DNA of 43,154 nucleotides from Flavobacteriales bacterium (GTDB taxonomy: Bacteria; Bacteroidota; Bacteroidia; Flavobacteriales; Flavobacteriaceae): contig JALWLE010000087.1 in NCBI GenBank assembly GCA_026996605.1, forward strand, positions 1 to 43,154. The letters are read 5' to 3'. The notes beneath the pieces are model-generated. The model made no database searches and was not told where the DNA came from. It worked only from the letters and a program-made list of their open reading frames with translations. A program made the position numbers and the translations under genes. Positions 1-43,154 of the stretch are shown here, piece by piece (the first letter of the stretch is position 1; the number at the start of each line of letters is the position of its first letter).

Positions 1-1
1 A

Positions 2-613
2 GCCGATGCGCCGACTTTCAAAGACATTTCACAAGAAGTCTTTAATCTTATACATGATGCCGATTTGGCCGGATTTAATTCCAATCGTTTTGATGTGCCG
101 CTTTTGGCGGAAGAATTACTGCGTGCCAGTATAGACTTCGATTTAAAAACCAATCATTTGATTGATATTCAAAACATTTTTCACAAAATGGAACCGCGAA
201 ATTTAACAGCCGCCTACAAGTTTTATTGTGATGGCGACCTAACCAATGCGCATTCTGCCGAAGCCGACACCAAAGCCACTTACGAAATTCTCAAAGCCCA
301 ACTTCAAAAATACGACGATTTACCTAAGGATATGGAAGCTTTAAGTAAGTTTAGTTCTTACTTTAAAGCAGCCGATTTTCAAGGACGTATTATCTATAAT
401 GGCAAAAACGAAGAAGTCATTAATTTTGGGAAGTACAAAGGTCAAAAAGTCGAAGATGTTTTGCAAAAAGATCCGGGCTATTACGGTTGGATCATGCGAG
501 CTGATTTTCCGCTTTACACCAAAAAAATTATTCAAAATGTATATGAACGGATGAAATTGCGCCATGAGCAAGAACAACTGGAAGCTTTAAAAAACAAGTT
601 TAATCCGGAATAA
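2..613 (+). CDS. DnaQ-family 3'-5' exonuclease, 5'-truncated by window edge
   Basis: The reading frame is open from base 2 with no start, so the N-terminus, including the first metal-binding motif (DxE), lies outside the window. The visible 203 residues contain the ExoII motif (FNSNRFD, about 25-31) and the ExoIII motif with His and Asp (HSAEAD, about 84-89). This is the DEDDh pattern of DNA polymerase III epsilon-like nucleases. A C-terminal module at about 140-175 (INFGKYKG...YYGWIM) resembles the small ExoX-like C-terminal domain. The expected role is 3'-5' removal of nucleotides from DNA in repair or proofreading-type processing. The domain order, ending in this module, suits a stand-alone exonuclease rather than the polymerase subunit. 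The family call is firm; the exact substrate is unknown. Confidence 0.88.
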   Translation, partial: ADAPTFKDISQEVFNLIHDADLAGFNSNRFDVPLLAEELLRASIDFDLKTNHLIDIQNIFHKMEPRNLTAAYKFYCDGDLTNAHSAEADTKATYEILKAQLQKYDDLPKDMEALSKFSSYFKAADFQGRIIYNGKNEEVINFGKYKGQKVEDVLQKDPGYYGWIMRADFPLYTKKIIQNVYERMKLRHEQEQLEALKNKFNPE

Positions 614-650
614 CCAAAACGGCATAAATATTGTGAAGTGTTAACATAGT

Positions 651-682
651 GCTAAGTGCCAAGCGAATTAGTGGAAAGTGCG
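651..682 (+). repeat. Degenerate intergenic repeat (CTAAGTGCCAAG type)
   Basis: This copy, with the core CTAAGTGCCAAG followed about 12 bases later by GGAAAGTGCG, resembles the left arm of the inverted repeat at 36208-36274. A weaker relative (ATAAGTGTCAAGTAG) lies near 22670, between the TonB receptor and fbp. All three sit between genes. They look like remnants of a dispersed repeat family, judged by eye only. Confidence 0.4.
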
Positions 683-771
683 TTTTAAATTTAAATAAGA
701 AAACAAGCTTTAAAATACCATATTATTAATTATATGTTTAAAAGAAAAAGATGCTGTTTTTTTGTTATTTA

Positions 772-802
772 GACCTAGCAGGTTTATAAAACCTACCAAG
801 TC
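772..802. repeat. 31-bp palindromic repeat, copy 1
   Basis: The 31-bp imperfect palindrome begins GACCTAGCAGG and ends CCTACCAAGTC around an AT-rich centre. A second copy follows 12 bases downstream (815-845) and a third lies near the other end of the window (42848-42878). All three have the plan GACCTnnnAGGTTnnnAAAACCTnnnAGGTC with compensating changes in the arms. That suggests the fold, not the exact bases, is retained. It is an intergenic REP/MITE-like element. Confidence 0.75.
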
Positions 803-814
803 GGAAAGGGCACT

Positions 815-845
815 GACCTGATAGGTTTACAAAACCTGTTAGGTC
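815..845. repeat. 31-bp palindromic repeat, copy 2
   Basis: This is the second copy of the palindrome, GACCTGATAGG to CCTGTTAGGTC, 12 bases after copy 1 and 36 bases before the start codon at 882. Transcription toward 882 would place the hairpin in the leader of that gene. It could act as a terminator or as a structured 5' end, but no T-tract follows it. Confidence 0.75.
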
Positions 846-881
846 TGATCGGGGAATAAACAATATACCATAATCAAATCT

Positions 882-1697
882 ATGTTTAAATTTATTTGGA
901 AAAAATATAAAAAAGAAATCATTTTCGTACTGGTCTTATTGGTCGGGTTTTTGGCTTTATTGTCACGACTTAACCAATTTGGCATCAGCCTGTTGGTTGG
1001 GGCTGTTTTGATGTATTTGTATGTCAAATTGCAAGCTGACAATCCGAAAGAATTAAAGCAACTCAAACAAGAACTCGTCAATCAGAAAAAAGAAATAGCC
1101 GAACTTAAAAACCGTAAACTCAATGTAATCGGGATGAAAAACATTTTGGAAGTCGGGTTAATGGAAATTGATACCAATTTTACGAGGACTTGGAACGAAA
1201 AATTTGTTGAAGAAGACCGCGATTTACATTTTATCGGTGCTTTACAGATTCATTTGGTAGCCAAATACGGGGTCAATCTTAAAGATTTGAAAGTGCAAAT
1301 TGACCACCAAAACAAATTGATTTATATTGCGGGGTTGCATCCGAAGTTTTTATCTTTTTCAGAAGTCAATCATGACTGGAAAATAGCCGAAATGATGGAG
1401 CATAAAAAACGCCCGTTGAATTTTGGTAATTATTGGAAAAAATCAGAGCGATATCAAGAGTTGCTCAATCAAAAAATGGAAGAAAAACGCAAAGCACTTT
1501 ATGATGAAATCAAAAAAGGTCCCGAGGAGATTCAATGGCTCATCAAACCGCTTTATCAACAAGTGGAAAATACCATGCGTATCTTGCTCAATCGGGCTGA
1601 TTATGATATAAATTTTATAGAAAATGCTACCGAAAATTTTCAACCTATAGAAACCTATTTTGAAGATCCCTTATTACACAAGCAATTAAAATCATAA
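882..1697 (+). CDS. Membrane-anchored protein resembling DUF4230
   Basis: The product has 271 residues. The N-terminus has two hydrophobic stretches (about 13-28 and 33-48), then a charged coiled-coil-like segment (about 56-79), then a soluble region. Within that region, residues 117-165 (FIGALQIHLVAKYGVNL... then IDHQNKLIYIAGLHP) have the alternating-strand pattern of DUF4230 proteins. A helical C-terminal part (about 190-250) follows, as in that family. The call rests on pattern memory and is not a confirmed match. The function is unknown; the topology suggests an inner-membrane anchor with a soluble domain. The stop is 23 bases before the next gene on the same strand, so the two are probably co-transcribed. 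Palindromic repeats lie just upstream. Confidence 0.6.
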   Translation: MFKFIWKKYKKEIIFVLVLLVGFLALLSRLNQFGISLLVGAVLMYLYVKLQADNPKELKQLKQELVNQKKEIAELKNRKLNVIGMKNILEVGLMEIDTNFTRTWNEKFVEEDRDLHFIGALQIHLVAKYGVNLKDLKVQIDHQNKLIYIAGLHPKFLSFSEVNHDWKIAEMMEHKKRPLNFGNYWKKSERYQELLNQKMEEKRKALYDEIKKGPEEIQWLIKPLYQQVENTMRILLNRADYDINFIENATENFQPIETYFEDPLLHKQLKS

Positions 1698-1720
1698 ACA
1701 CAACACAAACAAACATTTCT

Positions 1721-3316
1721 ATGAAACAGACGATTCTAATAGTGTCGTTATTTCTAACGGCTTTTGTTTTTGCGCAACAGCAAGGTATAAAAATCCAAGA
1801 GAGTAAAGTTTATAAAATGACAACCGCACGGGTGCAAAACGATTATATTTTGCCCGACAACGAAGGTGGTTTTATTACAATTAGTTCCAAAAGAAGCGGA
1901 TTTTTAGTCAATCCACTGGTTTTTGAAGCCTATGCGACACATTATGACCAAAATATGAATTTGGTTAAAACCAAAACCTTTAAGCTTAATAAAGGTAGTA
2001 TCAAAGGAAATATTAAAGGGGCTTTTGTTCATAACCGGCATTTGTATCTGATTAATATGGAACAAAATCTGCGCAAAAGGTATTACAGTTTTAAAAAAAT
2101 TGATGGAGAAATTGATAATGGAACCGTATCCAGCCAAGAATTTTTTCATCTCGATTTTGTTTATCCTAAAAATGAGGTCAATTTGTTTGTCAATCCGGGA
2201 TCACTGTATTATCAAAAATTGCAATATTACAGTGATGTCAATTTTTTCAACCCTAAAATTTTTATTCGTTTTTCAAAAAACAACCGGTTTTTTACTATTG
2301 TTTACCGGGACTTAAAAGACAAACCGGCAACTTATCATATTCAGGTTTTTAATAACCAGTTTAAGCCGGTTTATCAACAAAAAATCACACAGCCTGTTTC
2401 AAATAAACTATTTTATATCAACGATTTGCAAGTTGATGATACGAATGGTGCCGTTTATCTTGCTACACAAATATATCAGAACGACCCCTTGAAAAAAAGA
2501 CGTTTACTCAACACGGATAATACACGTTATTTTTTGGTTTATTATATAGGAGCAACAGGTGTAGCGTCTTATAAAATCAAACCTAAAAAAGTTATTGAGA
2601 AACTACAACTTCAATTGGGTGAAAATTTAAATATTTTCGGTTTTTATAGACATCGTTATATCGATTTAAACAATGTTGATGGATTTTACCGTCTCAATTT
2701 AACTAAAGATTTAGCTTTGTTAAACAGTTCTTATCAAAACTTTAAAGAATCACCGGTAGCTGTAGGCAATAGAAAAGGTATAAAAAAGACCAAAAATCAC
2801 AAAATGGTGATACGTCAAAGTTTTTTGTTACCTAATGGCGATATGATTGTCAATGCCGAAGATTTGTATATACCGCTAATGATGAAAAAAGAAGAAAGAG
2901 AAGAATATATACGAGAAATAGTTGGTGATTTATTTAGTGTAAAAATTGCTAAAAACGGGAATATTATTTGGATTAAAAAGATTTATAAAAAACAAGTAGT
3001 AAAACCACGATTGGCTTTACATTCCTTTTTCAGTACCTATCTAAACGGTCAGGAATATTTGTTTTTCACGGATTCGCCTTTGGAAAAACCGGCAAATAAT
3101 AAACCTTTTTATCTAAAAGGCAGTGAACAAAAAAATTTAAATTTAATCAAAATATTTAATAGTGGCGATTTACAGAAATCCGTATTATATCATCCCAAAC
3201 GCAGTAAATTTCGCTTTATGCCGATAGAAGGAACAATGATTGGTTCTAAAACACTAATTATTCCGGCAAAAGATCATTTGTATATCAAGTTTTTTAAACT
3301 AACTATTACCGATTAA
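1721..3316 (+). CDS. Exported protein of unknown function
   Basis: The product has 531 residues with a clear type I signal peptide (residues 1-18, MKQTILIVSLFLTAFVFA, then QQQ), so it is exported to the periplasm or outer membrane. The mature part is rich in Tyr, Phe, Asn and Lys with many short strand-like segments, such as the repeated NNRFFTIVYRDL and GNIIWIKKI patterns. This resembles the beta-propeller-like exported proteins common in Flavobacteriia. No catalytic motif was recognised and no family can be named. It starts 23 bases after the preceding membrane-protein gene and ends just before a hairpin region shared with the convergent tRNA-Leu unit. Confidence 0.75.
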   Translation: MKQTILIVSLFLTAFVFAQQQGIKIQESKVYKMTTARVQNDYILPDNEGGFITISSKRSGFLVNPLVFEAYATHYDQNMNLVKTKTFKLNKGSIKGNIKGAFVHNRHLYLINMEQNLRKRYYSFKKIDGEIDNGTVSSQEFFHLDFVYPKNEVNLFVNPGSLYYQKLQYYSDVNFFNPKIFIRFSKNNRFFTIVYRDLKDKPATYHIQVFNNQFKPVYQQKITQPVSNKLFYINDLQVDDTNGAVYLATQIYQNDPLKKRRLLNTDNTRYFLVYYIGATGVASYKIKPKKVIEKLQLQLGENLNIFGFYRHRYIDLNNVDGFYRLNLTKDLALLNSSYQNFKESPVAVGNRKGIKKTKNHKMVIRQSFLLPNGDMIVNAEDLYIPLMMKKEEREEYIREIVGDLFSVKIAKNGNIIWIKKIYKKQVVKPRLALHSFFSTYLNGQEYLFFTDSPLEKPANNKPFYLKGSEQKNLNLIKIFNSGDLQKSVLYHPKRSKFRFMPIEGTMIGSKTLIIPAKDHLYIKFFKLTITD

Positions 3317-3325
3317 AATAAAAGA

Positions 3326-3384
3326 TGTCTCAAAAAGCTTGTTTTTTTATCAAAAGAAAAAGGCTGCCCTTTTGAGACAGCCTT
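3326..3384 (-). terminator. Terminator of tRNA-Leu(CAA), with overlapping alternative hairpin
   Basis: Read on the minus strand, AAGGCTG (3384-3378) pairs with CAGCCTT (3366-3360) and is followed by a T-rich run, as in a factor-independent terminator for the tRNA. A second, mutually exclusive stem of 10 perfect pairs joins 3326-3335 (TGTCTCAAAA) with 3370-3379. That stem could also end the convergent plus-strand gene that stops at 3316. Confidence 0.75.
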
Positions 3385-3397
3385 CTTGCATTGCTAG

Positions 3398-3481
3398 TAC
3401 CTCGGGTGGGAATCGAACCCACACTCTGTTGCCAGAACTGGATTTTGAATCCAGCGCGTCTACCAATTCCGCCACCGAGGC
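3398..3481 (-). tRNA. tRNA-Leu (anticodon CAA)
   Basis: The 84-nt cloverleaf is on the minus strand. It has a seven-pair acceptor stem (GCCTCGG with CCGAGGT, ending in a G-U pair), discriminator A73, and the D-arm segment GGCGGAATTGGTAGACGCG typical of class II tRNAs. The anticodon stem-loop is CTGGA-TTCAAAA-TCCAG, a long variable arm follows, and the T-arm reads GGGTTCGATTCCC. Anticodon CAA reads TTG leucine codons. The 3' CCA is not encoded. A TATATTTG box lies 12 bases upstream and a terminator follows. Confidence 0.97.
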
Positions 3482-3492
3482 AATTGCGAGTG

Positions 3493-3500
3493 CAAATATA
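3493..3500 (-). promoter_or_regulatory. Bacteroidota -7 box for tRNA-Leu(CAA)
   Basis: On the minus strand TATATTTG matches the Bacteroidota -7 consensus TAnnTTTG. It ends 12 bases before the tRNA 5' end. The bases from the box to the tRNA (TTTGCACTCGCAATT) closely match those before the other tRNA-Leu gene. No convincing -33 TTG was seen. Confidence 0.7.
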
Positions 3501-3554
3501 AAAATATTTTACAAAATAGCCTTCTTAATTTTTGAAAAAATAAAGAAAAAAAAA

Positions 3555-4268
3555 TCATTCAATCTTTTGAAAATGCTCAATTGTATTATTAATTCCTATT
3601 TTTTTATCTTCGGCAAAACCTTCATAAATCAAATAAATACCGGCAATCAATAAAACTAACCCTATAAATTTTCTGATTTTGACCACACGTTTAGGAGTCA
3701 TTTTAGATTTAAACTGCTTGGCTAATAAAATTTTAACTATGTCCATTAATAAATATCCTAACAAAATACCTCCGAAAAAAATAAAAATACGATATGGGTT
3801 CAATTCCAGTTTAGGTGAAAAAATTACAATCATAGCCAACCAAAATGCCAATACGCCGATATTGATAAAGTTTAACAAAAAACCTTTGACAAATAAACCT
3901 AAGTAATTATTTTTGGGAATCTCTATCTCTGTCTGATTTTCCAAAGTTTCAACTTTAGGCTTGCGTATAATCGTAATTAAACCATATACCATCATAATCA
4001 TACCACCTAAACCGTAAAGTGCCGGATGATGTGTCAATTGTTCTAAGAGCTTATAACTACCCAAAAAAGCTATAAGTATAAAAACAAGATCGGCAAAAAG
4101 AACGCCTAAATCTAAAACAATAGCTGCTCTAAATCCTTTAGTTGCTCCGGTTTCCAACAATACAAAAAACACCGGTCCAATAATAAAACTTAATGAAATA
4201 CCCAGTGGGATGGCTTTTAATAAATCTTGAATATAAACATTCATAATGTCCGATAAAATAGACAACAA
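3555..4268 (-). CDS. LysE-family amino-acid exporter-like permease
   Basis: The 237-residue hydrophobic protein has about six membrane segments. The N-terminal half holds the LysE-family signature GISLSFIIGPVFFVLLETG with a following GFRAAIVLDLG-FADL block. LysE/RhtB proteins export amino acids or related metabolites across the inner membrane; the substrate cannot be read here. The long start gives MLSILSDIMNVY. The internal ATG eight codons later (4244) would start at MNVYIQDLL and is equally plausible. The gene lies between two tRNA-Leu genes on the same strand. There is a terminator between the upstream tRNA and this gene, so it is probably transcribed separately. Confidence 0.85.
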   Translation of the reverse strand: MLSILSDIMNVYIQDLLKAIPLGISLSFIIGPVFFVLLETGATKGFRAAIVLDLGVLFADLVFILIAFLGSYKLLEQLTHHPALYGLGGMIMMVYGLITIIRKPKVETLENQTEIEIPKNNYLGLFVKGFLLNFINIGVLAFWLAMIVIFSPKLELNPYRIFIFFGGILLGYLLMDIVKILLAKQFKSKMTPKRVVKIRKFIGLVLLIAGIYLIYEGFAEDKKIGINNTIEHFQKIE

Positions 4269-4308
4269 ATATAATAAAAAGAGAGTAATCCGTATTCAAT
4301 AAATAAAA

Positions 4309-4334
4309 ATGTCGGCAGTTATGAACGCCGACAT
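4309..4334 (-). terminator. Terminator of tRNA-Leu(UAG)
   Basis: On the minus strand ATGTCGGC (4334-4327) pairs perfectly with GCCGACAT (4316-4309), with a 10-base loop, followed by TTTTATTT. It lies ten bases past the tRNA 3' end. Confidence 0.88.
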
Positions 4335-4344
4335 CCTTTTATTG

Positions 4345-4426
4345 TGCGGGTGAAGGGACTCGAACCCCCACGCCTTGCGGCACCAGATCCTAAGTCTGGC
4401 GTGTCTACCAATTTCACCACACCCGC
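4345..4426 (-). tRNA. tRNA-Leu (anticodon UAG)
   Basis: The 82-nt class II tRNA is on the minus strand. It has acceptor stem GCGGGTG with CACCCGC, discriminator A73, D-arm GGTGAAATTGGTAGACACG and anticodon stem-loop CCAGA-CTTAGGA-TCTGG. A long variable arm and T-arm GGGTTCGAGTCCC complete it. Anticodon TAG reads CTA and other CTN leucine codons. CCA is not encoded. It is preceded by TATATTTG and followed by a strong hairpin terminator. Confidence 0.97.
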
Positions 4427-4439
4427 AAAATTGTGAGCG

Positions 4440-4447
4440 CAAATATA
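4440..4447 (-). promoter_or_regulatory. Bacteroidota -7 box for tRNA-Leu(UAG)
   Basis: TATATTTG on the minus strand matches TAnnTTTG and ends 13 bases before the tRNA 5' end. The downstream bases (GCGCTCACAATTTT) are nearly the same as at the other tRNA-Leu promoter. This supports a shared promoter and start-site design. Confidence 0.7.
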
Positions 4448-4621
4448 TTAAGTTTTTTGATTTATCTAAAATTTTTTTAGATAAAAATTTAATCACTGAT
4501 TCAACTAACTAATATTTAATTTTTTAAATTTATTTTAATTAATCACAAACAAATTGTTGAGTCAGAGTCAGAATAACATCATTTTTATTATTTACTTTAA
4601 ACTTTACAGTTTTAACTTCAA

Positions 4622-5740
4622 CTAAATATTCTTTATCCAAGTACGACGGCGTTTATGTTGTCGGTGTTCATAATTTTTCCAATTAGCTATCACGTTGTGA
4701 TTATCTTCAAAAACACCCGTTGTTTCAATATCTTCAATACCATTGGCTATCATAGCTTGGTGAAGCGCATCAAATAGCATAACAGCTACACCTTTTGAAT
4801 CATATTCCGGAATGACACCTGTCAACAAAGTATCTATTACTTTGGGATGTTTCATGGCTTGCATAATATGGTACCACCCAAAAGGAAAAAGTTTACCATT
4901 GGCTTTTTTAATACCTTCGGAGAGTGATGGCATCGCGATTAAAAAACCGACAATTTGTTCTTGATCCTTGACAAAAAACGTAAATTTAGGATCTAAAACA
5001 CTAAAATATTTGTTTTTGTAATAATTTTTTAAATTTTCATCCAATTCAATAACATAAGGTAAATGTGCAAATGCTTTATTTAAGATTTGAAAAGCTACAT
5101 CTGCATATGACTTAAGCTCTTTTTTATTTTTTGGTGAAAAAACTTCATAACCGAAACGCCGTTTGAGCAGTTTGGCACCACGCTCCCCTTTCTTAACCGG
5201 CTCATCGGTCAATTTTAACCGAAATTCTACCCAATCATTTTCTTTTTCAAATCCATATTTTTTCATCAAAGTTTTATAGTACGGCAGGTGATATACTGAC
5301 GCAATAGAAGGAATTTCCTCAAAACCTTCTACCAACATACCTTGCGTATCTAGATTGGTAAAACCTAAGGGACCGTGTACTTTTTTCATACCTTGCTCTT
5401 TAAGCCAAGCAATCGCCGTATCCATTAACAATCGAAAACCTTTCTCATCATTGTAAGTTTCCAAACCGACTAATCGTCCATAAGCTTTTCCGGATTTTTC
5501 ATTGTATTTATGATTTACGGCTGCAGCTATACGCCCTATAGGACGCCCTTTCCAATAGACCACCCATTTTTGCAAATCGACAAATTTTAATGCAGGATGT
5601 TGTGTCCATATTTTTTTTTCGTCCGACTTGATAGGAGGTATCCAATACGGATTGTCTTTATATAAGAGATAAGGATAATTGATAAAATCTTTAAAAACTT
5701 TGGAATTGTCAACAGTCTTAATCTCATATTTTGATATCAT
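4622..5740 (-). CDS. GNAT-like acyltransferase family protein
   Basis: The frame is open to 5824, but the extra 28 residues are poorly ordered and the ATG at 5740 gives the natural start MISKYEIKTVD. The protein is then 372 residues. It has a GNAT-type fold pattern. There is an N-terminal half with PIGRIAAAVNHKYNE and GPLGFTNLDTQGMLVEGF, and a second half with VIGFLIAMPSLSEGI-like and GVAVMLFDALHQAMIANGIEDIETTGVFEDN blocks. The latter resembles the acetyl-CoA binding and final strands of N-acetyltransferases. Proteins of this length and pattern are common in Bacteroidota and are usually annotated only as GNAT-like. The substrate is unknown. It is divergent from the M1 peptidase gene. Confidence 0.72.
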   Translation of the reverse strand: MISKYEIKTVDNSKVFKDFINYPYLLYKDNPYWIPPIKSDEKKIWTQHPALKFVDLQKWVVYWKGRPIGRIAAAVNHKYNEKSGKAYGRLVGLETYNDEKGFRLLMDTAIAWLKEQGMKKVHGPLGFTNLDTQGMLVEGFEEIPSIASVYHLPYYKTLMKKYGFEKENDWVEFRLKLTDEPVKKGERGAKLLKRRFGYEVFSPKNKKELKSYADVAFQILNKAFAHLPYVIELDENLKNYYKNKYFSVLDPKFTFFVKDQEQIVGFLIAMPSLSEGIKKANGKLFPFGWYHIMQAMKHPKVIDTLLTGVIPEYDSKGVAVMLFDALHQAMIANGIEDIETTGVFEDNHNVIANWKNYEHRQHKRRRTWIKNI

Positions 5741-5898
5741 AAACTTAAGTTTGTTTGAAAAAAGTAAAAGTATAAAATTATTTTTTAATGACAGATGATA
5801 TTTTTTTATTAGTTTTACAACCATATTAGAGTAACACTCCTAAAAAATTGAACTTTAACAGGATTGTTCATATAATCAAGCAAAAAAAAAAATCAACT

Positions 5899-7821
5899 AT
5901 GAAAAGAATAAGCTTATTAATAGTCCTTAGCTTCGTTATACAAATACAAGCCCAATTTATAGAAAAACCGTTTAAAAAACTCGTTGAGAGTGAACGCACA
6001 GCTGCTTTGAAACATTTATTAAAACAGCCTTTGGCAAATACCGGTAATTATGATGTCAAGTTTCACCGGCTGGTGTTAAATCCTTCTTTGACCAATAGAA
6101 GTCTGTCAGGTGAAGTTACGACCTATTTTATTCCCAATCAATCCATGACGACCATGGAGTTTGATTTCAACACCCAAATGACTGTAAACAGTGTTGTTTG
6201 GCACAATCAAAATTTAAGCTTCTCGCAATTAGATAACAGACTGATAATTAATTTTTTACAACCACGCCCTACAGGTGTTTTAGATTCTATAAAGGTATCC
6301 TACCAAGGTACGGTACCTAATACCGGTCTAGACTCTTATACTGTAACGACACATGCTAATAGTATTCCGGTTGTTTGGACACTTTCCGAGCCGTATGGTG
6401 CGCGAGATTGGTGGCCTTGTAAGCAAGATTTGAATGACAAAATTGATTCAATTGATGTTATCATCAATTATCCGCAAACAGCCGGTGGACAAACCATGAC
6501 TGCCGTTTCCAACGGTTTACTAACTAGCGAATATACCAGCGGCAGTGCTAAAACATCTGTTTGGAAACACCGCTATCCCATTGCAGCTTATTTAGTGGCT
6601 TTTGCTATTACCAACTATACAAAATATACGGTAAACACAGGTATCACCCAAAATTTTCCTATTGATAATTATTCTTATCCGGAAAATCTGTCGGATGTTC
6701 AAAATAATATCAATTCGCATTTACAAGTCATGAATTATTTTGAAAATACTTTTGGTCCTTATCCTTTCAATCAAGAAAAATACGGGCAAGTTCAATTTGG
6801 CTGGGGCGGTGGTATGGAACATCAAACTGCTACTTTCCTAGTTAATTATGAACGGTGGTTAGTGGCACACGAATTGGCACACCAATGGTTTGGTAATACC
6901 GTTACTTGCGGTTCGTGGCACGACATTTGGCTCAATGAAGGCTTTGCTACTTACAGCGAAGCGCTTACACGTGAAGCACTTGACGGGCAAGCAGCTTTTG
7001 ACAACTGGAAACAATTTTCTACAGATTACATTATTACTGAACCTAATGGCGCTGTTTATGTACAAGACACCACCAATGTATGGCGAATTTTTGACGGTCG
7101 ACTTTCATATTACAAAGGGGCTATGGTACTCAATATGCTACGACTCAAATTGGGAGACGGTGATTTTTTTCAAGCTATTAGAAATTATTTGAATAATTAT
7201 AAATTCGATTATGCCTTAACCCCGGATTTACGTCAAGAATTAGAAACACAATCAGGACTAAACTTAACTGAATTCTTTAACGATTGGATTTACGGTGAAG
7301 GCTACCCAACCTATAACATTACGGTTACCCGTATTGGTAATGGGCTGTATGATGTACAAGTCAATCAAACCACATCAGATGTATCGGTAAGCTTTTTTGA
7401 GATGCCTTTGCCATTCAAGTTTACCGGCAATGGTGGAAACAGTTACGAAACCATGCTTGATAACACTTCAAATGGACAACATTTTACCGTCAATACCGGT
7501 TTTGAAGTAACCAATATCGAATTTGACCCGCACCATGATATTATCAAAGGGCAAACTACACTCAATGCCAATTTATCAGTCAATATTTTGAACAACAGCA
7601 ATATTGAAATATTTCCCAATCCTGTACAAAGTTTTTTAAATATTGAAAAAGATAACATCAATATCACGAAAGTCCGTTTCTTAACTATTGCCGGAAAAGA
7701 GTTTCTAACAATAACGAACAACTTTAGTCATATCAATGTCAATTCGTTACCCAAAGGGCTTTACATAGTCAAAATAGAAACCACTCAAGGAATTTATATC
7801 AAAAAAATGTTAAAAAAATAG
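5899..7821 (+). CDS. M1-family metallo-aminopeptidase with T9SS sorting tail
   Basis: A start at 5899 gives a clear signal peptide (MKRISLLIVLSFVIQIQAQ); the frame also opens at 5848 but that would bury the signal. In the 640-residue product, an M1 exopeptidase motif GGGMEH lies at about 303-308. The zinc site HELAH is at about 324-328 with its third ligand in WLNEGF (Glu near 347), the HExxH-x18-E pattern of gluzincins. The last 75 residues (from IEIFPNPVQSFLNI to GLYIVKIETTQG and KKMLKK) form a type A T9SS C-terminal domain. The enzyme is expected to be carried across the outer membrane by the type IX system to trim N-terminal residues from peptides. The ERAP1-like C-terminal domain of long M1 enzymes is absent. 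Confidence 0.93.
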   Translation: MKRISLLIVLSFVIQIQAQFIEKPFKKLVESERTAALKHLLKQPLANTGNYDVKFHRLVLNPSLTNRSLSGEVTTYFIPNQSMTTMEFDFNTQMTVNSVVWHNQNLSFSQLDNRLIINFLQPRPTGVLDSIKVSYQGTVPNTGLDSYTVTTHANSIPVVWTLSEPYGARDWWPCKQDLNDKIDSIDVIINYPQTAGGQTMTAVSNGLLTSEYTSGSAKTSVWKHRYPIAAYLVAFAITNYTKYTVNTGITQNFPIDNYSYPENLSDVQNNINSHLQVMNYFENTFGPYPFNQEKYGQVQFGWGGGMEHQTATFLVNYERWLVAHELAHQWFGNTVTCGSWHDIWLNEGFATYSEALTREALDGQAAFDNWKQFSTDYIITEPNGAVYVQDTTNVWRIFDGRLSYYKGAMVLNMLRLKLGDGDFFQAIRNYLNNYKFDYALTPDLRQELETQSGLNLTEFFNDWIYGEGYPTYNITVTRIGNGLYDVQVNQTTSDVSVSFFEMPLPFKFTGNGGNSYETMLDNTSNGQHFTVNTGFEVTNIEFDPHHDIIKGQTTLNANLSVNILNNSNIEIFPNPVQSFLNIEKDNINITKVRFLTIAGKEFLTITNNFSHINVNSLPKGLYIVKIETTQGIYIKKMLKK

Positions 7822-8013
7822 GTGCTTTGTTATTTTTTTAGTTAAAATGTCTTGTCCTGATTTTTGTTGATTCTTTAAACCAATCTATTTCATAACAAGT
7901 TTTTATTTCCTCAATAACACCTGTCATTTCGGCACATCCCGATTTCTTCGTCATCGGAACACTCAATGACCTATGTATTCAATTATTCATTTCTTTAACT
8001 TAGGAATTCTTAT

Positions 8014-8021
8014 TAAATTTG
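8014..8021 (+). promoter_or_regulatory. Candidate -7 box for Na+/H+ antiporter gene
   Basis: TAAATTTG matches TAnnTTTG and lies 28 bases before the ATG at 8050. The -33 element is not obvious. The rest of 7822-8049 holds no gene that I can support. Confidence 0.5.
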
Positions 8022-8049
8022 TATGTTCTAAACCGTACAAAAACTAACT

Positions 8050-9285
8050 ATGGAGTATTTTGAGATTGCCTCGATTATCGTCGTCATGTCTGCAATTTTC
8101 GGATATTTAAACGAAAAATACCTAAAATTACCGACTACTATCGGGTTAATGTTGATTGCGATTATTTTCACTTTGATTGTTATAGTGTCAAGTTATATCA
8201 ATCCAATTTTATTTAACCACCAAAAAGAATTAATTAGTCAAATTAATTTTTCGGAGGTATTACTCGATATGATGTTGAGTTTTATGCTCTTTGCCGGTGC
8301 CATGCATACCAATTTCGAACAACTCAAGGTACAACGTCGTCCGGTTTTGGGATTTGCTTTCATTGGCACCTTAATTTCTACCTTTTTAGTTGGCAGTTTA
8401 ACCTATTTGGCTTTACAATTACTCGGTTTTGATATCGGCTTTATTTACGCATTACTATTTGGCGCATTAATTTCGCCTACTGATCCTATTGCTGTTCTGG
8501 GTATTTTAAAAAAAATAGGTATTGATAAAAAAGTAGAAACCGTCATAGTAGGCGAATCTCTCTTTAACGACGGTGTCGGCGTTGTGATTTTTTTAAGCAT
8601 TTTAAAAATTGCCAAACAAGGAGTTGATAGTTTCCGTGTGTCTGATATTTTCAAATTATTCGGAATAGAGGTATTGGTGGGGATTGCATTAGGATTATTT
8701 CTTGGATGGATTGCCTACAAAATGATGAAAGAAATAGATAATTTTGATGCCGAAGTTATGGTAACCTTAGCTCTGGTTATGGGTGGTACTGTTCTGGCAC
8801 ACAAAATTCACGTATCAGCACCACTAACTATGGTAACCGCAGGTTTAGTCATTGGAAATGACACCGTTCGTAACAATGCTTTGAGTGAAATAACCGAAGT
8901 ATATGTTGATAAGTTTTGGGAGTTGGTTGATGTTTTACTCAACACCGTACTATTTGTAATGATTGGTATGGAACTCTTGATAGTATCTTTCAAGCTTGAT
9001 TATATTGTTGCAGGTATCATTGCTACAATTATTGTGCTAATTAGTCGATATTTATCGGTAAAACCGCTATTATCTTATTTTGAACGTAAGATCAAATTTA
9101 TACCAAAAACCGATTTTATTATGACTTGGGGAGGATTACGTGGCGGTATTTCCATTGCGCTGGCATTGAGCTTACCCGAACAGATGCACCGTAATTTATT
9201 TTTAGTTATGACATATATGATTGTTGTTTTTTCTATATTGATACAAGGGCTTTCATTGGGAAAATTAGTTCGAAAATATAAATAA
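8050..9285 (+). CDS. CPA1-family Na+/H+ antiporter
   Basis: The 411-residue polytopic protein has about 12 membrane segments. Family marks are SPTDPIAVLGILKKIG (TDP at about 144-146) and VGESLFNDGVGVVIF, with the Asn-Asp pair near 173-174 that defines electroneutral CPA1 exchangers. The late segment WGGLRGGISIALALSLP (about 359-375) is also characteristic. It exchanges sodium (or another monovalent cation) for protons across the inner membrane and supports pH and salt balance. There is no large cytoplasmic C-terminal tail, so it is a short NhaP-like form. A TAAATTTG box precedes it and a weak AT-only hairpin follows. Confidence 0.93.
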   Translation: MEYFEIASIIVVMSAIFGYLNEKYLKLPTTIGLMLIAIIFTLIVIVSSYINPILFNHQKELISQINFSEVLLDMMLSFMLFAGAMHTNFEQLKVQRRPVLGFAFIGTLISTFLVGSLTYLALQLLGFDIGFIYALLFGALISPTDPIAVLGILKKIGIDKKVETVIVGESLFNDGVGVVIFLSILKIAKQGVDSFRVSDIFKLFGIEVLVGIALGLFLGWIAYKMMKEIDNFDAEVMVTLALVMGGTVLAHKIHVSAPLTMVTAGLVIGNDTVRNNALSEITEVYVDKFWELVDVLLNTVLFVMIGMELLIVSFKLDYIVAGIIATIIVLISRYLSVKPLLSYFERKIKFIPKTDFIMTWGGLRGGISIALALSLPEQMHRNLFLVMTYMIVVFSILIQGLSLGKLVRKYK

Positions 9286-9290
9286 TACTC

Positions 9291-9321
9291 AGATAATAAT
9301 TTCAACAAATTTTTATTATCT
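9291..9321 (+). terminator. Weak AT-only hairpin after antiporter gene
   Basis: AGATAATAA (9291-9299) pairs perfectly with TTATTATCT (9313-9321) across a 13-base loop. The stem has only two G-C pairs and a short T-run, so termination would be inefficient. Confidence 0.35.
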
Positions 9322-9341
9322 TTATCGGAAAAACAATTTGT

Positions 9342-9911
9342 TTGAAAACAACAGGAGAAAACATATATAATTTACCTAATTTTTTATCATTATACCGATT
9401 TTTAACGGTACCTATTCTATTTTTTGTAGCTTATACCGGCAACGAAAAACTGTTTTTTTATTGGTTTCTTATCAATATGTTTACCGATGCATTAGATGGT
9501 TTTATTGCGCGCCGGTTAAACATGCAGACACAATTGGGAGCCAAACTGGACTCATTAGCTGATTTTGCCATGTATTTGGTGGGAATGTACGGGCTAATTC
9601 ATTTAAAATGGGATGTTTTGGAAGCTTACCGATACAGTTTCTATTTACTGGTATTTTACTATATTTTTATTGACCTGTTCTCTTTGATTAAATTTAAAGA
9701 AATTTCAAGTCTACATTTAATTTCATCCAAACTAAATGGAATTATTCAAGGTTTATTCTTTTTACTTTTGTTTACACTGGGGTTTAATCCGGTATTATAT
9801 TGGTTGATGTTTATATTGGCCAGTTTTTCTTTTGTGGAAAACATGTATTTTCTAATAAAATTAAAAAAAATGCGTTCCAATCTCAAAGGTTTTTTTTGGA
9901 CCCGTCTTTAA
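9342..9911 (+). CDS. CDP-alcohol phosphatidyltransferase family protein
   Basis: The 189-residue membrane protein has the complete CDP-alcohol phosphotransferase signature D-x2-DG-x2-AR-x8-G-x3-D-x3-D: Asp49, Asp52-Gly53, Ala56-Arg57, Gly66, Asp70 and Asp74. Several membrane helices surround it. Such enzymes join a CDP-linked lipid to an alcohol in phospholipid synthesis, for example to make phosphatidylglycerophosphate. The acceptor is not evident. The start used is TTG at 9342, giving MKTTGENIYNLPNFLSLYR; there is no in-frame ATG before the conserved LPNFLSLYR segment. It stands alone on the plus strand, 46 bases before the next gene. Confidence 0.9.
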   Translation: MKTTGENIYNLPNFLSLYRFLTVPILFFVAYTGNEKLFFYWFLINMFTDALDGFIARRLNMQTQLGAKLDSLADFAMYLVGMYGLIHLKWDVLEAYRYSFYLLVFYYIFIDLFSLIKFKEISSLHLISSKLNGIIQGLFFLLLFTLGFNPVLYWLMFILASFSFVENMYFLIKLKKMRSNLKGFFWTRL

Positions 9912-9957
9912 TCAAAAAAGTATTTGTATATTTACGAGTTGTTAATACAGTTACATT

Positions 9958-10773
9958 ATGAAATCAAATTTTTTTGTTTTAATTGTTTTTTTGTGGTTAT
10001 TAAACGCTTGTGAAAAAAAAGTGACTTTATATCCCGAGAACAGTGAGCAAAAACTGTCAGTAGAGGCTATTTTTTCAGATTTTCCGGCCGTTAGCTACGT
10101 TCGTATTACCAAAAGTAAAAGCATTTACCAACCTATCACCAATCATGAACAAATAACCGATGCAGATGTTAAAATAATTGATTTGACAACTAATGATACA
10201 ATTCAATTTGACTATAACATTGATACCGAAAACTACAAAGCGGCTGTAGCAGGACTAGAAGGACATCAATATCGGTTAGATATTACGGCTCAAGGACATC
10301 ATTTGACTTCAACTAAAATTATGACAACCAAAGTAAATCTTGACAGAGTCATTTCCGTTCCGACAGAAGAAGACCCTAATGTATATTATTTAAAAATGCA
10401 ATTTGATGACCCACCCGAACAACAAGATTATTATTTAATGATCATTCAACCTCAAGACCCCGATTCCGGATTAGAATCTCGATTTTCGGTTATGTCCGAT
10501 ATGACTTATAATCGTGAGGAAAAAACTATCAGCATTACCGATGAACTTTTTAACAAAAATGAAGATTGGATGGTATTGTTTTTTCATATCGACCGTGAAA
10601 ATTTCAACTATTTCAAAGTAATTCATCGGGCTATGAAAAGTTTAGTTAACGGCGCACACCCGTTTTACGGATTATCATTGGGTAATCCTCAAAGTACCAT
10701 CGACGGTGACCAGACTTTGGGTTATTTTATTGCCTCACCGGTTACAGCTTCTCCTATTCGAATAGGAAATTAA
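9958..10773 (+). CDS. DUF4249-like lipoprotein
   Basis: The 271-residue product has a lipoprotein signal peptide with its lipobox at LLNAC (Cys18), so the mature protein is lipid-anchored, probably to the outer membrane. The region after the lipobox follows the layout I know for DUF4249. It begins KLSVEAIFSDFPAVSYVRITKSKSIY, continues DADVKIIDLTTND and YKAAVAGLEGHQYRLDI, and ends NPQSTIDGDQTLGYFIASPVT. The family is restricted to Bacteroidota and has no established function. Its genes usually follow a TonB-dependent receptor gene, but none is adjacent here. An AT-rich stretch with TATATTTA about 20 bases upstream could be its promoter. Confidence 0.78.
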   Translation: MKSNFFVLIVFLWLLNACEKKVTLYPENSEQKLSVEAIFSDFPAVSYVRITKSKSIYQPITNHEQITDADVKIIDLTTNDTIQFDYNIDTENYKAAVAGLEGHQYRLDITAQGHHLTSTKIMTTKVNLDRVISVPTEEDPNVYYLKMQFDDPPEQQDYYLMIIQPQDPDSGLESRFSVMSDMTYNREEKTISITDELFNKNEDWMVLFFHIDRENFNYFKVIHRAMKSLVNGAHPFYGLSLGNPQSTIDGDQTLGYFIASPVTASPIRIGN

Positions 10774-10823
10774 AATTAATTGAATATCAATAATTCCAGC
10801 ATCTAATTTTTAAAATCAACAAA

Positions 10824-11339
10824 ATGTCTTTTAACATAGAAAAATATATCAGAGATGTCAAGGATTTTCCAAAACCCGGAATAGTTTTTAAAGACATAAC
10901 GCCACTGTTGTCTGACGCAAAAGCTTTACAAAAAACAACAGAAGCCTTATTGCAAATAATACCTTCAAATATTGACAAAGTTGTAGGTATTGAAGCGCGT
11001 GGCTTTTTTTTCGGTACTTTACTTGCCGAACACCTCAATGCCGGTTTTATACCGATTAGAAAACCGGGCAAATTACCTTACAATACTTTTACGGAAACTT
11101 ATGCGCTAGAATACGGCACAGATAGCTTAAGTATGCATACCGATGCTATCCAACCCGGTGAACGTATCTTGATACACGATGATGTGTTAGCTACAGGTGG
11201 GACGGCAGCAGCCGTAATCAAGTTAGTTGAAAAAGCCGGTGGTAAAGTCGTTATGCTTAACTTTTTAATAGAATTGAGTTTCCTATCAGGTAGAGAAAAA
11301 TTAAAAAATTATAAAATCACATCCTTATTGACCTTTTAG
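10824..11339 (+). CDS. apt: Adenine phosphoribosyltransferase
   Basis: The product has 171 residues, the normal length for Apt. The N-terminal FPKPGIVFKDITPLL block and the VVGIEARGFFFG loop are characteristic. The PRPP-binding motif RILIHDDVLATGGTAAA lies at about 114-130. The enzyme joins adenine and PRPP to form AMP and pyrophosphate in cytoplasmic purine salvage. It begins 50 bases after the DUF4249-like gene on the same strand and may share its transcript. A well-formed promoter for the next gene starts within its final codons. Confidence 0.97.
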   Translation: MSFNIEKYIRDVKDFPKPGIVFKDITPLLSDAKALQKTTEALLQIIPSNIDKVVGIEARGFFFGTLLAEHLNAGFIPIRKPGKLPYNTFTETYALEYGTDSLSMHTDAIQPGERILIHDDVLATGGTAAAVIKLVEKAGGKVVMLNFLIELSFLSGREKLKNYKITSLLTF

Positions 11340-11358
11340 CATGGTTTTTGTATATTTG
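11328..11358 (+). promoter_or_regulatory. Promoter of the DUF6588-like gene (TTG-N20-TATATTTG)
   Basis: TTG at 11328-11330 is followed after 20 bases by TATATTTG at 11351-11358. This is a full match to the Bacteroidota -33/-7 consensus. The -33 element lies inside the end of apt. The ATG at 11386 follows 27 bases after the -7 box. Confidence 0.75.
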
Positions 11359-11385
11359 TAACAATTATAACCTAAAATTTATCTT

Positions 11386-12417
11386 ATGAAAAAGTATTTT
11401 GTTATACTACTAATGGTAACGTTTTCTGCAAGTTACGCTCAATTTGAAGATATTTTTGCATCTGGCAGTGATGCTGAAAAATTTGTTACTAATTACACAC
11501 AACCCGTATTCCGAGGTTTAATGTTTGCAACAAATAGTGCTTGGGTAACATCTGCACAACCCATTAAATCATTTCACTTTGAATTAAACATCAGTGCATC
11601 AGGAGCTTTTGTCCCTCAAAGTTTTGAAAGTTTTAAATTTGAGCCTTCTGATTATCAATATCTAAGAATTGAAAGCGGACCGGATGTGATTCCAACTGTT
11701 ATGGGAGGTAATAGCCAAACCCGTTTAAAAATTGTTATTCCGGATAATATGAATAACGAGGTTAAAGTACTGGAATTTAATTCTCCTGACGGTATAAAAA
11801 ACGAATTACCTGTAAATGTAGTACCTGCACCTGCAGTACAAATCTCCATGGGACTACCACTAGGTAATGAAGTAAACCTACGTTATGCCCCAAAACTTAC
11901 AGATGATAACGGAGGCTTTTTTCAATTACTGGGAATTGGTATTAAACATAGTATTTCACAGTATTTTCCTTCCGGTAAAGATGAAAATGACAAGAAGAAA
12001 AAACGTCATTTTAATTTAGCTGCTCATGCTGCGTACCAACAGATTAGTGCCGGATACGATGATACTAACTCTAACAAAGCAGTACACTTGAATATTTCTA
12101 CAATTTCATTACAAGGAATTGCATCTTTCGATTACAAACTAATCAGTTTATATGGTGCCGTAGGTTATAGTAAAGGATTTACAACAATGGACGTACTTGG
12201 CACATATAACTATACTTATGATGTTCAGGATAATAACGGTAATCATATTAGAACAGAAAATGTATCTGTTACAGATCCTTTAAAACTTAATTATGACATT
12301 AACGGTATGAAAGCTAAAGCCGGACTCAAATTAAAATTAGCATTTTTTCAAATTTTTGCCGATTATACCCTACAAGAATTTCCGGTGGCAACAGCAGGCA
12401 TCGGATTTAAGTTTTAA
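11386..12417 (+). CDS. DUF6588-like outer-membrane beta-barrel protein
   Basis: The 343-residue product has a signal peptide (residues 1-18, ending ASYAQ). The start of the mature protein, DAEKFVTNYTQPVFRGLMFATNSAWVTSAQPIKSFHFELNIS, follows the pattern I associate with DUF6588. The second half has alternating strand-like segments and ends in GIGFKF, with a terminal Phe as in many outer-membrane beta-barrels. It is expected to sit in the outer membrane; no substrate or activity is known. It has a strong promoter of its own and is followed by about 314 bases without a gene. Confidence 0.75.
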   Translation: MKKYFVILLMVTFSASYAQFEDIFASGSDAEKFVTNYTQPVFRGLMFATNSAWVTSAQPIKSFHFELNISASGAFVPQSFESFKFEPSDYQYLRIESGPDVIPTVMGGNSQTRLKIVIPDNMNNEVKVLEFNSPDGIKNELPVNVVPAPAVQISMGLPLGNEVNLRYAPKLTDDNGGFFQLLGIGIKHSISQYFPSGKDENDKKKKRHFNLAAHAAYQQISAGYDDTNSNKAVHLNISTISLQGIASFDYKLISLYGAVGYSKGFTTMDVLGTYNYTYDVQDNNGNHIRTENVSVTDPLKLNYDINGMKAKAGLKLKLAFFQIFADYTLQEFPVATAGIGFKF

Positions 12418-12539
12418 TCTCGATTACAAATTCAATATTAACAAAAAAATGTACTCTTCATGTGTTTATTTTTTAATTTTAAAATCAATATTGCCGACTA
12501 TTGTAGGGATAACTTTTAATGATTACAATTATCATTTAC

Positions 12540-12555
12540 CCCGACAAAAGTCGGG
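12540..12555. terminator. Short GC hairpin, possible terminator
   Basis: CCCGAC-AAAA-GTCGGG forms a perfect six-pair stem with a tetraloop. No real T-tract follows, so it is either a weak terminator of the gene ending at 12417 or part of a dispersed hairpin element. Confidence 0.4.
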
Positions 12556-12658
12556 ACAGGCTTTGTGTGTTTAATAATTATTTTAATCATGTCGGTTTCA
12601 TATAACGATTAACAACATAATAAGTATTTAATATTCCCTATCCAATTTATATCTAAAA

Positions 12659-12692
12659 TTGATATAATTAAACAAAATTTTGTATAACTTTG
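12659..12692 (+). promoter_or_regulatory. Promoter of the 51-residue lipoprotein gene
   Basis: TTG (12659-12661) and TAACTTTG (12685-12692) are separated by 23 bases. The surrounding TTTTGTATAACTTTGCA is a very typical Bacteroidota promoter context. The ATG follows at 12732, giving a leader of about 35 bases. Confidence 0.7.
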
Positions 12693-12731
12693 CAGCCTGT
12701 ATAATTCAAACATATTAAAAATTTTAATAGC

Positions 12732-12887
12732 ATGAAAAAACTTTTTTTAATTGTAACACTTATCGGATTATTCAGCTTAACTTCATGTGGTGCGCAAGAA
12801 GAGTGTCGTGGAAGAGCTGACAATTCAAAAACAACCAATCAATATCCGGACAAAACATTGGCTATCAACTACATACAAGAGAAATAA
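12732..12887 (+). CDS. Small lipoprotein, 51 residues
   Basis: This short frame has three supports: a strong promoter 39 bases upstream, a good lipoprotein signal peptide (MKKLFLIVTLIGLFSLTSCG, lipobox Cys at residue 19), and a long hairpin terminator 25 bases after its stop. The mature part is only 33 residues (C-G-A-Q-E-E-C-R-G-R...), hydrophilic, with a second Cys at position 25. No domain is recognised and the function is unknown. It would be an exported, membrane-tethered small protein. The terminator hairpin lies in the end of the convergent ung gene. Confidence 0.78.
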   Translation: MKKLFLIVTLIGLFSLTSCGAQEECRGRADNSKTTNQYPDKTLAINYIQEK

Positions 12888-12907
12888 GGTTTTTTCCTTA
12901 ATAATAA

Positions 12908-13576
12908 TTACCAAATAATTTTCTCTAATCCTTTGGATTGGAGAAAATTATTTGTTTTAGAAAAATGTTTATTTCCAAACCAATACCCCCTGTTTGCACT
13001 CAATGGCGATGGATGACCGGATTCTAATATCTTGTGTTTTTGAGTATCTATTAATTTTTTTTTGCGTTTAGCATCACCACCCCAAAGTAGAAATACTACA
13101 TTCTCTCTCTTTTCAGATATTTTTTTAATTATTTGATTCGTAAAAATTTCCCAACCCTTTCCTTGATGTGAACGAGGTTGACCGGCTCTAACTGTCAATA
13201 CGGCATTAAGTAATAAGATTCCTTGTTTTGCCCAACGAACCAATGAGCCGTTAGCAGGAAAAGACAGACCTAAATCCGTTTGAATCTCTTTAAAAATATT
13301 AACCAGAGAAGGAGGTAATGGCTTTACCTGTTCTTGTACAGAAAAACACAAACCATGAGCATGTCCGGGAGTTGGATACGGATCTTGTCCCATAATCACA
13401 ACTTTTACCTTATCAAAAGGCGTATAATCTAACGCATTAAAAATATCACGCCCTTTTGGCAAACAAGTATATGTACTATACTCTTTTTTGACAAATTGAA
13501 CCAAGTTTTTAAAATATTCTTTCTCAAATTCGTCTTTTAACTGTTCTTGCCAACTAGACTCCATTTTTACATTCAT
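12908..13576 (-). CDS. ung: Uracil-DNA glycosylase, family 1
   Basis: The product has 222 residues, the normal length. The catalytic motif reads GQDPYPTPGHAHGLCFS, with Asp65 as the water-activating residue, and the second motif is HPSPLSA with His188. LPPSLVNIFKEI and GILLLNAVLTVRAGQPRSHQGKGWE are further family blocks. The enzyme removes uracil from DNA to start base excision repair. The tetrad YP-TP in place of the E. coli YH-GP is a variant known from actinobacterial family 1 enzymes. An alternative start four codons in (13564) is possible. The last 16 codons contain a perfect-looking bidirectional hairpin. Confidence 0.97.
   Translation of the reverse strand: MNVKMESSWQEQLKDEFEKEYFKNLVQFVKKEYSTYTCLPKGRDIFNALDYTPFDKVKVVIMGQDPYPTPGHAHGLCFSVQEQVKPLPPSLVNIFKEIQTDLGLSFPANGSLVRWAKQGILLLNAVLTVRAGQPRSHQGKGWEIFTNQIIKKISEKRENVVFLLWGGDAKRKKKLIDTQKHKILESGHPSPLSANRGYWFGNKHFSKTNNFLQSKGLEKIIW
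12912..12954 (+). terminator. Long hairpin terminator inside the 3' end of ung
   Basis: Bases 12912-12931 (starting CAAATAATTTTCTC) pair with 12935-12954 (ending GAGAAAATTATTTG). This is a 20-pair stem with one G-U/mismatch position and a three-base loop. TTTTAG follows on the plus strand, suitable for ending the small lipoprotein transcript. On the minus strand the same hairpin would form at the end of ung mRNA, within its coding sequence. Confidence 0.78.
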
Positions 13577-13656
13577 ATTTTGAGCATTTAATAACTTTAA
13601 TTAACTGTTAATCCTATGATTTGAAGATTGTGAATAATTTCTACTAAGAAAAATAC

Positions 13657-13664
13657 TACTTTTG
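13657..13664 (+). promoter_or_regulatory. Candidate -7 box for mutS2
   Basis: TACTTTTG matches TAnnTTTG and lies 22 bases before the ATG at 13687. A TTG lies at 13628-13630, but the spacer of 26 is longer than usual. Confidence 0.5.
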
Positions 13665-13686
13665 CAATGTTAAGCAAACAAATTTA

Positions 13687-15864
13687 ATGAGAAAAAAACA
13701 AAACATACATCCAAAAGTGTTACAAGATTTAGAATTTGACCAAATTCTATCTCATATTGCCGTATTTGCGCAATCAGAACAGGCAAAAAATAAAGTCTTG
13801 CAAACACAACCTGAAACTGTCAAAGATATAATTGAAACAGAATTATCTAAAACCAATGAATATTTAACATCGTTAGAAAGTGCTACGCCCCTACCCTACC
13901 ATTATATAAAGCCTTTTAATGAAGCTGTTAAAAAATTAGATATTGAAAATAGCTTTATCGAACCAAAAAACTTATTAAATATAGCGCAAGCAGTTGATAC
14001 AATTACGGGGTTGAAAAAATTTTTTACAAAACTTTCTTCCTATTTTCCTTACTTATTAAATGAAATTAAACAACTTAAAATACATCCTGCAATTGCCAAA
14101 ACAATACATCAAAAAATTGATACTTATGGTAACATTAAAGACACAGCATCAGATGATTTGTTACAAATAAGAAAACAAATCAACAGTGTCAATCAAGAAA
14201 TTTTACAAATATTTGCATATGAAAAACATAAATATGACAAACTAGGCTTCCTGTCCGATATTAAAGAAACAGTTATCGACGAACGTAATGTATTGGCCGT
14301 ACAAGCCGCTTTTAGAAAAAAAATAAAAGGAAATATTTTAGGTACTTCTAAAACCGGAAGCATTGTATTTATAGAACCGGACGCTACCTCAAAACTACAG
14401 AAACAATTATTCAGTCTCAAATATGACGAAAAACAAGAAATCATTAAAATATTAAAAGCACTAACTGACGAATTAAGACCATTTAAAGATGTTTTAATTA
14501 CTTATAATAACTACTTAATTAACTTGGATGTTATTGCCGCCAAAGCCAAATTTGGTAAACAAATACAAGCCATAAAGCCGGTATTTTCACAACACAAGCA
14601 AGTCAAATTAGTCAAAGCTTTTCACCCTTTACTTAAAATAACCAATAGCAAAGTTGGTTTGCCTGTTATACCGCAAAATATTACACTTAACGAGCAACAA
14701 CGTATTATTATTATTTCCGGTCCCAATGCGGGAGGTAAAAGTATCAGTTTAAAAACTGCCGGATTATTACAACTTATGGCACAATCAGGAATTTTGATTC
14801 CGGTACACGAGTCAAGTCGCTTAACCATATTCAAAAATATTTTAACAGATATTGGCGATAACCAATCTATTGAAAATCAACTTTCAACATATAGTTATCG
14901 ATTAAAAAACATGAGGTATTTTTTACGCAAAATCAATCCGGACACATTATTTTTGATTGATGAATTCGGTACCGGTTCTGACCCCGATTTGGGCGGTGCC
15001 TTAGCCGAAGCGTTTCTAGAAGAATTTTATAAAAAAGGAGCATTCGGAATTATTACTACACATTATAATAACTTAAAACTCATCGCTGATAAATATCCTG
15101 AAATTATCAATGCTCATATGGAATTTGATACCCGTAACTTAAAACCTACATATGAGCTGAATATTGGACAAGCCGGAAGCTCATTCACTTTTGAAGTTGC
15201 ACAAAAGATAGGAATTCCGTATAATATCATAAATAAGGCAAAGAAAAAAGTTGATAGAAACAAGGTCAAATTTGACCAAACTTTGAGTAGAATGCAGCGT
15301 GAAATTAAAAAAATGAAAGACCTGCAACATGAATATGACCTACTAAAAACCAAACTGGAACAAGAACGACAAGACCATACACAGTTGAACAAAACCTTAT
15401 TACAAAAACTTAATCGTTTTAATAAACTTTACCAGCTTGAAAGTGATATTTTAAAAGCAGGAGAAAAAATCAACAAACTTTTTAATGCTTACTTTAAACA
15501 TCAAAATGCCAAACGCTTAACAACACAAGTGTTTAAATGGGCAGAAATAGAAAAAAACAAACAATTTACCAAACTTAATAAAACAAAAAAACAAAATAAC
15601 AAACAGAAAAAAACGGAACAAGAAAAGATAAAACAAGAGGTTTTACTTGAGTTACAATCTAAAGATATTGCAAAAGATTTAGAAAAAATTGAAATTAAAA
15701 CTATGAATTTTACTCCAAAAGTTGGTGACCAAGTACGCATCAAAGGCAGTCAAGCCAATGCCACCATCGAAAAATTGGAAAAAAATAAAGCTTTACTGAA
15801 TTACGGTAAATTTACCGCATCAGTACCAATTAAAGATTTAGAATTAATATTACGTAAAAGCTAA
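13687..15864 (+). CDS. mutS2: MutS2-family ATPase without Smr domain
   Basis: The 725-residue product follows the MutS2 plan. There is an N-terminal helical clamp/lever region (1-300). An ABC-type ATPase carries Walker A GPNAGGKS (about 345-352) and Walker B LFLIDEFGTGSD (about 421-432). Then come the THYNNLK switch, a long Lys/Glu/Gln-rich coiled coil (about 515-650) and a small C-terminal beta domain (from about 675, KVGDQVRIKGSQANATIEKLE). The C-terminal Smr nuclease domain of long MutS2 is missing, and the gene ends cleanly, so this is a short natural form. MutS2 acts on branched DNA and, in some bacteria, on collided ribosomes; which applies here is open. It is convergent with fabD. Confidence 0.93.
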   Translation: MRKKQNIHPKVLQDLEFDQILSHIAVFAQSEQAKNKVLQTQPETVKDIIETELSKTNEYLTSLESATPLPYHYIKPFNEAVKKLDIENSFIEPKNLLNIAQAVDTITGLKKFFTKLSSYFPYLLNEIKQLKIHPAIAKTIHQKIDTYGNIKDTASDDLLQIRKQINSVNQEILQIFAYEKHKYDKLGFLSDIKETVIDERNVLAVQAAFRKKIKGNILGTSKTGSIVFIEPDATSKLQKQLFSLKYDEKQEIIKILKALTDELRPFKDVLITYNNYLINLDVIAAKAKFGKQIQAIKPVFSQHKQVKLVKAFHPLLKITNSKVGLPVIPQNITLNEQQRIIIISGPNAGGKSISLKTAGLLQLMAQSGILIPVHESSRLTIFKNILTDIGDNQSIENQLSTYSYRLKNMRYFLRKINPDTLFLIDEFGTGSDPDLGGALAEAFLEEFYKKGAFGIITTHYNNLKLIADKYPEIINAHMEFDTRNLKPTYELNIGQAGSSFTFEVAQKIGIPYNIINKAKKKVDRNKVKFDQTLSRMQREIKKMKDLQHEYDLLKTKLEQERQDHTQLNKTLLQKLNRFNKLYQLESDILKAGEKINKLFNAYFKHQNAKRLTTQVFKWAEIEKNKQFTKLNKTKKQNNKQKKTEQEKIKQEVLLELQSKDIAKDLEKIEIKTMNFTPKVGDQVRIKGSQANATIEKLEKNKALLNYGKFTASVPIKDLELILRKS

Positions 15865-15887
15865 TAAAAATAACATTTTTACAAACA

Positions 15888-16769
15888 CTAAATTTCAGCT
15901 TTCATCCCTTTGACATTACGATTAATTTTACGTAATAAACCCAACAAAACTTTACCCGGACCAACTTCAACAAATTCCGTAGCACCATCGGCAATCATCT
16001 GTTGTACACTCTGCGTCCAATGAACCGGAGCTGTTAATTGCTTGTTCAGATTAACTTTAATTTTTGTCGGATCCGTTTCAGCTTGAGCTGTTACATTTTG
16101 GTAAATAGGTGCAATCGGTGATTTAAAATTTGTTTCGGCTATAGCTTTTGCCAATTCTTCACGAGCCGGTTCCATCAATGGCGAATGAAATGCCCCTCCA
16201 ACCGGTAATAAAACTGCTCGTCTGGCACCGGCTTCAATTAATGCTTCATTAGCACGTTTAACAGCCTCTGTTTCTCCACTAATAACCAATTGTCCGGGAC
16301 AATTATAATTGGCAGGAGCTACAATACCATCAATTTTGCGACAAACCGCTTCTACGGTTTCATCATCCAAATTTAGGATGGCTGACATAGTAGAATCCAC
16401 CAATTCCGTTGCTTTTTGCATGGCTTCGGCTCGTTTAGAGACCAATTTTAAACCATCTTCAAAACTCAAAGCTTTACCTGCAACCAAAGCCGAAAATTCT
16501 CCTAAAGAATGTCCGGCTAACATATCAGGCTTAAAACTATCACCCAGCAACTCAGCAGTAATAACTGAATGTAAAAAGATTGCAGGTTGTGTTACACGAG
16601 TTTGCTTTAAATCTTCTGCGGTACCTTCAAACATAACTTTGGCAATATCAAAGCCTAAAATTTCATTAGCTTGTACAAATCGCTTTCTAGCTAAATCATA
16701 ATTATCATATAAATCTTTACCCATACCTTCATATTGCGCTCCCTGTCCGGGAAAAATATATGCTTTCAT
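15888..16769 (-). CDS. fabD: Malonyl-CoA:ACP transacylase
   Basis: The product has 293 residues, normal for FabD. It starts MKAYIFPGQGAQYEGMG and has the nucleophile elbow GHSLGE with catalytic Ser88. Arg113 in SKRAEAM binds the malonyl carboxylate, and the partner histidine lies in GGAFHSPLM (His195). It transfers the malonyl group from CoA to acyl carrier protein, the entry step for each fatty-acid elongation round, in the cytoplasm. No other fab gene is adjacent. A TATTTTTG box lies about 27 bases upstream of the start, so it is probably transcribed alone. Confidence 0.97.
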   Translation of the reverse strand: MKAYIFPGQGAQYEGMGKDLYDNYDLARKRFVQANEILGFDIAKVMFEGTAEDLKQTRVTQPAIFLHSVITAELLGDSFKPDMLAGHSLGEFSALVAGKALSFEDGLKLVSKRAEAMQKATELVDSTMSAILNLDDETVEAVCRKIDGIVAPANYNCPGQLVISGETEAVKRANEALIEAGARRAVLLPVGGAFHSPLMEPAREELAKAIAETNFKSPIAPIYQNVTAQAETDPTKIKVNLNKQLTAPVHWTQSVQQMIADGATEFVEVGPGKVLLGLLRKINRNVKGMKAEI

Positions 16770-16795
16770 AATTTTCTGTTTTGATTAATTTTTGA

Positions 16796-16803
16796 CAAAA
16801 ATA
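16796..16803 (-). promoter_or_regulatory. Candidate -7 box for fabD
   Basis: On the minus strand TATTTTTG matches TAnnTTTG and ends 26 bases before the fabD ATG. No clear -33 TTG was seen. Confidence 0.5.
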
Positions 16804-16931
16804 CGGTTTTTTATTTATTGCTGTTTCCAACTCCTACTTTCTACACAGAGCAAACGCACCATATTGTATTATTCAGGAATACCATAAAATATTAATGTAA
16901 CAAAGTATATGATTTGTAAACCCCTTAATAT

Positions 16932-17102
16932 CAGCTCCGTAGGAGCTGAACTGTTTGTAGCAAGATAAATTAATAATAACAAATAGCTCCGTAGGAGCGA
17001 CCTGTAATATGCATTATTGATAATTTTATTAGGGCGCCCCTATGAGGCTTTATTAGATTGTAATGGTATTATGTTCTACAAACAGAACGCCCCTAAGGGG
17101 CT
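16932..17102. repeat. Cluster of four palindromic REP-like elements
   Basis: There are two copies in plus orientation: 16932-16960 (AGCTCCGTAGGAGC then CTGTTTGTAG) and 16985-17005 (AGCTCCGTAGGAGCGACCTG). Two more are in minus orientation: 17032-17050 and 17076-17102. Read on the minus strand the last is AGCCCCTTAGGGGCGTTCTG followed by TTTGTAG. All fit AGCYYCNTAGGRGC plus a conserved tail. Each copy is a small hairpin; the opposite orientations let the pairs fold on each other. Confidence 0.75.
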
Positions 17103-17181
17103 AAAAGAAATTTTGTTTTTTTATAGTGCGTTTGCCCTGACTTTCTACATAAGAAGGTACTATAAGATTAATTTTTTCGTT

Positions 17182-17189
17182 TATATTTG
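17182..17189 (+). promoter_or_regulatory. Candidate -7 box for porZ
   Basis: TATATTTG is a full match to TAnnTTTG. It ends only 10 bases before the ATG at 17200, which would leave a leader of a few bases. A start at the ATG of 17209 (MRFKILYIG) would suit this promoter better. Confidence 0.6.
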
Positions 17190-17199
17190 AACATTAAAA

Positions 17200-19455
17200 A
17201 TGAAGTTTATGCGTTTTAAAATTTTGTATATAGGATTATTGAGTTTTTTACATGTTTTTTCAGCACGGTCTCAAACTAAAAATTCAGCTTGGGTTGACAT
17301 GTTTTCTTATTTAAAAATCAAAAACTTACAAACTGTTGATTCAAAAATCTATGCACAATCTGAAAATGCTTTTTTTATTTATGATAATGACTCCGGCGAA
17401 ATTAAAAAACTCTCAAGTATTAATGGACTAACCGGTGGCAATATTTCTAATTTTTATTATCATCAAAATTTACGTAAACTGTTTATTTTTCATGATGGTG
17501 GATTAATAGAAGTAATAGATTCACAAAAAAAGATTTTTAAATCACCTGAGTTAGCTTATAATCAATTTATCCCAATCGAACAAAAGCTCGTTAATCAAAT
17601 TATTGCAAGAGAAGATAGGCTCTATCTGGCTACAAAATACGGTATTAGTGTTTATAATTTAAGGCAAAACGAATTTGGCGACACCTATTATTTTACAAAT
17701 GTATCCGGTAATTTGGAAATAAAATCAATAGCTTTTTTTGACCAAAAAATATTTGCAGCTACTGTTGAAGGCTTATATTATGCCAACGAAAATGCCAACT
17801 TAATCAATCAAAGTGCCTGGACAAAAATTGATAATAACTTATGGACTGACTTAGTTGTTTTTAATCAAAATTTATTAGGAGTAAAAGACAAAATAGTTTA
17901 TCAAATAAACACTCAGACACAAAATCCTGTTTTGAACTTTAATAATGACATTAAAAAACTTCGTGTTAATGACTATTTATCTATTGTTTTCGATAAAGAA
18001 ATAAAAGTATATAATCAAAATTTAGTTTTACAAAACAGTTTTAATGACTACGGTTTTACTGCAGAACATTTTTTTGATGCTACCGATTTTAACAACAATA
18101 TTTATATAGCTACCGAAAAACACGGTGTATTACAAAGCCCACTACAACATCAACAATATACGGAGTTACACCCTGATTCGCCCTTAAGTAATCATGCTTT
18201 TGCAGTTGATGCACGTGATGGCATATTATGGATGGCTTACGGTGATCACTTTGAGTTTAACCCTTACCCATTATACAGAAAAGGGCTAAGTTCTTATCAA
18301 AATAAAAAATGGTTCAATATTCCATACAGAAATTTTCAAATGTCAGATGTTAGTTTTGTAAAAATCAATCCTATAGACATTAACGAAGTTTATTTTGTTT
18401 CTGTTAAAAACGGTTTGATACGAGTAAAAAATAATCAAATTGATAAAATATTTAATCAAAATAATAGTCCTTTACGGGAATTTGACACGAATGATATTAG
18501 AGTTTATGATATAGATTTTGATTCACAAAATAATCTCTGGGTTGTTCAGTTGATGAATCCTTCTTTATTAAAACTAAAACCTGATGATACTTGGGAAACA
18601 GTTAGCCTTAGTAATGTTTTGCCCGTTCCTTTTAGAGATTATTACGGTTTTAGTGATATGAAAATTGATGACGATGATAATATTTGGCTCGGTAGCGATC
18701 GCAATTTTATAGGGTATAACCCCAAAACACAAATATCAAAATCCTTTAAAGCAGGCTTGCAAAATTCCGCTTACCCCATAGTACAAACCATTGATATTGA
18801 TAAAGATAACATTATGTGGGTTGGCAATAGAGAAGGTTTAAGAATTTTACCTGACCCACAACAAATTTTTAATAATAATTCTGTTGAATTTAAACCTATA
18901 AAAATAATATATGAAAATGCTGTCCAACTACTGATGGAGGGACAAAATATTACAAAAATAAAAACCGATGGATCAAATAATAAATGGATTACAACTTTGG
19001 GAAGTGGTGCCTATTATTTTAGTGAAGACGGCATGCAATTGATTCATCATTTTACAAAAGAAAACAGTCCCTTACCCTCTGATGATATATATGACGTAGC
19101 AATAGATGGTAGTAACGGCATGGTATATTTTGCAACCCTTAACGGACTAATTGGTTACAAAGGCTTTGCTACCGAAAGCGGAGACAATATGGACGATGTT
19201 TATGCTTTTCCTAATCCGGCTAACGAAAAACGACATGATTTTGTAACTATTCGTGGTCTTATTGAAGGCGTTAACGTTAAAATAGTCGATATTGAAGGTA
19301 ATTTGGTTTATGAGACGACATCTAAAGGCGGAAGTGTTCAATGGGATCTAACAGCTTTTGGAAAGTATAAAGTTGCTACGGGTGTTTATATAGCATTGAT
19401 AACCAACGATGATGGCAGCAAAACTCAAACCACCAAAATATTAGTAATCAAATAA
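17200..19455 (+). CDS. porZ: PorZ-like T9SS protein (beta-propeller plus C-terminal domain)
   Basis: The 751-residue product has an N-terminal signal peptide (to about residue 25, HVFSARSQ). Two beta-propeller-like halves are built of short repeats such as GLTGGNISNFYYHQNL, NNLWVVQLMNPSLL, NIWLGSDRN and NIMWVGNREGLRI. The last 85 residues (VYAFPNPANE... to GVYIALITNDDGSKTQTTKILVIK) form a T9SS-type C-terminal domain. In Porphyromonas gingivalis PorZ is part of the surface attachment complex of the type IX system and works in passing anionic lipopolysaccharide to the sortase step. The recO gene follows with a one-base overlap. The ATG at 17209 is an alternative start. Confidence 0.87.
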   Translation: MKFMRFKILYIGLLSFLHVFSARSQTKNSAWVDMFSYLKIKNLQTVDSKIYAQSENAFFIYDNDSGEIKKLSSINGLTGGNISNFYYHQNLRKLFIFHDGGLIEVIDSQKKIFKSPELAYNQFIPIEQKLVNQIIAREDRLYLATKYGISVYNLRQNEFGDTYYFTNVSGNLEIKSIAFFDQKIFAATVEGLYYANENANLINQSAWTKIDNNLWTDLVVFNQNLLGVKDKIVYQINTQTQNPVLNFNNDIKKLRVNDYLSIVFDKEIKVYNQNLVLQNSFNDYGFTAEHFFDATDFNNNIYIATEKHGVLQSPLQHQQYTELHPDSPLSNHAFAVDARDGILWMAYGDHFEFNPYPLYRKGLSSYQNKKWFNIPYRNFQMSDVSFVKINPIDINEVYFVSVKNGLIRVKNNQIDKIFNQNNSPLREFDTNDIRVYDIDFDSQNNLWVVQLMNPSLLKLKPDDTWETVSLSNVLPVPFRDYYGFSDMKIDDDDNIWLGSDRNFIGYNPKTQISKSFKAGLQNSAYPIVQTIDIDKDNIMWVGNREGLRILPDPQQIFNNNSVEFKPIKIIYENAVQLLMEGQNITKIKTDGSNNKWITTLGSGAYYFSEDGMQLIHHFTKENSPLPSDDIYDVAIDGSNGMVYFATLNGLIGYKGFATESGDNMDDVYAFPNPANEKRHDFVTIRGLIEGVNVKIVDIEGNLVYETTSKGGSVQWDLTAFGKYKVATGVYIALITNDDGSKTQTTKILVIK

Positions 19456-20171
19456 TGTTGCTGACAACCCCCGCTATCGTATTATCAATAATCAAGTATA
19501 ATGAGGTCGATGCCGTGATAAAAGTTTATACGGCTCAGACCGGTTTTACGGTTTTTTTTATTCGTGGATTTTTCAAAGGACGAAAAAGTCGTTCTTTGAA
19601 AGCTATTTTACAACCCGGCGCTTTAGTGGAATTAATCTTTAATTTCAAAAATAAAGGTCGATTAGAGCATCTAAAAGACGTTCGACTTCTATATCATTAC
19701 AGAACTATTTATAAAGATTTTGACAAGCTGAATATTGCAACATTTTTACGGGAAGTCCTCTTAGAAAGCTTAAAAAACGAACAAGCTGATATCGATTTAT
19801 TTCAATTTATTTTTGATAAATTTATTGCCTTAGACCAAGAAAAAATTCATCCTGATTTTCATTTAGTTTTCCTACTGCAATTAACCCGATATCTTGGTTT
19901 TTTCCCCGACCTTCAGACAGAAGGAATTTATTTTGATTTACAAAATGCCGCTTTTACAATGAAAATTCCTTTAAATCCTTATTTAACAGAAGCAGAAACC
20001 AGATTGTTTAGAAATTTTTCAGGTATGATTTTTGCTACAAAAAAAGATATCAAAATCACGCAGCTCGACCGAAAAAAGCTTTTAGATATGTTATTGAAAT
20101 ATTACCGATATCATATCTCCCAATTTAATATGCCTAAATCGGTCAAAATACTGCATCAGATTTATGAATAA
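19455..20171 (+). CDS. recO: DNA repair protein RecO
   Basis: The product has 238 residues, as expected. The N-terminal OB-fold segment reads TPAIVLSIIKYNEVDAVIKVYTAQTGFTVFFIRG, followed by the RecO helical domain with LEHLKDVRLLYHYRTIYKDFDKLNIATFLREVLLESL and LQLTRYLGFFPDL. RecO helps load RecA onto SSB-covered single-stranded DNA with RecR. The usual zinc-binding Cys cluster of some RecO proteins is absent. Its ATG shares one base with the TAA of porZ (TAATG), so translation is probably coupled. Confidence 0.93.
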   Translation: MLLTTPAIVLSIIKYNEVDAVIKVYTAQTGFTVFFIRGFFKGRKSRSLKAILQPGALVELIFNFKNKGRLEHLKDVRLLYHYRTIYKDFDKLNIATFLREVLLESLKNEQADIDLFQFIFDKFIALDQEKIHPDFHLVFLLQLTRYLGFFPDLQTEGIYFDLQNAAFTMKIPLNPYLTEAETRLFRNFSGMIFATKKDIKITQLDRKKLLDMLLKYYRYHISQFNMPKSVKILHQIYE

Positions 20172-20175
20172 ATTA

Positions 20176-20183
20176 TATATTTG
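20176..20183 (+). promoter_or_regulatory. -7 box for TonB-dependent receptor gene
   Basis: TATATTTG is a full TAnnTTTG match, five bases after the recO stop and 17 bases before the ATG at 20201. It gives the receptor its own transcription start. Confidence 0.6.
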
Positions 20184-20200
20184 TACTGAATTCATACCAT

Positions 20201-22654
20201 ATGAAGAAAAAAGTATTATTTTTTGCCTTTCTACTCCCGTTTCTTTCCACAATATGGGCACAAGAAATAGTAGTAATTGATATGGAAACAAGTTTTCCCG
20301 TTCATAATGTAACCGTTAGAAGCCTTGATGGTAAATATGTTTTTCATACCAACACAGACGGAACTGTTAATATTCGAAATTTTAAAAAAAAGGATACTCT
20401 GGTTTTTGAACATCCGCTTTATGAAAGTTTTTTAACCACTAAACGTGATATACTTAAAAACAACTATACGGTTGAGTTAGTAAAGAAATATCAAAAACTC
20501 GACAATGTAATTCTATCGGTTTCCAGAACTAAAAGTAAAAAAAAGTCTGTTGCCAAACAAGTAAAAGTAATTGATTACAATGAAACACTTAAGGTACAAC
20601 CGGGTACAGCTGCCGATTTGTTGGAAGATGCCGGAAATATTGTAGTTCAAAAAACTCAAGGAGGCGCCGGTAGTCCCGTTATTCGTGGGTTGGAAGCTAA
20701 CAGAGTCTTATTAGTCATTGACGGTATCCGTCTCAATAATGCCATTTCGCGTACCGGACACTTACATACAGCCATCACCGTTAATCCTTTGATTTTAGAT
20801 AGAACGGAAATTATATACGGACCATCTGCCATTTACGGTTCCGATGCACTTGGCGGTGTAATCAATTTTTATACTAAGACACCGGTCATCAATAATTATA
20901 AAAAACTATCGGGTGGTGCTATTGCACGATACGCCAGCGCAACCAATGAATCTTCATTCCATTTTAATACCGATGTCAGTTTTGCACGCTGGGCAACGAC
21001 CTTTGGATTATCATATAGTGACTTTGGGAATATCAAAATGGGAACAAAACGATTACACGGCTATAACGATTGGGGAATTGTACATCTTTTCTCTATCAAT
21101 TCAGAAAACTATTATACTGACCAACCCGCTGAAAATCCTGATAAGACCATCCAACCAAATACCGGATTTAAACAAAAAGATTTTTTTAATAAAACAATTA
21201 TTGCTTTAGGTAATAATGACAACGAACTGATTTTTGAAACCCAACTTAATCTTAATTCTGAAATAAACCGTTTTGATAAGCTCAGTGAGTTCCAAAACGG
21301 ACAACTCAAATATGCCGAATGGCGTTACGGACCTTCTAAACGATTGTTGATTTCGCCACAACTTAAACTAAACTTTGATACCAAATGGCTTAAAAAAGCT
21401 AAAATAATTTTTGCCTATCAAAATATGGACGAAAGTCGTATCTCAAGAAAATTTACCAGTGATACTCGTAAATATCAAGAAGAAAATATTAAAGTATATT
21501 CTTTTAATGCCGATTTTAATACCCGGTTTACCAAGCAAAAAATATTATCTTACGGACTTGAAGCTACATATAACGAAGTAAGCTCTAAAGCTTATAGCAA
21601 AAAACTTTTAGTTAGTGGACACGAAATTACCGGTTACGAACCAGGTCCACCCGTTCAAACACGGTATCCTGATGGCGGTAGTCATTATTCCAGTTTTGCT
21701 GCTTATGCTAATTACAAATATATCGTAAGTGACAAGTCTGGTTTTAATGCCGGTGTGCGATTTACCCAAACTTATGTTAGTGTTATTTGGAAAGATAATA
21801 CTTTTATTACTTTACCATACAATATTAATGAATTGGCAAACTTTGCCTTTACAGGTGATATTAGTTATATTTTTAGCCCTAAAAATTGGAAAATTAATGC
21901 TTTATTATCATCCGGTTTTAGATCACCTAATATTGATGATATTGGTAAAATCAGAGAAAAAAAGGGAAAAGTTGTTGTGCCTAATATTTATTTAGACCCC
22001 GAATATGCTTATAATGGAGAAATGTCTATCACACGATTTTTTAATCATAAAAAATTCAGTATTTCTTTAGACGGCTATTATTCCTACCTATATAATTATA
22101 TCGCTCGTGATAAATTTGAGCTCATTCCGGGACAAACCACCATCAACTATAACGGTGAACCGGCAGAAACTTATGCCAATGTCAATGCAGGAGATGCTGA
22201 AATATATGGCGGGTCATTAACCTTGGAAGGTAAGTTTAACAAACATTTTGCGCTTGACGGTGGCTTATTTTATACCAAAGGTAGAATGATTGACAAACAA
22301 CGTCCCTTACCTTCCATACCACCTTTGTACGGCAATGCCAAGCTGTCTTATAAATTTGAAAATATAGAAAGCTCTTTGCAATATCGTTTTATGCTTGATA
22401 AACCGGTTGATGAATATGATGTTATAGGAGGTGTCGATAATATTGAAGAATCACCGATTGATCCTAATACAGGAAAATATGTCGGTTTTCCGAAATGGCA
22501 TATATTAAATTGGTACGGAACCTATCACATTAATCAAAATATCTCAATTAATTTAGCTGTTGAGAATATTTTTGATATACATTATAGAGAGTTTGCATCG
22601 GCAATTAGTGCACCCGGACGAAACTTTAAAATTCAAGTAGTAACGCATTTTTAA
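20201..22654 (+). CDS. TonB-dependent outer-membrane receptor, heme-receptor-like
   Basis: The 817-residue product has a signal peptide (to about residue 20, TIWAQ). A carboxypeptidase-D-regulatory-like domain (about 21-95) follows, then the plug (about 115-230, with PGTAADLLEDAGNIVVQ, SPVIRGLEANRVLLVIDGIRL and IYGPSAIYGSDALGGVINF). A 22-strand-type barrel ends in VVTHF with the terminal Phe. The block FRSPNIDDIGKI...VVPNIYLDPEYAYN (about 571-605) resembles the FRAP and NPNL boxes of heme and hemoglobin receptors. It imports a ligand across the outer membrane using TonB energy. The ligand is not proved; heme or another iron source is the best guess. No SusD or hemophore gene is adjacent. Confidence 0.92.
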   Translation: MKKKVLFFAFLLPFLSTIWAQEIVVIDMETSFPVHNVTVRSLDGKYVFHTNTDGTVNIRNFKKKDTLVFEHPLYESFLTTKRDILKNNYTVELVKKYQKLDNVILSVSRTKSKKKSVAKQVKVIDYNETLKVQPGTAADLLEDAGNIVVQKTQGGAGSPVIRGLEANRVLLVIDGIRLNNAISRTGHLHTAITVNPLILDRTEIIYGPSAIYGSDALGGVINFYTKTPVINNYKKLSGGAIARYASATNESSFHFNTDVSFARWATTFGLSYSDFGNIKMGTKRLHGYNDWGIVHLFSINSENYYTDQPAENPDKTIQPNTGFKQKDFFNKTIIALGNNDNELIFETQLNLNSEINRFDKLSEFQNGQLKYAEWRYGPSKRLLISPQLKLNFDTKWLKKAKIIFAYQNMDESRISRKFTSDTRKYQEENIKVYSFNADFNTRFTKQKILSYGLEATYNEVSSKAYSKKLLVSGHEITGYEPGPPVQTRYPDGGSHYSSFAAYANYKYIVSDKSGFNAGVRFTQTYVSVIWKDNTFITLPYNINELANFAFTGDISYIFSPKNWKINALLSSGFRSPNIDDIGKIREKKGKVVVPNIYLDPEYAYNGEMSITRFFNHKKFSISLDGYYSYLYNYIARDKFELIPGQTTINYNGEPAETYANVNAGDAEIYGGSLTLEGKFNKHFALDGGLFYTKGRMIDKQRPLPSIPPLYGNAKLSYKFENIESSLQYRFMLDKPVDEYDVIGGVDNIEESPIDPNTGKYVGFPKWHILNWYGTYHINQNISINLAVENIFDIHYREFASAISAPGRNFKIQVVTHF

Positions 22655-22791
22655 TAAAAAGTATAAGTCATAAGTGTCAAGTAGGATAAGAGATGATGAA
22701 TAACTAGAAACTGTAAAGTATGACATCAGACACCGGTCGTACTGAAACCACCGGTATTCAAATAACCAAATCATCAGATAACCAAATAACC

Positions 22792-23808
22792 ATGAATCAA
22801 CTCATTACACTCGGCGAATTTATCATTGATCGGCAAGCGCATTTCCCCTATTCGACCGGCGAATTAAGTAGTTTGCTCAACTCCATTCGTTTGGCTGCAA
22901 AAGTAGTCAATCACGAAGTGAATAAAGCCGGCTTGGTAGATATTATCGGTGCTGCTGAAAACGAAAATATTCAAGGTGAACAACAACAAAAACTCGATGT
23001 ATTTGCCAATAAAGTTTTTATTCAAGCTCTTATAAACCGTGAGATTGTTTGCGGAATTGCTTCCGAAGAAGAAGATTCCTACATCAATGTCGTAGGAAAA
23101 GATAAAGGTAATAATAACAAATACATCGTTCTAATGGATCCTTTAGACGGGTCGTCCAATATTGATGTCAACGTGTCTGTAGGGACTATTTTCTCAATTT
23201 ACCGTCGCATCAGTCCGGTTGGAAAGCCTGTAACCGAGGATGATTTTTTACAGCCCGGTGTTAATCAGATTGCTGCCGGCTACGTTATTTACGGTACTTC
23301 TACCATGTTGGTTTATACAACCGGTCACGGTGTTAACGGTTTTACACTCAATCCGGCATTGGGGGTATTCTATTTGTCGCATCCGGATATGTTCTTCCCC
23401 GATAAAGGTAAAATTTATTCGATAAATGAAGGCAATTACCGACATTTTCCGAAAGGTATTAAAAAATACATCAAATATTGTCAAGAAGAAGAAGGCGACC
23501 GCCCCTATACATCACGCTATATTGGATCATTAGTGTCTGATTTTCATAGAAATATGATTAAAGGCGGCGTGTATTTATATCCTAATTCGAGTCGTTACCC
23601 CAATGGTAAATTGCGACTGCTTTACGAGTGTAATCCTATTGCCTTTTTAGCAGAACAAGCCGGCGGAAAAGCCTCTAACGGCAAACAACGTATCATGGAA
23701 CTCAAACCGGAGGAACTACACCAACGCGTACCGTTTTATGTCGGCAATAAATGTATGGTTGAAAAAATAGAAAAGTATATCAAAAAATATGACAGAGAAA
23801 GAACTTAA
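22792..23808 (+). CDS. fbp: Fructose-1,6-bisphosphatase class I
   Basis: Starting at the ATG of 22792 ([15 protein letters not shown]) the product has 338 residues, the standard length. The frame is open back to 22720, but those residues ([12 protein letters not shown]...) are unlike the family. Metal and substrate motifs are GIASEEED (about 88-95) and [14 protein letters not shown] (about 114-127). The active-site signature is [26 protein letters not shown]. The enzyme hydrolyses fructose 1,6-bisphosphate to fructose 6-phosphate in gluconeogenesis. Its last 20 bases overlap murF, so the two are one operon. A degenerate repeat near 22670 lies upstream, and no TAnnTTTG box was found. Confidence 0.96.
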
Positions 23809-25093
23809 AGAACTGCACGAAATCTTTTTAACACACCCCAAGATAACTCGTAACAGTAAGGAAGTAAAAGAAGGTGATATATTTTGGGCACTCAAAGGTG
23901 AACGTTTTGACGGCAACCGCTTTGCAGAAGAAGCGCTTGACAAAGGCGCACATATTGCAGTTATTGATGACAAAAAGAAAAATCTAATTAAAGAAAAACG
24001 TTTTTTCTATGTTGAAGATGGTTTAAAAGCGTTACAAGAACTCGGACAATTTCACCGTAAATATATCGGTATGCCAACCATTGCCATAACAGGAAGCAAC
24101 GGAAAAACTACTACCAAAGAATTACTCAATGCCGTTTTATCGCAACGTTACCGGACAGCAGCCACTTATAAAAATTTGAACAATCATATAGGAGTACCTT
24201 TGACTTTGCTTGAAATACCGGAAGATACCGATATTGCTATCGTAGAAATGGGAACTAATCACTTTGGCGAAATACAAACTTTAACCAAAATAACTGATCC
24301 CGATTTTGGCATCATTACAAGTATCGGTAAAGCACATTTAGAAGAATTTAAAGATTTAAACGGCGTTTTGAAAGAAAAATCCGCTTTGTTTGACTATCTC
24401 AAACAAAAAGGCGGTATAATTTTTATCAATCTCGATGATGACTTAATAGCAAAAGCTGCCAAAAACATAAATTCTTATACGTTTAGCTACCGAAACCATC
24501 CGGAAGCCAATGTACAACTACAAGATATTTCAGAAAATTCCGAATTAAAAATCCGCCTGAACAATACGGATATTCAAACCCATATAACCGGAAAATATAA
24601 TCTGTCTAATATCGGTTATGCCATAACGGTAGGAAAGTTTTTTAATTTATCAGATGCAGAAATCAAACAAGCGCTAGAGCATTATACGCCCAAAGATATG
24701 CGTTCGCAGATATTGGAACAAAACGGTAATCTGATTATTTTAGATGCTTACAATGCCAATCCGACCAGTATGAAAGCAGCCTTAAACAATCTGCTGCAAA
24801 TGTCGGGCAAACGCAAGGTGGCTGTACTGGGCGATATGTTTGAACTGGGTAACAAAGCGGCAGCCGAACATCAAGCTATTACCGACTTTGTCCGAAAGCA
24901 TGATATTGAAGCCTATCTAATCGGAGAAAATTTTGAGCAAACCCAAACGGATCTGCCTAAATTTAAAACAACACAAGATTTTATCGATAGTGGTATTTTT
25001 GACAAAATTAAAGATGCTGATATATTGATTAAAGGCTCGCGTGGTATGGCATTGGAAAAAATACTGCAAAAGATTGATAATCAAAGTTTATGA
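23789..25093 (+). CDS. murF: UDP-N-acetylmuramoyl-tripeptide--D-alanyl-D-alanine ligase
   Basis: The product has 434 residues. The N-terminal MurF domain ([34 protein letters not shown]) is followed by the ATP loop [11 protein letters not shown] (about 100-110). [14 protein letters not shown] and [12 protein letters not shown] belong to the Mur ligase core, and the C-terminal domain has [14 protein letters not shown] and [11 protein letters not shown]. It adds D-Ala-D-Ala to the UDP-MurNAc-tripeptide, the last cytoplasmic step of the peptidoglycan precursor. It overlaps fbp by 20 bases and the following gene by four bases (ATGA). No other mur gene is nearby, so it lies away from the main dcw cluster. 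Confidence 0.97.
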
Positions 25094-26130
25094 AGTTAAT
25101 GATATTTCGTTTTTCGGCTATGGGCGACGTGGCTATGACCATGCCGGTACTACAAGCACTGCTCAATACCTATGAAGATGTGGAAATTATAGTGGTGTCT
25201 CGTCCGTTTTTCAAACCCTTTTTTAAAAATTTACCTCGAACCGAATTTATAGGTGTTGATTTAAAGCAAAAATATAAAGGTTTATCAGGTTTGTTTCGTT
25301 TATATCGTTTGTTGAAAACCAAACAACCCGATGCCATTGCCGACCTGCACGATGTGTTACGTACCAAAATTTTAAGAACTTTTTTTAGTTTAGGCGGTTT
25401 TCGCAAAATAGCAGTCATAGACAAGGGCAGAGTTGAAAAAAAAGCCTTAACCCGCTCACAAAACAAAATGTTTAAACCCCTTAAAACAACGCATCAACGC
25501 TATGCCGAAGTTTTTGAAAAATTAGGATTTCCTGTTGATTTAAAACGATTTGAACCGGATTTTCATGATTTTTCCAAACATGTTAGTCTGTTTTTTGCTT
25601 TTTTATCAGACTATAAGATCATAGGCATTGCCCCTTTTGCCGCTCATAAAGGCAAACAATATCCGTTAGAAAAGATAAAAGAAATCATACGATTATTACT
25701 TGAAAAAAACGAAAACATAAGCATTTTATTATTTGGTGGAGGGAAGTATGAGGAACAAATATTAGATGAATTAGAGGAAATGTATCTTGATCGCGTTTAC
25801 AATACCGTTGGTAATTATTCATTTGAAGAACAATTACAGTTAATCAGCGGCTTGGATGTTATGTTGAGCATGGACTCGGGCAATGGGCATTTAGCTGCAT
25901 TGTTTGGGGTTCCGGTGATAACTATTTGGGGAGCAACACACCCCTATGCCGGTTTTGCACCGTTTAATCAACCTTCTGAAAATCAAATTTTACCCGATTT
26001 AAAACAATTTCCGCAATTACCGACTTCCGTTTACGGTAACAAAACATTTGAGGGTTTTGAAAAAGTATGGGAAACAATTAAGCCGGAAGATGTGGTTGAT
26101 AAAATTTTAAGACTGATTCATGAGTTCTAA
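25090..26130 (+). CDS. Glycosyltransferase family 9 (heptosyltransferase-like)
   Basis: The 346-residue product begins [24 protein letters not shown], the GT9 N-terminus with a GD glycine loop. In the C-terminal half are IIGIAPFAAHKGKQYPLEKI, ILLFGGGKYEEQIL and the donor-site block DVMLSMDSGNGHLAALFGVPVITIWGATHP, which match ADP-heptose:LPS heptosyltransferases. The acceptor and donor sugars are not certain. It probably adds sugars to a lipid or polysaccharide core on the inner-membrane face. Its ATG overlaps the murF stop by four bases. The last 24 bases overlap the end of the LytTR regulator gene on the opposite strand. Confidence 0.9.
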   Translation: MKLMIFRFSAMGDVAMTMPVLQALLNTYEDVEIIVVSRPFFKPFFKNLPRTEFIGVDLKQKYKGLSGLFRLYRLLKTKQPDAIADLHDVLRTKILRTFFSLGGFRKIAVIDKGRVEKKALTRSQNKMFKPLKTTHQRYAEVFEKLGFPVDLKRFEPDFHDFSKHVSLFFAFLSDYKIIGIAPFAAHKGKQYPLEKIKEIIRLLLEKNENISILLFGGGKYEEQILDELEEMYLDRVYNTVGNYSFEEQLQLISGLDVMLSMDSGNGHLAALFGVPVITIWGATHPYAGFAPFNQPSENQILPDLKQFPQLPTSVYGNKTFEGFEKVWETIKPEDVVDKILRLIHEF

Positions 26131-26841
26131 AAATGACTTTCGTTTGGTTTTAACAAGTGGAACCCTAGTTTTATCTGTCAATTCCAAATATCCTTCATTT
26201 AAATACCGAGTAACGTATTTTAAGTTGATAATATGTGAACGATGCGGTTGAAAAAAATCCTTTGTATCAAGGAGTTCTAAAAATTTTCCCAAATTATACG
26301 AACTTAAATATTCTTGATTATCATTACAAATAATTTTGGTATATCCATCTGCCCCTTCTAACCTGACAACATGCTCTTTTTTAATAAAAGTATAGCCTTC
26401 TTGTGTCGGTATAGAAATGGTATTGCTTTTTTCGGTTAGTAAATCCAGAAGCACTTTATTGTTTTCTTTAGCTGCTTTAAGTTGAATATTTTGTTCTGCT
26501 TTTTTAATAGCTTGCGCAAGTGCTTCATCATCAATCGGTTTGACAATATAACCGATAGCGGCATGCCGTATAGCTTGAATGGCATAATTATCGTAAGCCG
26601 TTACAAAGATTACCTCAAATACCGGCTCTTCAAATTGTGATAACACATCAAAACCACTCATGTTAGGCATGGCAATATCTAAAAAAACCAAGTCCGGCTT
26701 TAATTCTTTAATGGCTGTAACTGCTCGTTCCGGTTCTTGAAAACTACCAAGTATTTCCAATTGTGAAAAGTTTTTTTTTATTTTCTTTTGAAGCATTTTA
26801 AGCGCTTTTGCTTCATCATCTATTAATATACAACGTATCAT
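26107..26841 (-). CDS. LytTR-family response regulator
   Basis: The 244-residue product has a receiver domain (1-120) with acidic pocket Asp8-Asp9, phosphoacceptor Asp55 in LVFLDIAMPNMSG, Thr81 and Lys101 (GYIVKPID). It is followed by a LytTR DNA-binding domain (about 143-240) with FFQPHRSHIINLKYVTRYL and a final RTRK-like basic stretch. It should bind direct-repeat sites after phosphorylation by the histidine kinase immediately upstream. The two genes overlap by four bases. Its stop lies inside the end of the convergent GT9 gene, with no terminator between. Confidence 0.95.
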   Translation of the reverse strand: MIRCILIDDEAKALKMLQKKIKKNFSQLEILGSFQEPERAVTAIKELKPDLVFLDIAMPNMSGFDVLSQFEEPVFEVIFVTAYDNYAIQAIRHAAIGYIVKPIDDEALAQAIKKAEQNIQLKAAKENNKVLLDLLTEKSNTISIPTQEGYTFIKKEHVVRLEGADGYTKIICNDNQEYLSSYNLGKFLELLDTKDFFQPHRSHIINLKYVTRYLNEGYLELTDKTRVPLVKTKRKSFLELMNQS

Positions 26842-29675
26842 AATTTCGTTATTTTAAGTTTAACAATGGTATTGTAAATTGTATGTTGGTCACTAATTTT
26901 ATCCATTATTTCGTAGGTAATTTGCCACTTTCCTGATAAGTTAAGTAATTTGATACGATCTTTGAGTATTTGAGTAGAGCGTGACTGGTGTTTTTTGAGT
27001 GAACGTTTATTAATCTCGGCAGATTTTTTTAGTCCGACTCCGTCATCTTTGATTTGTATCTCATAACTGTTTTCATCAACATATTGAAAATCTAAACAAA
27101 TAATCCCCTTGCCTTTTTTGTGAAAAACACCGTGATTTACAGCATTTTCAACAATAGGTTGTAATAAAAGTGTCGGGATTTCTGTTTGTTCGATATTTAG
27201 CCTTTCATCGATATTAATACAATAGTTAAACTGGTCACCAAAACGCATTTTTTCCAGATTGAGATAAGATTTTAACAAATCAATTTCTTGCTTGAGTTTG
27301 ATAGATTTTTTACGTGAAAACTCAAATATCATCCTAATTAAGCGTGCAAATTTGACTAAATAAGATTCTGATTTATTATAATTTTCATCATTGATATAAT
27401 ATTGAATAGCATTTAACGAGTTAAAAACAAAATGTGGATTCATTTGACTGCGCAAAGCATGCAACTCAAATTCTGCCATTTGTTTTTGTGCCATCAATTT
27501 AGCTCTTTGTTTACGAAGTTCTTTACGACGCATCCAGTAAGCTAAACTAAAAAACACAAATAAAACCGAGATAACCATAAGTATACGCGCCCAGCCCGTC
27601 TGCCACCATAAAGGCTTGATCGTAAAACCAAATGACTTTGAAAAAGCCTGTCTGTACGGATTGACCACCTTAACTTTAAAGGTGTATTTATTAGGCTTTA
27701 AATTATTAAAATTAATATTTTTTGAATTTATTTCCAACCAATTATTTTGCTCCGGAAGTAATTGATAAAAATAACGATTATGTTCCTGACCGTAATAATC
27801 TATTAAACCGAAATTAAACAGTAAATTATTATTCTTTGTATAAGGTTTGCGATCATTTTGAAAAATATTTTGTCCGTTATAATTAACGGATTTAAAATAG
27901 ATTTTTTGTACCGATATATTTCGAATGTCATTTTGATTAACACAAGTAACACCACTATAATTGGATGTATAAAGTTTGTTATTGAATAAAACAACATGAT
28001 TTACATGATCTGATATTAACCCGTCAGTTTTACGCATAATTTTATTCAAGTATAATTGTCCGTTTCTCAAATTATAATTAAATACACCCTTTTGAGTAGC
28101 CAGCCAAACCATAGTATCTTGAACAAAAATATGATTGACTATAAGTCCTTTTGTTTCTTCGAGAAATTGAGTATTTTGAAACTCATTCCATACATAAACA
28201 CCAAGACCATCTGTGCCTATTATTAAATTTTCACCTATTTTGTTAAGTGATAAAACCGGTATGGATGTGTTATTTGGTTCAAAATTAATATGTTTTATAC
28301 TATCATTATCAACCTTAAAAAGTCCGACCGGCGTACCACAAATCAGCTGATTATGATAAGTAATAAAATCATTACTTCCCTCAATGGGATATGTTTTAAT
28401 AAGTTTTAAATTACGATTAAACAAAGTTATCTGAGCCCGTTCTCTAATGGCAAATATGCTTTTGTTTAGACGTAATAAGCCTTTTCCAACCCTTTTATAC
28501 TCAATAATTTTACCATCTTTCTTTATAAAAGTTGATGTATTTGCCATAATACCGAAATTTTGCTCATCTTCATAAAGAAAATCAAAAAGATAATCATTGA
28601 TTTTAAAATAGAGTTCAAATTTAGAAGTCTTATTATTAAACTTATATATACCTTTGTTTAATATTCCGGCAAACAATTGATTATTATAAGTTTTTAAAAA
28701 TTGAACCGGTTCATTTAGAAGTAAATCTCGACTACTTAAAGCATTTTTAGGAAAAAAATAGACCCCCTTGGCATAAGTAGTTCCCCAAAAATTACCTTGG
28801 CGGTCCTTAAAAACTGTAGATAAATGAAACTTTTCAGGAAAAAACATTTTATTTTTTAAATGATAGTCCGGTCCCAGACTTGCCCAAAAATTCTCAGTTG
28901 ATATTTGAACATCTCGGTCTGTCGCCTGTACTCTGATATAGACATTTTTTTTAAAAATTTCGGGTTCAATAATATGATAAGCATTTAAATGTTTTAAATT
29001 TATAAAATGAATACCCGTTTCAGAAGAAACCGCAACCAGACTATCATTAATTTGTCCTTTGACATATAAATCGTTATATGGAAAACTAATTTTTTTTAAA
29101 TCATATAACATACTATCCATAAGAACAATTTGTCGGTTTGATTTTTTGTTTTGAAAAAACCGAAAATATAAATACGAGACTTTTTTCTCCAACAATTTTA
29201 AAGGCTGATACTCAAACTTTCCTACTTTTAAGAACGGGATAACCTGCCATTTTTGATGTTGTAATCTATAATTCTGATTATAACTTTTAAAATAGATTTC
29301 ATTTAAATTAGTATTTATTTGAGTTGGATAAAGAAATTCCGACTTTTGAGCCGGAAACGCATAAACCGTGTCATTTTGAATATATCCTATTTTATCAGAA
29401 CGTGTAAAAAACCAAATTTTATTATCTCCGGTAATCAGTATTTCCCAAATATCATTACTTGGTAAACCGTTGGCAATCGTGAAATTTTTGAACGAATCAC
29501 CATCAAATTTAGCCAATCCTTTATCGGTGGCTATCCAAATAAAGCCATCATAATCTTGTAAAATTTTATAAATCCGGTTAGACGGTAAACCTTGTTCAAT
29601 AGTAAAATGCTTATAGCCCTGAGCAATTAAGTTCAGAGCTATAAGACATATAAAAACAACAAGGTATTTTTTCAT
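26838..29675 (-). CDS. LytS-type sensor histidine kinase with periplasmic beta-propeller
   Basis: The 945-residue product has a signal-like N-terminus, then a periplasmic two-component-regulator propeller region. Its repeats include YKHFTIEQGLPSNRIYKILQ, GFIWIATDKGLAKFDG and TKGLIVNHIFVQDTMVWLAT. A Y_Y_Y-like beta domain (about 610-685, with NKYTFKVKVVNPY) is followed by one membrane segment (about 695-714). The cytoplasmic kinase is of the His_kinase/LytS type: LRSQMNPHFVFNSLNAIQYY with phospho-acceptor His748, N-box IVENAVNHG (841-849) and DDGVGL (877-882). It senses an extracellular or periplasmic cue and phosphorylates the overlapping LytTR regulator. It differs from hybrid systems in having a separate regulator. 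Confidence 0.95.
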   Translation of the reverse strand: MKKYLVVFICLIALNLIAQGYKHFTIEQGLPSNRIYKILQDYDGFIWIATDKGLAKFDGDSFKNFTIANGLPSNDIWEILITGDNKIWFFTRSDKIGYIQNDTVYAFPAQKSEFLYPTQINTNLNEIYFKSYNQNYRLQHQKWQVIPFLKVGKFEYQPLKLLEKKVSYLYFRFFQNKKSNRQIVLMDSMLYDLKKISFPYNDLYVKGQINDSLVAVSSETGIHFINLKHLNAYHIIEPEIFKKNVYIRVQATDRDVQISTENFWASLGPDYHLKNKMFFPEKFHLSTVFKDRQGNFWGTTYAKGVYFFPKNALSSRDLLLNEPVQFLKTYNNQLFAGILNKGIYKFNNKTSKFELYFKINDYLFDFLYEDEQNFGIMANTSTFIKKDGKIIEYKRVGKGLLRLNKSIFAIRERAQITLFNRNLKLIKTYPIEGSNDFITYHNQLICGTPVGLFKVDNDSIKHINFEPNNTSIPVLSLNKIGENLIIGTDGLGVYVWNEFQNTQFLEETKGLIVNHIFVQDTMVWLATQKGVFNYNLRNGQLYLNKIMRKTDGLISDHVNHVVLFNNKLYTSNYSGVTCVNQNDIRNISVQKIYFKSVNYNGQNIFQNDRKPYTKNNNLLFNFGLIDYYGQEHNRYFYQLLPEQNNWLEINSKNINFNNLKPNKYTFKVKVVNPYRQAFSKSFGFTIKPLWWQTGWARILMVISVLFVFFSLAYWMRRKELRKQRAKLMAQKQMAEFELHALRSQMNPHFVFNSLNAIQYYINDENYNKSESYLVKFARLIRMIFEFSRKKSIKLKQEIDLLKSYLNLEKMRFGDQFNYCINIDERLNIEQTEIPTLLLQPIVENAVNHGVFHKKGKGIICLDFQYVDENSYEIQIKDDGVGLKKSAEINKRSLKKHQSRSTQILKDRIKLLNLSGKWQITYEIMDKISDQHTIYNTIVKLKITKL

Positions 29676-29719
29676 AAATATAACTTACACAATTTTTTTT
29701 AAGATATGTTAAAATTAAA

Positions 29720-29789
29720 CATCTTGATTCAAAGAAACAAAATATAATTGTAAAACTAAAATGTAATTTATTGAATAAGCATCTTGATT
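29720..29789. promoter_or_regulatory. Direct repeats CATCTTGATT between kinase and rseP genes
   Basis: CATCTTGATT occurs at 29720-29729 and again at 29780-29789. The first copy is also the right arm of a near-palindrome (29701-29725, AAGATATGTTA/TAAACATCTT). They lie in the divergent region between the kinase and rseP and could be binding sites for a regulator. No proof is available from one copy pair. Confidence 0.3.
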
Positions 29790-29908
29790 AGATGAAATGG
29801 CTTTTTCATTTGATAAATATTTTTCAGATTCATTTTTTTATCAGTAATTATACTAAGTTTACTCGCTTAATTAACATTTCTTTGTCATTTTTTATGGTAA
29901 AATAGTTG

Positions 29909-29916
29909 TATTTTTG
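29909..29916 (+). promoter_or_regulatory. -7 box for rseP
   Basis: TATTTTTG matches TAnnTTTG and lies 24 bases before the ATG at 29941. A TTTG at 29881-29884 could be a long-spaced -33 element. The box overlaps the alternative upstream start at 29914, which argues for 29941 as the true start. Confidence 0.6.
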
Positions 29917-29940
29917 CCTGCAATAAATTTTATTTACGAT

Positions 29941-31287
29941 ATGAATGCAACTTTAATCATTATATTTCAATTACTTTTAAGTTTAAGTATATTAGTTGTC
30001 TTACACGAATTGGGGCATTTCTTGGCTGCCAAATATTTTGGTACTAAGGTCGAAAAATTCTATTTATTCTTTAATCCGGGCTTTTCATTGTTTAAGAAAA
30101 AAATAGGAGAAACAGAATACGGAATTGGATGGCTACCGCTTGGGGGGTATGTCAAAATAGCCGGCATGATAGACGAAAGTATGGATAAAGAATTTCTTAA
30201 CAGCGAACCGCAACCATGGGAGTTTCGCAGTAAACCTGCTTGGCAGCGCTTGATTATTATGCTAGCCGGTGTTATTGTTAATGTGTTATTGGCTATCGTT
30301 ATTTATATTGGTTTAGCATATGCTTACGGTGAACAGCTTGTCCCGATGCAATCTGTCAAAGGAGGCTTACAAATAATACATCCGGTTCTTAAAGACGCCG
30401 GTCTAAAAACCGGTGATAAAATATTGAAAATTAATGACGAACCTGTTAAATATGCCAATTTGGTAGATCCCAAACTCATTACAGCTAAAAAAGTAGAAAT
30501 AGAACGAGACGGTTCGGTACAAACTATTAATTTTCCGGTTAATTTTATTGAAAAATTAGTAGATGATAAAGACCAAAAACTAAAAGGTTTGACAACCATA
30601 CGCATTCCGTTTATAGTTGAAAAAGTGGCTTCCAAAACTAATGAAGGTAGATTGCAAAAAGGCGATCAAATTATTGCTGTTAACGGACAAGAAGCCGAAT
30701 ATTTTGACCAAATAAAACCCTTATTGGAAGCGCATAAAGGGCAAGATGTTAAAGTTACGGTTTTACGAAACGGACATCCGGTTGATGTAAATTTAAAAAT
30801 AGACGAAAACGGGAAAATAGGCGTACAACTTAACGGTGATTATAAAGAATGGGCAAAACGCGGGTACATTAAAGTCGTAAATAAAAAGTATAGTTTTCTC
30901 CAATCTATTCACGCCGGCTTAAAACGTACCAAAGAAACTTTTTTGAGTTATATTGACCAACTGAAAATGATTTTTAATCCGAAAACCGGCGCATATAAGG
31001 GTGTTGGTGGTTTTATCTCCATTGCCAAGATTTTTCCTGATACTTGGGATTGGGGACGCTTTTGGACTATTACAGCATTCTTATCTATCATGTTGGCGGT
31101 ATTGAATGTTTTACCCATTCCGGCACTTGACGGCGGACATGCCGTGTTTACCATTTACGAAATGATAACCGGACGTAAACCCAACGAAAAGGTTTTGGAA
31201 TATGCCCAAATAGCCGGATTTATCTTACTTTTAACATTAGTGTTATTGGTAAATGGTAATGATGTTATAAAACATTTTTTTAAATAA
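29941..31287 (+). CDS. rseP: RseP-type site-2 intramembrane zinc metalloprotease
   Basis: The 448-residue product starts at ATG 29941. The active-site motif HELGH is at residues 22-26, followed by FLAAKYFGTKVEKFYLFFNPG and GIGWLPLGGYVKIAGM. Two PDZ-like domains lie at about 115-200 and 205-290 (KDAGLKTGDKILKINDEP; NEGRLQKGDQIIAVNGQE). The second zinc motif NVLPIPALDGGH has Asp near 397. RseP cuts transmembrane anti-sigma factors or leftover signal peptides within the inner membrane. No anti-sigma gene is adjacent. The frame extends nine codons upstream to 29914, but that overlaps the promoter box. Confidence 0.96.
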   Translation: MNATLIIIFQLLLSLSILVVLHELGHFLAAKYFGTKVEKFYLFFNPGFSLFKKKIGETEYGIGWLPLGGYVKIAGMIDESMDKEFLNSEPQPWEFRSKPAWQRLIIMLAGVIVNVLLAIVIYIGLAYAYGEQLVPMQSVKGGLQIIHPVLKDAGLKTGDKILKINDEPVKYANLVDPKLITAKKVEIERDGSVQTINFPVNFIEKLVDDKDQKLKGLTTIRIPFIVEKVASKTNEGRLQKGDQIIAVNGQEAEYFDQIKPLLEAHKGQDVKVTVLRNGHPVDVNLKIDENGKIGVQLNGDYKEWAKRGYIKVVNKKYSFLQSIHAGLKRTKETFLSYIDQLKMIFNPKTGAYKGVGGFISIAKIFPDTWDWGRFWTITAFLSIMLAVLNVLPIPALDGGHAVFTIYEMITGRKPNEKVLEYAQIAGFILLLTLVLLVNGNDVIKHFFK

Positions 31288-31299
31288 ACTTTATAATAC

Positions 31300-31320
31300 A
31301 ATTTATATTCAATATAAATT
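31300..31320. repeat. Perfect AT palindrome after rseP
   Basis: AATTTATATT and AATATAAATT flank a single C, forming an exact 10-bp inverted repeat 13 bases past the rseP stop. It has no G-C pairs in its stem. It could be a protein site or a weak terminator. Confidence 0.5.
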
Positions 31321-31439
31321 TCACCATCATAATAATGTAACAAATTCATTATTAGCGGATTAATTTTGTTTTTATATTACTTGTATAGTGAATTTTAACT
31401 TTCTTTCCTTTTCACACTTATTTTTATAAAAAACATTCA

Positions 31440-31447
31440 TATCTTTG
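31440..31447 (+). promoter_or_regulatory. Candidate -7 box of the CsgG-like operon
   Basis: TATCTTTG matches TAnnTTTG. There is no clear -33 TTG at the usual distance. A weaker match (TATTTTTA) lies nearer to the gene, around 31553-31560. Confidence 0.4.
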
Positions 31448-31619
31448 AAATACAACAAAAAGATAATTTAGATTATACATTTTTATATATGAAGTTTAAA
31501 TTATCATTGAATTTATTATAAATTTAACGTATTTTCATATAAATTTCATTATATTTTTACTTATTAAGATAAATTAACTTAATTAGCACCATAAAATTTT
31601 TACGCTAAAAACCACTATT

Positions 31620-32489
31620 ATGAAAAAAACATTACTATTCGTTTTATTATTTGTTACAACATTTGTTAATGCACAAAGAAAAACTATAGCCATAACCAAG
31701 TTTGAAACTATATCTAACATACCTGACAAATATGTTAAGGCTATTCAAACAAAAGTTGTTGAAACATTTCAACACACTAACCGTTTCAATATAGTTGACA
31801 GAACTAGTTTTGATAAAATAAAACAAGAAAAAGAACTACAAAAATCAGAAGAATTTATGGATGGTAAGGTTGTTGCGCAAACAACCATGGCAGGTGCCGA
31901 TGCCATAGTTGCAGGTGTTGTCAACGGTGTAAATTTTAGCATCAAACGGATTCAACTTCAAGATGGCAGCTATAATGAATATTATGTTTGCAATATGAGC
32001 ATATCTTTAAAAGTAATAGATGTCGCTACCGGTCAAGTTTTGGGTAGCAAAGTTTTAACACCAAAAAGAAGTTTTATGGGCTCTGTTTTAAGTCAATCAA
32101 CCGGTTACGGTCCTAAGACTAAAGATAGAGCATTTAGTATCACTTTAGCCAAAATGCAGAAACCTATTGATAAATTTGTTTCTGAATATTTTCCAATAGT
32201 TACATCAATTTTGGAAATAACAGAAGCTAAAAAAAACAATGCCAAAAAAGTTTTACTTAATACCGGTGAAACAAACGGTACTAAAAAGAACCAGATATTT
32301 TATGTTTACGAATTAAAAGAGCTAAAAGTAAACGGCAAAAAAATAATCAGAAAACTGGAAATAGGTAAATTAAAAATAGCTAAAGTAGAAGGCGATGAAG
32401 TCTCAGAAGCCAGAGTTTTAAAAGGCGGTAAAGCAATTTTTGAAAAATTTAATGCCGGTGCCAAAATAGAATGTTATTCTAAAAAATAA
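31620..32489 (+). CDS. CsgG-family exported protein with FlgT-C-like tail
   Basis: The 289-residue product has a type I signal peptide (to residue 18, FVNAQ) and no lipobox, unlike E. coli CsgG. Residues about 20-195 follow the CsgG/TolB-N pattern: KTIAITKFETISN, VETFQHTNRFNIVDRTSFDKI, MAGADAIVAGVVNGV and MSISLKVIDVATGQVLGSKV. The final part (about 205-289) has the small beta-barrel pattern known from FlgT C-terminal domains: AKKVLLNTGETNGTKKNQIF, then EIGKLKIAKVEGDEVSEARV and FNAGAKIECY. Both assignments are from sequence pattern. CsgG-like proteins form outer-membrane pores or activate envelope enzymes; which, if either, applies is unknown. It is the first gene of a four-gene operon, five bases before the next. 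Confidence 0.78.
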   Translation: MKKTLLFVLLFVTTFVNAQRKTIAITKFETISNIPDKYVKAIQTKVVETFQHTNRFNIVDRTSFDKIKQEKELQKSEEFMDGKVVAQTTMAGADAIVAGVVNGVNFSIKRIQLQDGSYNEYYVCNMSISLKVIDVATGQVLGSKVLTPKRSFMGSVLSQSTGYGPKTKDRAFSITLAKMQKPIDKFVSEYFPIVTSILEITEAKKNNAKKVLLNTGETNGTKKNQIFYVYELKELKVNGKKIIRKLEIGKLKIAKVEGDEVSEARVLKGGKAIFEKFNAGAKIECYSKK

Positions 32490-32494
32490 ATATT

Positions 32495-32962
32495 ATGAAG
32501 AAATTATTCCTACTATTGACAATTGCAAGCTTGTTTTTTATATCATGTGGTTCAAAAAAACAAGTAAACACTCCTTTGACAGCACAAGTAAATGTTGTTA
32601 GTGAAGACCCCTATAAAACAATTACGCTCAGAAGTATTGGTTTTGGAAAAAACAAAGATGCGGCACAATATGATTCAGAACGTAAGGCTTTTGAAATTCT
32701 ATTCTTTAGAGGCATACCTAATACCTCTGTTGAACAACCCTTAGTTGGACCAAACGAAAATGAAATCATGTCTAAACACGCTGCTTATTTTAATGATTTC
32801 TTTAAAGACAGATACAAATCATTCATTATGAGTATCTATAATGCCTCACCACCGCAAAAAAACAAAGGACAGGTTTCGGTCGTCAATGATATTAAAATTA
32901 ATCTGATAGCTTTAAAAAAAGAACTTGAAAATAGAGGCGTAAAACGAAGATTCGGTTTTTAA
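32495..32962 (+). CDS. Lipoprotein of the CsgG-like operon, LPP20/FlgT-N-like
   Basis: The 155-residue product has a lipoprotein signal peptide (FFISCG, Cys18). The mature part starts with a disordered stretch and then reads LRSIGFGKNKDAAQYDSERKAFEILFFRG. That layout, with a glycine pair followed by an alanine-rich helix, resembles LPP20 or FlgT N-terminal modules. It closes with VSVVNDIKINLIALKKELENRG. The family link is weak and the function is unknown. It is the only lipid-anchored product of the four and could tether the complex to the outer membrane. Confidence 0.7.
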   Translation: MKKLFLLLTIASLFFISCGSKKQVNTPLTAQVNVVSEDPYKTITLRSIGFGKNKDAAQYDSERKAFEILFFRGIPNTSVEQPLVGPNENEIMSKHAAYFNDFFKDRYKSFIMSIYNASPPQKNKGQVSVVNDIKINLIALKKELENRGVKRRFGF

Positions 32963-32981
32963 CATAAAAAAAATATTGAAA

Positions 32982-33869
32982 ATGAAAAAAAAGAACATAA
33001 TTTTATTATTAATATCACTTACTTTAATAAGTAAGGGATTTACACAAGAAAAAAAGGTACAACAAGTACAACCTTCTATCATGGTAATGCCTTGGACCAA
33101 AGAAGGACAAGACATTCGTACAGTTTATGAAAATGATTTTAATGTAAGAATTGCAATAACTAAAGTAAAAGAAGCTTTTGATAAAAGGGGATTTACTACT
33201 AAAGATTTTGTTACTAAACTTAAGCAAGCTCTTAAAGAAATAAGCTTGCAAAAGGATGATAAAACCGATTTAGCTAAGATGGTCGGACAAATGTCAGGAG
33301 CTGATATTATCGTTTTAGTTGATATGAAATATAACAAAACATCAAGTGGAAGTTACGTAAAATTGTCTTTACTGGCAAATGACAGGGTAACCGGTGAGGC
33401 ATTGGCAAATACAACCGGTGATTCAGGAAAATTTTACACAGACGATGTAGATCGCTTGGCAGAAAAAGCCATAGAAAGTTGTGTAGAAGGTTTCTTAGAT
33501 ACTTTGAATGCCAAATTTTCAGACATAGTAGAAAATGGTCGTACCATAAGAATTACTATTACATTTGATAATAACTCTGATTATGATATGTACTCGGAAA
33601 TAGGTAATGACGGTGATGTTTTGTCTGATATTATCGATGATTGGTTAAGTGATAATGCTTACAAAAACAACTATCACGTTGAGAATATAACCGAAACAGC
33701 AATGTTTGTTGATGTCTTTAAAATCCCTTTAAGAGATGAAAGAGGTAGGAATTATAAGGCAAGGAAAGTAGCAAGAGATTTGAGAAAATTTTTGAAAAAA
33801 AATTATGGTCTAAATGTTCAGTATGGTAAAGAAAATAATGAAACAGGTGTTTCATTAAGAATTTTATAA
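32982..33869 (+). CDS. DUF6175-like exported protein
   Basis: The ATG at 32982 is preferred; a TTG two codons earlier (32976) also opens the frame. The 295-residue product has a signal peptide (KKKNIILLLISLTLISKGFTQ). The first domain (about 30-180), from PSIMVMPWTKEGQDI to MSGADIIVLVDMKYNK and VKLSLLANDRVTGEALANTTGDSG, has the strand-helix layout of TolB-N/LpoB-like folds. A second domain (about 185-295) starts RTIRITITFDNNSDYDMYSEIG. The pattern matches my memory of DUF6175, found near CsgG genes in Bacteroidota, but this is unconfirmed. It sits third in the operon, 19 bases after the lipoprotein gene. Confidence 0.68.
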   Translation: MKKKNIILLLISLTLISKGFTQEKKVQQVQPSIMVMPWTKEGQDIRTVYENDFNVRIAITKVKEAFDKRGFTTKDFVTKLKQALKEISLQKDDKTDLAKMVGQMSGADIIVLVDMKYNKTSSGSYVKLSLLANDRVTGEALANTTGDSGKFYTDDVDRLAEKAIESCVEGFLDTLNAKFSDIVENGRTIRITITFDNNSDYDMYSEIGNDGDVLSDIIDDWLSDNAYKNNYHVENITETAMFVDVFKIPLRDERGRNYKARKVARDLRKFLKKNYGLNVQYGKENNETGVSLRIL

Positions 33870-33879
33870 AATCAAACTT

Positions 33880-34827
33880 ATGAAAAATTATTTTATTCTT
33901 ATTTTAATGCTGATTGTTTTTGGGCAGACAAAAGCTCAAAAAAATCATAGCGAAGACGAAGCAAATCAAATTAGTTTATCGGTTATTTTACCGGACAATT
34001 CTGATTATTTATCCCGTCGGGCATTATCAAAAATTGAATCAAAAATTCAACATATTGTCAGTAAATACGGAATCTCAGGTCAAGGATATACTAACGACTT
34101 TTTAATATATCCAAAGTTTGAGATCTATGACGAATCCATAGTTGAAGGCATGCGTAATATCCACACGGTAGAAGCAGAATTCAATTTATTCATTAAACAA
34201 TATCGTAATAATAAGGTCTTTGCTTCGTATTCCAGAACAGTTACAGGAAGTGGTTTTACAAAAGAAAAAGCGATTATCAACGCCATTCAAAAAATTCCGG
34301 TTAACGACCCTAAATTGAAAAAATTTATTGAAGAAGGTAAGCAAAAAATCTTGGCTTATTATAACAATAATTGTAGTCAATTTGAAGCGGATGCTAAAAC
34401 GGCAATTAAAATGAAACGTTTTAATAAAGCTATTGCCATCCTTTCAACTATACCTAAAGAAGCTAAACAATGTTATGCCAGAATTCAAAATCTTTCTGTT
34501 GTAGCATATAATGCTTATCAAAAACAACATTGTAAAGAGCAGATTATGGCTGCCAAAGCCGATTTAGCCAATAATAATTATTCTGCCGCTTTATATGATT
34601 TAAAATTTGTTGACCCGCTTTCTCCTTGTGCTTCAGAAGCCAAAATGCTCATCAACAGAACTGCAGCAAAAGTAGATGCCAAAGAACGTAAAGAGTGGAA
34701 TTTTATGCTCAAAAGATACAATGACCGATTAAATATGGAAAAATATCGGCTAAATATCGTTAAAGAAATTGCCAAAGCATATTATAAATCAAAACCTCAA
34801 ACCGTAATTTATAAAAGTTTGTTTTAA
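33880..34827 (+). CDS. Exported protein closing the CsgG-like operon
   Basis: The 315-residue product has a signal peptide (to about residue 19, QTKAQ). Residues 30-165 run from ISLSVILPDNSDYLSRRALSKI, through GYTNDFLIYPKFEIYDES, to FASYSRTVTGSGFTKEKAIINAIQKI. This looks like another TolB-N-like alpha/beta domain. Residues 170-260 are helical, with two repeats of a pattern like FNKAIAILSTIPKEAKQCYARI and YSAALYDLKFVDPLSPCASEA, suggesting TPR-like units. I recognise the type as recurrent in Bacteroidota but no function is known. It starts 10 bases after the preceding gene and is followed at once by a strong terminator. Confidence 0.68.
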   Translation: MKNYFILILMLIVFGQTKAQKNHSEDEANQISLSVILPDNSDYLSRRALSKIESKIQHIVSKYGISGQGYTNDFLIYPKFEIYDESIVEGMRNIHTVEAEFNLFIKQYRNNKVFASYSRTVTGSGFTKEKAIINAIQKIPVNDPKLKKFIEEGKQKILAYYNNNCSQFEADAKTAIKMKRFNKAIAILSTIPKEAKQCYARIQNLSVVAYNAYQKQHCKEQIMAAKADLANNNYSAALYDLKFVDPLSPCASEAKMLINRTAAKVDAKERKEWNFMLKRYNDRLNMEKYRLNIVKEIAKAYYKSKPQTVIYKSLF

Positions 34828-34843
34828 TTATTACTTATATTTT

Positions 34844-34883
34844 AAACTGCCCTTAACTATTGTTATGGGCAGTTTGTTTTTTT
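34844..34883 (+). terminator. Strong terminator of the CsgG-like operon
   Basis: AAACTGCCC (34844-34852) pairs perfectly with GGGCAGTTT (34867-34875) and is followed by GTTTTTTTA. It includes the last bases of the convergent MATE gene and could work weakly in both directions. Confidence 0.9.
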
Positions 34884-36199
34884 ATGATGAAGTAACGATT
34901 AAACCGCCACCACAAACTCCCGGCTCTGACCGCCATCCAAAGCAAGAAAGCCATCCAAACACCGTAAAGCTGTAAGCCGTAACTATCCAAAAGCAACAAA
35001 ACCGGTACAAAGACAACAAATGTGGCAATCAGTTGCATATTGCGCAGAAATTTGACCCAGCCCAATCCTTTAAAAATACCATCAAAAATAAAGGCAACAG
35101 CCCCTACGGGTTGCATCAAAATGACCAACCAAAAGACTTGTTCGTATAAAGCAATAACTTCTGGCTCATTGGTAAACAACAATCCGATAGGTTTGTATAA
35201 GATGATAAAAACTAAAGCCAATACAAGGGCTACAAATTCGCTATACTTAATCAACTTACCGGCTAGTTTTTTTAAATTCAAAAAATCTTTTTCGCCATAA
35301 AGTTTACCGGCTAGCGAATTGCCGGCATCGGCGTAACCGTCGAGAAAGAAAGTGGTAAAGAGCCAAATATTAGTCAAAATAACATGAACGGCTATGGCGT
35401 TTTTGCTGTAAGAAGTGGCATAGCGGTTTGATAGAAATATCGCTGTATTCAAAGCAATAGTGCGAATAATCAAATTGCCGGTCATACTTAAAAAGCGTTT
35501 AATCGCCGAGTGAAGTCGTAGGCTTAATTGCAAATCAAATGGTGTTTTACGCAAGAATATTCCGATTGCCAACAGCATCATCACAAATTGCGCTATCAAG
35601 CTTGCCCAAGCAGCGCCTTTTATATGCATTGGGGTTATATAACCGGAAACACCATATACTAACAAATAATCTAAAACAATATTGATGATACCACCGATTA
35701 CACTGATAAACATCGCCCAATACGTATTTTGTAAACCCCGAAAAATACCGAACAATGTAAAAGTAATCAAGGTGAAAATCAATCCGAAAACTCTGATTTT
35801 GTAGTAGGATACCGAAAAATCTAAAATGCGGTCCTTGGCGGCATATATTTCAAAAATATCTTTGGCTAAATACCGGGTCAATAATACCAAAACAATGCCT
35901 AAAAGCACATTCATTATCAAAACTTGTGGTATCAAAGTTTTGATTTGATGCAATTTTTTAGCACCCAAATGCTGACTGACAATGCTCGAAATAGCATTTT
36001 TAGTCTGCGCCAATATCCAAAACAAAGCCGACATAAACGACCCCACTAATCCCACGGCCGCCAAACTCTCGGTCGGAAAATCTTTAACATGCCCGATAAT
36101 TGCCGTATCTGTAATGGAAATCACCGGTTCGATAATTCCGGCAAGTATGGACGGAATGGCGAGTTTGTTGATGGTTTTGAAAGATATTTTTTGGTTCAT
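34853..36199 (-). CDS. MATE-family multidrug/metabolite exporter
   Basis: The 448-residue protein has about 12 membrane segments. It begins MNQKISFKTINKLAIPSILAGIIEPVISITDTAIIGHV, the standard MATE N-terminus, and has SSIVSQHLGAKKLHQ after the second segment. In the second half NTAIFLSNRYATSYSKNAIAVHVIL and YADAGNSLAGKLYGEKD are the mirrored repeat. The layout is nearest to the DinF-like branch. MATE proteins export cationic or other small compounds by Na+ or H+ antiport. The substrate is unknown. It is downstream of ppk1 on the same strand, separated by 105 bases with a large inverted repeat. Confidence 0.94.
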   Translation of the reverse strand: MNQKISFKTINKLAIPSILAGIIEPVISITDTAIIGHVKDFPTESLAAVGLVGSFMSALFWILAQTKNAISSIVSQHLGAKKLHQIKTLIPQVLIMNVLLGIVLVLLTRYLAKDIFEIYAAKDRILDFSVSYYKIRVFGLIFTLITFTLFGIFRGLQNTYWAMFISVIGGIINIVLDYLLVYGVSGYITPMHIKGAAWASLIAQFVMMLLAIGIFLRKTPFDLQLSLRLHSAIKRFLSMTGNLIIRTIALNTAIFLSNRYATSYSKNAIAVHVILTNIWLFTTFFLDGYADAGNSLAGKLYGEKDFLNLKKLAGKLIKYSEFVALVLALVFIILYKPIGLLFTNEPEVIALYEQVFWLVILMQPVGAVAFIFDGIFKGLGWVKFLRNMQLIATFVVFVPVLLLLDSYGLQLYGVWMAFLLWMAVRAGSLWWRFNRYFIIKKQTAHNNS

Positions 36200-36207
36200 A
36201 AATGAGT

Positions 36208-36274
36208 ACTAAGTGCCAAGTAGAAAGCGAAAAAGTGCGATTTGTTAAATGGCGCACTTTTTACTTGGCACTTT
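36208..36274. repeat. Long bulged inverted repeat between ppk1 and MATE genes
   Basis: AAGTGCCAAGTA (36212-36223) and AAAAAGTGCG (36231-36240) pair with the continuous block 36254-36274 (CGCACTTTTT then ACTTGGCACTT). The result is a bulged hairpin of about 21 pairs. It ends 13 bases before the MATE start codon in the ppk1-to-MATE direction and has no T-tract. The left arm is similar to 651-682, so it is probably a dispersed element. Confidence 0.7.
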
Positions 36275-36304
36275 GTCGCTTTCCACTAAAAAAACTTTAA
36301 ACTT

Positions 36305-38398
36305 TTAACTTTCAACTTTCAATTTATCAAGATAATAATCATACAAAGCAAACTGTGACCGAAGCGGCTTTTTACCGTCTTGTTTATATTGGTTGTCTTG
36401 AGTTTGATTAAAAATTCGGGCTTTGACATTATCGTTCCAAGAAATATTAAAAGTATCTATCAATTCCCGTTTGATATTTTCATCGTAAACAGGACTGGTA
36501 ACTTCGACACGACGGTCTAAATTACGCGGCATAAAATCGGCAGAACCTATAAAAATTTTGGATTCTTCATCGGAACCGAAAATAAATAAGCGCGGATGTT
36601 CCAAAAACTTATCGACTATACTGATAGCTTGAATATTATCACTCATGGCTTTGATGCCCGGAATCAAACGATTAATCCCGCGAATAATCAACCGGACTTC
36701 AACACCCGCTTGACTAGCTTGATATAATCTATCAATCATCTTGCGGTCGGATAAACTGTTCATTTTCAAACGGATTAAAGCTTTTTTACCCTGTTTGACG
36801 CGTTTGATTTGTTCATTAATCAAGGCATACATTTTACGCCGGAAATAATGTGGTGATACCAATAGATGTTTGTATTTCGGAATTTTGTAATTGATGTCAA
36901 AAAAGTCAAACACTTTGGAAACATCATCCAAAATACCTTGATTGGCGGTAAACAAAGTATAATCCGTATAAATTTTAGCGGTTTTTTCATTAAAATTACC
37001 GGTACTAATAAAACCATATCGTTTGATTTCACCGTGTTCTTCCCGTTCAATCATACAGATTTTACTATGTACTTTGATGTCAGGTAAACCGAATACGAGA
37101 TTGATGCCTTCATTTTTAAAAATTTCGGCATATTTGATATTTTGGGCTTCATCAAAACGGGCGCGCAGCTCTATTTGTACCGTTACTTTTTTACCATTTT
37201 TGGCGGCATTGATGAGCGAACTTGCTATTTGCGAATTTTTTGCCAATCGGTAAATAGTGATTTTAATCTCTTTAACTTTCGGGTCGAGAGCTGCTTCACG
37301 CAAAAACTTGACTACATATTTGTAATTGTGGTAAGGCGCATAAAGCAAATAATCTTTCTCTTTAATTTGTTTAAGAATACTACCTTGAAGCGACAAATCT
37401 TTAATAGGTAGCGGCGGATATTGTTTGTAGAGCAATTTCTTTTTTCCTAAATCCGGAAAACCCATAAAGTCACGGTGGTTATGGATACGTCCGCCCGGAA
37501 TCAAGCTGTCTAACTCGTCTATTCCCATTTTTTGTTTTAGAAATTCGAGCGTGTCCTTAGCAATGGTTTCATCATAAATCAGCCGTACGGGTTCGCCTTT
37601 TTGCCGTTGACGGACATAAAAACTGACTTTTTCCAACACACTTTTTGTCCGGTCGGTATCTTCTTCAAATTGGGCATCACGAGATATTTTAATCACATGT
37701 GCTTCAATCTTATCATAATCGAAAATATTAAAAATTTCATCGAGATTATAACGGATCACATCGTCCAGAAGCATGATATAATTCTTATCACCTTCTTTGG
37801 GCAATACGACAAAACGCCCCAAATCATCTGTCGGAATTTCGACCAAAGCATAAATGGGCTCGGTAATATCATCTTTGATTTCACGTCCTTTCTTTTTGCT
37901 CATTTTGACCGCCAGATATACCGATGAATCTTTAATGATGGGAAATTCAGGCAAATCATTCAAAACTATGGTTACTAATGACGGGCTAACCTTGTCGATA
38001 AAATATTTTTTGAGAAATTCGCCTTGCGATTTATTAATGTCGCGTTCATCAATCAAATGAATATCGTGCTGTTTGAGTTCTTCAAAAATTCCCCGACGTA
38101 CGCGACGCATTTCGTTTTGCTGTTTAATGGCAATTTTAGTGATTTCTTTTAAGAGTTTTTTTGCCTGCCGGATTTCAAATTTGCTTTTCTCCGGGAACTT
38201 TCCCAAGCTAATGCGTTGCACTTTGGCATAACGGACTTTAAAAAATTCGTCCATATTATTAGAGAAAATACCGACAAAACGCAAGCGTTCCAATAAAGGC
38301 ACTTTGCGGTCGGAAGCTTCTTGTAATACACGTTCGTTAAAGGACAACCAACTGATTTCACGGTTGATATATTTTTGAGTAACAGGGGAATTTTCCAT
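36305..38398 (-). CDS. ppk1: Polyphosphate kinase 1
   Basis: With the start at 38398 (MENSPVTQKYINREISWLSFNERVL) the product has 697 residues, the normal PPK1 length. The order is the N-terminal helical domain, middle domain (RFVGIFSNNMDEFFKVR), and two phospholipase-D-like domains. The phosphorylated histidine is in KVHSKICMIE (His444) and the second active His in FLEHPRLFIFG (His601), equivalent to E. coli His435 and His592. It polymerises the gamma phosphate of ATP into inorganic polyphosphate. The frame is open to 38446, but a full promoter lies between 38418 and 38448, so the longer start is unlikely. No ppx or sixA gene is adjacent. Confidence 0.97.
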   Translation of the reverse strand: MENSPVTQKYINREISWLSFNERVLQEASDRKVPLLERLRFVGIFSNNMDEFFKVRYAKVQRISLGKFPEKSKFEIRQAKKLLKEITKIAIKQQNEMRRVRRGIFEELKQHDIHLIDERDINKSQGEFLKKYFIDKVSPSLVTIVLNDLPEFPIIKDSSVYLAVKMSKKKGREIKDDITEPIYALVEIPTDDLGRFVVLPKEGDKNYIMLLDDVIRYNLDEIFNIFDYDKIEAHVIKISRDAQFEEDTDRTKSVLEKVSFYVRQRQKGEPVRLIYDETIAKDTLEFLKQKMGIDELDSLIPGGRIHNHRDFMGFPDLGKKKLLYKQYPPLPIKDLSLQGSILKQIKEKDYLLYAPYHNYKYVVKFLREAALDPKVKEIKITIYRLAKNSQIASSLINAAKNGKKVTVQIELRARFDEAQNIKYAEIFKNEGINLVFGLPDIKVHSKICMIEREEHGEIKRYGFISTGNFNEKTAKIYTDYTLFTANQGILDDVSKVFDFFDINYKIPKYKHLLVSPHYFRRKMYALINEQIKRVKQGKKALIRLKMNSLSDRKMIDRLYQASQAGVEVRLIIRGINRLIPGIKAMSDNIQAISIVDKFLEHPRLFIFGSDEESKIFIGSADFMPRNLDRRVEVTSPVYDENIKRELIDTFNISWNDNVKARIFNQTQDNQYKQDGKKPLRSQFALYDYYLDKLKVES

Positions 38399-38417
38399 AT
38401 GTTTCGAGTTATTTGTC

Positions 38418-38448
38418 CAAAAATACGGATTTAGAGTCAAAGACACAA
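38418..38448 (-). promoter_or_regulatory. Promoter of ppk1 (TTG-N20-TATTTTTG)
   Basis: On the minus strand TTG (38448-38446) and TATTTTTG (38425-38418) are separated by 20 bases, matching the Bacteroidota consensus. Transcription would begin near 38412, downstream of the longer possible start codon. This fixes the start at 38398. Confidence 0.72.
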
Positions 38449-38540
38449 TAAAAAATATCTTATTTCATAATTATGTGTTTATAGTTAAATTTAAGTGTAC
38501 ATTATTTACAAAGAATATTTCACTTTCTCAGAATTGGATA

Positions 38541-38574
38541 CAAAAAATATGGAAGCCTATCGACTTCCATATTT
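38541..38574 (-). terminator. Terminator after the DUF3857 gene pair
   Basis: On the minus strand AAATATGGAAG pairs perfectly with CTTCCATATTT (38574-38564 with 38555-38545) around an eight-base loop, followed by T residues. It lies 21 bases after the stop at 38596 and separates the pair from ppk1. Confidence 0.88.
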
Positions 38575-38595
38575 GTACCAGTATAGGTTTTAGTT

Positions 38596-40791
38596 TTATT
38601 TTCTCAATAAAAGTTTTTCTTGTGTAAACTGATGTGAGGCTTTTAAGACATCTACCATTTTAGACCAATTAGCATTAGGTTCATAATTGTGGAAATAAGA
38701 TTCTTCAACATTGATAATTATTTTATCTCCTTCTTGTTTAGCAGAACTTATAAAGCTTCCAACATCGTTTTTGACTGACTTGTTCAATTTATCCAAACCT
38801 TTAACCTTATATCCGGCAGGTAATTTTATACTGATATGATATTTGGCGATATACGGATAATATCTGTATATATTTTCGGTGCGTTTCATTTCTTTTTCAT
38901 CGACATCATCTTGACGTCCTATTAATTTACCGGCTAAAAGTATGGTATTTTTACCGGCTTTTTTGGTTAAACCTTCTTTGATATTGTATGATTCATGATA
39001 TTGAAAATCTTTTTGGTCGGCATATCTACCTAATTTGTCAATACCAAAATCATAATTATCAATCTTGACCTCATAGTATTTTTCAGTATCTTTTTTAAAA
39101 GCTTCTTTTCTTTTGTCTTTGTTCTTTTTTATAGCAGCATTAAGTTTGTTAATAGTACTGCGTCCTCTTTTACGTTTAGCCTTATTGTGAAGAATTGATT
39201 TACCGTCATTAAATCTTTTATAGTCATCATCATAAAAATCGTAAATACTCACAATATTAGATCTTACAACTCTTTTTTTATGTCCTTTGGCGTTTACAGT
39301 CTGTTTGACGGCTATATCTTTAAATTGGTCATCGAGATTAACTTCCATGTTTTTTTCGATGACATTATCTTCGATGGCAGATTCCGGCATGGTAAAATCA
39401 TTGATACTTTCCGGTTTACCCAGTTTACTCAATCCTAATACATAAGCCGAATTACTTTCGTATAACGGATGAATTTCACCGGCTATGCCGAACAAAGGGT
39501 TTTCAACCAGTGATTGTAAAAACATGGTTTCGCCACCGGGTAAATACACTTTGGTAACATAATCTAGATAATAATTGGTAAGAAGATCTTTCATGCCACC
39601 CAATTTTCTGTATTTCACTAAAATTAACTCGTGTTTGAGTTTTTCATGTTCCAAAAAACTGTGTAAAACAGAATGAAATGTGTATTCGTTTAACAAATTA
39701 ACATCGTTCATCCAAACATTGGCAAGAACCGGATCAATATCTTCAAAAACCGAAGCTTGTAATACAGGTTGAATGGCATAATAACGCAAATTGTTATAAA
39801 ATCTTTCAATGCGTTTTCTAGGCGATTTGATATTTTTTAGGTTTTTGTATAATTTGACTAAGGATTTGTTGTTAAATTTATAAGTTTTATAAGTTTCCAA
39901 AACTTCGTCTTTGGTAACGTGTCTCTTGATTTTACCTCTTTCTTTGGCTAAAAAGGCACCCATTTTTTTTCTAACGCTATTGCTTGGTGCAAAGCCTACT
40001 TGAAACTTGATTGAAGGATATTCTACCAACGGGAATACCCAGGATTTGGCATCACGTGATTTAACATTGTCCATAATGATTTTGTAGGCAATACGTTTAG
40101 GATCGGAAGTTCTGATTTTTTTGATGTCCGGTGCGCCATTAAGATTTTGGAAGTTTAAATAAAACTTTTTGCCCATATTCAAATCGACTTCTTCTCTGAT
40201 AATAGGGTAATCGGAATTTAGAGTTGTATAAACCGGTGGAAAAGTCGCCCCGTTTCTAATATATAAATAGTCGCTGTCAAAGTAGTAGTAATCGATAATA
40301 TCGCCAATTTCAAGATTAGGAATGGCTATTTTATTAACATCATCTTCTTTGACCGTGTTTTTTTTAATATCTATTTTGATTTCTTTTTTATTGGGTTTAA
40401 TGATTTTGACATTAAAGTTGGTTATTTCTTTGTCTTTTTTCTTAAAACCTAAGATTCCAATACTACCGGTATTCTCTTGTTCATATTTAAATTTAGAATA
40501 TTCATCGAGAGCGGCTTGGTCGAGAATCTTAATCCGTCTTCTAAAGTAAGACTCTACAAAAACAATTCTGTTTCGTCTTTTATAGTTATAATAATGCTTT
40601 TGATAGAGGATAACAGCAGATTGGTCTTTGTATTTATCAGCGTCAAATTTAATTTTTTTGGCAGGGTCATTATGCGGCCAAACCAATCGTTTAATTTCAG
40701 CTGCTTTCTTTTTTCTAAACTGTGCTTGTGCCGTAAAATTCAAACCGAATATAAAGGCCAAACTAATTAAGAGTATTTTTTTTAAAGTCAT
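38596..40791 (-). CDS. DUF3857-type exported protein, cysteine-free transglutaminase homologue
   Basis: The 731-residue product has a signal peptide (to about residue 23, FTAQAQ). An N-terminal beta domain (about 50-290) with KEITNFNVKIIKPNKKEI and IPNLEIGDIIDYYYF has the DUF3857 pattern. The region about 310-440 (SPRKRIERFYNNLRYYAIQ, then NEYTFHSVLHSFLEHEKLKHELILVKYR) occupies the place of a transglutaminase domain. The whole protein has no cysteine, so a thiol catalytic triad is impossible. The C-terminal beta domain (about 590-731) matches the layout of its neighbour. It is probably periplasmic or surface-exposed, of unknown role. It follows the catalytic-looking paralogue by 38 bases, in one operon. 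Confidence 0.8.
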   Translation of the reverse strand: MTLKKILLISLAFIFGLNFTAQAQFRKKKAAEIKRLVWPHNDPAKKIKFDADKYKDQSAVILYQKHYYNYKRRNRIVFVESYFRRRIKILDQAALDEYSKFKYEQENTGSIGILGFKKKDKEITNFNVKIIKPNKKEIKIDIKKNTVKEDDVNKIAIPNLEIGDIIDYYYFDSDYLYIRNGATFPPVYTTLNSDYPIIREEVDLNMGKKFYLNFQNLNGAPDIKKIRTSDPKRIAYKIIMDNVKSRDAKSWVFPLVEYPSIKFQVGFAPSNSVRKKMGAFLAKERGKIKRHVTKDEVLETYKTYKFNNKSLVKLYKNLKNIKSPRKRIERFYNNLRYYAIQPVLQASVFEDIDPVLANVWMNDVNLLNEYTFHSVLHSFLEHEKLKHELILVKYRKLGGMKDLLTNYYLDYVTKVYLPGGETMFLQSLVENPLFGIAGEIHPLYESNSAYVLGLSKLGKPESINDFTMPESAIEDNVIEKNMEVNLDDQFKDIAVKQTVNAKGHKKRVVRSNIVSIYDFYDDDYKRFNDGKSILHNKAKRKRGRSTINKLNAAIKKNKDKRKEAFKKDTEKYYEVKIDNYDFGIDKLGRYADQKDFQYHESYNIKEGLTKKAGKNTILLAGKLIGRQDDVDEKEMKRTENIYRYYPYIAKYHISIKLPAGYKVKGLDKLNKSVKNDVGSFISSAKQEGDKIIINVEESYFHNYEPNANWSKMVDVLKASHQFTQEKLLLRK

Positions 40792-40829
40792 CTTTATTAT
40801 TTTTTAATAATTGATTTAGAAATGATAGA

Positions 40830-42770
40830 TTATTTTTTCACCAAAACTATTTGGGATTGATAAATGTCATTGAGTTTTTCATAAACTTTTTGCCAAGCTT
40901 CTAAGTTTTTTTTGTGGATAAGTGCATTAGGAAAAACAAATTTTTTAGTATATATCAATTTATTTCCTTCGGTTTTAAAGCTGATGTCAACCTGAAAATC
41001 TTCATTGACAGCATGCAAATCTTCTGGAACTTCGCTAAATTTATAATCTTGTGGTATTTCAAGAATGGTTTTAGTTTCCAGATGCGATTTTTTATAGAAT
41101 TGGTAAGGGGTTTTGCGTTTTTTGAAATCTAATCCGCCGTAATCTTTATCGTAGTCAAAATCGATATACATTTCATTATCAAAAGCAGAAACGGCATTTT
41201 TTAAGGTAAAATCATAATCCAGTTTTATATCAGCTTCACGATTTGATAAATCTGAGGTTTTAATGTTTTTTAACACGTAATTGGTATCATCACCTTTGAG
41301 AAAATATTGTAAAGCTTCTTTTTTCTTGTTGGTTTTTATCGTATTGTAGCCTTGCAAAAATGCTGTCCGGCTTTGCCCTTTATATACTTCTTTAACATGT
41401 CCGGTCAAATTTTCGCCTTCTACTTTCATGATTTTTTCATAAGTTTTCAAGTTATGTTTGGCATCGTGAACGGGCACTTTTTTTAGCATAAATTTGTTGC
41501 CGTCTTCAATCATTACCTCACGTCCTTGTATGCGTTCGGCATATTCTCCAAAAGGAACATATGATTCGGTCGCATCCAGATAATAAGGTTTCCCGTTTAT
41601 AAACAGGGTACATATCATATGGTTGTCAACCGCTAAACTCGGTGTGCTGTAATCGTAAGCAATACGTCTGGTGCCAATCCATGTGCGTCTGGCATCATAA
41701 CCGGCTTTTTGAAGCATGCCGGTTAGTAAGTTTGCCATACCTTTACAGTCACCGTAGCGTTTTTCATAGACATTTTGAGATTCGTCAGGTTTGTAACCGG
41801 CTAAACCGTCTTCAAAGGCAATATAGCGAATATTGTCTTGTACCCAATAGAATATGTTTTTAATTTTGTCGATATCGGTTTTGCCTTTCTTTTTAAGTTC
41901 GTTGACTTTGTTAGCATAAAGAGCCGGCTTTTCTTTTAAACGTTTAATTAAGGAATGATACCATTTGTAGAGATCGCCGGTTTGGTCAAAAACCTTTTGA
42001 GTTTGATTGGTTTTGTCAACATAAGATTTTGTCAAAACCAAAACATGAGGATACAAGTAGGTAGGTCCCTGCATGTGTGATTCGTTATACATAGCCGGAA
42101 TATTGTGTAAAATATATTCGGTTACGTTGGCTTTGTATTTGTCACTGTAATAAGATTTCTTTTTAATGTCATAACCGGTAAAATTCATTTCCTTGAGTTC
42201 TACATTAACTTTTTTAGGAATAATAAACCGGATTGTTTTTTTGATGATAGGCTGCTCTTTGGCAAAGTAAACCGAGGTAAAATATTTGGGGTCGTAGTAG
42301 GTTTTTCGGTATTCGTATTTATAAATATAACCGGTCATGGGAAATCGCAGGTTGGCAAATTTAACCCTGTTGTCGTGATAGAACAAGTCGTTGACTTTAA
42401 CGTATTGGTCATTAACTTTTAATTGTTGACGCCTGTTTAATTTATTTTTAAACCGCAAACTGACATCACCGGAATTGTCGTCATAAAACAAATATTCTTG
42501 AATGAAGGCATTGTCTTTGATACTCATTAAAGTTTCTTTGCCTTTCATTTTGATATGATAATTGTTAGATTTTCTGTCAAATTTATATTGGTAGTTTTCT
42601 TCCCCGTCTAAGATAACTACTTCTACGTCTTTCCGGTCTTTAAATTTTTTTGCAAGATTTTTGGCTTTTTGTATCTCTTCAGGGCTGGGGTCGGCACGTA
42701 ATTGCGCCATTAACTTTGTATTTTGCGATGAAAAAACCAATATCGCAATAAGTAATATGAAGTTTTTCAT
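40830..42770 (-). CDS. DUF3857 and transglutaminase-like domain protein
   Basis: The 646-residue product has a signal peptide (to about residue 22, TKLMAQ). The DUF3857 beta domain (about 60-250) is followed by a transglutaminase-like domain (about 295-410). That domain has KNIFYWVQDNIRYIAFEDGLAGYKP and the nucleophile in YGDCKGMANLL (Cys342). The histidine is in VDNHMICTLF (His384) and the acid in PYYLDAT (Asp399). A C-terminal beta domain ends it. Such domains cut or join peptide or isopeptide bonds; the natural substrate of the Bacteroidota family is unknown. It is the first gene of the two-gene minus-strand operon with the cysteine-free paralogue downstream. Confidence 0.9.
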   Translation of the reverse strand: MKNFILLIAILVFSSQNTKLMAQLRADPSPEEIQKAKNLAKKFKDRKDVEVVILDGEENYQYKFDRKSNNYHIKMKGKETLMSIKDNAFIQEYLFYDDNSGDVSLRFKNKLNRRQQLKVNDQYVKVNDLFYHDNRVKFANLRFPMTGYIYKYEYRKTYYDPKYFTSVYFAKEQPIIKKTIRFIIPKKVNVELKEMNFTGYDIKKKSYYSDKYKANVTEYILHNIPAMYNESHMQGPTYLYPHVLVLTKSYVDKTNQTQKVFDQTGDLYKWYHSLIKRLKEKPALYANKVNELKKKGKTDIDKIKNIFYWVQDNIRYIAFEDGLAGYKPDESQNVYEKRYGDCKGMANLLTGMLQKAGYDARRTWIGTRRIAYDYSTPSLAVDNHMICTLFINGKPYYLDATESYVPFGEYAERIQGREVMIEDGNKFMLKKVPVHDAKHNLKTYEKIMKVEGENLTGHVKEVYKGQSRTAFLQGYNTIKTNKKKEALQYFLKGDDTNYVLKNIKTSDLSNREADIKLDYDFTLKNAVSAFDNEMYIDFDYDKDYGGLDFKKRKTPYQFYKKSHLETKTILEIPQDYKFSEVPEDLHAVNEDFQVDISFKTEGNKLIYTKKFVFPNALIHKKNLEAWQKVYEKLNDIYQSQIVLVKK

Positions 42771-42847
42771 AATAATTATGTTTTCTGGAAATGTTTATTA
42801 ACAATTTAAAATAAACAGAAATTATTGATTGTTAATGCTTTATCAAA

Positions 42848-42878
42848 GACCTACTAGGTTATTAAAACCTAGTAGGTC
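42848..42878. repeat. 31-bp palindromic repeat, copy 3
   Basis: This is the best-formed copy: GACCTACTAGG and CCTAGTAGGTC are exact reverse complements around a short AT centre. It is 77 bases upstream of the transglutaminase-like gene's start. It matches the plan and length of the two copies at 772-845, about 42 kb away. Confidence 0.8.
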
Positions 42879-43069
42879 ATCTGGTAATGGATAATTTATA
42901 TTTTCAACTTTTTTGTTTGAAATATATTCAAGAATATTTAAAAAAATCATCAAGAGATTTGTTGTAATAAAAATAGATAAAAAATCGTAATAAAATCAAT
43001 ACAATGTAAGTATTGGATAAAACTTATAAACCTTAAATCCGCAAAGAATTCTCAATAAGAAACATTAAT

Positions 43070-43098
43070 AAGCTGTGTAAGAAAAACTTACACAGCTT
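43070..43098. terminator. Perfect 12-pair hairpin, probable terminator of a gene outside the window
   Basis: AAGCTGTGTAAG (43070-43081) and CTTACACAGCTT (43087-43098) pair exactly across a five-A loop. A short T-run follows on the plus side and an A-rich run precedes. No gene in the window ends here on either strand, so it may end a minus-strand gene entering from the right. Confidence 0.6.
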
Positions 43099-43154
43099 TT
43101 GATATGTAAATATTTTCACTTATTTTAGTGATTGCATTCAAAAAATATGTGATT

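Follow-up and report, generated by a model that had tools for sequence, protein, structure and literature searches.

An accessory operon of four exported proteins, including a DUF6175 protein and predicted TolB-N-type domains, in Bacteroidota

Background

Modules of the TolB-N type pack together in the rings of PelC, CsgG and FlgT. PelC is a dodecameric lipoprotein ring of Pel export, CsgG is the curli channel, and FlgT and FlgP are proteins of the flagellar H-ring and basal disk (considered here together with Lpp20 and HP1454 of Helicobacter), while LptE, HpaA and TolB are TolB-N-type proteins that are not known to form rings. According to two publications (PMC12222027, PMC11756786), LPP20 is the family of Lpp20, and the SHS2 fold of Lpp20 also occurs in the disk former FlgP and in FlgT. 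Another family, PF19672 (DUF6175), is described without an assigned function, and searches of open-access literature listings found no description of a DUF6175 operon.

Here we describe four genes in a window of 43,154 nucleotides (the whole stretch analysed: contig JALWLE010000087.1, positions 1 to 43,154, assembly GCA_026996605.1), taken from the draft genome of a Flavobacteriales bacterium of the family Flavobacteriaceae. Signal peptides and the lipobox were assigned by eye. The features are as follows.

31440..31447, + strand, TAnnTTTG box, possible promoter element, conserved upstream in the closest relative
31620..32489, + strand, gene 1, exported CsgG/LpoB-family protein (Pfam), 289 aa, type I signal peptide
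31707..32057, + strand, CsgG-like domain of gene 1 (Pfam CsgG, residues 30-146)
32495..32962, + strand, gene 2, putative lipoprotein, 155 aa, lipobox-like ...FFISC, fused to gene 3 elsewhere
32982..33869, + strand, gene 3, DUF6175 protein, 295 aa from ATG, type I signal peptide, PF19672 at 6.4e-76
33063..33539, + strand, TolB-N-type domain of gene 3 (residues 28-186, predicted model, PelC Z 11.4)
33540..33866, + strand, C-terminal alpha/beta domain of gene 3 (residues 187-295, predicted model)
33880..34827, + strand, gene 4, exported protein, 315 aa, type I signal peptide, predicted model
33955..34368, + strand, TolB-N-type domain of gene 4 (residues 26-163, predicted model, HpaA Z 9.3)
34369..34788, + strand, helical repeat part of gene 4 (residues 164-303, model; conserved Cys 165, 198, 218 and 250)
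34843..34883, + strand, intrinsic terminator, hairpin with T run, z -6.0

Like the FlgT/FlgP systems, the locus combines a TolB-N-type module with a tail that resembles FlgT_C in some members of the gene 1 family, has LPP20-domain partners in some relatives, and encodes exported proteins in an operon; unlike them, it sits in a draft genome without a match to FliF (the flagellar gene looked for), and gene 2 of the window matches neither LPP20 nor FlgT_N. DUF6175 and gene 4 are not known to have counterparts in the FlgT/FlgP systems. The CsgG channel is approached by gene 1, which falls in Pfam CsgG, and by the models of genes 3 and 4, whose predicted fold lies near the CsgG periplasmic domain; however, gene 1 carries no lipobox, the stretch corresponding to the first CsgG hairpin varies in length among its relatives, and CsgF and curlin have 0 matches each in the draft genome (97% complete). 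A curli or flagellar operon was rejected because CsgF, curlin and FliF have no match in this draft genome, which agrees with the preliminary description, where the set was held to be neither of the two. PelC is the top fold match of the gene 3 model and likewise has a partner with TPR-type repeats, but the lipid anchor is on a separate protein here and no polysaccharide family was seen recurring at the loci. As for LpoB, the activator of PBP1b, gene 1 narrowly passes the Pfam cut-off, but it falls far under the NCBI equivalog cut-off, is a non-lipoprotein by eye, and stands in a four-gene setting.

Operon layout and transcription signals

According to the open reading frame listing of the window, the four genes are arranged in tandem with intergenic gaps of 5, 19 and 10 bases, which confirms the same-strand operon proposed earlier. 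All four products had also been called exported, in agreement with the type I signal peptides of genes 1, 3 and 4 (ending near AQ or TQ; NAQ in gene 1, without a lipobox cysteine) and the lipobox of gene 2. The strong terminator proposed after the set was borne out: folding of 34828-34890 gives -20 kcal/mol (z -6.0; 0 of 200 shuffles were equally good), although the hairpin is absent from the output of a simple terminator scan. The promoter-like box held only in part, since the TAnnTTTG box is kept upstream of the operon in the closest relative (G006), whereas the full TTTG-spacer-TAnnTTTG pattern has no match there and is found 11 times in the window (6.4 expected; 8 of 100 shuffles reach 11). 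In G003 a gap measures 125 bases.

Protein families and predicted folds

Gene 1 passes the Pfam CsgG cut-off (1.1e-8; 35.1 bits, cut-off 20.8) and, narrowly, that of LpoB (5.6e-5; 23.5 bits, cut-off 22.3), and fails the NCBI LpoB equivalog model TIGR02722 (18.7 bits, cut-off 110.55). Among 22 members of the gene 1 family, 16 match CsgG and 16 match LpoB at E <= 1 (best LpoB match 1.6e-9), three match FlgT_C (best E 1e-5) and one matches FlgT_M (0.014); the window protein itself is unmatched by both FlgT models, so that the CsgG part of the earlier reading of gene 1 is supported directly and its FlgT-C-like part through relatives. In a PDB search with the gene 1 family profile, the top seven of 12 matches are CsgG and FlgT chains (E 0.07-0.11), while profiles of genes 2, 3 and 4 and single sequences of genes 1 and 3 gave nothing meaningful. 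Each CsgG subunit has two membrane hairpins, and the stretch corresponding to the first of them measures 45 residues in CsgG, 40 in the window protein and 20-53 among the 22 members (20 in three of them).

Gene 3 is a clear DUF6175 member (255.7 bits, cut-off 23; positions 2-280 of 293). This identity is a point absent from the preliminary description. For gene 3, PADLOC gave only weak matches (PDC-M64B, 7.6e-4; PDC-M64C, 0.032), and no Pfam family lies above cut-off for gene 4. AlphaFold2 models, built from five input sequences each, support the earlier assignment of TolB-N-type domains to both genes. PelC, CsgG, FlgT, HpaA and LptE are among the best solved matches: the predicted gene 3 domain matches PelC with Z 11.4 (rmsd 2.6, 117 aligned, 11% identity), CsgG with 10.8 and FlgT with 9.2, and that of gene 4 matches HpaA with 9.3, CsgG with 8.5, FlgT with 8.4 and PelC with 8.2. 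The best Z of gene 4 is to be read against the 7-8 that the search tool calls typical and against matches of the same model to unrelated folds (YcaO, Z 8.2 over 66 residues); LptE, HpaA and TolB have scores near those of the ring formers, with HpaA first for gene 4, and when scaled by query length the Foldseek TM-scores are low, at 0.20-0.33 in the gene 3 rows compared. Gene 4 contains TPR-like repeats.

Sequence profiles tie these products together less closely. Compared with their signal peptides, genes 1 and 3 scored 96.2 and genes 1 and 4 scored 93.5; without them, the probabilities are 38.4 and 58.0, and 0.2 for genes 3 and 4, so the early scores were partly signal peptide. In the control for the g1N/g3N pair, one column shuffle out of 20 scored above the observed value, with an outlier at 131.9. 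The fold claim is therefore drawn from the models, which cover genes 3 and 4.

The analyses gave no support for the proposed resemblance of gene 2 to the FlgT N-module. The window protein has no Pfam match, LPP20 and FlgT_N included; neither family appears among the 25 of 30 families listed for 42 gene 2 members; and its profile reaches a probability of 0.9 against LPP20 domains, with one of 20 shuffles equally good. At eight loci gene 2 is fused to gene 3 (gene 2 part, E 2.4e-15 to 1.5e-5), and a record of Bacteroides finegoldii shows the same fusion (1e-20 and 7.8e-58). LPP20-domain proteins do occur at or after the place of gene 4, in B. finegoldii and at a locus of the fused type (L065). 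The lipobox pattern used here occurs in 21 of 41 free-standing gene 2 relatives, and it is missing from the first gene 2-like protein at 15 of the 17 loci with another first protein, so membrane anchoring varies between loci.

Conservation and distribution

DUF6175 was found in 3 of 13 genomes of the genus, 32 of 397 of the family (31 above cut-off) and 13 of 296 of the phylum, a patchiness on which we reject a core housekeeping function. The genome left out (G608) has DUF6175 at E 1.5e-4, below cut-off, and a locus (L096) without any of the four genes. Counting matches at E 1e-30 or better, gene 4 is present in 30, gene 2 in 29 and gene 1 in 13 of the 31 DUF6175 genomes of the family, versus 0 of the 366 others for each, which supports the four genes staying together in Bacteroidota, a point that the preliminary description had proposed to examine. 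The three profiles were built from members located beside DUF6175, partly in the same genomes, so the positive counts are partly circular and the zero counts are not. All of the weaker matches that were dropped are in genomes without DUF6175: seven genomes (3e-4 to 9e-4) and three genomes (2e-4 to 7e-4) in two of the searches, and 11 in the remaining one, of which five (2e-10 to 2e-7) are probably more distant CsgG-family proteins. The first look scored 5-9 candidates per genome and may miss weak relatives.

The genes of the set share one strand at 47 of 47 loci (one of which, L094, shows one gene only), and gene 4 directly adjoins gene 3 at 44, counting one (L066) with an antisense ORF annotated between the two. 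The exceptions are L019 (gene 1 interposed), L087 (gene 4 missing) and L094 (gene 3 split). Spacing between genes 3 and 4 is -41 to +61 bases in 42 of the 44. The place of gene 1 is taken at 17 of 47 loci by another first protein, whose C-terminal part is weakly like gene 1 (probability 73.6). The set, for which we use the name DUF6175 module, is thus self-contained, accessory, patchily distributed and inherited as a unit. The exchangeable first gene, the patchiness and the fusions are all points absent from the preliminary description. Mirror-tree correlations are high (Pearson 0.72-0.90) and are not counted as evidence, since shared ancestry alone yields high values. No outside gene family recurs at most loci within the fetched flanks (the next largest at 10 of 48), and these flanks therefore show neither a dedicated substrate nor a dedicated enzyme.

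A possible envelope complex

All-or-none occurrence, one-strand loci, the fusion of genes 2 and 3, fold matches to outer-membrane ring proteins and the LPP20-domain proteins at or after the place of gene 4 argue for a joint assembly. We would put at about even the chance that the four products come together beneath the outer membrane as a single periplasmic complex, ring- or disk-like, that serves as an envelope scaffold or reinforcement; physical complex, ring shape, location and task are all what we infer. The TolB-N-type modules of genes 1, 3 and 4 would pack side by side into a hetero-oligomer, for which a ring or disk is the likeliest form because these modules are of the kind that packs in the PelC, CsgG and FlgT rings. 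Gene 2 would be the lipid anchor in the architecture of the window, and partner proteins might be held by the helical arms of gene 4, stapled by cysteines, and by the small domain at the C-terminus of gene 1. The likeliest job would be that of FlgP/Lpp20-type disks, without a flagellum. A bolder version, which we find doubtful, is a flagellum-free relative of the FlgT/FlgP rings: non-flagellated Bacteroidota would have, in the outer membrane, a dedicated machine in ring or disk form, built from a TolB-N and LPP20-type kit and passed on as an exchangeable cassette, from environmental Flavobacteriaceae to human gut Bacteroides.

Other readings were weighed against such a complex. The set might be a protein secretion channel, with gene 1 as a CsgG-like outer-membrane pore and genes 2-4 as gate, anchor and substrate delivery, as the Pfam CsgG match, the CsgG matches of the gene 3 and 4 models and the CsgG and FlgT chains heading the gene 1 PDB matches would suggest. 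A conserved CsgG-type pore seems unlikely, however, and so does the channel as a whole, given a stretch at the first CsgG hairpin that is down to 20 residues in three members, a gene 1 without lipobox that is replaced at over a third of the loci, unmatched CsgF and curlin in the draft genome, and fetched flanks in which no substrate gene recurs. Somewhat less probable is a cell-wall synthesis regulator in which gene 1 activates a peptidoglycan synthase in the manner of LpoB, with genes 2-4 as periplasmic partners: the Pfam LpoB score and the 16 of 22 members matching that family speak for it, but the equivalog model fails by a wide margin, gene 1 is by eye not a lipoprotein, outside families do not recur at most loci, and presence in 13 of 296 genomes of the phylum is odd for a core regulator.

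That the four exported proteins are merely co-transcribed and serve different envelope machines independently of one another we regard as less probable again; the profiles of genes 3 and 4 are unlike, which would fit it, but strict co-inheritance, gene fusion and the same module type in three of the four argue against it. The least probable of these readings is an accessory role in polysaccharide export, with genes 3 and 4 forming a periplasmic ring like that of PelC and guiding a polymer to a barrel encoded elsewhere. It has in its favour the PelC match of gene 3 and the TPR-like repeats of gene 4, as PelBC combines a PelC ring with TPR repeats (PMC12141448), but it is opposed by the type I signal peptide of gene 3, PelC being a lipoprotein, and by the lack of any outside gene family recurring at most loci.

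DUF6175 gains a strong guilt-by-association frame from its fixed partners, its fusion and its predicted fold, together with a complex that can be tested, and the all-or-none accessory distribution makes the set a clean deletion target. If a ring is formed, the ring modules of flagella and curli would be a general outer-membrane construction kit, also in bacteria without flagella or curli, and its users would include a gut Bacteroides.

Genomic context

A viral origin was rejected, with no relative in viral_contigs (single-protein scan) and one match in a fecal record labelled phage. The names MATE, rseP, sensor kinase and LytTR are putative and were assigned by reading the proteins. A link to the adjoining two-component genes (26107-29675) was likewise rejected for this window: the same pair stands beside rseP in two congeners in which the operon is missing at the equivalent site.

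Operon layout and co-inheritance

The operon lies on contig 87 of a draft genome of 2.38 Mb (97% complete) and consists of the following genes:

31620-32489 (+), gene 1, CsgG-family protein
32495-32962 (+), gene 2, lipoprotein as read by eye
32982-33869 (+), gene 3, DUF6175 (PF19672)
33880-34827 (+), gene 4, exported protein

As proposed in the preliminary description, the four genes form one tight unit on the same strand (31620-34827; gaps of 5, 19 and 10 bases) that is followed by a convincing terminator (z -6.0). Of the promoter proposed there, a conserved TAnnTTTG box 172 bases upstream of the first ATG was recovered, and nothing beyond that box.

DUF6175 scored over the cut-off in 31 of 397 sampled genomes of the family. 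The searches with genes 4, 2 and 1 used samples of the same size, with agreeing listed genomes. Strong matches (E below 1e-30) to gene 4 were found in 30 of the 31 genomes with DUF6175 (Fisher 2.8e-44), to gene 2 in 29 (5e-42) and to gene 1 in 13 (2.6e-16), in each case vs 0 of the 366 genomes without DUF6175.

We fetched 48 loci of relatives, 47 of which contain genes of the set (L096 has none). Gene 1 is found at 20 of the 47, a different protein takes its place at 17, gene 2 and gene 3 are fused at 8, and two loci (L064 and L094) show none of these arrangements. The alternative first proteins are 391-858 aa long, 16 of the 17 fall into one BLAST cluster, and they weakly match the C-terminal part of gene 1 (profile probability 73.6). 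Loci L017 (Leadbetterella), L018 (Saprospiraceae) and L063 also encode additional proteins resembling gene 1, 520-572 aa long. At L094 (4920-5932; genome G372), DUF6175 is split into two ORFs (118 and 168 aa) and is a decayed or misassembled copy.

Gene fusion and LPP20-family partners

Fusion of two genes is a classical sign that their products work together. The DUF6175 proteins of 411-485 aa at the eight fusion loci align to a cleaned gene 2 profile over their N-terminal part (E 2.4e-15 to 1.5e-5) and to the DUF6175 profile over the remainder. In Bacteroides finegoldii (L125; NZ_OY725910.1), such a fused protein (gene 2 part 1e-20, gene 3 part 7.8e-58) comes after a gene 1 homologue (8.8e-47). 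Next are two proteins with an LPP20-family annotation, of which one scores above the Pfam cut-off and the other slightly below it. LPP20-family partners of this kind in relatives tie the set to the FlgP/Lpp20 group. PMC12222027 reports that FlgP builds the Campylobacter basal disk and that its SHS2 fold is common to Lpp20 and FlgT; in two-hybrid tests, HP1454 and HP1456 of H. pylori are reported to interact with FlgP (PMC11756786). The B. finegoldii operon runs on with two more proteins (335 and 506 aa); the stretch, labelled 'plasmid 8', includes dprA and dusB and resembles part of a chromosome.

Family matches and predicted folds

Gene 1, the sole CsgG-family match in the draft genome, passes the Pfam cut-off for CsgG (35.1 bits; cut-off 20.8) and narrowly that for LpoB (23.5 bits; cut-off 22.3). 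Among 22 members of its family (E up to 1), CsgG and LpoB are each matched by 16, FlgT_C by three (best 1e-5), and TolB_N and FlgT_M by one each; a PDB profile search with the family gave CsgG and FlgT chains as top matches, weakly (E 0.07-0.11). Gene 1 also weakly matches phrog_20175 (4.5e-5). Gene 2 has no Pfam match, gene 3 matches DUF6175 at 6.4e-76, and gene 4 matches no family over cut-off (a TPR model reaches 21.1 bits vs 25 needed). A candidate defence model, PDC-M64B, is weakly matched by gene 3 (7.6e-4, 17.9 bits).

AlphaFold2 models were built from alignments of five sequences each for gene 3 (pLDDT 85.0, pTM 0.74) and gene 4 (pLDDT 79.9, pTM 0.71). About residues 28-186 of the gene 3 model resemble PelC (Z 11.4, 2.6 A over 117), CsgG (Z 10.8, 4.5 A over 131), LptE (Z 9.3, 3.2 A over 115), FlgT (Z 9.2, 3.1 A over 127) and TolB (Z 8.2, 3.8 A over 111). 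Foldseek places FlgT of the LPHT ring on top (2.3e-5), with TM-scores that are low because essentially one domain fits. About residues 26-163 of the gene 4 model resemble HpaA (Z 9.3, 3.9 A over 133), CsgG (Z 8.5, 4.2 A over 125), FlgT (Z 8.4, 3.5 A over 123) and PelC (Z 8.2, 3.9 A over 115), values near the Z 7-8 that the comparison tool deems typical and with a few unrelated folds intermixed; the best Foldseek match is an Acinetobacter minor lipoprotein (6e-4). Because exported envelope proteins of one fold dominate the top of both lists, a shared predicted fold of the PelC/CsgG/FlgT type is credible for both, more so for gene 3. Self-comparison of the C-terminal part of gene 4 gave two helical repeats with a spacing of about 53 residues, and conservation of cysteines 165/198 and 218/250 (36-37 of 37-38 aligned rows) suggests that the repeats are disulfide-stapled.

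A putative envelope complex

The module shared by PelC, CsgG and FlgT forms outer-membrane rings in these proteins. All four products appear to be exported, three would carry this module (by family or by model), one would be lipidated in this architecture, and one would bring repeat arms. Together with the FlgP/Lpp20 link, these features point to a periplasmic scaffold complex beneath the outer membrane, most likely a ring or disk, a reading to which we give an even chance. A CsgG-like pore is less likely, since the CsgG hairpin stretch (20-53 residues) is unconserved and gene 1 is replaceable; roles as a cell-wall regulator or as a PelC-like export aid are further, less probable alternatives. 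The module types are already known; no mention of DUF6175 was found in the open-access papers searched, nor, among the matches listed for CsgG, FlgT, LpoB, LPP20 and Bacteroides/Bacteroidetes, any description of the operon as assembled here.

Mobility and genomic neighbourhood

The operon is an accessory unit and has probably been exchanged horizontally, as judged from its patchy occurrence, operon-less sites, other placements and divergent architectures. DUF6175 is found in 3 of 13 genomes of the genus. The flanking genes, which we take to be MATE and rseP, are neighbours with no operon between them in G008 (8-base overlap) and G003 (125 bases apart); elsewhere among the 10 congeners fetched (eight genomes), MATE lies at a contig end or beside other genes. 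G011 has the operon in a different genomic place, and G015 and G702, which belong to another genus, have different architectures, with gene 3 just 19% identical. Other genes nearby are:

26107-29675, presumed LytTR-type response regulator and large sensor kinase (labelled by eye)
38596-42770 (-), tandem pair of large exported proteins
40830-42770 (-), one member of this pair, presumably transglutaminase-like

The regulator/kinase pair adjoins rseP here and in two operon-less congeners, so it belongs to the old neighbourhood and not to the operon. At the loci of relatives, sensor kinase-like proteins of one BLAST cluster occur at 10 of 48 (including L010, L015, L017, L071, L072 and L081) and regulator-like proteins of a separate cluster at five of 48; at L015, a protein of these clusters is directly divergent from the operon. 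Four operon loci (L071, L073, L081 and L089) encode a protein of 339-344 aa that adjoins members of a second family, itself present at five loci, and both could be surface proteins. In a fecal record labelled phage (L126:4050-4628), an alternative-type operon has, between two gene 2-like genes, a gene for a 192-aa protein resembling, as judged by eye, a small outer-membrane barrel.
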